Below are positions 1-64,000 of a stretch of DNA of 64,000 nucleotides, piece by piece (within the stretch, counting starts at the first letter, position 1; each line of letters starts with the position of its first letter). The notes beneath the pieces were generated by a model. The model worked only from the letters and a program-made list of their open reading frames with translations, ran no database searches and was not told the origin of the DNA. The position numbers and the translations under genes are program-made. Origin of the DNA: Cyanobium sp. AMD-g (GTDB lineage Bacteria > Cyanobacteriota > Cyanobacteriia > PCC-6307 > Cyanobiaceae). The DNA lies in the NCBI RefSeq assembly GCF_024346395.1, contig NZ_JAGQCW010000002.1, forward strand, positions 62,001 through 126,000, written 5' to 3'.

Positions 1-849
1 GTCGACGATGTCGGCCGCGAGCTCGGGAGGGGTGCGCTCCAGGGTGCGCTTGACCGCCTCGACGATCACGTTGAGCGGTTCGGCCATGGCTTCACGGATG
101 TCTCCGGCGCGGATGTTGATCGTGCGCGGCAGGCCGGAGAGCAGGTGCAGACCCCGCACGTCCATGGAGGTCTCGTCGTGAGCGTCGTCAGGGAACGCAG
201 AGCCGATGCGGATCTTGATGTCCTCGGCGGTGCGCTCGCCCACCACGAGGTTGTGCACCTTCTTGAGGTAGACGCTGATGGCGTCGCTGAGCTCATCGCC
301 CGCCACTCGCACCGACTCGCTCAGCACCGTGCCGCCCAGGCTCAGCACGGCCACCTCGGTGGTGCCGCCGCCGATGTCGACGATCATCGTGCCCACCGGA
401 TCGGTCACGGGCAGGCCGGCGCCGATGGCGGCGGCCACCGGCTCATCGATCAGGTGCACCTGCCGGGCTCCGGCCAGGCCGGCCTGGTGCACGGCGCGGC
501 GCTCGACGCCGGTGACACCGCTGGGGATGCCGATCACCAGACGGGGGGCGATCACGCCGCGGCCCTCGTTGCCCTTCTGGATGAAGCTCTTGATCATCTG
601 CTCGGCGGCATCGAAGTCGGCGATCACCCCGTCGCGCAGGGGCCGGATCGCCCGGATGTTGCCGGGGGTGCGGCCGAGCATCAGCTTGGCCTCCTCGCCC
701 ACCGCCAGGGGGGTGCCGCGCTCCAGATCGATCGCCACCACGGATGGCTCCTGCAGCACGATCCCCTTGCCCGAGACGTACATCAGTGTGTTGGCCGTCC
801 CCAGATCGATGCCGATATCGCGGGAGAACTGGAAACGGCGGAAAAACAC
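1..849 (-). CDS. mreB: Rod shape-determining protein MreB (C-terminus cut by window edge)
   Basis: This is the bacterial actin homologue that polymerises under the inner membrane and positions the cell-wall synthesis machinery. 283 residues are visible; the family is about 345 long, so roughly the last 60 lie outside the window. The actin-type nucleotide site is clear: the phosphate-1 loop DLGTANT at residues 15-21 and the phosphate-2 loop DIGGGTTE at 158-165. The start is a GTG that gives the usual MreB N-terminus (MFFRRF, then RDIGIDLGT). The gene is divergent from ssb. A TATGAT hexamer 25-30 bases upstream may be its -10 element. The family assignment is firm; only the missing end is unknown. 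Confidence 0.96.
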
Positions 850-873
850 GGGCAAGGCCTCTGGCAGCGGTGA

Positions 874-879
874 ATCATA
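874..879 (-). promoter_or_regulatory. Possible -10 element of mreB
   Basis: On the minus strand this reads TATGAT, one mismatch from TATAAT, about 25 bases upstream of the GTG start of mreB. No good -35 hexamer lies at 16-18 bases; a TTGACC at 902-907 is about 22 bases away, which is too far for a standard sigma-70 promoter. The call rests on the single hexamer. Confidence 0.25.
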
Positions 880-1008
880 GGTGGGGCCATCCCGGCAGAC
901 CGGTCAAGCCGCCGTGGGTGTGACAACCGGGACGAAGGGTGGAACGGAAAGGGAGAGGCCCCCGATCGGGGTGCCGCATCATTGATCCATTCGTTCCAGG
1001 AGCACGCC

Positions 1009-1404
1009 ATGGGCGTCAATTCCATCACCCTCGTCGGCAGAGCCGGCCGCGACCCGGAGGTCCGTTACTTCGAATCCGGCAGCATGGTTGCCAACCTCAC
1101 CCTGGCGGTGAACCGCCGCAGCCGCGACGACGAACCGGACTGGTTCAACCTGGAGATCTGGGGCAAGCAGGCCCAGGTGGCCGCCGACTACGTCCGCAAA
1201 GGGGCCCTGATCGGCATCATCGGTTCGTTCAAGCTCGACCGCTGGACGGACCGGGGCAGTGGGGAAGAGCGCAGCAAGCCCGTGATCCGGGTCGACCGGC
1301 TGGAGCTGCTCGGCAGCAAACGGGACGCCGAAGGCGGCGGTGGCGGCAGCTTCGGCGGCGGCTTCGGTGGCGGTGAGCCCAGTGAGGAAGAAGTGCCCTT
1401 CTGA
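1009..1404 (+). CDS. ssb: Single-stranded DNA-binding protein
   Basis: SSB coats single-stranded DNA in replication, repair and recombination and recruits partner proteins through its acidic tip. The 131-residue product has an OB fold over about residues 1-105 (start MGVNSITLVGR, then DPEVRYF and the FNLEIWGKQA strand), a short glycine-rich linker, and the acidic C-terminal tip EEEVPF, equivalent to the DDDIPF tip of E. coli. The ATG at 1009 is preferred over the in-frame one at 982 because AGGAG lies just upstream and it matches the usual N-terminus. The 5' leader holds a 12-bp palindrome at 960-971 (CCCCGATCGGGG). A strong terminator follows the gene. Confidence 0.96.
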   Translation: MGVNSITLVGRAGRDPEVRYFESGSMVANLTLAVNRRSRDDEPDWFNLEIWGKQAQVAADYVRKGALIGIIGSFKLDRWTDRGSGEERSKPVIRVDRLELLGSKRDAEGGGGGSFGGGFGGGEPSEEEVPF

Positions 1405-1480
1405 GCCTTTCTACCCAGCTGGCGCTGTGGGGGCTTGTGCCAGTGACCCAGCCGGGTTATCAAGCGTCCGAAGCCAGAGA

Positions 1481-1506
1481 AGGCGCCCCCCGGGGCGCCT
1501 TTTTTA
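1481..1506 (+). terminator. Rho-independent terminator after ssb
   Basis: A perfect GC-rich inverted repeat (AGGCGCCCC paired with GGGGCGCCT, 1481-1489 with 1492-1500) is followed directly by a run of six T on the plus strand. This is the classic intrinsic terminator form and it lies 77 bases beyond the ssb stop. Read on the minus strand the stem lacks a following T run, so it should mainly stop ssb transcription, although it also sits just beyond the end of the convergent dedA gene. Confidence 0.85.
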
Positions 1507-1509
1507 CTG

Positions 1510-2166
1510 TCAGGGGCTGTTGCGGCTCTGCTTCCAGATGCGCAGCCCCAGCCACACGGCCCCGGCCAGCACGGCCAGCACCAGCAGCACCTTGATCACC
1601 TTGGCGGCGGGCTCGATCCAGAGCTCGACCTTGGTGTAGCTCTCCCCCAGCGCCAGTCCGGCCAGGGTCAGCAGCAGGGTCCAGATCAGGCTGCCGGCGG
1701 TGGTCCAGAGCAGAAAGGGCGCCATCGGCATCATCTCGATGCCGGCGGGAACGGAGATCAGGGTGCGGATGCCGGGCACCAGCCGGCCCCAGAACACCAG
1801 GGCCGTGCCGTGGCGGCTGAACCAGCGGCGGCTGCGGCGCAGCTCCTGGGGGCTGATGCCGATCCAGCGGCCGTGGCGTTCCAGCCAATGCTCGATGCGC
1901 TCCTCGTTCACCAACCGGCCGATGCCGTACCAGGGCAGGGCGCCGAGCACGGTGCCCAGCAGGCCGGCCAGCACCACCGGCACCAGGGAGAGCTTGCCCT
2001 GATGCACGAAAAACCCCCCGAGCGGCATGATCAGCTCGGAGGGAATCGGGGGGAACAGGTTCTCCAGGAACATGGCCGCGAAGATCGCGCCATACCCTGC
2101 CGCCGGGTTGGCCTCCACGGCCGCGCCGATCATCTCGGGCAGCTTCTGGACCAGTTCGATCGCCAT
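1510..2166 (-). CDS. DedA family inner-membrane protein
   Basis: DedA (SNARE-associated/VTT) proteins are small polytopic membrane proteins; some members act as undecaprenyl-phosphate or phospholipid flippases and need the proton-motive force. The 218-residue product has the family signature FLENLFPPIPSE at residues 33-44 with its conserved acidic residue E35, and the second signature GRLVPGIR at 127-134 followed by SVPAG. Two hydrophobic C-terminal helices follow. Length fits the family (about 200-220). It lies downstream of ahcY on the same strand with a 54-base gap and converges on the ssb terminator. The lipid transported cannot be told from sequence. Confidence 0.9.
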   Translation of the reverse strand: MAIELVQKLPEMIGAAVEANPAAGYGAIFAAMFLENLFPPIPSELIMPLGGFFVHQGKLSLVPVVLAGLLGTVLGALPWYGIGRLVNEERIEHWLERHGRWIGISPQELRRSRRWFSRHGTALVFWGRLVPGIRTLISVPAGIEMMPMAPFLLWTTAGSLIWTLLLTLAGLALGESYTKVELWIEPAAKVIKVLLVLAVLAGAVWLGLRIWKQSRNSP

Positions 2167-2220
2167 CGGGCCAGCCGGATCAGAGGCGCCAGTCTTCCAC
2201 GACGGCCCGGACGCTGCCGC

Positions 2221-3663
<1,443 letters not shown>

Positions 3664-3753
3664 GAAGGAATGCTCCCGGACGGGAGGACGAAACAATGGA
3701 AATATCTGCAGAGACGCCGAGGCTTCGGGCTCGCTGGGAGGCAATCTACAAGG

Positions 3754-4257
3754 GTGGAAACGAATGACGCGATTGAGGTGTGCCATCTGGCGGACCCCTC
3801 CGCCACCGACGCCCTGGGGCGGCGGCTGGCCCGGCAGCTGATCGCCGCGGGTGCCGGTGACGGTGCCCTGCTGCTGCTGCGGGGGGAACTGGGCACGGGC
3901 AAGACGTCGCTGGTGCAGGGACTGGCGGCCGCCCTGGGCATCGCCGAACCGATCAGCAGCCCCACCTTCGCCCTGGCCCAGCATTACGACACCGACGCTG
4001 GACCCGACGCCGGCGCCTCTGCCCTCGTGCACCTGGATCTCTACCGGCTGGAGCAGAGCGCCGCGGCCGATGAACTGTTCGCCCAGGAGGAAGAGGAGGC
4101 CCGCCGCATCGGCGCCGTGATGGCGGTGGAGTGGCCCGAGCGGCTCAGCTTCAGGCCGGAGGGTGCCTGGGAAGTGGACTTGAGCCACAACGACGATGGC
4201 GAGGGCCGGTTGGCCCGCATCACCCCACCGCGATCCTTGCCTGCAGCGCCGCGATGA
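3754..4257 (+). CDS. tsaE: tRNA threonylcarbamoyladenosine biosynthesis ATPase TsaE
   Basis: TsaE is the small P-loop ATPase that works with TsaB, TsaC and TsaD to make t6A at position 37 of ANN-decoding tRNAs. In the 167-residue product the Walker A loop GELGTGKT is at residues 44-51, SSPTF at 68-72 and the family motif HLDLYRL at 93-99. The start chosen is GTG at 3754, with GGAGG about 11 bases upstream; the frame continues upstream only as antisense of ahcY and dedA. Its 3' end overlaps the 3' end of mutY by 38 bases on the opposite strand. A recent extension, or the loss of an earlier stop, in one of the pair is possible. Confidence 0.93.
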
Positions 4258-5362
4258 TGCGGGCGTTGGCGGCTGGAAAGGGGTAGCTGGCGAGCTCCTC
4301 CGGTGCCACCCAGCGCACCTGCTGGGACGCCAGTGGCTGCGGCTCCCCCGCCAGCCATTGGCAGAGATGCACCACAAAGCGCAGCCGCTTGTGGCTGTAG
4401 GCGTGCTCGAGGGTGATCAGCTCCTCCGCCACCGTCACCTCGATGGCCAGTTCCTCCCGCAGCTCCCGCTCGATCGTCGCTTCGATCGCTTCACCCGGCT
4501 CCTGCTTGCCCCCCGGAAACTCCCACAGACCTCCCAGCAGGCCCTCCTGGAGCCGCTGGTCGATCAGCACCCTCCCCTGGCCGTCCCGCACCACGCCCAC
4601 CCCGATCACCTGGAAGGGGATGGGGGGGGTGGTGTCCTTCACGGGGAAACGGCCGGGATCGCCGGCAGCGTAGGCAGCACAGCGCCCGTTCCAGGGACAG
4701 GCGCCGCAGTTGGGCTGGCGGGGGGTGCAGACGCCGGCGCCCAGGTCCATCAGGGCCTGGTTGAAGGCGCGGGGCCGTTGGGGGTCGAGCACGGTTTCGC
4801 TCAGCCTCCAGAAGAGAGGCAGCTGCCGCTTCGGTGGCTCCGGATGGGCCGTCAGGCGGGCCAGCACCCGCTGAACGTTGCCATCGAGGATCGGCTGGGC
4901 CAGATCAAAAGCGGACGAAAGGATGCTGGCGGCGGTGCTGCGGCCGATGCCCGGCAGGGCCATCCAGCCTTCCAGCGTGCGCGGCCAGGGATCCCGATCT
5001 GCCGAAAGCACAGGGGGCTCAGCGTCGACCAGTCGCTGCGCTCCGGCGTGCAGGCGGCGGGCCCGGGCGTAATAGCCGAGGCCCTGCCACAGCATCAGCA
5101 CGTCATGCTCGCTGGCGGCGGCGAGGCTTCTGAGGTCGGGGAACGCCGCCATCCAGCGGTGCCAGTAGGGCAGCACCACCGCCAGCTGGGTCTGCTGCAG
5201 CATCACCTCGGCGACCCAGACGCCGAAGGGATCGAGGGGCTCACCGGGCCCGGGGCGAGATCCGTCGGGGCGGAGCTTCCAGGGGATGTGGTGACGGCCG
5301 TTGGACTCCCACCAATCCAGCAGGGAGTCCCGGAGGGGCTCGACCGGGCCCGGTTCCAGCAC
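4220..5362 (-). CDS. mutY: A/G-specific adenine glycosylase MutY
   Basis: MutY removes adenine mispaired with 8-oxoguanine. The 380-residue protein has the helix-hairpin-helix glycosylase core with catalytic Glu52 in EVMLQQTQ, the hairpin LPGIGRSTA, and the catalytic Asp in [10 protein letters not shown] [4Fe-4S] cluster site C-X6-C-X2-C-X5-C follows (CTPRQPNC, then GAC, then PWNGRC). The C-terminal NUDIX-like domain, which recognises 8-oxoG, carries GLWEFPGGK. The start is a GTG at 5362, eight bases after the stop of the upstream 2OG-oxygenase-like gene and with AAGG just before it, so the two are probably cotranscribed. The 3' end overlaps tsaE. Confidence 0.94.
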
Positions 5363-5370
5363 CTCGCGCC

Positions 5371-6090
5371 TTACACGAATCCCCCCGGCCGGGGCCGGGT
5401 GCTGGAGAGGGACACATTGCCCTGGACGGCCCCCTGGGCGGCCACGGGCGAAGCGGCAGGCCGGGGCGGCGGCTGGGGCACGGCGACCACGTTGAAGGCG
5501 ATCGACCAGCGCTCCCCTACACCCCGGAACGGGGGCACCGAGTGGGGTTGCCAGGCCGGAAACACATAGAAATCGCCCGGCACCGGCAGCACGTAGTGGG
5601 CCATGCCGGTGCGGAAGCTCTGGATGTGCCATTCCTCCGGTCCATGGAAGCAGAGCTGGCCGTCGAAGCGCTCCGCATTGATCTGGGGGGGCACCTGCAG
5701 GAACAGCACGCCGGAGAAGCTGCCGCCGTGGGTGTGGGTGGGGTTGTAATCGCCGGCGCGCTGGGCATTGAGCCACAGGTCGATCATCTGCAGGCCGTAG
5801 CGGCCGGGCGTCCAGGGACCCCGGCCCTGGGGCGGCTGCTGGTCGATCACATGGCGGATCCAACGCTCACAGGCCGGCAGGATCACCGAGCGGCAAAGCT
5901 CGGCGGCGGCGGGGTGGTCGGGGCCGAGCTCCCGCTGCTGGGACAGCTGGCCGGCCAGCTTGACCGACGCATCCGGACTGCGTTCGGGCTGGGCCAGCAC
6001 CGCCCGGGCCATGGCCAGCAGATCGGCCAGCTGTGACGGGGGCAACTGGCCCTGCAACAGATAGCGGGGAAAGAGACTGACCACCTCCAT
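5371..6090 (-). CDS. Putative 2OG-Fe(II) oxygenase family protein
   Basis: The product resembles the TIGR02466-type putative 2-oxoglutarate/Fe(II) oxygenases found in cyanobacteria and their phages; substrates are not known. The core shows the metal-site signature NPTHTHGGSFSGV (His-X-His with the SGV strand), a later WQPHSVPPF segment that would supply the distal His, and a following RWSIAFNV strand with the Arg expected to bind 2-oxoglutarate. The start ATG at 6090 is chosen because GGAAGAG lies six bases upstream and the protein then begins MEVVSLFP as usual for the family; upstream ATGs exist at 6120 and 6156. It follows the sigma factor gene and precedes mutY on the same strand. Confidence 0.75.
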   Translation of the reverse strand: MEVVSLFPRYLLQGQLPPSQLADLLAMARAVLAQPERSPDASVKLAGQLSQQRELGPDHPAAAELCRSVILPACERWIRHVIDQQPPQGRGPWTPGRYGLQMIDLWLNAQRAGDYNPTHTHGGSFSGVLFLQVPPQINAERFDGQLCFHGPEEWHIQSFRTGMAHYVLPVPGDFYVFPAWQPHSVPPFRGVGERWSIAFNVVAVPQPPPRPAASPVAAQGAVQGNVSLSSTRPRPGGFV

Positions 6091-6165
6091 CGTGGGCTCT
6101 TCCGGGGGCGTGCCGACCATGGAAGTGAAGGTGCGTGCTGGCCTCAAGCCTCGCAAACGGCGGAA

Positions 6166-7215
6166 TCAGATCGCCACGTAGGCCTCGACGGCGTCGCTGA
6201 GGCGGCGCAGCCCGGCAAGGCCGTCGCGCTCCAGGTTGCGCACCCGGTCGCGGCTGATGCCGAGGATGCGGCCGATGCCGGTGAGGCTCATCGGCTCCTC
6301 GCCATCGATGCCGTAGCGCATCTTCAGCACGCTGCCCTGCAGGTCCGGCAGTTGATCGAGCAGGGCCCGCAGGTCGCCCTTGAGGCACTCGCCATCAACA
6401 AGCTCGGACGGCAGCAGGTCGTCACCGGCCAGCAGATCCAGCAGCTCGGTGTCTTCGCCATCGCCCACCTTTGTTTCGAGGCTCACCGGCTGGCGGGCGC
6501 GGCAGAGCAGGTCTTTGACGTCCTCTTCCGGGAGTTCCACCGCCACCGCCAGCTCGCTGAGGGTGGGGGTGCGGCCCAGCTCCTGGCTCAGCTCCCGCTG
6601 GCCTTTCTTGAGCTTGTTGAGCGTTTCGGTGATGTGGATCGGCAGGCGGATCGTGCGGCTCTTCTCGGCAATCGCCCGGGTGATGCCCTGGCGGATCCAC
6701 CAGTAGGCATAGGTGGAGAACTTGTAGCCGCGGGTGGGGTCGAACTTCTCGACGCCCCGCACCAGGCCGATCGTGCCCTCCTGGATCAGGTCGAGCAGCT
6801 CCATGTTCCGCTTGGTGTATTTCTTGGCCACACTCACCACCAGGCGCAGGTTGGCCGCCACCATCCGCTCCTTGGCGCGGCGGCCGGCGTGCAGGCGCTT
6901 GCGCAGCACCTCGGGCTGCAGGCCCACCGCCAACGCCAGCTCCTGCTGGCTCGGGTCGTTGCCGCCGGAGCGCATCTTCAGCTCTTCACGCATGTCCTCC
7001 AGGGCCATCAGCTCCTGCACCTGGCGGCCCAGGGTGATTTCCTGCTCATGGCTGAGCAGCGGCACCCGGCCGATGTCCCGCAGATAGGAGCGGACCAGGT
7101 CGCCATCGACGGGCGGCATGGAACGGCCCGGGGAAGGGCGAACCACCGTCTGGACATTGACGGGACGGGCAGCGTCGGAGGTCGAGGGCTGGGCAACGGC
7201 GAAGGCGACGACCAT
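6166..7215 (-). CDS. RNA polymerase group 2 sigma-70 factor
   Basis: This is a sigma-70 protein of the primary-like, non-essential group 2 type (SigB/C/D in cyanobacteria), which redirects RNA polymerase during stress or the day-night cycle. The 349 residues contain region 1.2 ([12 protein letters not shown]), region 2 with [26 protein letters not shown] and [12 protein letters not shown] (the -10 recognition helix), region 3, and region 4 with the helix-turn-helix [20 protein letters not shown] that reads the -35 box. It lacks the long acidic region 1.1 of SigA. It lies 77 bases downstream of mgtE on the same strand. Which Sig paralogue it is cannot be decided here. Confidence 0.92.
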
Positions 7216-7292
7216 GGAGCTGATCCATAACTGTCTGTAAAGCGTAACATCAAGAAGTGTGAACTCCTCTCAGAAAGCGCCGATCCGCCGGG

Positions 7293-8681
7293 TCACCCCA
7301 TTCCCAGCCTCGGCAGCAGCAGCTGGGCGGTCTTGAGGTAGATGAAAACGCCTGCCACGTCTGTGGCCGTGGTGATGAACGGGGCCGACATCAGGGCCGG
7401 GTCAAGGCCGAGCCGGTCGAACAGCAGCGGCAGGGCCGCGCCCGCGGTGGCGGCCAGGGTGGTGATCGCCACCAGGCTGATGCCGGCTGAGGTCGCCACC
7501 AGCGCACTGCCCCCCATGGTCCAGGCCCAGGGCACAACCACCACCGCCAGCAGACCGCCCAGCAGCGCCCCGGCGACCAGCTCCCGGCCGATGGTGCGCC
7601 AGGGTCCGAGGGACTGGAGCCGCTGGGTGCTCAGACCCCGGATGACCACGGTGGAGCTCTGGGCGCCGACGTTGCCGCCGGTGCCGATCAACAGCGGAAT
7701 GAAGGCTGCCAGCAGCACCACCTGCTTCAGCACCAGCTGCTCGGAGGCGATCACAGCCGAGGTGCCGGTGTTCGCCACCAGCAGCACCAGCAGCCACACC
7801 ACCCGGCGACGGGCCACGGTGAACAGGTTGCTGCGGAAGTAGTCGTCCTCATCGCCGGCCTGCACGGCGCCGGCGGCGTAGAGGTCGCGGGTGGCCTCCT
7901 GCTGGATGACGTCGATGACGTCGTCCACGGTGACGATTCCCACCAGCCGCTGCTCCCGGTCCACCACCGGCACGGCCAGGAAGTCATAGCGCTGGATCAC
8001 CCGGGCCACCTCCTCCTGGTCGGTGTCGGTGGCGACGCTCATCACCTCCCGCGTCATCACATCCCCCAGCCGGTCCTCCGGATCCGCCGTCACCAGATCC
8101 CGCAGCGAGAGCATGCCGCTGAGGTGACGCGAGGCATCGGTCACGTAGAGGCTGTAGATCGTCTCGGTGTCGCGGGCGCGGCGGCGGACGATGTCGAGGG
8201 CCTGCTGGGCGCTGTGGAATTCCTTGAGGTCGATGAATTCGGTCGTCATCAGACGCCCGGCAGTTTCGGCCTCGTAGCCCAGCATCTGGGCCGTGACCCG
8301 CCGCTCCGCCGGAGAGAGCTCCGCCAGCAGCCGACGCACCACCTTGGCCGGCAGCTCATCGAACAGCCGCACCCGGTCGTCCGGGGACATCTCCTCCACA
8401 AGCTCCAGCACCTCACCGGAGCGCAGCCGCTCCAGCAGGCTCTGCTGCACGGAGCCATCGAGGTACTCGTAGACCTCGATCGCCTCGTTCTTGGGCAGCA
8501 GGCGAAAAGCCAGCGCCTGCAGCGTGCGCGGCAGGGTGCCGATCGCCTCGGCGGAATCCACTGCCTGCACGGGCTGCAGCAGCAGTTTGGCGCCGTCGTA
8601 ATTGCCCGCCTGCAGCAGTCCCTCCAACTGGCGGGCCACCACCTCGGCGACGGCGGAGGCCTCAGCCATCGCTCCTCGCAT
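7293..8681 (-). CDS. mgtE: Magnesium transporter MgtE
   Basis: MgtE is a dimeric Mg2+ channel gated by cytoplasmic Mg2+. The 462-residue product follows the family order: an N domain of helical repeats (LLERLRSGEVLELVEEMSPD), two CBS domains (GMLSLRDLVTADP and VGIVTVDDVIDVI), a connecting plug helix, and a C-terminal membrane domain with about five segments including the pore region IGTGGNVGAQSSTVVIRGL. The ATG at 8681 is used; an in-frame ATG at 8669 has GAGGAG only two bases before it, too close to be a normal ribosome site. It is divergent from the peroxidase gene and upstream of the sigma factor. Confidence 0.94.
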   Translation of the reverse strand: MRGAMAEASAVAEVVARQLEGLLQAGNYDGAKLLLQPVQAVDSAEAIGTLPRTLQALAFRLLPKNEAIEVYEYLDGSVQQSLLERLRSGEVLELVEEMSPDDRVRLFDELPAKVVRRLLAELSPAERRVTAQMLGYEAETAGRLMTTEFIDLKEFHSAQQALDIVRRRARDTETIYSLYVTDASRHLSGMLSLRDLVTADPEDRLGDVMTREVMSVATDTDQEEVARVIQRYDFLAVPVVDREQRLVGIVTVDDVIDVIQQEATRDLYAAGAVQAGDEDDYFRSNLFTVARRRVVWLLVLLVANTGTSAVIASEQLVLKQVVLLAAFIPLLIGTGGNVGAQSSTVVIRGLSTQRLQSLGPWRTIGRELVAGALLGGLLAVVVVPWAWTMGGSALVATSAGISLVAITTLAATAGAALPLLFDRLGLDPALMSAPFITTATDVAGVFIYLKTAQLLLPRLGMG

Positions 8682-8748
8682 GCCGGTGGGTACGAGTGTA
8701 TGGGCTCAGCCGCTAGGGTCCGCGGCGACCTTCCCCTTGTAAAAATCC

Positions 8749-9228
8749 ATGGCGCTGAACGTGAGTGACGTGGTGGTGCGCAGCGCCAGCGGCGAGGAGC
8801 GCCAGCTCGGCGCATGGGCAGGGACGGTGCTGCTGATCGTCAACGTGGCCAGCCGCTGCGGCTTCACCCGCCAGTACGCCGGCCTGCAGGCCCTGCAGGA
8901 CCGCTTCGGACCCCAGGGCTTCGCCGTGCTCGGCTTCCCCTGCAACGACTTCGGCGCCCAGGAACCGGGCACGCTGGAGGAGATCCAGCAGTTCTGCTCC
9001 ACCACCTACGGCGTGGGCTTCGAGCTGTTCGACAAGGTGCATGCGACGGGCTCGAAGACGGCGCCCTACGACACCCTCACCCAGGCCGAACCCGCCGGCG
9101 ACGTGGCCTGGAATTTCGAGAAGTTCCTGATCGGCAAAGACGGCACCGTGCTGGCCCGCTTCAAGAGCGCCGTGGAACCGGACGGGGCTGAGCTGGTTGC
9201 CGCGATCGAGAAAGCGCTGGCCGCCTGA
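8749..9228 (+). CDS. Glutathione peroxidase-like thiol peroxidase
   Basis: This is a thioredoxin-fold peroxidase of the glutathione peroxidase family, likely to reduce lipid or alkyl hydroperoxides; bacterial cysteine forms often use thioredoxin or NADPH rather than glutathione. In the 159 residues the peroxidatic Cys37 sits in VASRCGFT, a second Cys is in FPCNDFG, Gln71 follows, and Trp121-Asn122 are in AWNFEKF, completing the usual catalytic tetrad. It uses a plain cysteine, not selenocysteine. It is divergent from mgtE and convergent with the SH3-like gene, with an 11-base gap. Confidence 0.92.
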   Translation: MALNVSDVVVRSASGEERQLGAWAGTVLLIVNVASRCGFTRQYAGLQALQDRFGPQGFAVLGFPCNDFGAQEPGTLEEIQQFCSTTYGVGFELFDKVHATGSKTAPYDTLTQAEPAGDVAWNFEKFLIGKDGTVLARFKSAVEPDGAELVAAIEKALAA

Positions 9229-9239
9229 ACGTCAGCAGC

Positions 9240-9574
9240 TCAGCCCGCCAGCCAGCCGCGGCTGGGCTGGCCGGCGGCGGTGGAAGCTTCCACCTGGAGC
9301 CAGCGGCGGCCGCCTGGCTCCATCCACTCACGCAACACCCGCAGCGGGGCTCCCGTTTCCAGCCGTGCCAGCACCGGCGCCTGGCAGCGGGGGGCGCAGT
9401 GGAGCCCGACGGTGCCGTTGCTGAGCAGGGGTTCGGCCTGGCGTTCGCGGCGCCGGACATCCGGCAAGCGCCGGTCGCCACCGCCGGCGGGCAGGGCCGC
9501 CGGCGCCAGCAGGGCGAAACCGAGCAAGGCGGCCCAGCGCCAGGCCGGCACAGCCATTGGATGGCGTGGGGTCA

Positions 9575-9575
<1 letters not shown>
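9240..9575 (-). CDS. Hypothetical secreted protein with SH3-like domain
   Basis: The 111-residue product starts with a basic stretch and a hydrophobic segment (WAALLGFALLAPAALPAGG) that fits a cleavable signal peptide, so it should act outside the cytoplasm. The rest, from about residue 45, resembles a bacterial SH3 (SH3b) fold: GTVGLHCAPRC, ARLETGAPLRVL, then GRRWLQV, a pattern often found in proteins that bind cell-wall peptides. Two cysteines (HCAPRC) could form a disulfide. Its ATG overlaps the gyrB stop by one base (TGATG), which suggests translational coupling to gyrB. No precise function can be given. Confidence 0.6.
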
Positions 9576-11533
<1,958 letters not shown>

Positions 11534-11782
11534 TCAGAAAAGGTCTTCCCAGGGGGCTGACAAGGGCGGCGAATCCCAGGGGCGGCGGGGCGGCAATGGG
11601 GCGAAGCGGCACCCAAAGGACGCTGCGCAAAGGCCAATCTATCACCGCCGTCCCGGAGAGCCCCAGAGACGCCTCTGGGAACCGATTTGCCCCAGGGGTG
11701 CAATCACCGCATCGATCCACCTCCGGCAGGATGGCCCGATCCCCCTGTCGCGCCCGGCTTGCGGCCGCCGCACCCAACCCCC

Positions 11783-12718
11783 GTGGCGCCCTCCCCCGGA
11801 GCCGATCTGCCGCTGGTGATCGCCCTGCTCGGCCCGACCGCCAGCGGCAAGACCGCCCTGGCGATCGAACTGGCCGAGGCCCTCGATCTGGCCGTGCTGT
11901 CGGTGGACTCACGCCAGATGTACCGCCATATGGACGTGGGCACGGCCAAGCCCACGCCTGAGCAGCGGGCCCGGGTGCGCCACGAACTGCTGGATCTGAG
12001 TGACCCCGACCAGCCGCTCACCCTGCAGGAGTTCACGGCCCTGGCGGGCGCCGCGATCGCGGCGGAACACCAGCGCCGGGGCGTGGCCCTGCTGGTGGGG
12101 GGAAGCGGGCTCTATCTCAAGGCCCTGCTGGCGGGCCTGCAGCCGCCGGCGGTGCCGCCCCAGCCGGCCCTGCGGGCCCAGTTCGCCGACCTCGGTCAGG
12201 CCGTCTGCCACCAACTGCTGCAGCAGAACGACCCACAGGCGGCCGGTCGCATCTCCCCGGCCGACGCCGTCCGCACCATCCGGGCCCTGGAGGTGCTCTA
12301 TGCCACCGGGCGGCCCCTGTCGGCCCTGCAGCGCCAGTGCCCTCCCCCCTGGCGCGTGCTGGAACTGGGCCTGGATCCGGCCGACCTGCCCCAGCGCATC
12401 GGGCGCCGCACGGCCGCGCTCTACGACGGCGGACTGGTGCAGGAAACGGCCCAGTTGATCGATCGTTTCGGCGCCGACTGCCCGTTGCTGACCACGATCG
12501 GCTATGGCGAAGCGGCGCAGCTGCTGCGGGGCGAACTGGAGCGGGACGCCGCCATCGCCCTGACGGAGCGGCGGACGCGGCAGTACGCCAAACGGCAGCG
12601 CACCTGGTTCCGGCGCCAGCACCAGCCCCTCTGGCTGACGGAGGGGGCCATGGGCGGGGCTTCGGAGGCCGATGTGCTTCAACAGGCCATGGAAGCGGCC
12701 ACGGGCGGTTTAGGGTGA
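11783..12718 (+). CDS. miaA: tRNA dimethylallyltransferase MiaA
   Basis: MiaA transfers a dimethylallyl group to A37 of tRNAs reading UNN codons. The P-loop GPTASGKT is at residues 17-24 if the GTG at 11783 is the start, and DSRQMYR at 42-48 contains the catalytic Asp and the residues that grip A37; [12 protein letters not shown] follows. With this start the protein is 311 residues, normal for the family. No clear ribosome site is seen, and an in-frame ATG at 11687 would add a 32-residue proline-rich leader that does not look like MiaA. infC follows after 20 bases, so the two are likely cotranscribed. Confidence 0.92.
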
Positions 12719-12738
12719 ACAGCTAACCGCCCCTGTGA

Positions 12739-13320
12739 ATGCCTCCCCGTCCCCGTTTTGATCGCCGTGCTCCCGTACGGGAGCTGCCCAACATCAACGA
12801 CCGCATCAGCTACCCCAACCTTCGTGTGGTGGATGCGGACGGCAGTCAACTGGGAGTCATCACCCGAGAGGCGGCCCTCGAGGTCGCCCGCGACCGCGAG
12901 CTGGATCTTGTCCTGGTGAGCGAGAAGGCCGATCCGCCGGTCTGCCGGATCATGGATTACGGCAAGTACAAGTTCGAACAGGAAAAGAAGGCCAAGGAGG
13001 CCAAGAAGAAATCGCACCAGACCGAGGTCAAGGAGGTGAAGATGCGCTACAAGATCGACTCGCACGACTACCAGGTGCGCATTGGACAGGCGGTCCGCTT
13101 CCTCAAATCGGGCGACAAGGTCAAGTGCACGGTGATCTTCCGGGGCCGGGAGATCCAGCACACGGCCCTGGCCGAGCAGTTGCTGTATCGCATGGCCAAG
13201 GACCTCGAAGAAAACGCCGAGATCCAGCAGCCCCCCAAGCGCGAAGGCCGCAACATGATCATGTTCCTCAGCCCCCGCAAGCAGGCGGCCGGCAAGACGG
13301 CCGCTGCCGCTGCCAGCTGA
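12739..13320 (+). CDS. infC: Translation initiation factor IF-3
   Basis: IF-3 binds the 30S subunit, keeps the ribosome dissociated and checks the initiator codon-anticodon pairing. The 193-residue product has the N-terminal domain ([21 protein letters not shown]), the lysine-rich linker helix ([10 protein letters not shown]), and the C-terminal domain ([27 protein letters not shown]). A short Ala-rich tail ends the protein. The annotated start is a normal ATG, not the rare AUU used for autoregulation in E. coli. It is 20 bases after miaA; no rpmI-rplT follows. Confidence 0.96.
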
Positions 13321-13321
13321 A

Positions 13322-13337
13322 TCCGCCCTCAGGCGGA
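13322..13337. terminator. Small hairpin between convergent infC and hydrolase genes
   Basis: TCCGCC (13322-13327) pairs with GGCGGA (13332-13337) around a CTCA loop; the minus-strand stop codon of the hydrolase gene lies in the loop. The stem is perfect but only 6 bp and lacks a T run on either strand, so a terminator role is only possible. Confidence 0.25.
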
Positions 13338-14156
13338 GTCGCGGTCCCCTGGCGACCCCAGCCCGTGATCGAACGCCTCCAGCAGCAGTGACCAGCCGGC
13401 CGCCGCCGCCTCGGGGCGATGGTCGGGCCGGGCCGAGCACATGAAGCCGTGGCCCCCTTCCAGCACCACCGGCTGGTGGTGCTGGAAGGGGGCCACGGCC
13501 TGAACCCGGACGGCGTTGGCGGCTAAAAGGGCTGTTGCCATCGCCGCCACATCCGCCGGGGGGATGAGGGGATCGCCATCGCCGCAGATGCAAAGCAGCG
13601 TGCCAGCGATCGACGGCACCACTTCCAGGCTGGCAGGACCACCACCGGGGCGGCCCGAGGCCACGCCGGCTCCGTAGAAATCAACCGTGACGGCCACCTG
13701 GGGCAGGCTGGCGGCCAGCAGGGCGACGTGGCCGCCGAAACAGAACCCCACACATCCCAGGCCGGTGGCAGGCACGGGCAACTGCTGCTGCAGCCAGTCG
13801 GCGGCGAGGCCCACATCACTCAGCAGCTGGTCGGCGCGGGTGAGCTCCTTGTGGTGGCGGCCCAGCGCCAGGTCGGCGGGGCCATAACCCAGCTCCAGCT
13901 CAGGGGCGGTGCGGGCATAGAGGGGCACCGCCAGGGCTGCGTAACCCGCCTCGGCCAAGCGCTGCGTGACGCTGCGGATCCAGCCATTGATCCCGAACAC
14001 CTCCGGCAACACCAGAACACCGCCCCGGGGCGGTGTGCCAGTGGGCCGGGCCCACCAGCAGCGCAGCGGAACCTGCTCCGGCCGCTGGGGCTCAAGCTGC
14101 AGCCAGGAAGCGACGGAATCGGAAGGGGACAAACCGGCACAAGGCAACCGGCACAT
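13329..14156 (-). CDS. Dienelactone hydrolase family protein
   Basis: This is an alpha/beta hydrolase of the dienelactone hydrolase family, which uses a Cys-Asp-His triad on lactones and esters; in cyanobacteria the true substrate is unknown. The 275-residue product has the early FGINGWIRSVTQRLAEAGY segment, nucleophile Cys in GFCFGGH, Asp in CGDGDPLIPP, and His in EGGHGFMC. Just before the His motif the protein carries about ten residues (AVAPFQHHQP) that I would not expect in the family; they coincide with one arm of a perfect 25-bp inverted repeat. It is divergent from the GntR-type regulator, with a shared 78-base promoter region. Confidence 0.82.
   Translation of the reverse strand: MCRLPCAGLSPSDSVASWLQLEPQRPEQVPLRCWWARPTGTPPRGGVLVLPEVFGINGWIRSVTQRLAEAGYAALAVPLYARTAPELELGYGPADLALGRHHKELTRADQLLSDVGLAADWLQQQLPVPATGLGCVGFCFGGHVALLAASLPQVAVTVDFYGAGVASGRPGGGPASLEVVPSIAGTLLCICGDGDPLIPPADVAAMATALLAANAVRVQAVAPFQHHQPVVLEGGHGFMCSARPDHRPEAAAAGWSLLLEAFDHGLGSPGDRDSA
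13446..13499. repeat. Perfect 25-bp inverted repeat with 4-base loop inside a coding gene
   Basis: Bases 13446-13470 are the exact reverse complement of 13475-13499, with GGCT as the loop, so either strand can form an uninterrupted 25-bp hairpin. It lies in the hydrolase gene and codes on the minus strand for residues just before and including the start of the catalytic His motif. A repeat this long and perfect is not expected by chance in coding sequence. Because one arm covers conserved family residues (VVLEGGHG) and the other covers apparently extra residues, an inverted templated duplication is the simplest explanation. Confidence 0.9.
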
Positions 14157-14163
14157 GGTCGTA

Positions 14164-14206
14164 TGACAACGAGGGAATTGTCACGGGGCCCAAAGCTCCT
14201 TAGGGT
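14164..14206 (+). promoter_or_regulatory. Candidate operator and promoter in front of the GntR-type regulator
   Basis: An inverted repeat TGACAA-N8-TTGTCA occupies 14164-14183 in the short region between the divergent hydrolase and regulator genes. Its right half, TTGTCA, is also a good -35 hexamer; 17 bases further is TAGGGT (14201-14206), a weak -10, about 30 bases upstream of the GTG start. A palindrome overlapping a promoter next to a regulator gene fits autoregulation and possible control of the hydrolase. No binding data exist; the inference is from position and symmetry. Confidence 0.4.
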
Positions 14207-14234
14207 GGCGGCCAGACCCCCTGGCCACACTGGC

Positions 14235-15224
14235 GTGCGTTTTCACATTCAGCAGGAGAGCGACATCCCGGCGTCGACCCAGCTGTACAACCAGATCTGC
14301 TTCGCCATCGCGGCCCGGCACTACCCGCCGGGCCACCGATTGCCGAGCACGCGCCAGCTGGCCATGCAGACCGGCCTGCACCGCAACACGATCAGCAAGG
14401 TCTACCGCCAGCTCGAAACCGACGGCGTGGTGGAGGCCATGGCCGGTTCAGGGATCTATGTGCGCGACCAGCAGAACCCGCGCGAGATCAAGCCGCCGCC
14501 GGGGCTGCGCAGCAAGGCCCTGCCGGACATCGACCGCGAGGTGCGCCAGAGCGTCGATGGGCTGCTGAACGCCGGCTGCACCCTGCAGCAGGCGCGGGAG
14601 CTGCTCACGCGGGAAATCGACTGGCGGCTGCGCTGCGGTGCCCGGGTGCTGGTGAGCACCTCCCGCGAAGACATCGGCGCCTCGATCCTGATCGCCGAGG
14701 AGCTCAAGCCCAGCCTGGAGGTGCCGGTGGAGGTGGTGCCGATCGAAGAGCTCGAAGCGGTGCTGGAGACCTCCAGCAAGGGCACGGTGGTGACCAGCCG
14801 CTACTTCCTGCAGGAGGTGGAGCAGATCGCCAAGGTGCACGGGGTGCGCGCCGTGCCGGTGGACCTCAACGACTTCGGCCACGAACTGGGCATGCTCAAG
14901 GAGCTGCGTCCCGGCAGCTGCGTCGGACTGGTGAGCATCAGCCCGGGGATCCTGCGGGCCGCCGAAGTGATCCTGCACAGCATGCGGGGCAACGAACTGC
15001 TGGTGATGACGGCCAATCCCGACACCAGCAGCCGCCTGCTGGCGTTGCTGCGGGCCTCCAGCCACGTGATCTGCGACAAACCCAGCCTGCCCCTGGTGGA
15101 GCAGACCCTGCGCCAGAACCGCGCCCAGCTGATGCGCCTGCCGATGGTGCACTGTGCGCAGAGCTACCTTGGCGCCGCCACCATCGACCAGCTCCGCAAG
15201 GAGATCGGCCTCCTGGCGGTCTGA
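14235..15224 (+). CDS. GntR family transcriptional regulator, cyanobacterial type
   Basis: The first 75 residues form a winged helix of the GntR family: PASTQLYNQICFAIAARHYPP, then LPSTRQLAMQTGLHRNTISKVYRQLE, ending in the GSGIYV wing. The remaining 250 residues are not the MocR aminotransferase domain or a UTRA/FCD domain I recognise; they contain Rossmann-like strands (RVLVSTSREDI, GTVVTSRYFL, CVGLVSISPGIL, SHVICDKPS) and may bind a ligand. The start is GTG at 14235, giving 329 residues; the frame upstream is antisense to the hydrolase. cysE follows after 12 bases on the same strand, so they may be cotranscribed. Confidence 0.85.
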   Translation: MRFHIQQESDIPASTQLYNQICFAIAARHYPPGHRLPSTRQLAMQTGLHRNTISKVYRQLETDGVVEAMAGSGIYVRDQQNPREIKPPPGLRSKALPDIDREVRQSVDGLLNAGCTLQQARELLTREIDWRLRCGARVLVSTSREDIGASILIAEELKPSLEVPVEVVPIEELEAVLETSSKGTVVTSRYFLQEVEQIAKVHGVRAVPVDLNDFGHELGMLKELRPGSCVGLVSISPGILRAAEVILHSMRGNELLVMTANPDTSSRLLALLRASSHVICDKPSLPLVEQTLRQNRAQLMRLPMVHCAQSYLGAATIDQLRKEIGLLAV

Positions 15225-15236
15225 GGGCCAGAACCC

Positions 15237-15986
15237 ATGCTCGATGCACTCAGGGCCGACCTGGCCATCATCCGGCAGCGGGATCCGGCGGCCAGGGGCA
15301 CCCTGGAGATCCTGCTCTGCTACCCGGGCTTCCACGCCCTGGAACTGCACCGGGTCAGCCACCGCCTCTGGCGGCTGGGGTTGCCCCTGCTGCCGCGGAT
15401 GCTGAGCCAGCTGGGCCGGCTGCTCACGGGGGTGGAGATCCACCCCGGGGCCCGGATCGGCCGGGGGGTGTTCATCGACCACGGCATGGGGGTGGTGATC
15501 GGCGAGACCAGCGTCATCGGCGACAACTGCCTCCTCTACCAGGGCGTCACCCTGGGGGGCACCGGCAAGGAGCACGGCAAGCGCCACCCCACCCTGATGG
15601 ACAACGTGGTGGTGGGGGCAGGGGCCAAGGTGTTGGGGGCGATCACCGTGGGCACCAACACCCGCATCGGTGCCGGTTCGGTGCTGCTGCGCAACGTGGG
15701 GGCCGACAGCACCGTGGTGGGCATTCCCGGCCGGGTGATCCACCAGGCCGGGGCCCGCATCGACCCGCTGGCCCACTCCGCCCTGCCGGATGCGGAGGCG
15801 TCGGTGATCCGCAACCTGATGGAGCGGATCGACAGCCTCGAAAACGACGTCAACCGGCTGCAGGCCTGCCTGCAGGAAGTGGCCGCCGGCAGGCCCCTGA
15901 AGGAGCCCTGCAGCGGCACCGCCCAGAACCTGCGTGATCGGGAGATCCTGGAATTCCTGGGAGACAATCCGGACATCCCCAACTGA
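15237..15986 (+). CDS. cysE: Serine O-acetyltransferase
   Basis: CysE makes O-acetylserine from serine and acetyl-CoA, the first step of cysteine synthesis. The 249-residue product has the N-terminal helical domain ([27 protein letters not shown]), with catalytic Asp/His in the [13 protein letters not shown] segment, and then the left-handed beta-helix of hexapeptide repeats ([42 protein letters not shown]). The C-terminal 50 residues form a predicted helix and a tail ending [11 protein letters not shown]. It follows the GntR-type regulator by 12 bases and converges on secA with a 15-base gap. Confidence 0.96.
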
Positions 15987-16001
15987 AGAGGGGAAACGCC
16001 T

Positions 16002-18836
<2,835 letters not shown>

Positions 18837-19012
18837 GGAGAAGGCCTGTCCGTAGTTGCTTACCCTACCATCGCAAAACCGTGGCCGGGGGAGAAGAAAC
18901 GAGCTGCAGCAAGGGTTCTCGGCGCCCAGTGCGCCGGGGATCCGCACCTGCAGGACCCTCCGGCACCGGCCGCCGAGCAGGATCTGCAGCTGATGCCCTC
19001 CACCCCGGCCCG

Positions 19013-19477
19013 TTGAGCACCACCACCCCCCGGCCCGAGGCCCCCGCCGCCGTCCCGGTCCGGCTGGTCCGCCACGGCGTCCTGTGCCTGCGGCTGCGCT
19101 GGCGGCTGGCGGCCCTCGGCGCCCTGCTGGATGGGCACAGCTTCTGGGCCACCGGCCGGCAGCGATCCCAGCTGGGGCGCATGCTCCGCGGCAGCCAGGT
19201 GGTGGTGAGCGCCTGGCAGGGGAGCACCTTGGTGGGATTCGGACGCGCCACCAGCGACGGCGTGTTCCGCGCCGTGCTCTGGGACGTGGTGGTGGCCGAG
19301 AACCACCAGGGCCAAGGGCTGGGCCGGCGGATCGTCGAGGAACTGCTCGCCAGCCGGCCCGTGGCCGCCGCCGAACGCGTCTACCTGATGACCACCACCG
19401 GCGAGGGCTTCTACGAAAAGCTGGGCTTCAGCCGGGTGGACAGCCAGCGGCTGATGCTGAAACAGACAAGCGGATGA
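19013..19477 (+). CDS. GNAT family N-acetyltransferase
   Basis: The protein has the GNAT fold: a mid-part strand [15 protein letters not shown]-like region ([12 protein letters not shown]), [22 protein letters not shown] with the acetyl-CoA pyrophosphate loop QGQGLG, and the C-terminal [13 protein letters not shown]. The acceptor is unknown. The start is uncertain: TTG at 19013 gives 154 residues, and ATG at 18881 would add 44 Pro/Ser/Gly-rich residues unlike the fold. Its stop codon overlaps the 3' end of the opposite-strand tRNA-Gly by nine bases. It is divergent from secA. Confidence 0.75.
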
Positions 19478-19540
19478 AGAGATTCGAACTCTCGACCCTC
19501 TCCTTGGCAAGGAGATGCTCTACCACTGAGCTACATCCGC
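19469..19540 (-). tRNA. tRNA-Gly (anticodon GCC)
   Basis: Read on the minus strand the 72-base sequence folds into a full cloverleaf: acceptor GCGGATG with CATCCGC, D arm GCTC...GAGC containing AGTGGTA, anticodon stem CTCCT/AGGAG with loop TTGCCAA (anticodon GCC), and T arm GAGAG/CTCTC with TTCGAAT. The discriminator base is U, as usual for bacterial tRNA-Gly. The 3' CCA is not encoded. Its 3' end overlaps the convergent acetyltransferase stop. It marks the left edge of the polysaccharide island. Confidence 0.97.
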
Positions 19541-19565
19541 AGTTCGGCCCCCGGGGCCGGATCGA

Positions 19566-19595
19566 AGCATGCCCCATGGGGGGCCCCTCGGTCAA
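19566..19595 (-). promoter_or_regulatory. Possible promoter of tRNA-Gly
   Basis: On the minus strand TTGACC (19595-19590) is followed after 18 bases by CATGCT (19571-19566), about 26 bases before the mature 5' end. The -35 is good and the -10 weak. The call rests on hexamer match and position only. Confidence 0.3.
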
Positions 19596-19680
19596 ATGGG
19601 GACGATGACGGCGAATCCGAGGGTCTCGGGCGTCAGGCGGAACCACCCATAAAGTCCACAGGTGGCGGCGGCGGCAAGGC

Positions 19681-21078
19681 ATGTGGTGGCGGACTCCCTG
19701 GCTGAGACAGCGACGGCTGCTGCTGGGGCTGGCCCTGTTCGACACCCTGCTGCTGCTGGGGACCTACAACAGCCTCTTCTTGCAGCGGTTCGACCGCTGG
19801 GCCGGGGTCACCGGTTCAATGGTGGGCCTGGTCGGCCTCTGGGTGGGCGTCTCCTACCTGCTGGGGCGCTACTCCAAGCCCGACCAGGGGCAGCGGGATT
19901 CCCAGCGACGCCGGCTGGCCGCAACAGCCGTTGTTGCGATGCTGGTGCTCGCCGTCGTCGTCGTGGTCCTCAACTGGGGACTGAAGGTTGAAGACCCGCG
20001 AACGTTCCGGAATTTCATCCTGCCCTTACTGGCGGCGGTCACCCTGGCCTCCGGGACAGCCCAGTTGGTGGTCACCCGGCTGCTGAGCCGCCGCCAGGCC
20101 TGGCTGCTGGTCGGCGAGGTCACCGAGTTGAACATCGTTCAAAATGAGCTGGAGCGTGAGGGCGGGCAATCACGACTGGAACTGCACTATTGCGACTGCC
20201 GGGCACTTGCACCGGACTTCGAGACGACTCTGCTGACGGTGGATGGCATCGCGGTGAGCGAAGCAGCTGAACTGAACGATGCCCTGCTGCAGAAATTGTT
20301 GGCGCGGCGCGAACGCGGCGCCAGTGTCTGCAGCCTCGTGATCTGGGCCGAGCATCACCTGCAGCGGGTTCCCCCGGAGCTGTTTTCGAGCCGCTGGTTG
20401 CTTCAGGCGGATGGGTTCGAACTGCAACCCAACCGCTGGGGATGGCGGCTCAAACGCCTGGGAGATGTGGTCGTCGCCAGTCTGCTGCTGGCGGTCACGG
20501 CGCCCATCCTGCTGATCGCCGCCATCGCCATCCGCCTCGAAGACGGGGGTGGCATCCTCTACCGCCAGCGGCGCACAGGTCTCTACGGAGAGGCCATCGA
20601 AGTGTGGAAGTTGAGAACCATGTGCCAGGAAGCGGAGGCGCGTGGGGCCCGCTGGGCCAGCCGCAATGACCCACGGGTCACCATGGTGGGAAACACACTG
20701 AGACGGCTTCGTATCGATGAACTCCCCCAGCTGATTGCCGTGCTCAAGGGTGAGATGAGCCTGATCGGCCCGAGGCCGGAACGACCGGAGATTGAGGACA
20801 CGCTTGAGCAACAGATCCAGCATTATCGTGTGCGCCACTGGGTGAGGCCCGGCCTCAGCGGCTGGGCGCAGGTCTGTTATCCCTATGGCGCCAGCATTGA
20901 AGACAGCAGGATGAAGCTCAGCTACGACCTTTATTATCTGCGCAATGCCGGTCTGATGCTGGATATTCTTATTCTGATCAAGACAATACGGCTGCTGGCA
21001 AGAGCCCGAGGGGCCCAGCCCGTCAGTTTCCAACTGCCATCCAGAGCCGATTTCAAGACGATGCATAGAGCCCCATGA
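19681..21078 (+). CDS. Polyprenyl glycosylphosphotransferase (initiating sugar transferase)
   Basis: Proteins of this type (WbaP/WcaJ class) start polysaccharide units by moving a sugar-1-phosphate from a nucleotide sugar to undecaprenyl phosphate in the membrane. The 465 residues show four or so N-terminal membrane segments, a central soluble part, a membrane helix near residue 260 (VVVASLLLAVTAPILLIAAIA), and the catalytic C-terminal domain with KLRTM, DELPQLIAVLKGEMSLIGPRPERP and RPGLSGWAQV. The sugar used (Gal-1-P or Glc-1-P are common) cannot be told. It is the first gene of the island, followed by galE after 33 bases on the same strand. Confidence 0.92.
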   Translation: MWWRTPWLRQRRLLLGLALFDTLLLLGTYNSLFLQRFDRWAGVTGSMVGLVGLWVGVSYLLGRYSKPDQGQRDSQRRRLAATAVVAMLVLAVVVVVLNWGLKVEDPRTFRNFILPLLAAVTLASGTAQLVVTRLLSRRQAWLLVGEVTELNIVQNELEREGGQSRLELHYCDCRALAPDFETTLLTVDGIAVSEAAELNDALLQKLLARRERGASVCSLVIWAEHHLQRVPPELFSSRWLLQADGFELQPNRWGWRLKRLGDVVVASLLLAVTAPILLIAAIAIRLEDGGGILYRQRRTGLYGEAIEVWKLRTMCQEAEARGARWASRNDPRVTMVGNTLRRLRIDELPQLIAVLKGEMSLIGPRPERPEIEDTLEQQIQHYRVRHWVRPGLSGWAQVCYPYGASIEDSRMKLSYDLYYLRNAGLMLDILILIKTIRLLARARGAQPVSFQLPSRADFKTMHRAP

Positions 21079-21111
21079 CCTCGTAAGATCAGAAATGAAT
21101 GACAACGGTCT

Positions 21112-22209
21112 TTGGCGACTGTCCTGATCACTGGAGGAGCCGGCTTCATCGGCAGCCACACCTGTCTCGTCCTGATCGGTGCGGGCTATCGCGTGGTTGT
21201 TGTTGACAACCTGCAGAACAGCAGCGCTGAAGCACTGGACCGCGTCGCCGAGCTCTGCAACCTCAGCCCAACCCAGCCCAGCGCTCAAAAGGTATGGACG
21301 TCGGCCACGGGCGAAAGCCAACTGATCTTCATCAACGGTGACATCAGAAGCTCCACGGACCTTGATCGGGCGTTCCGATCCGGAGACCCCGGGGACAGCC
21401 CCGGCATCACGGCCGTTCTTCACTTCGCCGGCCTCAAAGCGGTGGGCGACTCGATCCACCAACCGCTCAGTTACTGGCATGTCAATGTCGAGGGCACGCG
21501 CTGCCTGCTCGAGGCCATGCGCCGGCATGCCTGCCGCACGATCGTGTTCAGCAGCACCGCCGCGCTCTACGGCTGCCCCGAGACGTTGCCGATCCCGGAA
21601 AGCGCCTGCATTCAACCGGCCAATCCCTATGGTCAGACCAAAGCGGCTGTCGAGCAGCTGCTGGCCGATGTGGCCCAGAGTGAACCGGGCTGGCGCATGG
21701 CGCGATTGCGCTATTTCAACCCCGTCGGCGCCCACCCCAGCGGCTGCATCGGCGAAGACCCCAATGGAGTGCCGTCGAATCTCTTTCCCCTGATCACGCA
21801 GGTGGCTATGGGGATCCGCCCCCACGTGCAGATCTTCGGCTCCGACTGGCCCACACCCGATGGCACCGGCATCCGTGACTTCATCCATGTGATGGATCTC
21901 GCCGAAGGCCATCGGCAGGCCCTGGAGGCGCTCCTGGCCTCAGACGAACAGATCCTGACCCTCAATCTGGGCAGTGGCCATGGCCATTCCGTCCTGGAAA
22001 TGATCCAGGCATTCGAGCGGATCAACGGCTGTCCTGTCGCCTATGAGTTTGCACCCCGCAGGCCAGGCGATGTGGCGGAGAGTGTGGCCGATTCCTCCGC
22101 CGCCAAGCATCTTCTGGGCTGGTCCACCAAGCGAAGCCTCGAGGACATCTGTCGGGATGGATGGGCCTGGCGACAACAGAATCGGAACGGCTACCGCAAC
22201 CGGCGATAG
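21112..22209 (+). CDS. galE: UDP-glucose 4-epimerase
   Basis: GalE interconverts UDP-glucose and UDP-galactose using bound NAD. In the 365-residue product the Rossmann loop TGGAGFIGSHT is at the N-terminus, Ser-Thr-Ala in FSSTAALYG supplies the catalytic Ser, and NPYGQTKAAVE gives the YxxxK pair (Tyr-Gly-Gln-Thr-Lys). RYFNPVGAHPSG and RDFIHVMDLAEGH are typical of GalE. The start is TTG at 21112; nearby ATGs are out of frame. It pairs with the upstream sugar transferase and probably supplies galactose donors. Its end overlaps by 19 bases the end of the convergent glycosyltransferase. Confidence 0.93.
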   Translation: MATVLITGGAGFIGSHTCLVLIGAGYRVVVVDNLQNSSAEALDRVAELCNLSPTQPSAQKVWTSATGESQLIFINGDIRSSTDLDRAFRSGDPGDSPGITAVLHFAGLKAVGDSIHQPLSYWHVNVEGTRCLLEAMRRHACRTIVFSSTAALYGCPETLPIPESACIQPANPYGQTKAAVEQLLADVAQSEPGWRMARLRYFNPVGAHPSGCIGEDPNGVPSNLFPLITQVAMGIRPHVQIFGSDWPTPDGTGIRDFIHVMDLAEGHRQALEALLASDEQILTLNLGSGHGHSVLEMIQAFERINGCPVAYEFAPRRPGDVAESVADSSAAKHLLGWSTKRSLEDICRDGWAWRQQNRNGYRNRR

Positions 22210-23009
22210 AGCCACTTCTGCAAGCTCGCCGGCAGGAGGCGAAGGCCAAAAGAGGCAACGGCCCACAGAAGATTGATGGGCGAGTATAACCGAAGCTCCC
22301 GCATCGCCCTGAGCCGCACATGCAGATCGGCCCAGGCCTGCTGCCAGCCGCCACGCCGCCGGAAGAAGGCGGCATCACGCTGGAAGTTCAGCAGCGGTTC
22401 CGGCAGGTTGGCGAACACAAAGCCCGACCTCGCCGCCGTAATCCAGAGGTGATAGTCCTCCGTGCGCTTCACATCTTCCCGATACCGCAGGCCGGCTTCA
22501 AAGACACGGCGCCGCAGCATCACCGTGGGGTGGTTGAGGGGATTGCTGCGCGGCAACGTGGCCACAATGGCAGCGTGGCTGATGGGCATCCGTTTGAGTT
22601 GAAGATAGGTGCCGTGCTCATCAACTTCGTGGCAGGCTGTGCCAAGGATGTCAACGTCTACGTGTTCGCTCATGTACTGACGCTGGTACGCCATGCGCCC
22701 GGGAAGGGATTCATCATCGGCATCCATTCGCGCCAGGAAGGCAACACCTGGATCCCTTAGCGCCTCCTCCACCAGCTGGTTGAGGCCATGGGCCAGGCCC
22801 CGTCTTTCCGCCACTTCCCGGAGCATGAGCGTGGCGGGAGCAGCAGCGGATCGGAACACCTCGGGGTCCGTGAGCTGGCCCCCATCGACGCGCAGGTACA
22901 GCCGGTCGCCGGGGGCCAGACTGGAGGCCGTGCTGCGGATGGCCCGAAGGGCAAGGGCCGGCGGGGTGTCCCCCTTCATGCAGAGCAGGATCGCGATGGG
23001 CGCGGTCAC
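22191..23009 (-). CDS. Glycosyltransferase family 2
   Basis: A GT-A fold enzyme of 272 residues that should transfer a sugar in polysaccharide assembly. The nucleotide-sugar part shows ILLCMKGDTP at the start, LRVDGGQLTD, and the metal-binding motif RMDADDESLPGRMAYQ; the acceptor side has HPTVMLRRRVFE and RTEDYHLWITAARSG, both common in GT2 enzymes of O-antigen loci. The start overlaps the stop of the upstream gene by four bases (ATGA). It is the last gene of the minus-strand run. Donor and linkage are unknown. Confidence 0.88.
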   Translation of the reverse strand: MTAPIAILLCMKGDTPPALALRAIRSTASSLAPGDRLYLRVDGGQLTDPEVFRSAAAPATLMLREVAERRGLAHGLNQLVEEALRDPGVAFLARMDADDESLPGRMAYQRQYMSEHVDVDILGTACHEVDEHGTYLQLKRMPISHAAIVATLPRSNPLNHPTVMLRRRVFEAGLRYREDVKRTEDYHLWITAARSGFVFANLPEPLLNFQRDAAFFRRRGGWQQAWADLHVRLRAMRELRLYSPINLLWAVASFGLRLLPASLQKWLYRRLR

Positions 23010-23908
23010 AGCGCCGGAGCGGACCGCAGGGGAAGCTCGATCTCCACATGGGCGGCCAGGGGGACGAAATCCCGCAGGGCCTCGACATCCACCCGCTGCC
23101 CCTCGAGGAAGCGTTCGAGCAGGGCCTCACTGGAGTAGTCATCACTTTCACCGGCCCGGTTGTCGAGGATGGTCTGCACCTTGTTGATCGGTGCGCAGAA
23201 GGCGACCGACTGCTCGAAACAGAGCAGGTCGGGCTTGCCCAGGGCGAAGAGGGAACTGGAGGAGGAGAGCACCTGCTCCAGCCGGTTGGGGTTGGTATAA
23301 GGCAGGGTCCGGAGCAGGCCGATCAGATCGGCGAGGCGATAGACGGAACTGGACACCTCGATCGGGTAGCCGAAGTCGCCGGTCTGGCCCACCCAGCGAA
23401 ACCGCAGACCCGAAGCCACCGGCTGGAAATCCGGCAGCGGCTGGTCACAGCTCATCGAATAGCAGCGCGTGGTGTTGTGGCCGACGCGCAGGGAGAAGCC
23501 GATGGCGGAGGGCTGCTGCTCCAGGGCCTCCACGATCGATCGCAGCGAAAAGGGCCGCACGAAGATGTTGTCATCGACGAGAAACAGCAGCTGCTCACAG
23601 CTGGCGCGCCAGGAGCGCCACCGCAGGCGATCCAGGATCCGGCGCCAGCGGGAGGCGGCTGGGGGTTGCCGGAGGCAGGCCAGCAGATCGTGGCGAAAGG
23701 AGCGCTCCTCCACCCAGTCGATCAGGAGCCGGCCATGGAACTCGTCCCGCAGCTGGGCGTATCCCTGGGCAAACGCGTCTGAGCTGGTCCGGTAGAGCAC
23801 CGTGACCGGCGACTGCGCCGCCTCCCGGCAGTGCAGGGCGAACGACGCCAGGGTCGCCTGCAACTGCAGGGGCCGATCCTTGGAAAAGATCAGTGTGAGG
23901 GTGCGCAT
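23006..23908 (-). CDS. Glycosyltransferase-like protein of unknown specificity
   Basis: The 300-residue product begins LTLIFSKDRPLQLQATLASF, a pattern seen in GT-A-like proteins encoded in bacterial surface-glycan loci, and has LFLVDDNIFVRP where a DXD metal motif would lie. Otherwise I do not recognise a named family. The rest is soluble with no signal peptide or membrane helix. It is translationally coupled on both sides: its start shares a base with the stop of the upstream glycosyltransferase (TGATG), and its stop overlaps the next start (ATGA). The role as a glycosyltransferase is inferred. Confidence 0.6.
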   Translation of the reverse strand: MRTLTLIFSKDRPLQLQATLASFALHCREAAQSPVTVLYRTSSDAFAQGYAQLRDEFHGRLLIDWVEERSFRHDLLACLRQPPAASRWRRILDRLRWRSWRASCEQLLFLVDDNIFVRPFSLRSIVEALEQQPSAIGFSLRVGHNTTRCYSMSCDQPLPDFQPVASGLRFRWVGQTGDFGYPIEVSSSVYRLADLIGLLRTLPYTNPNRLEQVLSSSSSLFALGKPDLLCFEQSVAFCAPINKVQTILDNRAGESDDYSSEALLERFLEGQRVDVEALRDFVPLAAHVEIELPLRSAPAL

Positions 23909-25203
23909 CAGAGCTTGGGCGGGGCCGGGAACTGGTCGGTGATCGCCTCCCCCTCCAGCAGGCAGCGGTACAGCCGTTCGTACTGGTCGGCGATGCCCTC
24001 CCAGGTGAAGTGGGCCTGCCAGGCCCGGTGGGCGGAGGCGGCCATCCTGGTGCGGGCGGGGGCATCGTCCACCAGGGCCTCCAGCCGCTGGGTCCCGGCG
24101 GCCACATCGGCCCGCACGCTGCCTTCCCGGTCGTCGCTGCGCTCACCGGGCAACAACTCGCCACCACCGGTCCAGCTGATGATCTCGGCCGCATTGCCCA
24201 CCGGTGTGACCAGGAAGGGGGTGCGGGACGCGGCGGCTTCGAACAGCACCAGGGGGGAACATTCGATCCAGGAGGGGAACAGCAGCAGGTCGGCCTCGAG
24301 GAAGGCACTAATTGTGTCCTCACGCGAGAGGGCATGGCCGACAACCTGCCGGTAGGCAGCCCTGTTGCGACGCCGGTTGAGCCGCTTCATCACCTGCAGC
24401 TGGGTGGGGAAGGCCAGGGCCCGCAACCCCTTGCCCCGCAGCAGGTGGTAGAGGCCCCGGGCCAGCTGCCGCGGCGTCAGGGAGCGGGCCAGGGACTGGG
24501 AGAAATCCGGACTGACCAGCAGCAGGGTGGCCTGCCGCAGCTGGGAATGGGAAAAGATCTCGAGGGCTTCGGCCTGCCCCTTGGCCACCGACAGGTAGCC
24601 GGAGACATGCAGGATCAGCAGGTCGTCCTCGGGAATCCCGAGCCGGGCCCGCAGGCCAGGATCCCGGGGGCGCTCGAAGTCCTCGGCGGCCGCCCCGTTG
24701 GGAATGATGGCGATGCGCTCGACGCCCTCGCGGCGGGCGAAGTCGATGTCGCGGTAGGAGTCGGAAAGAAAGACGCAGGTGTCATAGCTGCGCATCCATT
24801 CGCCCATGGCGGCGAAATAGGCGGCGAAGGTGGGATCGCCCAGGGCGGAGAAGCCCGTGGGAACGAACACCTTGCGGGCCTTCAGCTGGGGCAGCAGCGG
24901 CAGCATCAGATCGGTGGCCCACTGCTGCGCCGCGAAATTGACGATCACGTCGGCATCGGAAGCCAGGAGGAAACGCTGGTAGCCGGAGACATCCCCCCAG
25001 ACCCCCACCGCACTCTTGCCCTGGACGTCGAAGCCCCTGACCTTCACCCCCTCGATGCTGTCACCGGTGCGCGCCGGGTCGGAGCGGGTGGCCACGGTGA
25101 CGTCGTGGCCACGGGCGACCAGACGCTCGGAGATCTGCCGCACCACCTCCGACATGCCATGGCGGGCCGGCAGATAGGACTCGACCGTATGGAGGATCTT
25201 CAT
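23908..25203 (-). CDS. Glycosyltransferase family 4 (GT-B fold)
   Basis: The 431-residue product has the GT-B plan: N-terminal half with MKILHTVESYLPARHGMSEVV (glycine-rich loop), and a C-terminal nucleotide-sugar domain with ADLLLFPSWIECSPLVLFEAAA, which holds the EX7E motif of retaining GT4 enzymes. FIPNGAAAEDFERP and ILHVSGYLSVAKG mark the domain border. It probably adds a hexose to the growing glycan. It is followed by the glycosyltransferase-like gene with a one-base overlap and lies 23 bases after the methyltransferase-like gene. Confidence 0.9.
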   Translation of the reverse strand: MKILHTVESYLPARHGMSEVVRQISERLVARGHDVTVATRSDPARTGDSIEGVKVRGFDVQGKSAVGVWGDVSGYQRFLLASDADVIVNFAAQQWATDLMLPLLPQLKARKVFVPTGFSALGDPTFAAYFAAMGEWMRSYDTCVFLSDSYRDIDFARREGVERIAIIPNGAAAEDFERPRDPGLRARLGIPEDDLLILHVSGYLSVAKGQAEALEIFSHSQLRQATLLLVSPDFSQSLARSLTPRQLARGLYHLLRGKGLRALAFPTQLQVMKRLNRRRNRAAYRQVVGHALSREDTISAFLEADLLLFPSWIECSPLVLFEAAASRTPFLVTPVGNAAEIISWTGGGELLPGERSDDREGSVRADVAAGTQRLEALVDDAPARTRMAASAHRAWQAHFTWEGIADQYERLYRCLLEGEAITDQFPAPPKL

Positions 25204-25226
25204 GGGCCGAGGGGGCTGGGGCGAAC

Positions 25227-25907
25227 CTACGCCGCAACCGGGGCGGTGGAATAGAGCAGGGTCATGCCCGGAAGGCTGAGCCCGGAATGCACCGCCTGGA
25301 AGCGACCGGGATGGGCGTCCAGGGACTCCTCGACGGCCTGGCGGGGACCGATGTTGTAGCCGGAATCGGGGGACTGGAGGAAGGTGTCGTGGAGCAGCAG
25401 CACCGGATCGGGGACGGCCGCCAGGATCCCGTCGATCTCACGCCTGACGCTGGCGTGGCTGTGGTCGCCATCGAGGAAGAAGAGGGGGGAAGGGGGACGG
25501 CCGGCCGTCTCCCACAGGCCGAGGGAGGTGGTCAGGCCGTCGCCCTGGTGCAGTTCCACCCCCGCCAGGCCCCGCACCATCGCGCCCCGCTGGGCATGGG
25601 GATGCTCCACATGGTCGACGTCGTCGGGAAGATCGCAGGAATGGATGGTGGTGGGGATATGGAAATACAGGGCGATTTCATGGAAGATTCGCGCCGACTT
25701 GCCGATGTTGGTGCCCCATTCGAAGATTAGGGAGGGCTCAAAGCGGCACACCGTCGCCGTCATCAGCATCAGTTCCTGGAGGGGAAAGGGATGGACGCCT
25801 ACCACGGGAACCAGAGTTGCCGAACGTTCTACGGAGGAACTTCGCAGATCCAGCAGCCGAGTAAGCAGTCCCATGGTTGTGAATCGGGCGGCAGGGGGTG
25901 TCCTCAT
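25227..25907 (-). CDS. Class I SAM-dependent methyltransferase (Methyltransf_24 type)
   Basis: The 226-residue product has FEWGTNIGKSARIF as the SAM motif I, a typical FFLDGDHSHASVRREIDGI segment and LLLHDTF, the pattern of the PF13578-type methyltransferases related to the cephalosporin hydroxylase/rhamnosyl methyltransferase group. It likely O-methylates a sugar. The ATG at 25907 overlaps the upstream epimerase stop by four bases (ATGA); the open frame extends further up but only as antisense of coding DNA. Confidence 0.75.
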   Translation of the reverse strand: MRTPPAARFTTMGLLTRLLDLRSSSVERSATLVPVVGVHPFPLQELMLMTATVCRFEPSLIFEWGTNIGKSARIFHEIALYFHIPTTIHSCDLPDDVDHVEHPHAQRGAMVRGLAGVELHQGDGLTTSLGLWETAGRPPSPLFFLDGDHSHASVRREIDGILAAVPDPVLLLHDTFLQSPDSGYNIGPRQAVEESLDAHPGRFQAVHSGLSLPGMTLLYSTAPVAA

Positions 25908-26839
25908 GTGTTGGAGGACGCCATTAGGGCATGATCCCACATCTCTGTGAGACCTTGCTGGAGAGATACATCCGGACGCCATCCGCAGGCGGAGCAAAGC
26001 TTCTGGGCATCGAGCACATTGGCCTCCACATCGAATCGCCGTGAGGACAGATGGCGCACCTGAATGGTGTGGCCGGCAGCCTCGACCAACGGACGCAGCA
26101 GGGCGATCACATCGAGATTACTGGCTCCGATGCCGGTGCCGAGATTATAGATTTCCCCATCTTCCCCGAAGTCCAGGGCCGCAAGGATGCCGCTGGCCAC
26201 ATCGCTGACGTGGATGTAATCGCGGATGGTTCCCGCATCGCCATAGATCTCTATCTCTCGTCCCGAAAGGATGGCGTCGATGGCGGCGGCGAGGAAACCC
26301 TGGCCAGTCCGGGAACGCTGCTGGACGCCGTAGGCATTGGCCGGCCGGACCACCACCACGGGCAGGTCGCGGGTTTGATGGAACATCAGGGCGTAGTGGT
26401 CGATGGTCAGCTTGGTGATGCCGTAGGGGCTGATGGGGGCCGTCGGGTGGGACTCCGGGATGGGCAGGGCGCAGGGCGGGCCGTAGACCGTGCCCCCGGA
26501 GGAAACGAGCAGCAGACGGCGGACCCCCACAGCCATCGCCTCCTCCAGCAATCCGACGCTGCCGGGCAGATTGGCGAGCAGGTCGAAGACGGGGTCGCCG
26601 TAACTGGTCTTGGGGACGGTGGCATAGGCCAGGTCGATCACCTCGCAGCCCGGCTCAAGGATCTCCCGCATCTGGGCCCGGTTGCCGAGATCGGCGCAGC
26701 GATAGGCGCACGGCAGGGGAGCCGTGTGCGCACCGGGGGGACGCCGACCCACGACAGTCACTTGACGTCCGGAGGCGATCAGGGCCTGACTGACGAGGGA
26801 ACCGATGAACCCGGCCCCGCCGATGACGATCGTCTTCAT
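25904..26839 (-). CDS. NAD-dependent nucleotide-sugar epimerase/dehydratase
   Basis: An extended short-chain dehydrogenase of 311 residues: the NAD loop GGAGFIGS near the N-terminus, the catalytic Ser in LVSSGGTVYG, and YGITK as the YxxxK pair, followed by RPANAYGVQQ and IRDYIHVSDVASG. This pattern is that of UDP- or GDP-sugar 4-epimerases and related dehydratases. Substrate is not clear. Its start overlaps the upstream glycosyltransferase stop by four bases, so translation is coupled. Confidence 0.88.
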   Translation of the reverse strand: MKTIVIGGAGFIGSLVSQALIASGRQVTVVGRRPPGAHTAPLPCAYRCADLGNRAQMREILEPGCEVIDLAYATVPKTSYGDPVFDLLANLPGSVGLLEEAMAVGVRRLLLVSSGGTVYGPPCALPIPESHPTAPISPYGITKLTIDHYALMFHQTRDLPVVVVRPANAYGVQQRSRTGQGFLAAAIDAILSGREIEIYGDAGTIRDYIHVSDVASGILAALDFGEDGEIYNLGTGIGASNLDVIALLRPLVEAAGHTIQVRHLSSRRFDVEANVLDAQKLCSACGWRPDVSLQQGLTEMWDHALMASSNT

Positions 26840-27852
26840 TGGGGCCCCCTAAGCCGCTTGACCAATTGCCAGAGCCGCTTGGCAACATTCCGAATGGGAC
26901 CAGGCCTGTGGAGCAAGTCGTACGCAGGGGACTCACGAATGATCCAGCCAGCCTTCATCGCATGGATGCGGGAAATGGCGTCAAGGCGGAAAGGTGTCTG
27001 CAAGTCGCCTGCGGCCAGACTCTGGATGGCCATGAGCAGAACGTCCTGCATGCGTGAGAAATCAGGGGACTGCGACATCACCGTGGTGTCACCATGGGTG
27101 AGCGCCGCAATAGCAAGAGCCGATGGATCATCACTGGGAAGACCAGCAGCAATTGCGATATTCTCAGCGCAGAGTGTGATCAGGCGCTTACGAAAAGGAG
27201 ACGGGCCGTTTCTGGACATACTCCCAGGAATCTCTCGATAAACGAGCAGAACCCGACCAAGATTCGCAACTGAACCAATGCGAGAAAGACGCGACCACAA
27301 TTCATAATCTTCCGGGGGCTGCCGCGCTGGGTCTGTCGTATAACCGCCGACCTGCTCGAACGCGGAACGTCGCAGGAGAACGGAACTGTGGACAAACGGG
27401 TTGTTGAACAGCAACTGATAGCGAAGGGTTGACTCATCGAGAGGATGGCGGTGAAACCGATCCACGAGACGATCCACCTCCATGATCTGGGCCCATGAAC
27501 CCACCAGAACACACTCCTGGTGAGCTTCCATGTGAGCCACCTGCAAGGCGAGGCGATCGGGATGGGAAAGATCGTCCTGATCCTGCCGGGCCACATAGAT
27601 ACCACGGGCGAGGGAGATCCCATGGTTGAGGGTACGGGCAAGGCCCTGATTGTCCTGCCGCAGAAAGCGGAGGCGCTGATCGTCGAACTCCTCAAGGGCA
27701 GAAGCCGACCCATCGACAGACCCATCGTCTATGACGATCAACTCAAAGTCAGAAAACGACTGGGATAGAATGCTGGAAATGGCAGCATGCAGGTAAGGAA
27801 GTCCGTTGTAAACGGGCAAGACGACGGAAACACGAGGAGAAGGAGAAGTCAT
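26836..27852 (-). CDS. Glycosyltransferase family 2
   Basis: The 338-residue product starts with the textbook GT2 pattern: RVSVVLPVYNGLPYLHAAISSIL, then ELIVIDDGSVDGS (nucleotide pocket) and VARQDQDDLSHPDRL (metal-binding DXD). Acceptor-side HSSVLLRRSAFEQVGGY and PEDYELWSRLSRIG follow. It should add one sugar to the lipid-linked repeat. The ATG directly abuts the stop of the upstream methyltransferase. From here rightwards base composition drops compared with the core genome. Confidence 0.92.
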   Translation of the reverse strand: MTSPSPRVSVVLPVYNGLPYLHAAISSILSQSFSDFELIVIDDGSVDGSASALEEFDDQRLRFLRQDNQGLARTLNHGISLARGIYVARQDQDDLSHPDRLALQVAHMEAHQECVLVGSWAQIMEVDRLVDRFHRHPLDESTLRYQLLFNNPFVHSSVLLRRSAFEQVGGYTTDPARQPPEDYELWSRLSRIGSVANLGRVLLVYREIPGSMSRNGPSPFRKRLITLCAENIAIAAGLPSDDPSALAIAALTHGDTTVMSQSPDFSRMQDVLLMAIQSLAAGDLQTPFRLDAISRIHAMKAGWIIRESPAYDLLHRPGPIRNVAKRLWQLVKRLRGPQ

Positions 27853-28731
27853 CTAACCCGCATGATCCTCAGACGCGAAGGTTTTGGTCGCCTTGACATG
27901 CCAGCCGTAACAGCTGTAGTCACAAGAGCCTCGATCAAGAGATGAACACATCTGCAGGAATCTCAAAATAGCAAGCATCGCCAAGCGGATACGCCACGAT
28001 TCGTGCACAAGGGAGTAGGCCTTGGCCATCTGCGGAAGCCTCCTTAGTTCCTGTGCGAGATACTCAAAGTAGTTTCCATTCGGCGTCATCTCAACGCAGC
28101 TAAAACCAAGATCCTCCAGATGCCTGGAATACCAGTTACGGGAGAAACCAGTTGAAAAGAAATAAGGCGAGAAGTGCGTGAAACTGCAGAAAGGAGCCGT
28201 AAGGAGGAGCAGCCCACCGGGCCGCAAGATACGAGCAAGCTCTGTTATGGCCGCCACAGGGTCGGGCAGATGCTCTAGAACCTCAGTACACAAGACGACA
28301 TCAAAAGAATCACTGGTTGCCGGTATATCGACGATATCGCAGACATAGTCAGTGGCACCATAGGTCCAGCTCTCAACATGTCCCCCATGGCCATCACCCT
28401 TCCCGTCATACGCAGCGTTGTCCTGCGAGACGTAGTGAAGATGCGAGCAGAAGCGTCGATACTTCTGCTCGCCAGAGCCGGCATCCAGCAACCGCGACTT
28501 CGGCGCAACCTCGGCAAGAACCGATTGGACCCAATGATCACGGTTACTGGAATTCGTCGTCCCGACAATCAGGTAGGGATCCTGGAGACGACGAGAAACT
28601 GAGATCCACTGCCGGAAAGAAGTCTGGGATTCTTTCCTGAATTGATTGCAAGCATAAAACTGACGGTCAAGACATCGCTTGAGCTGGACAACGGGAGATA
28701 AAACACGCTTCAGAGAGCTGGGGGTTGTCAT
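27853..28731 (-). CDS. Class I SAM-dependent methyltransferase
   Basis: In the 292-residue product motif I is RLLDAGSGEQKYRRF, and VVLCTEVLEHLPDPVAAI with ARILRPGGLLLLTAPF are typical of Methyltransf_11/UbiG-like enzymes. The rather hydrophobic N- and C-terminal parts (LAMLAILRFLQMCSSL) are outside the core fold. It is coupled to the FkbM gene upstream through an ATGA overlap. The substrate is probably a sugar hydroxyl of the glycan, by position only. Confidence 0.85.
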   Translation of the reverse strand: MTTPSSLKRVLSPVVQLKRCLDRQFYACNQFRKESQTSFRQWISVSRRLQDPYLIVGTTNSSNRDHWVQSVLAEVAPKSRLLDAGSGEQKYRRFCSHLHYVSQDNAAYDGKGDGHGGHVESWTYGATDYVCDIVDIPATSDSFDVVLCTEVLEHLPDPVAAITELARILRPGGLLLLTAPFCSFTHFSPYFFSTGFSRNWYSRHLEDLGFSCVEMTPNGNYFEYLAQELRRLPQMAKAYSLVHESWRIRLAMLAILRFLQMCSSLDRGSCDYSCYGWHVKATKTFASEDHAG

Positions 28732-29468
28732 GGATCAACCCAGGTCGCGGCGTCTACGAGGACGCTATTAATGAATGTATTGGCAAACAACATGTAGCCG
28801 TGCTGGCACAGATAGTCTGTCACACCCAAAGGTCGTCTGGTGGTACGAACTGTGCTGTACTCCAGATCTTCAACACATAGGAGGGGAGGGCGAAAGCGTG
28901 TCATATCCCAGCTGGACAACACGTCAAGATCTCCGCCCTCGACATCAATACACAGTAACTCAGGAACACCGTTCAACTCAAATAGATGGTCGAGGCAAAT
29001 CGGCTCCACAGATATTTCCTCTACCACCGCAGCCCCTGGAGTCTTCAAGGCTCGTTTCAAAGCATCGGGATCAAAAGTGCTGAGAGTCGAGGGCTCGAGC
29101 ACATAGAAGGTAAGCGGATCCCGTCCCGCCGAAATGACATTGGTCAGCACCTTATCGCGGGGGCGCGCCGCGGCAAACTCCTGGGCTAAAAAAGGGATGG
29201 GCTCAACACAGATTCCAGCCGCACCTCTCGCATAAAAGAGATAGGAGTTGCTGTAATGAAAAGGATGATTGGCCCCAACGTCAAAGTAGCTCTGAATATC
29301 AATGCCACACTGACGAGCAACAAAGTCAATAATCAGGTCTTCACCACACTGGGAATAGCTTTCTCGGGCGTAAGGCGCAGAAGCAGTAGGAGTGGGAACT
29401 TGCTGGAGAGGTTGTTGGCGATACTCAGGAATGATTGATTGCAAACGACGTCGTATTGCGCCAAGCAT
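28728..29468 (-). CDS. FkbM family methyltransferase
   Basis: FkbM-type enzymes O-methylate small molecules or sugars with SAM. The 246-residue protein shows SQCGEDLIIDFV, the motif I SYFDVGANHPFHYSNSYLFY, GICVEPIPFL, and LLCIDVEGGDLDVLSSWD, all standard for the family. Its 5' end lies inside the 3' end of the upstream glycosyltransferase, a 44-base overlap in a different frame, longer than is usual and possibly due to 3' extension of that gene. Confidence 0.88.
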   Translation of the reverse strand: MLGAIRRRLQSIIPEYRQQPLQQVPTPTASAPYARESYSQCGEDLIIDFVARQCGIDIQSYFDVGANHPFHYSNSYLFYARGAAGICVEPIPFLAQEFAAARPRDKVLTNVISAGRDPLTFYVLEPSTLSTFDPDALKRALKTPGAAVVEEISVEPICLDHLFELNGVPELLCIDVEGGDLDVLSSWDMTRFRPPLLCVEDLEYSTVRTTRRPLGVTDYLCQHGYMLFANTFINSVLVDAATWVDP

Positions 29469-30258
29469 ACAAGAACTTAGGCAAGAGCTTGATCCTTTGG
29501 AAGATCGAAAGCTGTGAGGCGCACAAGATTAGCACAATGCCGTGCATAAGCCACGGCATAGGGTCGTAGTGCCTAGCCGTCGATCCAGCTGCACCCTTGA
29601 CGGGGCGCACCAACTCATCAATACCGTAAGTCGCCAGGCACTCAGGCAGGAAATGCGATCTATAATTCAGCAGGTTAGACATTATAAATGCAACGTCCAT
29701 CCAGTCAAAAGAAAGATCATTGGCATTCCATCTGCTGAGACTAGATTGAAGCAAGATATTACGCTTGTATAGCCCATAGAACAAAGAGGATATGGGCATC
29801 TCTAGAAACAGGCGAGTATTCTCATAGCAACTGTTATCGTACAAGACTGCCGGAATAGCGGAAGGCACCTCCGTAACTCCGGCGACATAGTTGTGAACCC
29901 TAAAACCCCATCCTAGATATTCAAGGCCAGGAAACAAGGCCAGGCATTCTAGAGTTCTAGAAACCAAGGTGGGCTCAAGCACGTCGTCATCCGCAAGCCA
30001 CATAAAGTAAGCAGAAGAAGACTCTGCGACTAAACTTAGAAAGTTAGAGGCAGGGCCAATATTGGTTTCTCGTTTTATATAGCGCAGGCCAGGTATCCGA
30101 TCCCGCCACTCGAGGAACACTTCTCTAGATTCCAGCCCCTCAGAGTTGTCTCCGATGAGCACCTCATCAGGCAAGCTAGCCTGACACGCAACGGAAGAAA
30201 GAGCACGCCTCAACAAGTGAGGTCGGTTTCGAGTAGGTATCCCAATAGAAATTGTCAA
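29425..30258 (-). CDS. Glycosyltransferase family 2
   Basis: The 277-residue product starts TISIGIPTRNRPHLLRRALSSV and has LIGDNSEG, then FMWLADDDVLEP as the metal-binding motif of GT-A enzymes. The C-terminal part has a hydrophobic stretch (MHGIVLILCASQL). The start is TTG at 30258. It is the first gene of the 22.2-30.3 kb run, and an extended -10 element is placed 34-42 bases before it. The 3' end overlaps the FkbM gene by 44 bases. Confidence 0.88.
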   Translation of the reverse strand: MTISIGIPTRNRPHLLRRALSSVACQASLPDEVLIGDNSEGLESREVFLEWRDRIPGLRYIKRETNIGPASNFLSLVAESSSAYFMWLADDDVLEPTLVSRTLECLALFPGLEYLGWGFRVHNYVAGVTEVPSAIPAVLYDNSCYENTRLFLEMPISSLFYGLYKRNILLQSSLSRWNANDLSFDWMDVAFIMSNLLNYRSHFLPECLATYGIDELVRPVKGAAGSTARHYDPMPWLMHGIVLILCASQLSIFQRIKLLPKFLYAWRNTTSFAINHS

Positions 30259-31282
30259 AAGCCTACAGCCCTCATTTTGTAGTCAGAGAACATCATACCA
30301 AATAACAAGTAAGACAGCAGGAGCATCCTTCTGGGATGCGTCTATAGCGAGTCCAACGCAGACAAGAAAGTTGTCAACATCGTCTCACTCCTGAGCTTCA
30401 GACAAGCCCTACTGATAGTTCCTAAAAGATACAAAGGGCGCAAGCCTAGTGCAAAAGAAAGAGATGAGAAACAAACGTAGCAAAGGCCAAATACAAACTA
30501 CAGAATAAAGGATGAAGATACAGAAAGGACTACTACACTGGCAAGAAAACCTTTACATGAAGAAGCGCAGAGAAGCCTAGATGGTCATCCGCTCCCTCAC
30601 GCTTCCTGGCCATCAATAGAGTGGCATCATTCGCCACATGCAACGAGGATGACTTACGGGGGAACTGGTGATATGCATATTCCAATTGAAAACTGGTCGT
30701 TAAAGTAGACCATACAATCCCCAAAGCAATACAGACTCAAGAGGTGGTTGTTAACCCGAGGAATGCTTAGGGTCTCCGATAGAACGTGGCAAGTGAAGAT
30801 AAAGAGCAGATACAGATGGGAGGCAATTCAGATGTAGGCGATGAACCAAGCAATCAACACGATTCTAGGCAATGAATAAAGCTCCAGAATGCGAGAGTTG
30901 GAGCGCTAACAGATGTGGGTGAGTCAAAGACAACGGTGACATACCCATTCGCAGGATCAGGCGAGGCATGGTCGGAGATGTAAAGGTTGAGATCATGGCA
31001 AGACTGTGCTCAAAGGATATCAAGTGCTCATAGAGACGAGGTGATGTTGTAGCCGCCAGCGTCCAACAAGAATCGATTGGAGTTAGTCCAGCTATAGGGA
31101 CAAGCTGATGAAGTCCGAACAATGGGCAGACCACGCATTGTGATATCGAAGTCAATACTGATTGGGCAGAGTGATCGTGGTCGGCAGAGAAATCGGTGGA
31201 CGATCCTAGATAAGCAACCGTATCTGTACTATTTAAAGTGGGACTATCTCGGACAGAATTCAATACAATGCCAAAACAAGAG
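30259..31282. other. About 1 kb without a credible gene; AT-richer, probably decayed DNA
   Basis: Between the glycosyltransferase and the CmcI-like gene there is no reading frame with recognisable homology. The longest open frame (30865-31308, minus, 147 codons) runs into the CmcI-like gene and has no familiar motif. A minus-strand piece at about 30342-30490 reads like the tail of a membrane or glycosyltransferase-type protein (LGLRPLYLLGTISRACL) but has stops around it. The region is lower in GC than the core genome. I see no tRNA, inverted repeat ends or transposase piece. Degraded coding DNA from island rearrangement is likely. Confidence 0.55.
30292..30300 (-). promoter_or_regulatory. Candidate extended -10 promoter of the 22.2-30.3 kb glycan operon
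   Basis: The minus strand reads TGGTATGAT, an extended -10 (TG-N-TATGAT), about 34 bases before the TTG start of the first glycosyltransferase. No convincing -35 is present, which fits the extended -10 type. No other promoter-like site was seen in front of the nine-gene run. Confidence 0.35.
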
Positions 31283-32014
31283 TTAGTCAACCCGTTTGAG
31301 ATACCCATCCGGAGCCACGCTGATCAACAGCTTGTTGTCGATGTCATTGTCAATATGAAACTCGGGATGGCTCTTCAACCACTCGTGAACAGCCGTTTTT
31401 GGATTGTTTCCCACATCCCACGGACGGTCTGGGAAAGAGCCTGGAGGTAAGTCTTCGATCGCGGTATCGAAAACGATGCAGTAGCTACCAACCGAGACAA
31501 GATCTGCATAGGCATTGAGCTCGGCGAGGACATGCTGGTGGGTGTGGTTGGAATCCAGGGAGACAAGAACATTCTCAGCACTGTCAGCATAGCCACGAGC
31601 TTGCTTGATAATGTCGGGATCAATGGATGATCCCTCAATCAACTGCATTTTGAACCGTAACGGATGCTCATCGAGAGCCTTGCGGTTATGGGGTCGAATA
31701 TCGATGTCAATACCAACGACTTGGCGAGACGAGTGCCGAGGATCGAGGCCATCCATCACATCCAAGAGGCACAGCAAAGAGGCCGAAAGTGCCATGGAAC
31801 CACCATGGGCAATTCCAGTCTCAAGAATGAGGTCCGGGCGCGCTCCAAAGACGATCTCCTGAAAAGCGAGGATATCCTGGGGATACTGAATGATCGGACG
31901 GCCCATCCATTCAAACTTATAGGTATAGCCGATAAGGTTGGTCATCATCGACCATGAGCGGGCCTGCAACTTAAGCCCTTCAACGAAAAGAGATTCGCTA
32001 ATTTGATTTGACAC
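31283..32014 (-). CDS. Cephalosporin hydroxylase (CmcI)-family methyltransferase
   Basis: The 243-residue protein matches the CmcI/RmBH family (PF04989), which includes rhamnosyl O-methyltransferases: GRPIIQYPQDILAFQEIV, the SAM site LILETGIAHGGSMALSA, VVGIDIDIRPHNR, and VLVSLDSNHTHQHVLAEL, then GSYCIVFDTAIED. The Asp and His of the last two are the metal-binding residues of the family. It probably O-methylates a deoxysugar. The start is GTG at 32014. It lies 59 bases downstream of another methyltransferase on the same strand. Confidence 0.88.
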   Translation of the reverse strand: MSNQISESLFVEGLKLQARSWSMMTNLIGYTYKFEWMGRPIIQYPQDILAFQEIVFGARPDLILETGIAHGGSMALSASLLCLLDVMDGLDPRHSSRQVVGIDIDIRPHNRKALDEHPLRFKMQLIEGSSIDPDIIKQARGYADSAENVLVSLDSNHTHQHVLAELNAYADLVSVGSYCIVFDTAIEDLPPGSFPDRPWDVGNNPKTAVHEWLKSHPEFHIDNDIDNKLLISVAPDGYLKRVD

Positions 32015-32073
32015 GTTGGCTGGATGCGTGAGGAACGAAGGAGACTGATGTCTCGATTAAAAACCAATAAAGG

Positions 32074-32880
32074 CTAAGGAATCATGCAGGTTACATGCAA
32101 GACATTGCACAGCTCCGGATATTCTGTTCCGATCCTGTAACTTGCCTCACAGAAGCGTTCTTTCCAGTCAACGGAGGTATCGCCGGACCTCCCCCATCCA
32201 TGCTCCGCCGTCTCCCACTGGGGTGCAGAAAGCAAGTGATCCATCTGAGGAGTGGACAGGGTCTTGAAGAAGACTCCGCCCTGATCAACTGGAACCAAGC
32301 CAGCACGCTCAACGTCTTCCAGGAGTGAGGTCATGCAGTAGGAGCGACGGTGACCTGCGATCTCAGTATCAAATGGGGACAACTCTTCACAGTGAGTAAG
32401 ACTCCCCATCAAGACATTCATTTGTCTGTTGATGGCCTTGGCGTTGGGAACATGAACGATAAGGACACCGCCAGGCTTCAAGAATCCATTTAGATGCTTC
32501 AGGAGATCAACCGGTGATTGCACGTGCTCAAGCAAGTCGAGAAGCGTGACAACACTGAATAGATCACTGGAGGCATACTCCTCGGCCAAAGCATTATGGA
32601 ACTCAGCGCCAGGAATGCGCTGCCTGGCCATCTCCACAACGTCGGCATTGGCATCAACGCCAACAACCTTTTCAAATGAACTGGCCAACTGTTCAGTAAT
32701 GTATCCATCTCCACAAGCGATATCCAGGAGAGATCTCCTGTCCGCGTGATCGCGGCAGTGGCGAGCCACCTGCTCAAGACACGAAACCACTTTATACTTA
32801 GCGAGCTGCTTATTGTATTCCGGATGATATCCTGTTCGCGTCCACTTGAATTGTTGTTGGCGTAGAAGCTCTTGGTTCAT
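32074..32880 (-). CDS. Class I SAM-dependent methyltransferase (UbiG-like)
   Basis: The 268-residue product begins QELLRQQQFKWTRTGYHPEYNK and has motif I LLDIACGDGYITEQL, acidic loop VVGVDANADVVEMAR, and VVTLLDLLEHVQSPVDLLKHL with GFLKPGGVLIVHVPN. These mark a Methyltransf_11/23 enzyme. Codon use and GC are lower than in the flanking core genome. It lies 104 bases after the phosphatase-like/SDR fusion gene and 59 before the CmcI-like gene. Confidence 0.87.
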   Translation of the reverse strand: MNQELLRQQQFKWTRTGYHPEYNKQLAKYKVVSCLEQVARHCRDHADRRSLLDIACGDGYITEQLASSFEKVVGVDANADVVEMARQRIPGAEFHNALAEEYASSDLFSVVTLLDLLEHVQSPVDLLKHLNGFLKPGGVLIVHVPNAKAINRQMNVLMGSLTHCEELSPFDTEIAGHRRSYCMTSLLEDVERAGLVPVDQGGVFFKTLSTPQMDHLLSAPQWETAEHGWGRSGDTSVDWKERFCEASYRIGTEYPELCNVLHVTCMIP

Positions 32881-32984
32881 CTGCGCTCTCTCGTGTGGAC
32901 TCGAACTTTATCACGGCATCTGTGCTTCGGGATAGCCTATGGACGTGCTCTCCTAAGCCATATTCTAGATGACAATGAAGGGAC

Positions 32985-34229
32985 TCAGTCGCTCAGCGAA
33001 GAATGCCTAGACGTCCTGATGCAGCTCTGAACATAGTCCATTGGATCAAACTCTTCCGCAGGAATGCCAGACGGAGACAGACTGTCAATAGAATGATATT
33101 GGCTATGAAGACTACCTGCAAAAGCGTTACGTTCAACAGGGGTCTCGAAGACATTCACCCCGCAGACCCTGGCGATTTGCCTACCCAGCTCAGCCACCGA
33201 GATCCTGCATGAATGACGACAAACATGGATGATGTCATTGCCCACACCAGGGGACAGCATCTGTTGCGTCAATTGGCAGACAGCAACCTCCAGACTCATC
33301 ATTGGAACGACGGGAAACCCGTTGCTATACCGATGAATGTAAATATCCTTTCCCGATGAAGCCGTATGGGCGAAGTAGGTCAGGAATCGCGGAAGAATCG
33401 AGTCCCTTGAAAGCAGACAAGGCAGTCGGTAAATCTTAAAGCGCAAACCGCTTGACTGAGCCGCATAGATCAGTTGCTGCTCCTGCAGGCATCGGGCTTG
33501 GGAATAGAGAGAGAAGGGGACGGGGCGGGAAGATTCGACAACCTCATGGTCAGTAGAAGCTTCGAAAACACTCCATGACGAGACGTAATGAAACACGCAG
33601 TTTGCAGCGATGCAGGCCTGGAGAATATCGACGAACTGAACGTATGATTGCTTTGAGCTAAGGTATGAGTTTGGAGGATCAGGATATGCGGAGTGAATGA
33701 GGTCTGTAATCCGGTTCAGACTCAAGACATCTTCATACCTCGTGGATCCTTTTTCTGCATCCCAAGAGTCGTCAAGACTGACGGGAAGAAGGCCACCATT
33801 CATCTTGTGGACACTTTGAAGCAATAGACGGCCCAAAGGTTGATCAGCACCCGTGATGGCGAAGGCTCGTTGGCGTACATCTTCGCTGGAATTGCCTATC
33901 AGGGATCGGAGCAGGCTGGGCTTGATGCATGACTCGACATGCTTCTCTTTGATGAGGATGATCGCATCACCTAAGGGAATGGAACCATGGCGGCTGATCG
34001 CCAGTGCAGCTAAGCAATTACTGCGTGAATGGCCATAATCACAAGCAAAGCACACCTTCCTTCCAAGATTGAGCTGGCCTAGGCCGACAGCAAGAATACC
34101 CTCGACCAATTGCTTTGCATTCCCATCGCCATCAATCAGTGGCCTGCAATCTACAACTAGCCAGCTCGGAGGGATATCGTCAAAGACACTCGCAACAGCA
34201 ATGGTGTCATTATAGACAACAGAGAACAT
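32985..34229 (-). CDS. Fusion of a dual-specificity phosphatase-like domain and an SDR-like reductase/epimerase domain
   Basis: The 414-residue protein has two parts. Residues 1-110 look like a dual-specificity/tyrosine phosphatase fold with the P-loop CDYGHSRS at 63-70 (Cys63-X5-Arg69, matching CxxGxSRS; the His usually before the Cys is Ala). Residues about 120-414 resemble an extended short-chain dehydrogenase: ITGADQPLG (125-133) at the NAD loop, SSWS at 217-220, and YSQAR at 242-246 where YxxxK is expected, so the catalytic Lys is Arg. The start is the ATG that shares one base with the ATP-grasp stop (TAATG), giving coupled translation. I know of no described protein with this pairing; function is unknown. 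Confidence 0.65.
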   Translation of the reverse strand: MFSVVYNDTIAVASVFDDIPPSWLVVDCRPLIDGDGNAKQLVEGILAVGLGQLNLGRKVCFACDYGHSRSNCLAALAISRHGSIPLGDAIILIKEKHVESCIKPSLLRSLIGNSSEDVRQRAFAITGADQPLGRLLLQSVHKMNGGLLPVSLDDSWDAEKGSTRYEDVLSLNRITDLIHSAYPDPPNSYLSSKQSYVQFVDILQACIAANCVFHYVSSWSVFEASTDHEVVESSRPVPFSLYSQARCLQEQQLIYAAQSSGLRFKIYRLPCLLSRDSILPRFLTYFAHTASSGKDIYIHRYSNGFPVVPMMSLEVAVCQLTQQMLSPGVGNDIIHVCRHSCRISVAELGRQIARVCGVNVFETPVERNAFAGSLHSQYHSIDSLSPSGIPAEEFDPMDYVQSCIRTSRHSSLSD

Positions 34230-35263
34230 TAGCCGGCATCCTGTTGAGATGGAACAAAGCACTCAGCGAAAGACCGAAGAGCTAGACCCTCAGAAGGAAC
34301 AGGGTATCTGATGGGAGACCCAGACAGAAGATGGTTCAGAAAGAGTGAGACCTCGTTAACTCCTGCCAGGGCCCTGAGGTATGTAGATGCCGAGAATCGG
34401 GGGTTGATCTCAAATGGCATAATCACCCCATTCTTCAGGCGACACTGGATGTTCAATGGGCCGCTACTCCCCACGGCATCTGCTATTTGCATCGCTGCAG
34501 CTTCTATGTCCCCATCTCGAAAGAACTCACCCTGGGATGATCCAGAAGAGATCAGATGCTCCTGGCCGCGATCGTGCACTGAGAGCATGTTTTGAAATGT
34601 CCTTCGAAGCAATATTGATCCAGCTGCAGTTCCATCTCTTTGGGACAGCACGCCAATCGTCAATTCGTTTGTTGAATCCTTGAGATACTCTTGGCAGATC
34701 CATGAATTTGCGTCGTCAGCATGCAACGAGGCAAAACTGTGGAGGTCGTCGGCATTATAAAGAATACTGATTCCACGGGAGCCTCCACTCTCAATTCGGG
34801 GCTTCACAATGATGGGATAGGTAGCGTCATATGAAAAAGCACCCGTCTCTGAAAGTAAATGGGTCGGCGGGCATGGAATCCCCTGACGAGACAGAAGATC
34901 AAAACACAGGTGCTTATCCGCACAGGTCTTCACGGTAGCCTCATTGTTGCCGACATAAACAGCACCTGCTGCTTTCACATCTTCCTCGATTCCGGCGCAG
35001 ACTCTTGCCACGACGTCACCTCCTGCGATTAGGAAGTCGATCTGCTCTCCAGAAAGAATCTTGAATACGTCTGAGAGGAAGGACACCCCGTTCAGAACAA
35101 ATGTTTGTTTGAATAGGTCAGAATAGTGTCCATAGGCCTGCGGACTGATATCGGCACCAAGTACATCAAAGCCGCCATCCTTAGCCAAGGACTTGGCTAT
35201 CTCCAATCCAAGGGAGGCTCCCGCAATTCCCCAAATCAAGACTTTCGGCCGGGATGAACTCAT
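34229..35263 (-). CDS. ATP-grasp domain ligase of unknown substrate
   Basis: ATP-grasp enzymes join a carboxylate (as acyl-phosphate) to an amine or thiol. The 344-residue product has an N-terminal Rossmann-like pre-ATP domain (KVLIWGIAGASLGLEIAKSL, DVLGADISP), a central ATP-grasp part with YPIIVKPRIESGGSRGI and CQEYLKDSTNELTIGVL, and the C-terminal metal site MPFEINPRFSAST. This resembles carbamoyl-phosphate synthase-type and amino-acid ligases in antibiotic and glycan loci. In this setting it may attach an amino acid or carbamoyl group to an amino sugar. It sits six bases after the aminotransferase and overlaps the fusion gene. Confidence 0.85.
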   Translation of the reverse strand: MSSSRPKVLIWGIAGASLGLEIAKSLAKDGGFDVLGADISPQAYGHYSDLFKQTFVLNGVSFLSDVFKILSGEQIDFLIAGGDVVARVCAGIEEDVKAAGAVYVGNNEATVKTCADKHLCFDLLSRQGIPCPPTHLLSETGAFSYDATYPIIVKPRIESGGSRGISILYNADDLHSFASLHADDANSWICQEYLKDSTNELTIGVLSQRDGTAAGSILLRRTFQNMLSVHDRGQEHLISSGSSQGEFFRDGDIEAAAMQIADAVGSSGPLNIQCRLKNGVIMPFEINPRFSASTYLRALAGVNEVSLFLNHLLSGSPIRYPVPSEGLALRSFAECFVPSQQDAG

Positions 35264-35269
35264 AGGTTG

Positions 35270-36400
35270 TCAGCGCTTGCGAGAGAAATAAGAGTGGACC
35301 TTGTCGCAGACAAACGAAGCATCATCATCCGAGAGATTGTGATGGGAGGGAAGATTGAGCGCTCGCAGATGAATGCCATCAGCGAGATAGGGAGTCTCAA
35401 AGGCCTTGCGGCCACCCGTGGGCGTTGAGCTCAGAGGCCAGAAAAAGACCCTTGCATCCACTCCATTCGATTGCAGCTCTCCGATCAAGTCGTCACGTTG
35501 GAAAGGAGTTTCATCGTCAACCACAAAGGTAGGCATCCAGTAGCCGTTGGTGCAGCCATCCGGCTCAGGATTCATCCTGAGCGGAAGATCCTTCAGTGCC
35601 TCTTGATAGAGCATGAAGATCTTTCGTTTGGCGGTAACAAGTTCATCAATCCGCTGGATCTGTGCGCAGCCGATTGCAGCTTGGACATTACTCATCTTGT
35701 ACTTGAAGCCCACCATATCAGGCCAGAACTGCCTGGTTTGGCCACGGGCACGCCCATGGTTGGAAAGCGTCAACACCTGCTCGTAAAGATCTGGATCGTT
35801 AGTGACAAACATGCCACCTTCGCCTGTGGTGATGGTTTTGGTGCCATGGAAGGAGAATGCACCGAAACGGCCCATACTCCCGGCACGCCTGCCGTGAAAA
35901 ACCGAACCAATCGCCTCAGCGGCATCTTCTATCACGGGGATGCCATGACGCTCTCCAATCGCCAACAGAGCATCCATGTCGCAGAGGTTGCCATAAAGGT
36001 GCACCGCCACGATGGCCTTGGTCCTGGGCGTGATCGCAGCCTCCACCTGCTCGGGATCCAGGCACCAGCTATCCAACAGGATGTCCACAAACACCGGTGT
36101 AGCCCCGAGGTGAACGATGGGGGCGAGCGTCGCAACCCAATTGGAATCTGCCATGATCACCTCATCGCCTGGACCGATACCGAGGCCGTACATACCCATG
36201 TGCAGTGCGCCGGTGCAACTGCTAGTGGCGATGGCATAGGCCACACCCAGGTGGCGTTTGAAGGCCTCCTCGAAGCGGACGATATAGTCGTAGCAATGTT
36301 CACCCCAACCATTGCGGGCTGCATCGGTGGCATAAGCCACCTCCAGTTCCGTGATCGACGGCCTTGTGTAGGGAATTCTGGGGGGGGAGAAGTCGTCCAT
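35270..36400 (-). CDS. DegT/DnrJ/EryC1/StrS family PLP aminotransferase
   Basis: These enzymes put an amino group on a 3- or 4-keto nucleotide sugar, using glutamate and PLP. In the 376 residues the PLP lysine is K188 in SFHGTKTITTGEGG; ATSSCTGALHMGMYGLGIGPGDEV holds the phosphate-binding segment, and VIEDAAEAIG contains the Asp that binds the pyridine nitrogen. It resembles perosamine synthetase-type (4-amino) members. It follows the C-methyltransferase-like gene by three bases, consistent with one operon making a branched amino sugar. Confidence 0.92.
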   Translation of the reverse strand: MDDFSPPRIPYTRPSITELEVAYATDAARNGWGEHCYDYIVRFEEAFKRHLGVAYAIATSSCTGALHMGMYGLGIGPGDEVIMADSNWVATLAPIVHLGATPVFVDILLDSWCLDPEQVEAAITPRTKAIVAVHLYGNLCDMDALLAIGERHGIPVIEDAAEAIGSVFHGRRAGSMGRFGAFSFHGTKTITTGEGGMFVTNDPDLYEQVLTLSNHGRARGQTRQFWPDMVGFKYKMSNVQAAIGCAQIQRIDELVTAKRKIFMLYQEALKDLPLRMNPEPDGCTNGYWMPTFVVDDETPFQRDDLIGELQSNGVDARVFFWPLSSTPTGGRKAFETPYLADGIHLRALNLPSHHNLSDDDASFVCDKVHSYFSRKR

Positions 36401-36403
36401 GAC

Positions 36404-37645
36404 TCAGATGACCGTGAGGATGGGGATCGCCACCTTCACAGGGATGTCGATCCTGCCTCTGAGCTGGGCCTTCACTTCGCCCGCCAGGTTCCATGGAAGC
36501 ACAAGGAGCTCATCAGGCTGCCGCTCCAGGAGAGCATCAACATCAATGATGGGAATGTGGCTTCCTGGCAGCCATTTTCCAATCTTGCTGGGGGCAAGAT
36601 CGGCCACCGCTTCCAACAGGTCGCTGCGGATGCCTGCGAAATTCAACAGGGTGTTTCCCTTGGCCGCGGCACCATAGGCAAGCACCCGCTTCCCGGACCG
36701 GCGAGCAGCCAGCAAGTACTCCATCAGCGCAAACTTGGCTTCCAAGGCGCGCTCCTGGCAGCGGTCGTAAGCCTCCAGGGACGTGAGCCCGGCTGCGGAC
36801 TCCTCCGCCAGGACCCCTTCCACAGCCTGCCGTTCCTGCGGCGTCTGGTCAGCAGCGGCAGGATCCCCGCTACGGGCAAGCCATACCCTCAGGCTGCCGC
36901 CATGGGTAGTGATCTGCTCGGCGTCGAGCACCATCAGCCCGGCATCCTCAGCCATCCGCTGCAGAGTCGTAATGCTCAGGTAGCTGTAGTGCTCGTGATA
37001 GATCGTGTCGAACTGGTTGCCGTCAAGCAATCGCAACAAGTGGGGAAACTCCACAGAGGCCACACCAGAGGGCTTGAGGACACGGGATATTGCCGCCAGG
37101 AAGTCATTGATGTCTGGGACATGCGCGAGCACGTTGTTGGCCACCAAAAGATCGGCCCGGAAACCCTGGGAAACCAGCTCGGCGGCAAAATCGCCACCGA
37201 AGAATCGCTCATGCGTGTCGATACCTTTGCTCCTCGCGGCCTCCGCCGTAGCACGGGTTGGCTCGATGCCAAGGCACGGAATCCCTTGCGCCTTCACGTA
37301 CTGGAGCAGGTAGCCATCATTGCTGGCCACCTCAACTACCAGACTGCCTGGACCGAGCGAAAGGCGATCAAGGGCCGCCTTGACGAACCGCTCCGCATGT
37401 TGACACCAAGTGATGGAAGTGCTGGAAAAGTAGGCATAATCCGCAGTGAACAATTCATCCGCTGGTGCATGCATGGGCAGCTGCACGAGCCAGCAGTTCG
37501 AGCACACATACACACGCAGAGGAAACGTGATTTCCGGCAGACTCAGCTTCGCCTCGCTCAGATAGGCATTGCTGGGCGGCTGATGGCCGAGATCAATGAC
37601 TTCATGCTGCAGTGGAGTTCCGCAGTGTCGGCAGTGGTGGGTCAC
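36404..37645 (-). CDS. Sugar C-methyltransferase-like protein (TylC3/NovU type)
   Basis: The 413-residue protein has three parts typical of this family: an N-terminal zinc-binding part with CRHCGTPL and CSNCWLVQ (two CXXC pairs), a SAM-binding part with VVEVASNDGYLLQYV and DLLVANNVLAHVPDINDF, and a C-terminal part with VLAYGAAAKGNTLLNFAGI. Such enzymes methylate a carbon of a dTDP-4-keto sugar to give branched sugars, although members also occur with other roles. Its start overlaps the stop of the RmlC-like gene by four bases (ATGA). Confidence 0.9.
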   Translation of the reverse strand: MTHHCRHCGTPLQHEVIDLGHQPPSNAYLSEAKLSLPEITFPLRVYVCSNCWLVQLPMHAPADELFTADYAYFSSTSITWCQHAERFVKAALDRLSLGPGSLVVEVASNDGYLLQYVKAQGIPCLGIEPTRATAEAARSKGIDTHERFFGGDFAAELVSQGFRADLLVANNVLAHVPDINDFLAAISRVLKPSGVASVEFPHLLRLLDGNQFDTIYHEHYSYLSITTLQRMAEDAGLMVLDAEQITTHGGSLRVWLARSGDPAAADQTPQERQAVEGVLAEESAAGLTSLEAYDRCQERALEAKFALMEYLLAARRSGKRVLAYGAAAKGNTLLNFAGIRSDLLEAVADLAPSKIGKWLPGSHIPIIDVDALLERQPDELLVLPWNLAGEVKAQLRGRIDIPVKVAIPILTVI

Positions 37646-38190
37646 AGCAGGCGCTCCAGGAGGGGCAGCGACCGGTCACGCTCACTCAATTCCCTGGGCT
37701 GCATCGGCCAGTCGATGCCGAGCTGTGGATCATCCCATCGCACACCCGTCTCCTCCGAAGGGCGATAGGGAGCCCCGTGAAGGTAAAGCAAGGTGCTGTC
37801 CGGCTCTAGCACCTGAAACCCATGGGCACAGCCCGTAGGGATTAGCAGTGAGTTCCCCGCTTCGGCGCTGAGGTCCACCGCCACCCAGTGGCCACGCGTC
37901 GCGGAGCCCGGCCGCAGGTCAACAGCCACATCCCATACACGCCCCACCACGCAGGTGACCAAGCGAACCTCGGGAGGTGTTCCCCGTTGCAGATGCAGTC
38001 CCCGGAGCGTGCCGGGGCTTGGGTTGTGGCTGAGATTCACCTGCTCGATCGGCCGATCCCATCCCCAGAGCTGGTTCCATTCCTCACGCCGGAAGACATT
38101 CAGGAAGCGGCCACGATGATCGCCGTGCGGCTGGCGCCGGATCTCCAGCACACCTTCGAGGGCCGTGGCGCGGTGGCTGGGGTCGGCCAT
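37642..38190 (-). CDS. RmlC-like dTDP-4-keto sugar epimerase (divergent)
   Basis: A cupin of 182 residues similar to dTDP-4-dehydrorhamnose 3,5-epimerase: NPSPGTLRGLHLQRG supplies the catalytic His, VGRVWDVAVDLRPGSATRGHWV and LIPTGCAHGFQVL follow the RmlC fold. It is clearly different from the rfbC gene at 41159-41758 and more likely acts on the branched or amino sugar of this operon as a 3- or 5-epimerase. The ATG at 38190 is one base after the stop of the broken upstream gene; the frame extends to 38229 but that part lies in the upstream gene. Confidence 0.82.
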   Translation of the reverse strand: MADPSHRATALEGVLEIRRQPHGDHRGRFLNVFRREEWNQLWGWDRPIEQVNLSHNPSPGTLRGLHLQRGTPPEVRLVTCVVGRVWDVAVDLRPGSATRGHWVAVDLSAEAGNSLLIPTGCAHGFQVLEPDSTLLYLHGAPYRPSEETGVRWDDPQLGIDWPMQPRELSERDRSLPLLERLL

Positions 38191-38191
38191 C

Positions 38192-38725
38192 TCAGGCGAG
38201 GGTGGGCCGGCGCAGCACGGTGAAGGCATCGAGATTCTGAATGATGGGCCAGATCACCCCTTCCCACTGCTTCTGGATGTAAGGCTCAGCGTCACGGTAA
38301 TAGTTGCCTTCTACGTGGGCGTCACGACACTGGGCAATGGTTTTGAGACGAATCATCTCGAGCGCCACAGCACCGCAGACGGAAGCCGCATCCTCCTGAT
38401 CCAGCCGCCTGGAAGCCTGCTGAAGATCGGCAGCCATTCGATTCTGAAGCTCCTCCTGGAAGCAAAGAATCACGCCACGACGTGTCAGGTCATGGGACAG
38501 AACCTGTACGCGGACGCTGTCGGGAAAGTCCGCCTTCACAAGCCCGATTAGATCAAGCCATGGCACCAACCGGATCGGACTCTTCTGGACCCGCTCGATG
38601 GCCTGTCTCCTGGAGGACGGAGGACGGCTTGCCGACGAAGCGGCGTTATGACCCAACTTACTCCGGATCCTGGCCGCCAGCGAACTCATCGAAATCCGAT
38701 CCACGTCAGAACTCCATTCTCCCAT
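38192..38725 (-). pseudogene. Truncated methyltransferase (N-terminal part only)
   Basis: The 177-residue frame ends with NYYRDAEPYIQKQWEGVIWP followed by IIQNLDAFTVL. In cyanobacterial polysaccharide loci this pattern comes immediately before the SAM motif I (DLxxGHGRN) of a class I methyltransferase. Here the frame stops six codons after TVL, exactly where the motif should start, and the RmlC-like gene begins one base later. So only the N-terminal accessory region is left and the SAM-binding domain is missing. The N-terminal 60 residues are basic and Ser-rich. It may be translated but should have no methyltransferase activity. Confidence 0.6.
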
Positions 38726-38755
38726 GACATCTGCCCGGGTGCCAGACAGGAGTCA

Positions 38756-40015
38756 TCAACGCAAGCTCCAGTTCAGGTGCGGCCTGACAGCCCCGGGGAC
38801 TTTATGAACGGCCCCATGGCGAGCTTCATCATGCAGATCCTCGATGACCTCAAAGCAAAACTGATCCTGAACATAAAAGTGAATACACTGTGGGCTAACC
38901 GTCGTAGCCGCAAAGTTAACAGAATAGGTCCCTTCGTTGAGCAGCCGCGCTGGCAACCATACTGTTGCACGATGGCTTCCTGATGCGACCGGAGACTCCT
39001 GACTAGGGCTGGTGACGAACGCATACAGACCCCCTGTAAAAAAGTGGAGATTCGGGATGACAGGTCCCGTGGAAGGCTCTAGGAGCTCATAGGTCATCTC
39101 GATTCCGAACTCGCGATCGATATAGACAAAGCTGAGTTCATTCCCGGTCCGGTCCACCAACCTTGCTCCGAGCATGCGACAACAAGCGTCTCCGGGTGGA
39201 TCCGCCGCAAGATCGAGTACAGATCCTGCAGTCTCCTCACTGCTGGCGAAATAGGAGGCCGTGACCGATTCCGTGGGACCAATCTGCGTGACCCTGCCAT
39301 TCTCCAGCAACATGCACTCATCGCAGAGACTGTTGACGGTGCTGAGACTGTGGCTGACGAAAAGCACGGTGCGGCCCTGACCGGTGACATCCTTCATCTT
39401 GCCGAGGCACTTCTTCTGAAACTGAAGATCACCCACCGCCAGCACTTCATCGATGATCAGGATGTCCGGCTCCAGGTGGGCGGCGACGGCAAAGGCCAGG
39501 CGCACATACATGCCGCTGGAATAGCGCTTCACAGGGGTATCGATGAAGCGATGCACCTCGGCGAAATCAACGATCGCATCAAAGACCCGATCGATCTGCC
39601 GGCGACGCATCCCAAGCAAAGTGCCATTGAGGTAGATGTTCTCGCGGCCGCTCAGCTCGGGGTGGAAACCGGTACCCACCTCCAGCAGCGATCCCACCCG
39701 GCCGCGAATCTCGGCCATGCCGGTGGTGGGCTCCGTGATCCGGGACAGGATCTTCAGCAGGGTGCTTTTGCCCGCCCCGTTGCGGCCGATCACCCCAAAC
39801 ACCTTGCCACGGGGTACCTCGAAATCAACATCCCGCAGGGCCCAGAAGATCTCACTGCTCATGCGCTGGCTCTGGCCCTTGCCCTGCCAGGGCCAGCGAC
39901 CCCGGAAGCCACCATCGGTGGCGCTGGCGGAGGGTTCGGCCGTGCCCAGATGATCAATCCTGTAGGACTTACCCAGGGAGCGAACCGTGACGGCAATATC
40001 TGAAGTTGAAGTCAT
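38756..40015 (-). CDS. wzt: Polysaccharide ABC transporter ATP-binding protein (Wzt)
   Basis: Wzt powers export of undecaprenyl-linked O-polysaccharide through Wzm. The 419-residue protein has Walker A GRNGAGKST at residues 77-85, signature YSSGM at 165-169, Walker B LIIDEVLAVGD around 187, and the H-loop VSHS. About 150 extra C-terminal residues (from near 255) form the beta-sandwich carbohydrate-binding domain of Wzt-C, which recognises the methylated or otherwise capped end of the chain in E. coli O9a-type systems. Wzm precedes it with a four-base overlap. This domain fits the many methyltransferase genes of the island. Confidence 0.93.
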   Translation of the reverse strand: MTSTSDIAVTVRSLGKSYRIDHLGTAEPSASATDGGFRGRWPWQGKGQSQRMSSEIFWALRDVDFEVPRGKVFGVIGRNGAGKSTLLKILSRITEPTTGMAEIRGRVGSLLEVGTGFHPELSGRENIYLNGTLLGMRRRQIDRVFDAIVDFAEVHRFIDTPVKRYSSGMYVRLAFAVAAHLEPDILIIDEVLAVGDLQFQKKCLGKMKDVTGQGRTVLFVSHSLSTVNSLCDECMLLENGRVTQIGPTESVTASYFASSEETAGSVLDLAADPPGDACCRMLGARLVDRTGNELSFVYIDREFGIEMTYELLEPSTGPVIPNLHFFTGGLYAFVTSPSQESPVASGSHRATVWLPARLLNEGTYSVNFAATTVSPQCIHFYVQDQFCFEVIEDLHDEARHGAVHKVPGAVRPHLNWSLR

Positions 40016-40830
40016 ACGATATCGGCGAAACCCCTCTCAATGCGCAGGAAAACTGCCATGCCAATCACCAACGATGCGACCAGCCCGGTCAGCATGCTCG
40101 CCATCATGGTGAAGGTGATGGGCACACCACCCAGCACCGACCAGCGGAATCCTTCAATCAGGCCCACTGTTGGATTGAGGGAATACAAGAACTGCCATCG
40201 TTCAGGAATCAATGCCGATGAATAGACGATGGGAGTCAGGTAATTCCAGGCCTGCAGGGCGAACGGTACCGCATAACCGAAGTCGCGATGATAGACGTTC
40301 AGCGAGGCCACGATCAGCGTCAGGCCCAGGCCCATAAGGAAGGCCGCCAGCAGGAAGAAGGGGGCGGCCAGCAGATGCCAACCCAGACCGAAGCCGAAGA
40401 GGGCCAGCAGAATCGCCAAGACAACAAGGCTCACTAGGCCATCGACAACCACCGATCCCATCGAGGCCAGGGGGATGATCAGACGGGGAAAGTAGATCTT
40501 CGACAGCAGCCCCGCATTGCCCACCAGGCTGCCTCCGGCCCTGCCGATCGTGTTGCTGAACAGGCTCCAAGGGATCAGACCCGTGAACACCATCAGCAGG
40601 TAGGGCTGACCATTGCTGGGCAGACGGGCGAAGTTGCCGAAAAGCACGGCAAAGATGATGGCCGGCACCAGCGGCTGCAGGATCACCCAGACCACGCCCA
40701 GGCTCGTCTGCTTGTAGCGCAGCTTGATGTCGCGAAGCGACAGGTAATACAGGAGATCGCGATACTCGACGATCTCCTTCCACTCAAAGAATGAAAAGCG
40801 ACGCCTGGGCTGAATGCGAGTGACGCTCAT
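40012..40830 (-). CDS. wzm: Polysaccharide ABC transporter permease (Wzm)
   Basis: The 272-residue membrane protein is of the ABC-2 type: an amphipathic N-terminal interface helix (EWKEIVEYRDLLYYLSLRDIKLRYKQT), then about six membrane segments, and the YSLNPTVGLIEGFRWSVL segment conserved in polysaccharide permeases. It forms the channel with Wzt and moves lipid-linked polymer across the inner membrane. wzt starts inside its stop (ATGA). It is 53 bases downstream of psbZ on the same strand. Confidence 0.92.
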   Translation of the reverse strand: MSVTRIQPRRRFSFFEWKEIVEYRDLLYYLSLRDIKLRYKQTSLGVVWVILQPLVPAIIFAVLFGNFARLPSNGQPYLLMVFTGLIPWSLFSNTIGRAGGSLVGNAGLLSKIYFPRLIIPLASMGSVVVDGLVSLVVLAILLALFGFGLGWHLLAAPFFLLAAFLMGLGLTLIVASLNVYHRDFGYAVPFALQAWNYLTPIVYSSALIPERWQFLYSLNPTVGLIEGFRWSVLGGVPITFTMMASMLTGLVASLVIGMAVFLRIERGFADIV

Positions 40831-40883
40831 ATGGCGGGGCTGGGCTGGGCCGGGCAGGCTGTCACGCCGTCACCCTGTCGACC

Positions 40884-41072
40884 TCAGACCACCAGCAGGC
40901 TCATCCCCCAGTTCACCAGCACCAGGGCCACCCAGGCGGCGCCGCCGATCAGGATCAGGCGGTTGGAGCGGCCGCTGTCCTCGGTGCTCGCGTACAGCAC
41001 CGGCACCGCCACGATCAGGGCGAAGGACATCACCACCAGGGCCAGAACGGTGAGGGTGTTGAGGATCTGCAT
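40884..41072 (-). CDS. psbZ: Photosystem II reaction center protein Z
   Basis: PsbZ (Ycf9) is a two-helix subunit at the edge of the PSII core that helps bind antenna and stabilise PSII-LHC or PSII dimers. The product is 62 residues, the normal length, with helices over about residues 3-27 and 38-60; [10 protein letters not shown] marks the short stromal loop. The gene lies between wzm and rfbC on the same strand. Its presence shows the organism is oxygenic and photosynthetic. Confidence 0.95.
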
Positions 41073-41158
41073 GGGGCAGGAAGGCGCGAGGCCGGATCAG
41101 GCAGCGTGGGGGATCCTGCCATGCAGAGCGGGACCCTGCCCGCCGCCGGAGCCATCCT

Positions 41159-41758
41159 TCACACGTTGTCGGGCGCGAACAGATCGCCGGCGGCCGCCAG
41201 GGCCCCCAGACCGGGGGCGGCGGCGTCCTTGGGGGCCAGCAGGGGCTGGTGGGGCGCCGGCAGCTCCCCCAGGGGCCAGTCGATGCCGATCGCCGGGTCG
41301 TTCCAGGCCAGGGAGCGCTCGCACTCCCGGCTCCAGTAGCCGGCGGTCTTGTACTGCACCTCAGCCACGGCGCTGAGGGTCAGGAAGCCGTGGGCGAAGC
41401 CCACCGGCACCCACAGCTGGTGCTGGTTCTCGGCGCTGAGCCGCTCGCCCACCCACTGGCCCAGGGTGGGGGAGTCCCGGCGCAGGTCGACGGCCACATC
41501 GAACACCTCCCCGACGGTGCAGCGCACGAGCTTGCCCTGGGGGTGGGGGGCCCGTTGGAAATGCAGCCCCCGCAGCACCCCCCGCACGGAGCGGGAGTGG
41601 TTGTCCTGGACGAACTCGGGGGCGTCCGCCTCGCTCAGGCCCAGGGCCTCGGCAAAGCGGCGCCGGTTCCAGCTCTCGCTGAACCAGCCCCGCTCATCGC
41701 CGTACACCGCCGGGGTGAGCAGCAGGGGGCCGTCGATGGCCAGGAACTGCACGTTCAT
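41159..41758 (-). CDS. rfbC: dTDP-4-dehydrorhamnose 3,5-epimerase
   Basis: RfbC (RmlC) epimerises dTDP-4-keto-6-deoxyglucose at C3 and C5 on the way to dTDP-rhamnose. In the 199 residues [21 protein letters not shown] contains the catalytic His, [15 protein letters not shown] the fold's core, and [13 protein letters not shown] plus [10 protein letters not shown] the catalytic Tyr region. The 3' end carries a Pro/Ala-rich tail. It overlaps rfbA by four bases. rfbB and rfbD, needed to complete the pathway, are not in the window. Confidence 0.94.
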
Positions 41759-42663
41759 CGCTGGGGCTCCAGGGCCAGGTGGTCGCTGGCGGCCTCCTGC
41801 AGCAGCCGCAGCAGGTAGTCGCCGTAGCCGGATTTCTTCAGGGGCAGGGCCAGCCGCTCCAGCTGGCCGTCGTCGATCCAGCCCAGGCGCCAGGCCACCT
41901 CCTCCGGGCAGCCCACCTTGAGGCCCTGGCGCTTCTCCAGGGTGCGGATGTAGCTGGCCGCCTCGTGCAGGGAATCGGGGGTGCCGGTGTCCAGCCAGGC
42001 CATGCCGCGGCCCATCAGCTCCACCCGCAGCAGGCCCTCATTGAGGTAGAGCTGGTTGAGGTCGGTGATCTCCAGTTCGCCCCGCGGCGAGGGGCGCACC
42101 TGGCGGGCCCGCTCCACCACCGTGTGGTCGTAGAAGTACAGGCCGGTCACGGCGTAGCGGCTGCGCGGCTGGGCAGGCTTCTCTTCGATGCTCAGCACCC
42201 GGCCATCGCCGCTGAACTCCACCACCCCGTAGCGCTCCGGGTCGCTCACCGGGTAGGCGAACACCGTCGCCCCGGGCCGCTCGCCGTTGGCCCCCTGCAG
42301 CTGGGGGATCAGGTCGTGGCCATGGAACAGGTTGTCCCCCAGCACCAGGGCCGCCGGGGCGCCATCAAGAAAATCGGCGCCGATCAGGAAGGCCTGGGCC
42401 AGCCCATCGGGGCTGGGCTGCACCGCATAGCGGATCTCCATGCCCCAGCCGGATCCGTCCCCCAGCAACCGCTCGAAGGCGGGACGGTCGGTGGGGGTGG
42501 TGATCACCAGCACCTCGCGGATGCCCGCCAGCATCAGCGTGCTGAGCGGGTAGTAGATCATCGGCTTGTCGTACACCGGCACCAGCTGCTTGCTGACGGC
42601 GGTGGTGAGCGGGGCCAGGCGCGTACCGCTGCCCCCCGCCAGGATGAGTCCCTTGCGGTTCAT
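41755..42663 (-). CDS. rfbA: Glucose-1-phosphate thymidylyltransferase
   Basis: RfbA (RmlA) makes dTDP-glucose from dTTP and glucose-1-phosphate, the first step of dTDP-rhamnose synthesis. The 302-residue product has [11 protein letters not shown] at residues 10-20 as the nucleotide loop, [26 protein letters not shown] for the metal and substrate, and [20 protein letters not shown]. Its start overlaps ribH by four bases and its stop overlaps rfbC by four, so the three are read together. Confidence 0.95.
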
Positions 42664-43148
42664 GGCTGTTGCTTGGGCAGGGCCGCCATCAGGCTGCCCA
42701 TCTCCAGGGCCTGGAGGCCGTAGCTCCAGCCCAGGTTGCTCTTGATGCCGGCCCGCTCCAGGGCCTGCTGCAGGGTGTCGGTGGTGAGCACCCCGAAGAT
42801 CACCGGCACGCCGGTGTCGCGGGCCACGGCGGCCACGCCCTTGCTCACCTCGGCCACCACCACATCGAAGTGGGGCGTGTCGCCGCGGATCACCGCCCCC
42901 AGGGTGATCACCACCTGGTAGCGGCCGCTGGCAGCCAGCCGCTGGGCCACCAGGGGGATCTCGAAGCTGCCCGGCACCCAGGCCACGTCGAGCTGGCTGC
43001 TCTCGGGGCCCACATCAATGCCATGGCGGGAAAGGGAATCGAGGCAGCCGCTCAGCAGCTTGCCGGTCACCAGATCGTTGAAGCGGGCGATCACCAGGCC
43101 GATCCGCAGATCGGCGACATCGGTGAAGCGGCCTTCGAAAACCGTCAA
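42660..43148 (-). CDS. ribH: 6,7-dimethyl-8-ribityllumazine synthase
   Basis: RibH condenses 5-amino-6-ribitylamino-uracil with 3,4-dihydroxy-2-butanone phosphate, the penultimate riboflavin step. In the 162-residue product [40 protein letters not shown] with the catalytic His region, and [17 protein letters not shown] are all standard. The start is TTG at 43148; the frame has no good ATG. It is divergent from mutS. Its stop overlaps the rfbA start by four bases. Confidence 0.95.
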
Positions 43149-43279
43149 GGGATCAGACCACGCAGAAGCTCACGACCCAGTTGAGCAGCATCCGGGCCTC
43201 CTCCGCCAGCGCCGGGGCGTCTCCAGGGGGATCTCCCCGGCAGGCCCCCTACGATCGGTGCGCTCCAGGCGGCGGGCCC

Positions 43280-45994
43280 ATGGCCAGGGAAGTGCAGCAG
43301 CAGCTCCCGCTCAGCGACGACGCCAGCCTGCAGGGCGACCTGTTCGGGGATGGCGTGGCGCCGGAGCCCGAAGCCGAGGGCGGCGTTGATGAGCAGACGC
43401 TGCTGGCCGATGCCGGCGCCAGGCCGCGTGCGCGGCGGCGGCCCTCCGTGCCGAAGCCGGAGCCAGCCAAAAGCGAGAGCCCGGAGCCTGAGGACGACCT
43501 GCCCCGCTGGCACCACCATTCCCTGGTGGACCCGGCGACGCTCACGCCGGTGCTGCGGCACTACGTGGAGCTGAAGGCGGCCCATCCGGACCGGGTGCTG
43601 CTCTATCGCCTCGGCGACTTCTACGAGTTCTTCTTCGAGGACGCGATCCTGCTCTCGCGCCTGCTGGAGCTCACCCTCACCGGCAAGGACGCCGGCAAGG
43701 CCCTGGGCCGGGTGCCGATGGCGGGCATCCCCCACCACGCCGCCGAGCGCTACTGCGCCGACCTGGTGCGCCGCGGCCTCAGCGTGGCGCTGTGCGACCA
43801 GCTGGAGGCCACCCCCGCCAAGGGGGCCCTGCTGCGCCGCGGCATCACCCGGGTATTGACCCCCGGCACGGTGCTGGAGGAGGGCATGCTGGCGGCCCGC
43901 CGCAACAACTGGCTCTGCGCCGTTGTCCTCGACGGCGACGGCAGCCATGCCGGCCGCTGGGGCCTGGCCGTTGCTGACGTGAGCACCGGCGAGTTCCGGG
44001 TGACCGAGCGCACGGGCAGCGGCAGCCTGCACCAGGAGCTGCTGCAGCTGGAGCCCGCCGAGGTGGTGTGGCCCGGCCCGGGGGAGGTGCCCGCCTGGTG
44101 CCCCGAGGGCCTGCGGCTCACCCCCCTGGCCCGCACCCCCTTCGACGCCACCGAAGCTGCCGCCCTGCTGCGCCGCCGCTTCCGGCTGGCCAGCCTCGAT
44201 GGCCTGGGGCTGGGGGAGGCCCCCCTTGCGCTGCGGGCCGCCGGGGGCCTGCTGGCCTACCTGGACACCACCCAGGCCGAACCTGCGGCCATCCCGCTGG
44301 AGATGCCCCGGCTCTGGCACGCCGGCGACCAGCTGGTGCTCGACGCCCAGACCCGCCGCAACCTGGAGCTCACCCGCACCCAGCTGGGCGGCGCCCTGCA
44401 GGGCTCCCTGCTCTGGACCCTCGACCGCACCGCCACCGCCATGGGCGGCCGCTGCCTGCGCCGCTGGATCGAGGCCCCCCTGGTGGACCGGGCCGCGATC
44501 CTGGAGCGGCAGGAGGCGGTGAGTGAGCTGGTGGAGCAGCGGCCCCTGCGGGTGGGGCTGCGCCGGCTGCTGCGGCCCATGGGGGATCTGGAGCGTCTGG
44601 CGGGGCGGGCCGGCGCCGGCAGCGCCTCGGCCCGCGACCTGGTGGCCCTCGCCGATGGCCTCGAGCGGCTGCCCCGCCTGGCGGCCCTGGTGGCCCCCTG
44701 CCGCAGCGGCCCCCTGGCGGCCCTCAAGGGTCCCTGGCCCGAGTTGGTCGCCCTGGCCGAGCAGGTGCGCCACCACCTGGTGGAGACGCCGCCCCTGTCG
44801 CTGAGCGAGGGGGGCCTGCTCCACGACGGCGTCGACCCGGTGCTGGACGGCCTGCGCAACCAGCTCGACGACCAGGAGGCCTGGCTCTCCCGTCAGGAGG
44901 CGATCGAACGGCGGGCCAGCGGCAACCCCAACCTGCGCCTCCAGTACCACCGCAGCTTCGGCTACTTCCTGGCCGTCAGCCGCGCCAGGGCCGCCGCCGT
45001 TCCGGACCACTGGATCCGCCGCCAGACCCTGGCCAACGAGGAACGCTTCGTCACCCCCGAGCTCAAGGGCCGGGAAGGCCGGATCCTGCAACTGCGCGCC
45101 CGTACCTGCCAGCGGGAGTACGACCTGTTCTGCGAGCTGCGCCGCAGCGTTGGCGAAGCGGCAGGGCCCGTGCGGGCGGCCGCCCGGCGGGTGGCGGAAC
45201 TCGATGCCCTCGCCTCTCTGGCCGAGGTGGCCGCCACCTCTGGCTACTGCCGGCCCGAACTCAGCGAGGGCCGCGAACTGGTGATCGAGGCGGGGCGCCA
45301 TCCGGTGGTGGAACAGCTGCTGGTCGAGGCGTCCTTCACCGCCAACGACCTGCAGCTGGGGGCTCCGGCGCCGGACCTGATCGTGCTCACGGGCCCCAAT
45401 GCCAGCGGCAAGAGTTGCTACCTGCGCCAGAGCGGCCTGCTGCAGCTGATGGCCCAGATCGGCAGCTGGATCCCGGCCCGCTCCGCCCGGCTCGGCATCG
45501 CCGACCGCATCTTCACCCGGGTGGGGGCCGTGGACGACCTGGCCAGCGGCCAGTCCACCTTCATGGTGGAGATGGCCGAGACCGCCAACATCCTTCACCA
45601 CGCCAGCCCCCGTTCCCTGGTGCTGCTCGACGAGATCGGCCGGGGCACGGCCACCTTCGACGGCCTCTCGATCGCCTGGGCCGTGGCGGAGCACCTGGCC
45701 GAGGGCATCGGCGCCCGCACCATCTTCGCCACCCACTACCACGAGCTCAACGAGCTCGCCGAGCTGCTGCCCAACGTCGGCAATGCCCAGGTGCTGGTGG
45801 AGGAGACCGGCAATGACTTGGTCTTCCTGCACCGGGTCTGCCGGGGTGGCGCCAGCCGCAGCTACGGCATCGAGGCGGCCCGGCTGGCCGGTGTGCCCGC
45901 CTCGGTGGTGCTGCGGGCCCGCCAGGTGCTGGGCCGGATCGAGGCCAACAGCCATGTGGCCGTGGGTCTTCAGGGGGGATCCAGGGCGGCCTGA
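43280..45994 (+). CDS. mutS: DNA mismatch repair protein MutS
   Basis: MutS recognises mismatches and starts repair. From the ATG at 43280 the protein has 904 residues; an in-frame start 99 bases upstream would add 33 Ser/Pro-rich residues. A Pro/Arg-rich N-terminal extension of about 75 residues precedes the mismatch-binding domain, which has the [10 protein letters not shown] pattern of the Phe-X-Glu wedge. The ATPase domain has Walker A GPNASGKS, the STFMVEM loop, [12 protein letters not shown] and THYHEL. No MutS2 SMR domain is present. The 3' end overlaps the end of the convergent cobH by 25 bases. Confidence 0.94.
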
Positions 45995-46632
45995 TCCTTG
46001 GCCGCCTGATCCAGCCAGGCCCGGCGCAGCAGGGCATTGGCGGCGGCACCCACCAGCCCGGCGCCGCCCTTGCTGCCCTCCAGGCGGATCTGGGGGAGGG
46101 CGCTGGCGGCCAGATGGCGCTTGCTCTCGGCCACCCCCACGAACCCCACCGGCATGCCGATCACCAGGGCCGGAGCGGCGATGGCTCCGGCCTCGACCAG
46201 CTCCAGCAGCCGCTCCAGGGCCGTGGGGGCGCTGCCCACCAGCACCACCGCCCCCGGGTGCTCCAGCAGCGCCCGCTCCATGCCCGCCGCCGCCCGGGTG
46301 CCGCCGGCGGGAGCCACGGCCGGCGCCCAGGCCAGCACCGAATGGACCGGATTGGCGAAGGTGCGCCGGGCCATGGGCGCCACGGCCGCCGCGGCCATCG
46401 CCGTGTCGGTGAGGATCGGCGCGCCGGCCGCCAGGGCTTGGAGGCCGGCGGCGCAGGCCCCCGGCCCGATACGCAGATCCGGCGCCAGGGCCAGGTCGCC
46501 GCTGCTGTGCACCAGGCGCTCCATCAGCTCCTGCTCCACCCCCACCAGTCCGGTGGGCCCGAGCCAGGCGCGGATGCGCCGCACGCTCTCCTGGAAGATC
46601 GGGTGATCGAGCGAGGCCTCGAAGCTGTCCAT
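45970..46632 (-). CDS. cobH: Precorrin-8X methylmutase
   Basis: CobH (CbiC) shifts a methyl group from C11 to C12 of precorrin-8X to form hydrogenobyrinate in B12 synthesis. In the 220 residues from ATG 46632, the catalytic His42 is in [20 protein letters not shown] and [17 protein letters not shown] are characteristic. The frame extends upstream, but the ATG at 46632 gives the usual start before [13 protein letters not shown]. It is divergent from the Phd-PIN gene. No cobalamin riboswitch was seen upstream. Confidence 0.9.
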
Positions 46633-46759
46633 CGCCTGCGGCGCTCCGTGCTGCCCCGCCGGCTCGGTGATGGCCACCGGGGCGGAAAGGGCGAGGCTAC
46701 GGGATGCGCCCTGGCTGTGCTGCGGGTGGGCAGGGGCCTCTGCCGAGCAAAAGCAAAAC

Positions 46760-46776
46760 CTGTACATTGTGTACAG
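46760..46776 (+). promoter_or_regulatory. Palindromic operator with two TGTACA hexamers
   Basis: CTGTACA-TTG-TGTACAG is a perfect 17-bp inverted repeat ending 24 bases before the GTG of the Phd-PIN gene, in the divergent region with cobH. TGTACA is the known core of the YefM-YoeB operator in E. coli, and the gene below starts with a Phd/YefM-like domain. A TACATT inside the palindrome could serve as the -10, so binding would block transcription. This is the expected layout for antitoxin autoregulation. Confidence 0.65.
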
Positions 46777-46800
46777 AATCCATTTTCGCCTGCACACCCC

Positions 46801-47454
46801 GTGGACACCCTCGGCGTCCTGGAGGCCAGGAAGCGCTTCCCCGAGCTGCTCGATCGGGCCCACGGGGGAGAGGAAACGCTGATCTCGCGCTACGGCCACC
46901 CGGTGGCGGCCCTGGTCCCGCTCTGGCGTCGCCACCGTCCCCAGCGGCAGGCCCTGATCGCCCTCAAGGGCAGCGGCCGCGCCTGCTGGCCGGACCCGCT
47001 CCCGCCGGGCCAACCTTGGCCCATCCAGCCCCTCGAAGGCGCCGGCGCACTGGCCCTCGGATCGGCCGTGGCCGTCGACGCCACGGTGCTGATCCCCTAC
47101 CTGCGCGGCGACGCCTCCAGCCGCCAGGCAGAGCCCATGATCGCCGCGATCGCCGCCGGCCGCTGGCGGGGCGTGCTGAGCATGGCCACCTTGATGACGC
47201 TGCTGGAGGGGCCCCTGCGCCTGGGGGACGAAGCCCTGGCGGCCCGCTACGAAGCCGTGTTCAGCGACCCGGCGGCCTGGACCCTGGTGAGCCTCACGCC
47301 CCAGGTCGCCCTGGCGGCGGCACGCCTGCAGCGCGCGATGGCGCCCGAGGTGGCCCTGGAGCTCGCCTCAGCCCTGCAGGGGGGCGCCACGGCGATGATC
47401 AGCCAGGACCCCCGCCTGCTCGCCGCCCTGCCCCAGCCGGCGCCCCTGCCCTGA
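46801..47454 (+). CDS. Single-chain Phd/YefM-type antitoxin domain fused to PIN-type domain
   Basis: The 217-residue protein joins two parts that are usually separate genes. Residues 3-41 match the Phd/YefM DNA-binding fold (GVLEARKRFPELL, then GGEETLISRYGHPVAALVP). After a Pro/Arg-rich linker (42-90), residues 91-210 resemble a VapC-like PIN RNase: VDATVLIPYL with Asp93, TLLEGPLR with Glu136, Glu187 where Asp is usual, and ISQDPRLLA with Asp203. No stop or frameshift lies between. The start is GTG at 46801, 25 bases after the TGTACA palindrome. Its stop shares a base with the holA start (TGATG), so it is coupled to an essential gene. Confidence 0.75.
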   Translation: MDTLGVLEARKRFPELLDRAHGGEETLISRYGHPVAALVPLWRRHRPQRQALIALKGSGRACWPDPLPPGQPWPIQPLEGAGALALGSAVAVDATVLIPYLRGDASSRQAEPMIAAIAAGRWRGVLSMATLMTLLEGPLRLGDEALAARYEAVFSDPAAWTLVSLTPQVALAAARLQRAMAPEVALELASALQGGATAMISQDPRLLAALPQPAPLP

Positions 47455-48452
47455 TGCCGATTCACCTCTACTGGGGCGACGATGAAGCCGCCCGCCAGCG
47501 GGCCCTGGCGGTCCAGATCGAGGCCCTGGTGGATCCGGCCTGGGCCTCGATCAACCTCAGCCGCCTGGATGGTGGCGACCCCGGCCAGGCGGCCCAAGCC
47601 CTGGAGGAGGCCCGCACGGCCCCCTTCGGCGCCGGGGCCCGGGTGGTGGTGCTGCAGCGCAGTCCCTTCTGCCAGGCCTGTCCGGCCGAGCTGGCCGCCC
47701 AGCTGGAGGCCGCCCTCGAGCTGATCCCCGCCGATGGCCACCTGTTCCTGGTGAGCGAGGGCAAGCCCGACGCCCGGCTGCGCACCACCAAGCAGCTGCG
47801 GGCCGTGGCGGAGGAGCGGTCCTTCCCCCTGCCCCCCATCTGGGACGGGGCCGGCCAGATCGAGCGGGTGGAGAGCGCCGCCAGGGACCGGGGCCTGGCC
47901 CTGGCCCCCGGGGCGGCCGAAGCCCTGGCCGAGGCGATCGGCAGCGATGGCCTGCGACTCGCCAGCGAGCTGGAGAAGCTGGCGCTCCACGCCGGCAGTG
48001 CCGCCGGCCCCATCACGGCCGAGGCGGTGGCGGCCCTGATCGGCGGCCAGGTCACCAGCAGCCTGGCCGTGGGAGATGCCCTGCTGGCCCAGCACCCGGC
48101 CGAAGCGATCGCCCTGGTGGAGGCCCTGCTGGAGAACAACGAACCCGCCCTGCGCATCGTGGCGGCCCTGGCCAGTCAGATCCGGGGCTGGCTGTGGGTG
48201 TGCCTGCTGGAGCGCAGCGGCGAGCAGGACGTGGCCGTGATCGCCAAGGCGGCGGGGATCGGCAATCCCAAGCGGATCTACATCATGCGCAAGCAGATCC
48301 GCGGCCGCAGCCCCGAGCAGCTGCTGGCCCTGCTGCGCCGCCTGCTCGATGTGGAAGCCGCCCTCAAGCGCGGCGCCGACCCGGGCGACGCCTTCCGTGA
48401 CGGCTTCCTGCTGGCCGCCCTGGCCCAGCCCGGCCACGCCCCGCGTCGATAA
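47454..48452 (+). CDS. holA: DNA polymerase III delta subunit
   Basis: HolA is the clamp-opening subunit of the clamp loader. The 332-residue protein begins PIHLYWGDDEAARQ and shows the delta pattern: LDGGDPGQAAQALEEARTAPFGAG, RVVVLQRSP, then the C-terminal collar region (SLAVGDALLAQHPAEAIALVEALLE, RIVAALASQIRGWLWV). It lacks a working Walker A, as expected. Its ATG overlaps the stop of the Phd-PIN gene by one base, and lysC follows after 28 bases. Confidence 0.9.
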   Translation: MPIHLYWGDDEAARQRALAVQIEALVDPAWASINLSRLDGGDPGQAAQALEEARTAPFGAGARVVVLQRSPFCQACPAELAAQLEAALELIPADGHLFLVSEGKPDARLRTTKQLRAVAEERSFPLPPIWDGAGQIERVESAARDRGLALAPGAAEALAEAIGSDGLRLASELEKLALHAGSAAGPITAEAVAALIGGQVTSSLAVGDALLAQHPAEAIALVEALLENNEPALRIVAALASQIRGWLWVCLLERSGEQDVAVIAKAAGIGNPKRIYIMRKQIRGRSPEQLLALLRRLLDVEAALKRGADPGDAFRDGFLLAALAQPGHAPRR

Positions 48453-48480
48453 TCGAGCCCGACGCGCCGGCGACGAGCCC

Positions 48481-50316
48481 ATGGGCCTGCTGATACAGAA
48501 GTTCGGGGGAACGTCGGTGGCCGACACCGAGCGGATCCGTGCGGTGGCCCGCCGCATCGCCGCCAGCCGCGAGGAGGGCCACGAACTGGTGATCGTGGTG
48601 TCGGCCATGGGTCACACCACCGACCAGCTCACGGGCATGGCCGCCAGCCTCTGCAGCGACCCGCCACGGCGGGAGATGGACATGCTGCTGGCCACGGGCG
48701 AGCAGGTGTCGATCGCCCTGCTGGCCATGGCCCTCCATGCCGAAGGCGTCCCTGCCGTCTCGATGACCGGCACCCAGGCCGGGATCATCACCGAATCGGC
48801 CCACGGCCGGGCCCGCATCCTGGAGGTGCGCACCGAACGGCTGCGCCGCCTGCTGGAGGACGGCCACGTGGTGGTGGTGGCCGGATTCCAGGGCACCAGC
48901 AGTGGCCAGGCCGGCACCCCGGAGATCACCACCCTGGGGCGGGGTGGCTCCGACACCTCGGCGGTGGCACTGGCGGCTGCCCTCGGTGCCGACGGCTGCG
49001 AGATCTACACCGATGTGCCCGGGGTGCTGACCACCGATCCCCGCAAGGTGGGCGACGCCCAGCTGATGGCGAGTGTCAGCTGCGACGAGATGCTGGAGCT
49101 GGCCAGCCTCGGGGCCGCGGTGCTCCACCCCAGGGCCGTGGAGATCGCCCGCAACTACGGCGTGCCCCTGACGGTGCGCTCCAGCTGGAGCCAGGCCCCC
49201 GGCACCCGGCTCACCAGCGGTCCGGCCCGGCCGATCGGCAGTGAGGGGCTGGAACTGGGCCGGCCCGTGGATGGGGCCGAACTGGAGGCCGACCAGGCGG
49301 TGCTGGCCCTCTCCCACGTGCCCGACAGGCCGGGCGTGGCCGCCACCCTGTTCGAGGCCCTCGGCGCCGCCGGTCTGAACGTGGACCTGATCGTGCAGGC
49401 GATCCACGAGGGGTCCAGCAACGACATCGCCTTCACCCTGGCGGCGGCGGAGATGGAGCGCGCCCGCCAGGTGTGCCAGGAGGTGCTGGCCGCCATGGGG
49501 GCCGATGGGGCCCAGCTCTCGGCCGAAGCGGGCATGGCCAAGCTGAGCATCGCCGGTGCCGGCATCCTGGGCCGCCCCGGGGTGGCGGCCCGCCTGTTCG
49601 ACACGATGGCCCGCCTCGGCATCAACCTGCGCCTGATCGCCACCAGCGAGGTGAAGGTGAGCTGCGTGGTGGATGGGCCGCTCGGGGCCCGGGCGCTGCG
49701 GGCCGCCGGGGAGGCCTTCGAGCTGGCCGACCAGCAGCTGCGCCACGATCCACCCCCCTGCCACCTGGGCGATCCGGCGGTGCGGGGGGTGGCCCTCGAC
49801 CGCGACCAGGTGCAGGTGTCGGTGCGGCGGGTGCCCGATCGGCCCGGGGTCGCCGCGGCCATCTGCCGGGCCCTGGCCGATGCGGGCATCAGCCTCGACG
49901 CCATCGTCCAGTCGGAGCGCACCCACGGCGGCCCGGAGGATCGGCGGCGCGACATGAGCTTCACCCTGCGCCGCGACGACCGCCCCGGAGCCGAACGGGC
50001 CCTGGCCCCGATCCTGCGTCAGTGGGACGGCGCCGGCTTCGAGGAGGGCCCCGCCATCGCCAGGGTCAGCGCCGTGGGGGCCGGGATGGCCTGCACCGCC
50101 GGCACGGCGGCGCGGATGTTCCGCTCCCTGGCCGATGCGGGCATCAACATCTCCCTGATCGCCACCAGCGAGATCCGCACCAGCTGCGTGGTGGCGGAGG
50201 CCGACGGCGTGCGGGCCCTGCAGGCGGTGCACCAGGCCTTCGGCCTCGGCGGCACGACCCGCCACGCCGCCGAGGGAACGGAAGCCCCCGCAGCTGAAAG
50301 CGCCTGCCCTTCCTAG
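48481..50316 (+). CDS. lysC: Aspartate kinase with four ACT repeats
   Basis: Aspartate kinase makes aspartyl phosphate, the entry to lysine, threonine and methionine synthesis. The 611-residue protein has KFGGTSV at residues 7-13, TEITTLGRGGSDTSA-type loop (ITTLGRGGSDTSAVALA), and ARIL..VRTERL in the kinase domain. Two pairs of ACT regulatory domains follow (VLALSHVPDRPGVAATLFEALG, LSIAGAGILGRPGVAARLF, VSVRRVPDRPGVAAAICRAL, RVSAVGAGMACTAGTAARMF), twice the usual number, which is the cyanobacterial arrangement. Feedback by lysine and threonine is expected. It pairs functionally with asd and dapA at 61-63 kb. Confidence 0.96.
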   Translation: MGLLIQKFGGTSVADTERIRAVARRIAASREEGHELVIVVSAMGHTTDQLTGMAASLCSDPPRREMDMLLATGEQVSIALLAMALHAEGVPAVSMTGTQAGIITESAHGRARILEVRTERLRRLLEDGHVVVVAGFQGTSSGQAGTPEITTLGRGGSDTSAVALAAALGADGCEIYTDVPGVLTTDPRKVGDAQLMASVSCDEMLELASLGAAVLHPRAVEIARNYGVPLTVRSSWSQAPGTRLTSGPARPIGSEGLELGRPVDGAELEADQAVLALSHVPDRPGVAATLFEALGAAGLNVDLIVQAIHEGSSNDIAFTLAAAEMERARQVCQEVLAAMGADGAQLSAEAGMAKLSIAGAGILGRPGVAARLFDTMARLGINLRLIATSEVKVSCVVDGPLGARALRAAGEAFELADQQLRHDPPPCHLGDPAVRGVALDRDQVQVSVRRVPDRPGVAAAICRALADAGISLDAIVQSERTHGGPEDRRRDMSFTLRRDDRPGAERALAPILRQWDGAGFEEGPAIARVSAVGAGMACTAGTAARMFRSLADAGINISLIATSEIRTSCVVAEADGVRALQAVHQAFGLGGTTRHAAEGTEAPAAESACPS

Positions 50317-50342
50317 GGTTGGTGCGGCGACAGGGTGGCGGC

Positions 50343-52151
50343 ATGCTGGTTCGGTTCTGGGGAACGCGCGGTTCGATCGCCAAACCCGGCCCCGACACCT
50401 TCCGCTTCGGCGGCAACACCTCCTGTGTCGAGGTCCGCTCCGGCGCCGGCACCCTGCTGGTGATCGACTGCGGCACCGGCGCCCACGGCCTGGGACAGGC
50501 CCTGATGCAGGAGAGCCCCGACGGCATGGAGGGCTCGCTGCTGATCAGCCACACCCACTGGGATCACATCCAGGGCTTTCCTTTCTTCGCCCCCTTCTTC
50601 GCCCCCGGCCACGCCTGGGACGTCTACGGACCCAGCGGCCTCTCGGGCAGCCTGCGCAGCGTGCTCTCCGGCCAGATGCAGCACGCCTACTTCCCGGTCA
50701 CCCTCGACCAGTTCGCCGCCACGATCCATTACCACGATCTGGGCGTCGGCACCTTCCGCATCGGCGATGTGACGGTGACGACCCACCACCTCAACCATCC
50801 CGCCCTGACCCTGGCCTACCGGCTCCAGGCCGATGGGGCCACGGTCGTCTACTGCTGCGACCACGAACCCCACGCCGCCGAGCTGGCCAGCGGCCTCGGC
50901 CCGGTGTCCGGCCCCGACCTGCACTACGCGGAGTTCATCGAGGGGGCCGACCTGGTGATCCACGATGCCCAGTACACGGCCCTGGAGTTCCCCGCCAAGC
51001 TCGGCTGGGGCCACAGCTCGGTGGAGTACGCCGTGCGCCTCTGCGAGGAGGCCGGGGTGGCCCGGCTGGTGCTCACCCACCACGATCCCCTGCGCAACGA
51101 TGCGGCCATCGACCTGATCCTGGCCCGGGTTCGCGCCGATCTGGCCGACCGGGGCTCCCCCCTGGAGGTGATGGCGGCTTCGGAGGGGCTGGTGCTGCGC
51201 ACCTCACCCACCCGGGGCGCCGTCGCGGAGGCCGGTGCAGCGGCTGGTGGCCAGGCGGAGATGCCCGGCGCCCCTGCGGCCATGGTCTGGGTGGCGGACA
51301 GGGACCTGGAGGCGGGCCTCAGCACGGCCCTGCGCCTGGAGGGCTTGCCCTGCCGGGTGGCCCGCGATGAAGCGGACCTGCTGCAGGCCCTCGAGCGGCA
51401 GGGGGCCTCGGTGCTGCTGCTGGAGCAAGCGCCTGGCCCGGAAGGCCCTGGACTGACCCACCACCTGCGGCGGTTCCTGGGCATGTCGGCGGCCGCTACC
51501 CCTGTTCTGATGCTGGCCGCCGAGGAGAGCCTGGCCCGGCGGGACGAGCCCCTGGTCAGCGAGTGGCTGGTGCAGCCCATCTCCGAAAGCTTCCTGCGGG
51601 CCAGGCTGCGGGCCTGGAGCCTGGGCAGCCCCTGCCGCTGGCAGCGGGCCCGGCCACCGGGGGACGAGCCGCGGCGCCTGCGGCGCCTGGGCGAGCTCGG
51701 CCTGCTGGACACGGAGCGGGAGGAACGCTTCGACCGCCTGACCCGGATCGCCGCCGCCGCCTTCGACGTGCCGATCGCCCTGATCAGCCTGATCGACGCG
51801 GAGCGGCAATGGTTCAAGTCGTGCCACGGCCTGGCCACCTGCCAGACCTCTCGCGATCTGGCCTTCTGTGCCCATGCCGTTGCGCAGAAGTCGGATCTGC
51901 TGGTGGCGGACACCTGGCTCGACGACCGCTTCGCCGACAACCCGCTGGTGCTGGGGGAGCCGCGCATCCGCTTCTATGCCGGCTCGCCCCTGACCCTCGA
52001 CGACGGCACCTGCCTGGGCACCCTGTGTCTGATCGACACCCGGCCGCGCCAGCTGAGCAGCACCGAGCTGGCCCTGCTCCACGACCTGCGCGACCTGGTG
52101 CTGCTGGAGATCTCCCCCACGCCATGTCCGGCCACCGTTCCGGGATCCTGA
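50343..52151 (+). CDS. Metallo-beta-lactamase, receiver-like and GAF domain fusion
   Basis: The 602-residue protein has three domains. Residues 1-270: a metallo-beta-lactamase fold with HTHWDH at 70-75, the HH..DH metal site, and GTRGSIAKPG at the start. Residues about 290-415: a receiver-like domain (VWVADRDLEAGLSTALRLEG, VLLLEQAPGPEGPG, SEWLVQPISESFL) in which the phospho-acceptor Asp is Glu and the conserved Lys is Gln. Residues about 425-590: a GAF domain (ELGLLDTEREERFDRL, RQWFKSCHGL, AFCAHAVAQ, FYAGSPL, LGTLCLIDT). The phosphodiesterase or hydrolase activity may be controlled by the GAF ligand. The start ATG at 50343 gives MLVRFWGTRG. It overlaps the next gene by 28 bases. Confidence 0.82.
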   Translation: MLVRFWGTRGSIAKPGPDTFRFGGNTSCVEVRSGAGTLLVIDCGTGAHGLGQALMQESPDGMEGSLLISHTHWDHIQGFPFFAPFFAPGHAWDVYGPSGLSGSLRSVLSGQMQHAYFPVTLDQFAATIHYHDLGVGTFRIGDVTVTTHHLNHPALTLAYRLQADGATVVYCCDHEPHAAELASGLGPVSGPDLHYAEFIEGADLVIHDAQYTALEFPAKLGWGHSSVEYAVRLCEEAGVARLVLTHHDPLRNDAAIDLILARVRADLADRGSPLEVMAASEGLVLRTSPTRGAVAEAGAAAGGQAEMPGAPAAMVWVADRDLEAGLSTALRLEGLPCRVARDEADLLQALERQGASVLLLEQAPGPEGPGLTHHLRRFLGMSAAATPVLMLAAEESLARRDEPLVSEWLVQPISESFLRARLRAWSLGSPCRWQRARPPGDEPRRLRRLGELGLLDTEREERFDRLTRIAAAAFDVPIALISLIDAERQWFKSCHGLATCQTSRDLAFCAHAVAQKSDLLVADTWLDDRFADNPLVLGEPRIRFYAGSPLTLDDGTCLGTLCLIDTRPRQLSSTELALLHDLRDLVLLEISPTPCPATVPGS

Positions 52152-53275
52152 ACGGGCTGGCGGCGGCCCTGCTGGTGCCCGCCCTCCTGGGGGGCTGCCA
52201 GCCTGCAGCCGTCTCCGCCGCGGTGCGCAGCGTGCCGGTGGTGGGGGGCCTCGAGCACCCCTGGGCCGTGGCCTGGCTGCCGGGCGGCGACCTGCTGATC
52301 ACGGAGCGGCCGGGGCGGTTGCGCCTGGTGCGGGGCGGCGTGCTGCAGGCCGAGCCGATCCGCGGCGTGCCGGAGGTGCTGGCCGCCGGCCAGGGGGGGC
52401 TGCTGGACGTGGCCGTCCATCCCGACTTCGCCACCAACCGCTGGATCTATCTCACCTATGCGGCCGGCAGCGCCACGTCCAACCACACCCGTCTGGCCCG
52501 GGCCCGCTTCGACGGCCGTGCCCTCAGCGATCTGCAGGTGCTGTACGCGGTGCCGCAACGCAAGAGCGGCGCCCAGCACTTCGGCTCCCGCCTCCTCTGG
52601 CTTCCGGATGGCACCCTGCTGCTGGCCATCGGGGACGGGGGCAATCCTCCGATCGAACTGGAGGGACAGCCGATCCGCACCCAGGCCCAGAACCCTGGCA
52701 GCGCCCTGGGCAAGGTGCTGCGTCTGAACGCGGACGGCACCGCCGCCATGGCCACCCCCTTCAGCGGCAAGCCCGGCGCCCTGCCGGGGCTCTGGAGCCT
52801 CGGGCACCGCAACATCCAGGGGCTGGCCCTCGATCGCCGCACGGGGCGGGTCTGGGCCAGCGAACACGGCGCCCGCGATGGCGACGAACTCAACCGGATC
52901 GAGGCCGGGGTGAACTACGGCTGGCCGCGGGTGACCCACAGCCGCGAGTACTTCGGCCCGCCCATCGCACCGGCCACCAGCGCCCCTGGCCTGCGGGATC
53001 CGCTCCTCGTCTGGACGCCCGCCATCGCCCCCTCCGGCCTGGCGCTCTACGACGGCGACCGCTATCCGGGCTGGCGCGGCGATCTCTTCGCCGGCGGGCT
53101 GGTGTCCCGGCAGGTGCATCGACTGCGCCTGGATCCGGAGGGATCGGTGACATCCCAGCAGGCGATTCCGATCGGCGCCCGGGTGCGGGACGTGCGCCAG
53201 GGACCGGACGGATTCCTTTATGTGCTCACCGACGGGGCCGGCGATGGCCAGCTGCTGCGCCTGGAGCCTCTCTGA
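52124..53275 (+). CDS. PQQ-dependent sugar dehydrogenase (YliI/aldose type), lipoprotein
   Basis: The 383-residue product has an N-terminal signal with the lipobox LLGGC (Cys at about 25), so it is anchored in the outer leaf of a membrane. The rest is a six-bladed beta-propeller of the soluble aldose sugar dehydrogenase family: LEHPWAVAWLPGGDLLITERPGRL, GGLLDVAVHPDFATN, LLLAIGDGG, GLWSLGHRNIQGLALD, SEHGARDGDELNRI and NYGWPRV with PQQ- and Ca-binding residues. Cyanobacteria usually lack PQQ synthesis, so cofactor supply is unclear. The ATG overlaps the upstream gene by 28 bases. Confidence 0.88.
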   Translation: MSGHRSGILNGLAAALLVPALLGGCQPAAVSAAVRSVPVVGGLEHPWAVAWLPGGDLLITERPGRLRLVRGGVLQAEPIRGVPEVLAAGQGGLLDVAVHPDFATNRWIYLTYAAGSATSNHTRLARARFDGRALSDLQVLYAVPQRKSGAQHFGSRLLWLPDGTLLLAIGDGGNPPIELEGQPIRTQAQNPGSALGKVLRLNADGTAAMATPFSGKPGALPGLWSLGHRNIQGLALDRRTGRVWASEHGARDGDELNRIEAGVNYGWPRVTHSREYFGPPIAPATSAPGLRDPLLVWTPAIAPSGLALYDGDRYPGWRGDLFAGGLVSRQVHRLRLDPEGSVTSQQAIPIGARVRDVRQGPDGFLYVLTDGAGDGQLLRLEPL

Positions 53276-53330
53276 TCCCCATGGCCCCCTGGCCTGTGTA
53301 GGACAGGGCGGCAGTTCATCCAAGACACCC

Positions 53331-53723
53331 ATGGCCAGACGCGCCGCCAGCTCCTTCCTGAGCGACTTCAAGGACTTCATCAACAAGGGCAATGTGGTCG
53401 ATCTGGCCGTGGCCGTGGTGATCGGCGGTGCCTTCGGCAAGGTGGTCGATGCGATCGTCAGCCTGGTGATGACCAACGCGCTGGAGCCGGCCCTGAAGGC
53501 CGCGAAGGTGGATTCGATCAGTGCCTGGCCCGCCGGCACGGTGATCGTGGCCCTGATCAACTTCCTGGTGATCGCCTTCGTGGTGTTCCTGATCGTGCGG
53601 GCCATCGAGGCGATGAAACGCCAGGAGGAGATCAAGGCCGCCGATGCCGGTCCCGATCCCCAGGCCGAACTGGCCGCCGCCGCCAACCGCCTGGCCGAAG
53701 CCCTGGATCGGCGCGCCCTTTAA
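53331..53723 (+). CDS. mscL: Large-conductance mechanosensitive channel MscL
   Basis: MscL is a homopentameric pore that opens in osmotic downshock. The 130-residue product has the N-terminal helix [27 protein letters not shown] (first membrane helix), the periplasmic loop [13 protein letters not shown], the second helix [21 protein letters not shown], and an acidic/Ala-rich cytoplasmic end. Length and motif match the family. It converges on uvrB with a four-base overlap. Confidence 0.95.
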
Positions 53724-55729
53724 GCCGCCGGCCGGCCCACCAGCTTCTGGCGCAGGTTCTTGATGCGATCACGCAGGTTGGCGGCCTCCTCGAATTCCAG
53801 GCCCTTCGCCGCCACTTTCATCTTCTCCTCCAGCTGCCTGATCAGTTCGGGCAATGCATCGAGGGACACCTCGTTGTGCTCGGCCTGGTCGGCAGCCACC
53901 TCCAGCTGGTCGTCACTGAGGCGGCGTGAGAGCTCGAGGAAGCTGAGGATGGCGTTGCCCGCCCGCTTGCCGGCGGGGGTGGGCGTGATGCCATGGCGCT
54001 CGTTGTAGGCGTGCTGGATCACCCGGCGCCGCTCCGTCTCGGAGATCGCCTTGGCCATCGAATCGGTGAGGTTGTCGGCATAGAGGAGGGCCACCCCGTC
54101 GATGTGGCGCGCCGCCCGGCCGATCGTCTGGATCAGGGAGCGTTCCGCCCGCAGGAAGCCCTCCTTGTCGGCGTCGAGGATGGCCACCAGGGACACCTCG
54201 GGCAGGTCGAGTCCCTCCCGCAGCAGGTTGACCCCCACCAGCACGTCGTAGGCGCCGTTGCGCAGATCCTGAATGATCTCGATCCGTTCGATCGAATGGA
54301 TCTCCGAGTGCAGGTAGCGCACCCGCACGCCGTTCTCGGCCAGGTAATCGGTGAGGTCCTCCGCCATGCGCTTGGTGAGGGTGGTGACCAGCACCCGCTC
54401 CTGACGATCGGCACGCACGCGGATCTCACCGAGCAGATCATCGATCTGACCCTCGGAGGGGCGCACTTCCACGATCGGGTCGAGAACGCCGGTGGGGCGG
54501 ATCACCTGCTCCACCACCTGCTCCTTGCTCTGGGCCAGCTCCCAGGCGCCGGGGGTCGCCGAGACGAAGATGGTCTGCCGCGCCTTCTCCCAGAACTCAT
54601 CCCCCTTGAGGGGCCTGTTGTCGGCGGCGCTGGGCAGGCGGAAGCCGTGCTCGATCAGCACCTGCTTGCGGCTCTGGTCGCCGTTGTACATGGCCTGGAG
54701 CTGGGAGCAGGTCACGTGGCTTTCATCCACCACCAGCAGCCAGTCGTCGGGGAAGTAATCAATCAGGCACTCGGGCGGCGTACCGGCCTCCCGGCCCGCC
54801 AGATGGCGGGCGTAGTTCTCGACCCCGTTGCAGTAGCCCACCTGCTCCAGCATCTCCAGGTCGTAGGTGGTGCGCTGCTCCAGGCGCTGGGCCTCCAGCA
54901 GCCTGCCCTGGCCGTTGAGCACATCAAGCCGTTCGCGCAGCTCGGTGCGGATCGCCTGGATCGCCCCCTTCAGCCGCTCCTTGGGCGTCACGAAGTGCTT
55001 GGCCGGGTAGATGTTGATCGTCTCCAGGCTCTGGAGGATTTCGCCGGTGGTGGGATCCACGTAGCGGATCGCCTCCACCTCATCGCCGAACAGCTCGATC
55101 CGCACCAGCCGGTCTTCGTAGGCCGGTCCGATCTCCAGCACATCGCCCCGCACCCGGAAGCGGCCGCGGCTGATCTCGATGTCGTTGCGGGAGTACTGGT
55201 TGTTGACCAGATCCCGGAGCGAACCGCGCAGATCGAGCTTGTCGCCCACCTCGAACTTGACGGCGGCCTTGAGGTATTCCGAAGGGATGCCGAGGCCGTA
55301 GATGCAGCTGATCGAGGCCACCACGATCACATCGCGCCGCTCAAACAGCGAACGGGTGGCCGAGTGCCGCAGCATGTCGATCTCCTCGTTGATCGAGGCG
55401 GTCTTGGCGATATAGGTATCCGAGACGGGAACGTAGGCCTCGGGCTGGTAGTAGTCGTAATAGGAGATGAAGTATTCGACGGCGTTGTTGGGGAAGAATT
55501 CCCGCAGCTCGTTGCAGAGCTGCGCCGCCAGCGTCTTGTTGTGGGCCAGCACCAGGGTGGGACGCCCGGTGCGGGCAATCACATTGGCGATCGAGAATGT
55601 CTTGCCGGTGCCGGTGGCCCCCAGCAGGGTCTGGAAGCGTTCGCCGGCGTCAACGCCCTTCACCATCGCTTCGATGGCGGTGGGTTGGTCTCCCTTGGGG
55701 ACGTAGGGGGCGTGCAGCTGGAAAGGCAT
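53720..55729 (-). CDS. uvrB: Excinuclease ABC subunit B
   Basis: UvrB is the helicase-like damage-verification protein of nucleotide excision repair. The 669-residue product has Walker A GATGTGKT at residues 37-44, the beta-hairpin region [14 protein letters not shown], the later helicase motifs ([41 protein letters not shown]), and the C-terminal UVR domain ([25 protein letters not shown]) that binds UvrC. It starts with [16 protein letters not shown]. It is convergent with mscL. Confidence 0.97.
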
Positions 55730-55780
55730 CAGCCCATTCTGGCCTTCACCCGCGGGGAACGGCTCGGCGGGGAAAACCGA

Positions 55781-56203
55781 TCAGCCCACCCCGGAGGCCG
55801 CCGCCATCGCCCTGGTAAGCGGCACATCCAGACCCAACCAACCCAGCACAAGGCTGCTCAGCACGCTGTAGGCCAGGGCCCCGAGGATGGCGCTGACCAG
55901 GCCGTTCTGCAAGCGGAAACCCTTGATCAACCAGGCGGCCAGGCCGAACAGAATGATCGTGATCAGCCAGTTGAACAGGAACGACACCGGGCTGATGATG
56001 CCCCCCAGGGAGGTGACAGCCCAGATCGGCCCGAGAATCAGCTTCAACGGCCAGATCAGCAGCGTGCCCAGCAGACCGATGACGACGGCCGACAGGAGGG
56101 CGATCGGGAAGCTCGCCATCTCCACCCCGAGGGGCAACCGCGCCACCAAAAGCAGAATGAGGGCCCGGATCGGCCATTGCAGGAGCCAGGCAAGCGAGCC
56201 CAT
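55781..56203 (-). CDS. Phage-holin-superfamily membrane protein (DUF360 type)
   Basis: The 140-residue product has four predicted membrane segments and matches the PF04020 pattern (mycobacterial four-TMS holin family): LIWPLKLILGPIWAVTSLGGI, FNWLITIILFGLAAWLIKGF, VLGWLGL. Despite the name these proteins are chromosomal in cyanobacteria and have no known lysis role. It lies between ycf23 and uvrB on the same strand, 27 and 51 bases away. Confidence 0.7.
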   Translation of the reverse strand: MGSLAWLLQWPIRALILLLVARLPLGVEMASFPIALLSAVVIGLLGTLLIWPLKLILGPIWAVTSLGGIISPVSFLFNWLITIILFGLAAWLIKGFRLQNGLVSAILGALAYSVLSSLVLGWLGLDVPLTRAMAAASGVG

Positions 56204-56230
56204 GGGAGGCGAAGCAGCAACCCGATCAGC

Positions 56231-57001
56231 TTACTGAGGCCGTTCGGTGTGAACCACCGCTGCCAACGGCATCGCTTCCCGCAGGGCGCGCACCACCGCC
56301 ACCATGGCGAGGTCGTCGTTGAGGCGGTTAACGGCAGAGCCGACCCCAACACCCGCTGCGCCGGCGGCCAGGGCCATCGGCACCGTGACGGCCGACAGAC
56401 CGGAGGCGCACAGCACCGGTACGGCCACCGCCCGGCTGATGGCATGGGCAGCCGCCAGGGTCGGGGCGGCTTTTTCGATCAGGCCCAGGGCGCCGGCACT
56501 GAGGGGACGGGCACTGGTTCCGCCCTCGGTCTGGATCAAATCGGCGCCAGCAGCCACCAGCTCCACCGCCAGCCGTTCCTGGCCGTCGAGGGGCAGGGTG
56601 TGGGGGACAGTGACGGACAGCACGGTCTGGGGCAGCAGCTCACGGGTGCGGCGGGTGAGCGCCAGCACCTCTTCGGCACCGAAAACGCGCCCCTTGGGAT
56701 AGAAGCTGTCGTAGTTGCCGATCTCCACCATGGCCGCGCCTGCGTCGACGGCAGGGGGGAACAGGGCCGGATCCACCGCCGAGACGCAGATCGGCAGCTG
56801 CGGTGCCAGCTCCTGGGCCAGGCGCACCAGGGCAGGCTCACAGGCCAGATCCACCAGATCGGCGCCACCGGCGGCCGCGGCCCTGACCACCTGCCGCACG
56901 CGGGCCGCGTCGAAGTTGTCCAGTCCGGCGATGACCTTCAGCGTGCGCCCCTGGCGGATCGACTGCTGCAGGGCGGTGGGCAGGCTGGAGAGGCGGGACA
57001 T
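56231..57001 (-). CDS. ycf23: Ycf23 / DUF561 protein
   Basis: The 256-residue product belongs to the DUF561 (Ycf23) family, found in cyanobacteria and algal plastids; it has a TIM-barrel-like pattern. Characteristic segments are LKVIAGLDNFD, VRAAAAGGADLVDLACEP, VSAVDPALF, VEIGNYDSFYPKGRVF and GVGVGSAVNRLND. No enzymatic role is established that I can state. The ATG at 57001 is chosen; the open frame runs upstream into antisense. It is divergent from tilS with a 23-base gap, so their promoters overlap. Confidence 0.85.
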   Translation of the reverse strand: MSRLSSLPTALQQSIRQGRTLKVIAGLDNFDAARVRQVVRAAAAGGADLVDLACEPALVRLAQELAPQLPICVSAVDPALFPPAVDAGAAMVEIGNYDSFYPKGRVFGAEEVLALTRRTRELLPQTVLSVTVPHTLPLDGQERLAVELVAAGADLIQTEGGTSARPLSAGALGLIEKAAPTLAAAHAISRAVAVPVLCASGLSAVTVPMALAAGAAGVGVGSAVNRLNDDLAMVAVVRALREAMPLAAVVHTERPQ

Positions 57002-57024
57002 CGGCGGACGAACGGAAGCGTGAC

Positions 57025-58056
57025 GTGATTCTCCCACCCGACCCAAGTCAGCAGCGGCGGCCCTGGGGCAGCGACCAGGCACGCCTGCACCGCCATCTGC
57101 TGCGGCACCCCTGCCTGCTGCCGGCGGGGGCGTCGCTGCTGCTGGCCGTGTCCGGCGGACAGGATTCGATGGCCCTCACCACCCTCCTGCGCGACCTGCA
57201 GCACTTGCATGGCTGGCGTCTGCAGCTGTGGCACGGGGACCACGGCTGGCGCCCCGACGCCGCACGCCAGGCCGAGGAACTGCTCCAGTGGGCCCGGAGC
57301 CAGGGACTGCCCCTGTGGCTCGATCGGGCCGACCCCGTTCCGCTCAGCGAAGTCGAGGCCCGGGACTGGCGCTACGGCGCCCTGGCCGAGGCGGCGCTCC
57401 AGCTGCCGTGCACCCATGTGGTCACGGGTCACACCGCCAGCGACCGGGCCGAAACGATCCTGCTCAACCTGGCCCGCGGCAGCCACCTGCGGGGCCTGGC
57501 CAGCCTGGGGGCCAGCCGCCCCCTGGGCCGGGAGGCAGACAGCCTGCGGCTGGTCCGCCCCCTGCTCGTGTTCGATCGCGCCGACACGGGCCGCCTCTGC
57601 CGGGAACGCAGCCTGCCCGTCTGGGAGGACAGCAGCAATGCCGATCGGCGCTTCGCCCGCAACCGGCTGCGCGCCGAGGTGATGCCGGTGCTGGAGGACC
57701 TCCACCCCGGCGCCAGCCGCCGGATCAGCGCCCAGGCGGAGCGGCTGGAGCAGCAGTTTGAGGCGGAAACGGAACTGCTGGAGCTGGCCCTGGGGGCCCT
57801 GGAGGCCGAAGGGGCTCTCGGGCGGTTGCAGCGCCGGCGTCTGGCCAGCCTGGCCCCGGCCAGCCAGCGGCGGCTGTTGCAGCACTGGCTGCGTCGGCAG
57901 CTGGGCAGCGACCCGGGCGCTCGAAACCTCGAGACACTGGTGACCCGGCTGGGCCAGGGGGGGGATCCTGGCCGTCTCGATCTGGCCGGAGGATGGCAAC
58001 TGCACTGGGATCGCAGCACACTGTGGGTCCGAACGCCCGACGCGCTCCATGGCTGA
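57025..58056 (+). CDS. tilS: tRNA(Ile)-lysidine synthase
   Basis: TilS changes C34 of tRNA-Ile(CAU) to lysidine so it reads AUA. The 343-residue product has the PP-loop SGGQDS at residues 43-48, WHGDHGWRPDAARQAEE, HVVTGHTASDRAETILLNLARGSHLRGL, and the C-terminal fold. The start is a GTG. It is divergent from ycf23, and its end overlaps the start of the next gene by eight bases. Confidence 0.94.
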   Translation: MILPPDPSQQRRPWGSDQARLHRHLLRHPCLLPAGASLLLAVSGGQDSMALTTLLRDLQHLHGWRLQLWHGDHGWRPDAARQAEELLQWARSQGLPLWLDRADPVPLSEVEARDWRYGALAEAALQLPCTHVVTGHTASDRAETILLNLARGSHLRGLASLGASRPLGREADSLRLVRPLLVFDRADTGRLCRERSLPVWEDSSNADRRFARNRLRAEVMPVLEDLHPGASRRISAQAERLEQQFEAETELLELALGALEAEGALGRLQRRRLASLAPASQRRLLQHWLRRQLGSDPGARNLETLVTRLGQGGDPGRLDLAGGWQLHWDRSTLWVRTPDALHG

Positions 58057-58801
58057 GACCACCGCCAACGAAGCCGCCCAGCGCTACGCGGTGATCGAGC
58101 AGGCCTATTCGAAGGAGAACTGGGCCGCCGTGCTTCAGAACGGCGAAGACCTGCTGCTGCTGCTGCGGCAGTCGGACAATGTCCAGCTGATTGGGCTGCA
58201 GATGCGGCTGCAACTGCTTCTGGGCCACACCCAGCTCTACGGCTACACCAACAAGACCGCCGCCTCTGTGTACTACGGAGCCGTGGCGTCCAAGAGCACT
58301 GAAGCCGCCCTCACCAAGATCGCCGCGCAGGGACTGAAACAGTGCGCCATCGAAGAAGCGCACACTGAGCCAGTCCAGGCGGAGGCCCCCAGAGAGGCCG
58401 TGGCGCCAGCAGAGGCCGTGGCACCAGCAGAGCCCGTGGCGCCTGTCGTCACCCCCAGCAGCGCCGGGCCAGGACCGGCGGCCCCCTGGCTCACCGCCGC
58501 TGCAACCACAGCCACCACAACAGCATGGGCCACTGAGCCGCCGACGCCGAACCCGATCGTGGCGGTCGAGACCCAGCCCGCCGTGGCACCTGCGACTTCA
58601 ACGCCGGCCGCCCCATGGAGCGAACCTTCGTTGATTCCAGAGGTGGTCGAAGAGCCTGAACTGATCGAATTGCACCAGGCTGATCCGGCCCTCTCCGAGG
58701 ACGTGGAGCTCGACTGGAAAGAGCCGGCCCCAGCCACGGCGGCCGTGGACATGGAAGATGGGGACCTGGTCAGCGGCTTGATGCTGGTCCGGATCAGCTG
58801 A
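58049..58801 (+). CDS. Hypothetical protein with helical N-terminus and Ala/Pro/Val-rich tail
   Basis: The 250-residue product is not a family I recognise. Residues 1-110 are predicted to be helical with a repeated hydrophobic pattern (YAVIEQAYSKENWAAVLQNGEDLLLLL, IGLQMRLQLLLGHTQLYG), like a small TPR-type or helical-bundle domain. Residues about 110-210 are low complexity, with near-repeats such as REAVAPAEAVAPAEPVAP and long Thr/Ala/Pro runs. The end is acidic. It overlaps tilS by eight bases in a coupled manner and converges on rnj. Conserved cyanobacterial protein is likely but unproven. Confidence 0.55.
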   Translation: MAETTANEAAQRYAVIEQAYSKENWAAVLQNGEDLLLLLRQSDNVQLIGLQMRLQLLLGHTQLYGYTNKTAASVYYGAVASKSTEAALTKIAAQGLKQCAIEEAHTEPVQAEAPREAVAPAEAVAPAEPVAPVVTPSSAGPGPAAPWLTAAATTATTTAWATEPPTPNPIVAVETQPAVAPATSTPAAPWSEPSLIPEVVEEPELIELHQADPALSEDVELDWKEPAPATAAVDMEDGDLVSGLMLVRIS

Positions 58802-58810
58802 TCCCCAGAC

Positions 58811-58847
58811 CCTTCAGCTGAGGCCCCAGGCGGGCCCCAGCCGAAGG
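58811..58847 (-). terminator. 16-bp hairpin between the hypothetical gene and rnj
   Basis: 58811-58826 pairs with 58832-58847 around a five-base loop, 12 bases beyond the rnj stop. On the minus-strand transcript 14 pairs are Watson-Crick and two are G-U; on the plus strand the same two are A-C mismatches. The structure therefore appears kept for the rnj transcript. No U run follows, so it may protect or process the 3' end instead of ending transcription by itself. Confidence 0.5.
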
Positions 58848-58858
58848 ACGTACGGCGC

Positions 58859-60865
58859 TCAGCCTGCGGCGGCGGAGCGACGGCGGCGGACGCGACCGGT
58901 GGGTTCCGGCTCCTCAGGGGGGGCCTTGGTGACGACCGCTGCGGGGGCCGGGGCCGGCGCTGCCATGGTGGCCGCTGGAGCCGCAGCCGCGGCTGTCACC
59001 AACTGACGCTGGGGCACGGCGGCGGCCGCCTGGCGGCCACCCCCATCCCTGCGGCCGCCGCGGGGCGCCGGCCGGGTGTCGGGCTCGGCATCGGCCCGGC
59101 CCTTGTAGGCCGGGGTGCCGGCCGGAGCGGGCTGCACAAGGCAGATGATCAGCGGGTCCACCTGCAACTCGCGGCGCAGGCGGCGCTGCAGGCCCAGTTC
59201 CACTTCCCGTTGCACTCCCACCCAATCGACATCGGGGGCCTTGCCACCGGTGTTGCGGGCGAGCTGGTTCCAGCGGTTCTCCAGCACCCAGGTGATCTCC
59301 CGTTCCGCCCAGACCGAGAGCTTGCGGGCATCGGCGGCGGTGACCACACCACGCAGATTGACCCGCGGCGGTGCCGCCATCACGCCGTCGGTGGTGATCA
59401 CCGCCAGCAGGGTGATGACACCGTCCTCGGCCAGCTGCTGGCGCTCCTTGAGCACCCGGGCATCGACGATGCCGTTGCGCGAGGCATCCAGCAGCTCGAT
59501 GCCGGCCTTGACCGGCTCACCCCTGTTGATGGTGTCGGGGGTGAGTTCCACCACGTCGCCGTTGTCGATGATCAGGATGTGATCGGCCGGCACACCCATC
59601 GACTGGGCGGTCTTGGAATGGCAGACGAGCATGCGGTGCTCGCCGTGCACGGGCACGAAGAACTTCGGCTTGGCCAGCGCCAGCATCAGCTTGTGGTCTT
59701 CCTGGCAGCCGTGGCCGGAGACGTGGATGCCCTCGCCCTTGCCGTAGACAACCTTGGCCCCCATCATCATCAGCCGATCAATGGTGTTCACCACCGAGAT
59801 GGTGTTGCCGGGGATCGGACTGGCCGAGAAGATGATCGTGTCGGTCGACTTCACCTGAACCTGGGGATGTTCACCGCGGGAGATGCGGCTGAGGGCCGCC
59901 AGCGGTTCGCCCTGGCTGCCGGTCATCAGCAGCAGGGTTTCCCGGTCGGGCAGGTCGCGGATCTGCTTGATCGGCACGAACAGATCATCGGGGGCACGCA
60001 TGTAGCCGAGCTCCCGGGCCTTGGCGATCACGTTGAGCATCGAGCGGCCCAGCAGCCCCACCTTGCGCCCGTTCTTCATCGCCAGTTCCAGGATCATCGA
60101 CACACGATGAATCGAGCTGGCGAAGGTGGTGATGATCACCCGGCCGTCTGCCTGGCTGATGTGGCGATCCAGATTCGGGAACACGGCCCGCTCGGGCGGC
60201 GTGAAACCGGGGATCTCGGCATTGGTGGAATCGCTGAACAGGCACAGCACCCCCTGCTCGCCGTAGTGGGCCAGGCGCTGCAGGTCGAAGGCCTCGCCAT
60301 CCACGGGGGTGTGGTCGAACTTGAAGTCGCCGGTGAAGATGATCACGCCAACGGGCGTGGTGATGGCCAGCGTGAAGCTGTCGGCCATCGAGTGGGTGTT
60401 ACGGATGAACTCCACCTTGAAGTGCTGGCCGACATGCACCACATCCCGCGGGCCGACCGTCTGGATCGTGGTGCGGTCGGTGACGCCCGCCTCCTCCATC
60501 TTCCCCTGCAGCATCGACATCGCCAGCCGGGGGCCGTAGATGATCGGGATGTTGAAGTTCTTGAGGTGGTGGGGAATGCCGCCGATGTGATCTTCGTGGC
60601 CGTGGGTGACCACCATGCCGCGGATGCGCTTCTGGTTCTCGCGCAGGTAGCTGGTGTCGGGCATCACCACGTTGACGCCGTGCATGCCATCACTGGGAAA
60701 CGCGAGGCCGGCATCGACGAGCATCAGCTCATCGCCGTATTCGAAGACGCAGGTGTTCTTGCCGATCTCGTGCAGGCCGCCCAGGGGGATGACGCGCAGG
60801 CCCTGGTGCTTGGCTTTGGCGCCGTTGCCGGAGCGGACGATGGGATTGACGTTCTGACTGGACAT
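58859..60865 (-). CDS. rnj: Ribonuclease J
   Basis: RNase J is a beta-CASP metallo-beta-lactamase RNase with 5'-3' exo and endo activity, a main RNA decay enzyme in cyanobacteria beside RNase E. In the 668-residue product the metal site THGHEDH is at about 87-93, later RNTHSMADS, FTGDFKFD, and beta-CASP GSQGEPLAAL, GNTISVV, VPVHGEH. The last 110 residues are Ala/Pro/Arg-rich low complexity with VRRRRSAAAG at the end, a likely RNA- or partner-binding tail. dapA lies upstream on the same strand after a 75-base gap. Confidence 0.94.
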   Translation of the reverse strand: MSSQNVNPIVRSGNGAKAKHQGLRVIPLGGLHEIGKNTCVFEYGDELMLVDAGLAFPSDGMHGVNVVMPDTSYLRENQKRIRGMVVTHGHEDHIGGIPHHLKNFNIPIIYGPRLAMSMLQGKMEEAGVTDRTTIQTVGPRDVVHVGQHFKVEFIRNTHSMADSFTLAITTPVGVIIFTGDFKFDHTPVDGEAFDLQRLAHYGEQGVLCLFSDSTNAEIPGFTPPERAVFPNLDRHISQADGRVIITTFASSIHRVSMILELAMKNGRKVGLLGRSMLNVIAKARELGYMRAPDDLFVPIKQIRDLPDRETLLLMTGSQGEPLAALSRISRGEHPQVQVKSTDTIIFSASPIPGNTISVVNTIDRLMMMGAKVVYGKGEGIHVSGHGCQEDHKLMLALAKPKFFVPVHGEHRMLVCHSKTAQSMGVPADHILIIDNGDVVELTPDTINRGEPVKAGIELLDASRNGIVDARVLKERQQLAEDGVITLLAVITTDGVMAAPPRVNLRGVVTAADARKLSVWAEREITWVLENRWNQLARNTGGKAPDVDWVGVQREVELGLQRRLRRELQVDPLIICLVQPAPAGTPAYKGRADAEPDTRPAPRGGRRDGGGRQAAAAVPQRQLVTAAAAAPAATMAAPAPAPAAVVTKAPPEEPEPTGRVRRRRSAAAG

Positions 60866-60940
60866 GTAGGAAAGGAAGGGTTGGCGGTGGGATCGAACGG
60901 GAAGCGGAAGCGGATGTGACTCTGGAAATCAGCCTTGGCG

Positions 60941-61870
60941 TCAGGTGGGACGCAGGGCGGCCAGGATCGAGGAAAGGCGTTGGCGCACGTCGGTATCAGC
61001 GGAAAGAAGGGGAAGTCGGGGGGCACCCACCGGCCAGCCGCTGATCTCCAGGGCGGCTTTGACGGGGATGGGATTGGTGGTGCAGAACAGGGCCCGGCAC
61101 AGGGGCAGCAGCTGCTGGTGCACGTCGAGGGCGGCGGTGACGTCGCCGCTCAGGAAGGCCTGGAGCATGGCCCGGATCCTGGGGCCGACCAGGTGGCTGG
61201 CCACGCTCACCACACCCACGGCGCCCACGGCCAGCATCGGCAGGGTGAGGGCGTCATCGCCGCTGTAGATCGCCAGGCGATCGCCGCAGAGCTCCCGCAG
61301 CCGGCTGACCTCCTCGGTGGTGCCGCTGGCGGCCTTGAATCCCACCACGTTGGCCTGATCCAGCAGGCGGGCGGTGGTGTCCGGCGCCAGGCTGCAGCCG
61401 GTGCGGCCCGGGATGTTGTAAAGCATCAGCGGCAGCTCGGGTGCGGCCTGGGCCACGGCCCGGAAATGGGCTTCCAGCCCCTCCTGGGGTGGTTTGTTGT
61501 AGTAAGGCACCACCACCAGGGCACCGTCGGCGCCGAGGGCGGCCGCCTCGCCGGTGGCTTCCACCGCCTCGGCCGTGCAGTTGCTGCCACTGCCCGCCAG
61601 CAGGGTGGCGCGGCTCCCCACCGCCCCCTTCACGGCGGCGAACAGCGCGTGCTGCTCCTGCCAGGTGAGGGTGGGGGATTCGCCGGTGGTGCCACACAGC
61701 ACCAGCCCATCGGATCCATGGCTGACCAGATGGTCCGCCAGCCGAGCCGCCAGTTCGAGATCGACGGCACCATCGGGCCGGAAGGGGGTCACCATGGCGG
61801 TGAGCAGTCGGCCGAAGGGGGCCTCGGGCGAGGGGGCCGTGCTCGGCGCCTGCAGGGTGGCCGTGCTCAA
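60941..61870 (-). CDS. dapA: 4-hydroxy-tetrahydrodipicolinate synthase
   Basis: DapA condenses aspartate semialdehyde and pyruvate, the first committed step to lysine and diaminopimelate. The 309 residues show GTTGESPT at 60-67 (pyruvate site), YNIPGRTG with Tyr151, and the Schiff-base Lys179 in GFKAASGT. The start is TTG at 61870, which overlaps the asd stop (TTGA), so translation is coupled. No ATG in frame lies nearby upstream except in asd antisense-like extension. It forms an operon with asd. Confidence 0.95.
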
Positions 61871-62949
61871 ACGGCACCTCCTGGGCCCGGAGTCGCCGCG
61901 GCGGGTTCGCGCAGCAGTTCGGCGATCTGGATGGCGTTGAGGGCCGCCCCCTTGCGGATCTGGTCGCCGCAGAGCCAAAGCTCCAGGGCGTGGGGATCAC
62001 TGAGGTCCTGGCGGATGCGGCCCACGGCCACCGCATCCCGGCCGGTGACATCGGTGGGCATGGGGAAGCGGTTGGTCTCGAAGTTCTCGATCAGCTCAAC
62101 TCCGGGGGCAGCCGCCAGCAGGGCGCGGGCCTCCTCCACGGGAAAGGGCTCCTCGAATTCGATGTTGACGGCCTCGGAATGGGCCCGCAGAACCGGCACC
62201 CGCACACAGGTGGCTGTCAGGCGCAGCTGCGGCAGCCCCATGATCTTGCGGGTTTCGTGCAGCATCTTGAGTTCCTCCTCGCAGTAGCCGCTGGGCTCCA
62301 GGGGCGAGTTGTGCAGGAAGAGGTTGAAGGCCAGCGAATGGGGCAGCACTTCACTCACCGGCTCGCCGCCATCCAGCACGGTGCGGCTCAGCTGGCGCAG
62401 TTCCTCCATGGCGCGGGCACCGGCTCCGCTGGCTGACTGGTACGTGCTGATCACGACCCGGCGGATCGGGCGCCGGGCCGCCAGGGGCGCCAGGGCCAGC
62501 GTCAGCAGAATCGTGGTGCAGTTGGGATTGGCGATGATCCCGCCATGGGCGAAGGCGGCCTGGGGATTCACCTCAGGCACCACCAGGGGCACCGCCGGAT
62601 CCATGCGAAAGGCGCTGGAGTTGTCAATCACCACGGCTCCGGCCGCCACCGCCACCGGGGCCCACTGCCTGGAGACGGAGCCACCGGCGGAGGCCAGCAC
62701 CAGGTCGACGCCCTCGAAGGCCCCGGGGCCAACGGGCCGCACCTGGATCCGCTCACCGCGCCAGTCGAGGTCCTGGCCGGCGGAGCGGGGGGAAGCCAGG
62801 GGCACCAGTTCCGCCACCGGGAAGCCCCGTTCCTGCAGCAAGGCCAGAAGCTCCTGGCCCACGGCTCCGGTGGCGCCGAGGATGGCGATGCGCAGCGGCC
62901 TTGAAGGCAGTTGGCACGGAGGGGAGGACAGGGTCGCTGAGACGGTCAA
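61867..62949 (-). CDS. asd: Aspartate-semialdehyde dehydrogenase
   Basis: Asd reduces aspartyl phosphate to aspartate semialdehyde with NADPH. In the 360-residue protein GATGAVGQE is at 25-33, the catalytic Cys144 is in [10 protein letters not shown], the active-site His is in the [16 protein letters not shown] segment, and [14 protein letters not shown] is typical. A short extra N-terminus precedes the fold. It starts at ATG 62949 and is followed by dapA with a four-base overlap. It is divergent from tig. The product feeds dapA directly. Confidence 0.95.
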
Positions 62950-63022
62950 CGGGGAGAAAGGAACAGGTGGCGGGACGGGGTCGGGAAGGGGACTGCGGAA
63001 ACGGGACCCTGAAACAAAACCA

Positions 63023-63037
63023 CCGGCCCGAGGCCGG
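63023..63037 (-). promoter_or_regulatory. Terminator-like hairpin in the asd leader
   Basis: On the minus strand CCGGCC-TCG-GGCCGG (6 bp, 3-base loop) is followed by TGGTTTTGTTT, 74 bases before the asd start. This looks like a weak intrinsic terminator or attenuator in the leader. No competing structure, leader peptide or known riboswitch was recognised, so its meaning is open. Confidence 0.3.
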
Positions 63038-63153
63038 AAAGGTGTGTTCAGTTGGGGATATGGGCGCGCCGTTGCGTCGATCGCACAATACGCGGCAGAG
63101 GCGCGAAACGGCCAGTTTCTAGGATGGGGGGCTGCCCCGAGCGAACCCGTTTC

Positions 63154-64000
63154 ATGAGCCCTGCCGCCAGCACCGAAACCAACCTCCGGGTCACAACCTC
63201 CCCCCGTCCCGGAAGCCGGCTGGCCGTGGAGGTGGCCGTGCCTGCGGGGCGCAGCCAGAAGAGCTACGACGCCGCCCTGGAGAAGCTGAGCCGCAGCGTC
63301 AAGCTGCCCGGATTCCGCAAGGGACGGGTGCCCCGGCCGGTGCTGCTTCAGCAGATCGGACCGCTGCGCATCCGCGCCACTGCCCTCGAGGACCTGGTGG
63401 ACGCGGTCGTACGGGAGGCGATGCAGCAGGAGGCCATCGAGGCGATCGGCCGGCCCGAACTGAACGAGGCCTTCGAGCTGGTCCTGCAGCGCTTCACCCC
63501 GGGCGAGGAGCTCACCATCACCCTGGAGATGGACGTCGAGCCCATCCCCACCCTGCGCAGCACCAAGGGCTTCACGGCCGAGGCCGAACCGGTGCCCTTC
63601 GACCCCGCGCGTGTCGACGAGCTGATCGAACAGTCGCGCCGCCAGCTGGCCACCCTGGTACCGGTGGAGGATCGGGCCGCCGCCGAAGGTGACGTGGCCC
63701 AGATCGCCTTCAGCGGCAGCTTCGTCGACAACGGCGAGGCCATCGAGGGCGGCAGCAGCGAAGGGATGGAAGTGGAGCTGGAGGAGGGCCGCATGATCCC
63801 CGGCTTCGTGGCCGGCATCGTCGGCATGGCGGTGGGCGACAGCCGCGACGTGACCTGCCGCTTCCCCGACAGCTACCCCCAGGAGCAGGCCGCCGGCCGG
63901 GAGGCCCTGTTTGCCATCACCCTGCTGGAGCTCAAGACCAGGGAGCTCCCCGCCCTCGACGATGCCTTCGCCCAGCAGGCCAGCGACAAGCAGACCCTGG
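63154..64000 (+). CDS. tig: Trigger factor (C-terminus beyond the window)
   Basis: Trigger factor is the ribosome-bound chaperone and prolyl isomerase that meets nascent chains. 282 residues are visible of about 470. The N-terminal ribosome-binding domain has the signature LPGFRKGRVP, and the FKBP-type isomerase domain follows (EDRAAAEGDVAQIAFSG, MEVELEEGRMIPGFVAGIVGMAVGDSRDV). The C-terminal chaperone arms lie outside. It is divergent from asd with 204 bases between. clpP-clpX are expected next from other cyanobacteria. Confidence 0.94.
   Translation, partial: MSPAASTETNLRVTTSPRPGSRLAVEVAVPAGRSQKSYDAALEKLSRSVKLPGFRKGRVPRPVLLQQIGPLRIRATALEDLVDAVVREAMQQEAIEAIGRPELNEAFELVLQRFTPGEELTITLEMDVEPIPTLRSTKGFTAEAEPVPFDPARVDELIEQSRRQLATLVPVEDRAAAEGDVAQIAFSGSFVDNGEAIEGGSSEGMEVELEEGRMIPGFVAGIVGMAVGDSRDVTCRFPDSYPQEQAAGREALFAITLLELKTRELPALDDAFAQQASDKQTL

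Follow-up and report, generated by a model that had tools for sequence, protein, structure and literature searches.

Template switching can turn an imperfect inverted repeat into a perfect one, and several systems offer a comparison. In quasipalindrome-associated template switching of Escherichia coli, the nascent strand templates itself according to the classical model, which leaves the loop uninverted (PMC7202029). In the yeast gene REG2, which differs in this way between strains, one 16-bp arm of an inverted repeat was homogenised, the spacer of 5 was inverted and five replacements arose, which has been explained by an inter-molecular template switch (Abraham and Hazkani-Covo, 2021; PMC8604942). 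In RNA genes, where the cases described are under selection for the hairpin, multiple pairs have been corrected by such switches, and inversion of the loop is regarded by the authors as the strongest support for the template-switch model and as extremely rare (PMC8794818). In mitochondria of Nematomorpha, long perfect inverted repeats of up to 284 bp are numerous within coding genes (PMC6649704).

Here, we describe a perfect inverted repeat in a protein gene of the bacterium Cyanobium sp. AMD-g, which is very likely the footprint of a length-neutral template switch replacing about ten codons. REG2 is its closest precedent: in both cases an arm has been made perfect, the spacer has been inverted, the gene is a coding one and the replacements are clustered (six in AMD-g). 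Unlike in REG2, the arms measure 25 bp, exceeding the 10-16 bp given for the arms in the yeast spacer-inversion table of that paper, the spacer measures 4, and the difference lies between bacterial species. The change from imperfect to perfect repeat is shared with the E. coli events described in PMC7202029, whereas the loop in AMD-g is inverted. Correction of multiple pairs together with loop inversion is shared with the RNA genes of PMC8794818, but the AMD-g case lies in a protein gene with no such sign of hairpin selection. A perfect repeat within a coding gene is also seen in Nematomorpha (PMC6649704), but that of AMD-g is single. Mutations of this kind are known, and this one, whose perfect arm is unusually long and whose loop is inverted, does not found a new class of system. 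Among the PMC matches listed for the terms used, none reported this locus or any cyanobacterial case. If read correctly, the locus shows with unusual clarity how, in nature, a single replication error can introduce many changes at once into a bacterial protein gene.

The window, that is, the whole stretch of 64,000 nucleotides analysed, at positions 62001-126000 of contig C2, carries on its minus strand an ORF of 275 amino acids (13329-14156) that matches PF01738 (dienelactone hydrolase, DLH) in a profile search with an E value of 9.7e-29. The nearest solved structure is 3f67, a putative dienelactone hydrolase, and the named relatives of the gene belong to Cyanobium, Synechococcus and allied picocyanobacteria. 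C139, D195 and H236, which we take from the DLH family to be the catalytic residues, are invariant across 22 aligned sequences. Positions 13446-13499 of this gene form a perfect inverted repeat of 54 bases, two 25-base arms that are complementary at 25 of 25 positions (100%) around a loop of 4 bases, just as the earlier note had described it. On the coding strand, which is the minus strand, the 5′ arm (13475-13499) encodes AVAPFQHH and half of the next codon, the loop (13471-13474) reads AGCC and the 3′ arm (13446-13470) encodes VVLEGGHG; the coding assignment made in that note is also correct.

The arms are far beyond chance in length. In 464,000 bases of the host genome, comprising the window and 20 stretches of 20 kb and allowing loops of up to 20, perfect repeats with 12-bp arms occur 13 times, those with 14-bp arms three times (L133:14370-14404, L136:19536-19581 and L140:11739-11770) and one with 25-bp arms only at 13446-13499, so that the 14-bp repeats are the next longest in this sample. 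Of 400 family genomes, one contains the palindrome over all 54 nt when up to three mismatches are allowed, and arms longer than 15 bp are found in the AMD-g gene alone among 85 distinct orthologous ORFs, counted after dropping 25 duplicates between collections; neither set gives any indication that the palindrome is conserved beyond AMD-g. A single 25-nt arm with up to three mismatches has matches in 29 of 201 genomes, at least partly because the conserved 3′ arm is present in orthologues.

What did the segment look like before it became palindromic? In the tree, AMD-g groups with its sister L006 (G012) with 100% bootstrap support, and the DNA of the sister locus is identical to that of Synechococcus sp. 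CCY 0621 (L043). In the sister the inverted repeat is imperfect, with 17 of the 25 arm positions paired around the loop GGCT, and arms of this presumed pre-event type are complementary at 13-19 of 25 positions in seven other relatives. The rest of the hydrolase gene differs from the sister at 52 of 771 bases (6.7%), as against 9 of 29 in the 5′ arm plus loop when read forwards (Fisher p 1.4e-4). When the same 29 bases are compared with the reverse complement of the sister's loop and 3′ arm, 28 match and one differs, so the templated reverse-complement copying of the adjoining segment that the earlier note proposed is well supported. The 5′ arm differs from the sister at 7 of 25 bases, every change being towards complementarity with the 3′ arm, which is conserved and itself differs at only 1 of 25. 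The loop AGCC is the exact reverse complement of GGCT, the form in the sister and most relatives; only two of its four bases are informative; at both of these changed sites (G to A, T to C), the sister and all seven outgroups have the same base.

The individual differences can mostly be assigned to the AMD-g lineage. At positions 14, 20, 26 and 29 of the palindrome, the sister and all seven outgroups agree against AMD-g; six of seven outgroups do so at positions 12 and 34, five at position 8 and four at position 5, and the T of AMD-g at position 13 is absent from all of them. The AMD-g base at position 9 is common to six of the seven outgroups, and therefore that difference more likely arose in the sister. 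The lone mismatch of the reverse copy, at position 21, pairs with the lone difference of the 3′ arm, at position 34 (C to G, giving V231), so that the present sequence results exactly if a single C-to-G substitution came first and the switch came after it. At the level of sequence, these comparisons establish how the arms and the loop are related and that relatives lack the palindrome. A further T-to-A difference from the sister (Leu219 to Gln), two bases outside the arm, may or may not be part of the same event.

The proposed process is as follows. In the AMD-g lineage, after its split from the nearest sampled sister, the hydrolase gene would have carried an inverted repeat that was still imperfect, its arms pairing at about 17 of 25 positions. 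At this quasipalindrome a replicating polymerase would have continued on the complementary strand, copying the loop and 3′ arm in reverse before returning to its original template. The 29 nt of the 5′ arm and loop would in this way be exchanged for the reverse complement of the loop and 3′ arm, producing a perfect 25-bp palindrome with an inverted 4-nt loop, with the frame kept and six residues changed. We infer that this was a single event, and that the switch was made between strands. Fold-back within a strand copies an arm but leaves the orientation of the loop unchanged. The intra-strand switch envisaged in the earlier note thus leaves unexplained a loop that is the reverse complement of that of the relatives. 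The spacer is in the reverse-complement orientation expected of an inter-strand switch, with two of four bases informative, and not in the original orientation expected of an intra-strand one. According to Walker and colleagues (PMC7954356), an intra-strand event requires switch point 2 to lie before point 1. Whichever way replication runs, a single event that inverts the loop would have point 2 ahead of point 1 and, if so, must be inter-strand.

One switch and one substitution account for the 54 nt, as compared with 10 substitutions. With each of eight relatives used in turn as a proxy for the pre-event state, inversion of arm plus loop leaves fewer differences than no switch in all eight. 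The reverse-copy log-likelihood score with the sister is 32.5, a value that none of 1000 simulated sister pairs carrying the same number of differences reaches (maximum 18.0). Across the orthologues, the best of 306 ordered control pairs without AMD-g scores 31.4 (L016 vs L011), as against at most 33.4 for AMD-g, and with a cruder reverse-copy score the sister pair does not stand out, its 8.0 being equalled by the best control. The close-scoring control pairs are 18-21% divergent, and their hits fall in the same GC-rich linker, a region that aligns poorly in the forward direction. Because of this narrow margin, the ortholog-wide scan is not proof on its own; the proof lies instead in arms perfect over 25 bp, in the inversion of the loop and in how close the sister is. 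Against the switch model there are the change at position 9 in the sister, the extra substitution required by positions 34 and 21, and the limit of two informative loop bases. In the pairs L016 vs L011 and L018 vs L010, at columns of about 653-673, the linker fits a nearby reverse complement better than the forward alignment, either because GC-rich DNA aligns poorly or because older switches took place there.

Alternatively, the palindrome may have formed in two steps: an intra-strand fold-back perfected the arms with the loop kept, and later a spacer flip or two point mutations altered the loop. The first step is the classical bacterial mechanism of quasipalindrome correction (PMC7202029), and in yeast most spacer flips, those in 9 of 10 genes, concern repeats that were already perfect (PMC8604942). 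Nevertheless, this history needs an additional event, copying of the arm only costs two more differences than inversion of arm plus loop with all eight relatives, and no intermediate is present among the 85 ORFs, which makes it unlikely. Less probable still is an artefact in which a polymerase switched template during library preparation and the assembler retained the hairpin read. The palindrome is indeed carried by one assembly only, and such errors readily arise on hairpin templates. However, length and frame are exactly preserved, and copying of a sister-like sequence does not explain C34/G21 or the Leu-to-Gln change outside the arm. Moreover, the assembly (3.12 Mb) consists of 13 contigs and is 99.98% complete, and the locus lies in the middle of a contig of 698 kb (C2).

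It is scarcely plausible that point mutations built the palindrome step by step, perhaps under selection for a hairpin in mRNA or DNA that serves as an RNase III site or a 3′-end signal for the hydrolase gene or infC. The gene for IF-3, infC (12739-13320, plus strand; named by inspection of the translation), converges directly downstream, its stop codon and that of the hydrolase gene being 8 nt apart (13320-13331). As no terminator-like site was found between the two stops, the palindrome would sit within any infC read-through transcript. The predicted hairpin is very stable: the coding-strand RNA folds at -79.7 kcal/mol (z -9.2), and none of 200 shuffles folds as well. On the other hand, the palindrome is missing from all 84 other orthologous ORFs, and neither a T-run, a terminator-like match nor a promoter was found at it. 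When Rfam was searched with a threshold of E up to 1, ten matches appeared, none of them credible: their scores lie far below the gathering scores, and they belong either to unrelated animal or viral types or to isrG. Ten random substitutions on the sister's 54 nt gave at most 21 of 25 pairs in 200,000 trials, so that such substitutions would almost never yield 25. The mRNA hairpin suggested in the earlier note is thus strongly predicted, but there is no indication that it has a function; from these comparisons it is best seen as a by-product that shows no sign of a conserved RNA role.

Was anything inserted? The linker was defined in a protein alignment of 30 orthologues as the stretch from the helix after the putative catalytic Asp to the GGHG motif. 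Its length equals that of AMD-g in 14 of the 16 nearest orthologues (L006-L021), all of which lack the palindrome; the exceptions are L012, about ten residues shorter, and L021, seven longer. The more distant relatives L028-L032 and L034 have a short linker. By sequence, then, the linker appears extra with respect to the wider family and yet older than the palindrome. The roughly ten residues that looked extra according to the earlier note are extra with respect to these distant relatives but not to the nearest orthologues. A templated insertion of about 30 bases, as supposed there, does not agree with the equal lengths; orthologues having the segment without palindromic DNA count against insertion and not against replacement. 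Dispersed palindromic elements, such as the Rickettsia palindromic element, are defined by multiple copies in a genome, whereas the AMD-g palindrome is single in its own. Insertion of a palindromic mobile element, or of 30 templated bases, can be dismissed as next to impossible, for although the palindrome sits within a coding gene at a linker absent from distant relatives, the constant linker length refutes insertion for this clade and a genome search found no second copy. The sole other match in that search, a weak one of 78%/75%, lies in a RecD-like P-loop gene encoding GLVLLEGGPGTGKT; it was rejected as a dispersed repeat, being a chance resemblance of LEGG codons.

Relative to the sister, 8 codons of the 54 nt are changed, 7 of them nonsynonymously, as against 18 nonsynonymous among 43 changed codons elsewhere in the gene; if misread as point mutations, the segment would resemble a burst of positive selection. 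Six of the seven lie in the rewritten segment (A221V, V222A, P224F, P226H, R228Q and L229P) and one in the 3′ arm (L231V). R228 is kept in 62 and L229 in 63 of the 85 orthologues, where AMD-g has Q and P. In an AlphaFold model of the hydrolase (22 sequences; mean pLDDT 85.2), residues 220-227 lie between a helix (200-216) and a strand (228-232), before the putative catalytic H236, with pLDDT of about 71-75. The altered residues would be mostly in a predicted surface linker. The rewritten linker is probably tolerated by the predicted hydrolase, and the change would have been nearly neutral.

It is a speculative and rather improbable idea that the perfect palindrome now acts as a live switch, in which inter-strand events would flip the spacer between AGCC (His-Gln-Pro) and GGCT, which encodes His-Arg-Leu, the motif that most relatives keep. 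If so, AMD-g populations may hold both forms of the linker, much as has been reported for the spacer flips of yeast SPO75 and YBZ1. Shorter palindromes are seen in other members of the family. A hydrolase ORF piece of Cyanobium sp. ATX 6A2 (L108) has at index 536 a perfect inverted repeat of 13 + 8 + 13 that encodes MLAATIPEVAAS. In the Synechococcus sp. SP2 MAG (L109), a hydrolase ORF piece contains at index 128 a perfect palindrome of 15 + 0 + 15, coding around LRCWWAPTNSA, and this may record a separate template switch within the hydrolase family.

Follow-up and report, generated by a model that had tools for sequence, protein, structure and literature searches.

A CX5R phosphatase-like domain fused to a degenerate SDR beside an ATP-grasp ligase in a Cyanobium polysaccharide cluster

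Gene arrangement and relatives of the fusion

The DNA analysed here, a 64-kb window from a freshwater Cyanobium, carries on its minus strand a two-domain gene (32985..34229) whose 414-aa product joins a CX5R phosphatase-like domain to a degenerate extended SDR. The ATG lies at 34229 and the stop codon at 32985-32987, and the start overlaps the stop codon of an adjacent ATP-grasp gene in the sequence TAATG. The translation contained the motifs CDYGHSRS (residues 63-70), ITGADQPLG (residues 125-133), and YSQAR (residues 242-246). The initial annotation had quoted these three motifs and the same coordinates, and its sequence observation on this gene was confirmed.

The ATP-grasp gene (34229..35263, minus strand) encodes a carbamoyl-phosphate-synthase-like ligase of the NF009402 / PRK12767.1-1 type (239 bits, cut-off 218), which also matched the ATPgrasp_Ter and CPSase_L_D2 models. 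On the same strand follow a DegT/DnrJ/EryC1 sugar aminotransferase (35270..36400, PF01041, E 2e-121), a sugar C-methyltransferase of the Methyltransf_13/14 kind (36404..37645, PF08421 and PF08484), and a dTDP-4-dehydrorhamnose 3,5-epimerase-like gene (37642..38229, PF00908, E 7e-56). On the other side of the fusion, also on the minus strand, lie a SAM methyltransferase (32074..32880) and an RMNT_CmcI-type methyltransferase (31283..32014). One related cyanobacterial locus, L044 (genome G539), shares with the window the DegT gene (46% identity), the CmcI-type methyltransferase (62% identity), and another methyltransferase, which is 27% identical to the SAM methyltransferase of the window. The cluster is of the ABC-exporter (Wzm/Wzt) type. 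Given the RmlC-type epimerase, C-methyltransferase, and DegT genes, its predicted product is an ABC-exported surface polysaccharide with a modified deoxysugar, probably amino and C-methylated.

Next to the epimerase-like gene, a methyltransferase-like ORF (38192-38725, minus strand) is 177 aa long, compared with 333 aa for its counterpart in Cyanobium sp. Aljojuca 7A6 (L002 3037-4038). The window copy appears to have lost about 156 internal residues, in frame, between two 'LD' sites, and both of its ends are well conserved.

The fusion was present in only two Cyanobium genomes, that of the window and Aljojuca 7A6 (L002). The Aljojuca 7A6 copy was 92% identical, with unchanged gene order and an identical P-loop, and it retained C63 and R69. 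The initial annotation had made its phosphatase reading depend on homologues keeping these two residues; the sole homologue did so, which at 92% identity carries little weight. Because the fusion occurs in two close genomes only, the conservation of C63, R69, and D33 was weakly tested. The dN/dS values between the two genomes were 0.17 for residues 1-115, 0.25 for residues 123-414, and 0.15 for the ATP-grasp gene. The first two values indicate that both halves of the fusion are maintained by purifying selection. For residues 56-80 around the P-loop the value was 0.06, calculated from few changes.

Beyond this pair, neither the genome collection, in a scan reaching close relatives only, nor 400 genomes of the family yielded a relative with the N-terminal domain. 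Plasmids, phages, and viral contigs, queried with the whole protein or the N-terminal domain, gave no credible relative of the fusion. A Rhizobium leguminosarum match (62% identity over 21 residues) was rejected, as its frame was unrelated. Across the phylum, the N-terminal domain search returned chance-level matches and the full CxxGx[ST]R[ST] loop occurred in 0 matching proteins. The CDYGxSRSN DNA pattern had three other matches in 242 genomes. A match in genome G852 that spelled the CDYGxSRSN peptide was discarded because no matching protein had a listed open frame there.

The two halves of the fusion protein

To characterise residues 1-115 (33885..34229), we compared them with dual-specificity phosphatases (DSPs) by several profile methods. 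DSPc (PF00782) was the sole Pfam match, with 14.2 bits for the window protein and 15.4 bits for the Aljojuca 7A6 relative, both short of the curated cut-off of 33.5 bits. In this match the P-loop (residues 63-70, 34020..34043) and C63/R69 were in register. CDYGHSRS satisfies the CX5R signature with Ser/Thr after the Arg, and L002 keeps it. Against a profile of 28 cyanobacterial dual-specificity-type phosphatases, hhalign gave 89% probability over residues 30-111 with a score of 38.4 (E 2.3e-6, a value that refers to one single comparison), while the best score of 150 column shuffles was 20.8. The hmmsearch scores against the DSPs were 13.4 and 16.3 bits, and 1000 shuffles reached at most 4.1. 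These margins place the phosphatase resemblance beyond chance. The reversed sequence gave 0.7% against the DSP profile, and the N-terminal domain itself gave less than 0.5% against each of six control profiles (metallophosphatase, HAD, PHP, SDR, ATP-grasp, and DegT). D33, C63, and R69 were in register with the DSP profile, and D33, in the context LIDG, aligned with the motif's Asp in the DSPs, where the general acid usually lies; D33 is thus a candidate for this role.

True DSPs scored 98-100% in leave-one-out comparisons with the same profile, so at 89% the N-terminal domain is a distant or shortened member of the family. Judged by its sequence, it is a relative of the dual-specificity-type phosphatases, as the initial annotation had proposed; Pfam DSPc, hhalign, and hmmsearch all pointed there.

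The initial annotation had also tied its reading to the fold of residues 1-110. AlphaFold models were of low confidence both for the full-length protein (two sequences, pLDDT 31) and for the N-terminal domain (three sequences, pLDDT 48), and the alignment behind the latter included a row from a viral DSP, a possible source of bias. A scan for viral DSPs to deepen the alignment yielded one locus. With the pLDDT 48 model, the nine best Foldseek rows were DSP/PTP structures with E values of 0.6 or worse, and the top VIA-align rows were DSP/PTP structures at Z about 5. Cytochrome P450 reductase chains also appeared in VIA-align at lower Z than DSP/PTP, and were not considered meaningful. DSP/PTP structures thus ranked first, in a low-confidence model, and neither this comparison nor the homologue refuted the phosphatase reading. 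Since both models were weak and a viral DSP row was included, we treat the structural matches as supporting evidence only.

The N-terminal domain has 62 residues ahead of the Cys, compared with roughly 85-90 in many DSPs. With this short upstream part, the domain may lack a substrate-recognition region. It could then be a pseudophosphatase, which would bind a phosphorylated sugar or precursor and regulate or anchor the ATP-grasp complex with no turnover. The weak DSP match, the shortness of the domain, and the degeneracy of its SDR partner (Q130, R246) agree with such a role. However, all the catalytic residues that were checked (D33, C63, R69, and S70) are present, the P-loop surroundings are constrained (with the low dN/dS and few changes noted above), and recognisable phosphatases hold the same position in other loci. 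We consider a pseudophosphatase unlikely.

Residues 123-414 (32988..33863) matched PF04321 (RmlD_sub_bind, 29.2 bits, cut-off 27) and PF01370 (Epimerase, 28.9 bits, cut-off 20.9), and hhalign gave 94.9% against the SDRs of related loci. This agrees with the earlier assignment of the C-terminal domain to the extended SDRs with YxxxK changed to YxxxR. The motif reads Y242..R246 (YSQAR) in both the window protein and its Aljojuca 7A6 relative, whereas an alignment showed the Lys kept in all seven SDRs that adjoin related ATP-grasp genes. The TGxxGxxG nucleotide loop reads TGADQPLG, with the middle Gly changed to Gln130. The Lys of YxxxK is catalytic in SDR enzymes, so its replacement makes loss of activity likely and the SDR half is probably disabled.

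A working reductase or epimerase with Arg in place of Lys, in a protein whose two domains run consecutive steps, seems rather improbable. Such an enzyme would fit the retention of Tyr242, the SDR family match, and the purifying selection on this half. The standalone SDRs with intact YxxxK beside related ATP-grasp genes also mean that the wider pathway may include a redox or epimerase step. On the other hand, the fusion has lost both the Lys and the nucleotide loop's middle Gly, and the seven comparison SDRs without exception keep the Lys.

Phosphatases beside related ATP-grasp genes

We searched 386 cyanobacterial genomes with NF009402 and read the neighbourhoods of the matches. Neighbouring genes came partly from simple ORF calling, with subsequent Pfam checks for most of the phosphatases. 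Among the ten best-scoring other cyanobacterial loci (176 bits or more), a phosphatase gene abutted or overlapped the ATP-grasp gene in nine. The phosphatase was calcineurin-like in seven loci (G123, G539, G632, G682, G700, G560, and G417), and of the PHP type in G443, where it was recognised by sequence without a profile, and in Sinorhizobium. HAD phosphatases were found in three loci, G713 and the weaker-scoring G623 and G697, the last with a Pfam match slightly below the cut-off. As the comparison set for this frequency we used the seven weaker, more distant ATP-grasp homologues, of which two (G623 and G697) had the adjacent HAD and five had no adjacent phosphatase. The association with a phosphatase thus tracks the ATP-grasp subfamily (9/10 best loci, 2/7 weaker loci). 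That related clusters have three other, unrelated kinds of phosphatase in this position suggests that phosphate removal is a regular step of this little-studied pathway.

The exception among the ten best loci was G684, which has no adjacent phosphatase. There (L082, about 4132-9805) the ATP-grasp gene lies beside a NeuB-like gene, two xylose-isomerase-like genes of the AP_endonuc_2 type, and a small SDR; this locus is possibly a variant pathway without an adjacent phosphatase. In two of the loci with a calcineurin-like gene (L081 in G560 and L083 in G417), the ATP-grasp and phosphatase pair adjoins genes that from their sequence look like NeuB, PseG-like, and cytidylyltransferase genes, an arrangement suggesting that nonulosonic-acid loci use the pair too.

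The gene order in Sinorhizobium medicae is PHP, ATP-grasp, and NAD(P)-dependent oxidoreductase. On plasmid pMl3 (L045, 7261-9922) this set adjoins the sulfate-activation genes cysD, nodQ, and cysQ, and its ATP-grasp match recurs in >70 Sinorhizobium plasmid records.

Among the window proteins scanned around the fusion, there was no match to another phosphatase family (calcineurin-like, PHP, or HAD). With no other phosphatase found nearby, the CX5R domain fills the slot beside the ATP-grasp gene. The simplest reading is a non-orthologous replacement, in which the CX5R domain, fused to an SDR, takes the phosphatase slot of the module. The working link with the ATP-grasp gene that the initial annotation drew from coupled translation is backed by the recurrence of this arrangement in other genomes.

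We also considered a protein tyrosine phosphatase that steers polysaccharide assembly, in the manner of the bacterial Wzb-type phosphatases that control Wzc kinases. The location within a polysaccharide locus and the kinship with the DSP family in profile comparison would suit this role. However, the cluster is of the Wzm/Wzt type, no Wzc-type tyrosine kinase match was found among the scanned proteins, and the gene is linked to an ATP-grasp ligase. Moreover, the enzymes that hold the same position elsewhere (PHP, HAD, and calcineurin-like) are typical small-molecule phosphatases, and the SDR fusion gives no hint of a kinase partner. A Wzb/Wzc-like role is therefore very unlikely.

Proposed role and relation to known systems

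Our preferred reading, to which we give a probability of about 0.6, is that the fusion is a biosynthetic CX5R phosphatase whose substrate is an intermediate that the ATP-grasp ligase either makes or uses, with the SDR half as a binding part. ATP-grasp enzymes activate a carboxylate as an acyl phosphate and then join it to an amine. In the proposed scheme, whose catalytic activity, substrate, reaction order, and SDR role we infer, the fusion would act together with the adjacent ligase. The ligase would link a small building block, through an amide or peptide-like bond, to the DegT-made amino sugar or to another sugar intermediate. The phosphate would sit on the building block or on the joined product, and the CX5R domain would strip it; ligation of the phosphorylated unit and dephosphorylation could occur in either order. 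Dephosphorylation would proceed via a phosphocysteine on Cys63; Arg69 would bind the phosphate, and Asp33 would be the general acid. Most likely, the SDR half would bind the nucleotide-sugar or sugar substrate and present it to the phosphatase, while itself having little redox activity or none. Taken as a whole, the interpretation offered by the initial annotation was partly supported.

The same logic of ligation and dephosphorylation is known from the Campylobacter jejuni capsule, and we propose it for the Cyanobium fusion and its ATP-grasp partner. In Campylobacter, serinol phosphate or ethanolamine phosphate is the substrate of an ATP-grasp amidoligase, and the chain can grow only after the HAD enzyme Cj1435 has taken the phosphate off (PMC11800379, PMC13276843). 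The pair of Cj1438, an ATP-grasp amidoligase, and Cj1435 resembles the window in function only: an ATP-grasp enzyme attaches a phosphorylated unit to a glycan, and the phosphate is removed afterwards (PMC11800379, PMC13276843). It differs in having a TupA-like ATP-grasp family and a HAD phosphatase with no SDR fusion, in contrast to NF009402 and CX5R in the window.

More broadly, and tentatively, these loci may represent a conserved surface-glycan module that combines one ATP-grasp type with an obligatory dephosphorylation, its phosphatase slot taken in evolution by four or more unrelated folds. In Cyanobium, a CX5R domain of the protein-phosphatase type would then have become a dedicated sugar-intermediate phosphatase, which binds its substrate through a disabled SDR. 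If this is true, uncharacterised ATP-grasp genes of polysaccharide loci gain a testable function, and any phosphatase that adjoins such a ligase would be expected to work on one common phosphorylated intermediate. It would also make a DSP-type domain a biosynthetic enzyme and a degenerate SDR a repurposed substrate-binding partner.

Taken singly, DSP domains, SDRs, and ATP-grasp/phosphatase pairings are known kinds. We found no description of a DSP-SDR fusion, of its place as a fourth phosphatase fold in the ATP-grasp-adjacent position, or of the ATP-grasp/phosphatase/SDR arrangement in the literature searched, which left most subscription journals outside it. The 2009 amidoligase survey of Iyer et al. 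may cover parts of this neighbourhood.

Compared with DSPc (PF00782), the N-terminal domain has the same CX5R P-loop (CDYGHSRS), the upstream Asp in its LIDG context, and the helix pattern after the P-loop. Unlike DSPc, it scores below the cut-off, is shorter upstream, is fused to an SDR, and lies in a biosynthetic ATP-grasp operon. The C-terminal half resembles the extended SDR/RmlD-like proteins (PF04321, PF01370) in its above-cut-off family match, and departs from them in YSQAR for YxxxK and Gln for the middle Gly of the nucleotide loop. The closest arrangements were six ATP-grasp, phosphatase, and SDR modules from cyanobacterial and Sinorhizobium loci (L043, L044, L077, L078, L080, and L045), which have the same ATP-grasp type with a phosphatase adjacent. 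In these modules, unlike the fusion, a separate gene encodes the phosphatase, whose fold is calcineurin-like, HAD, or PHP; all six also have an SDR, which keeps the YxxxK that the fusion has lost.
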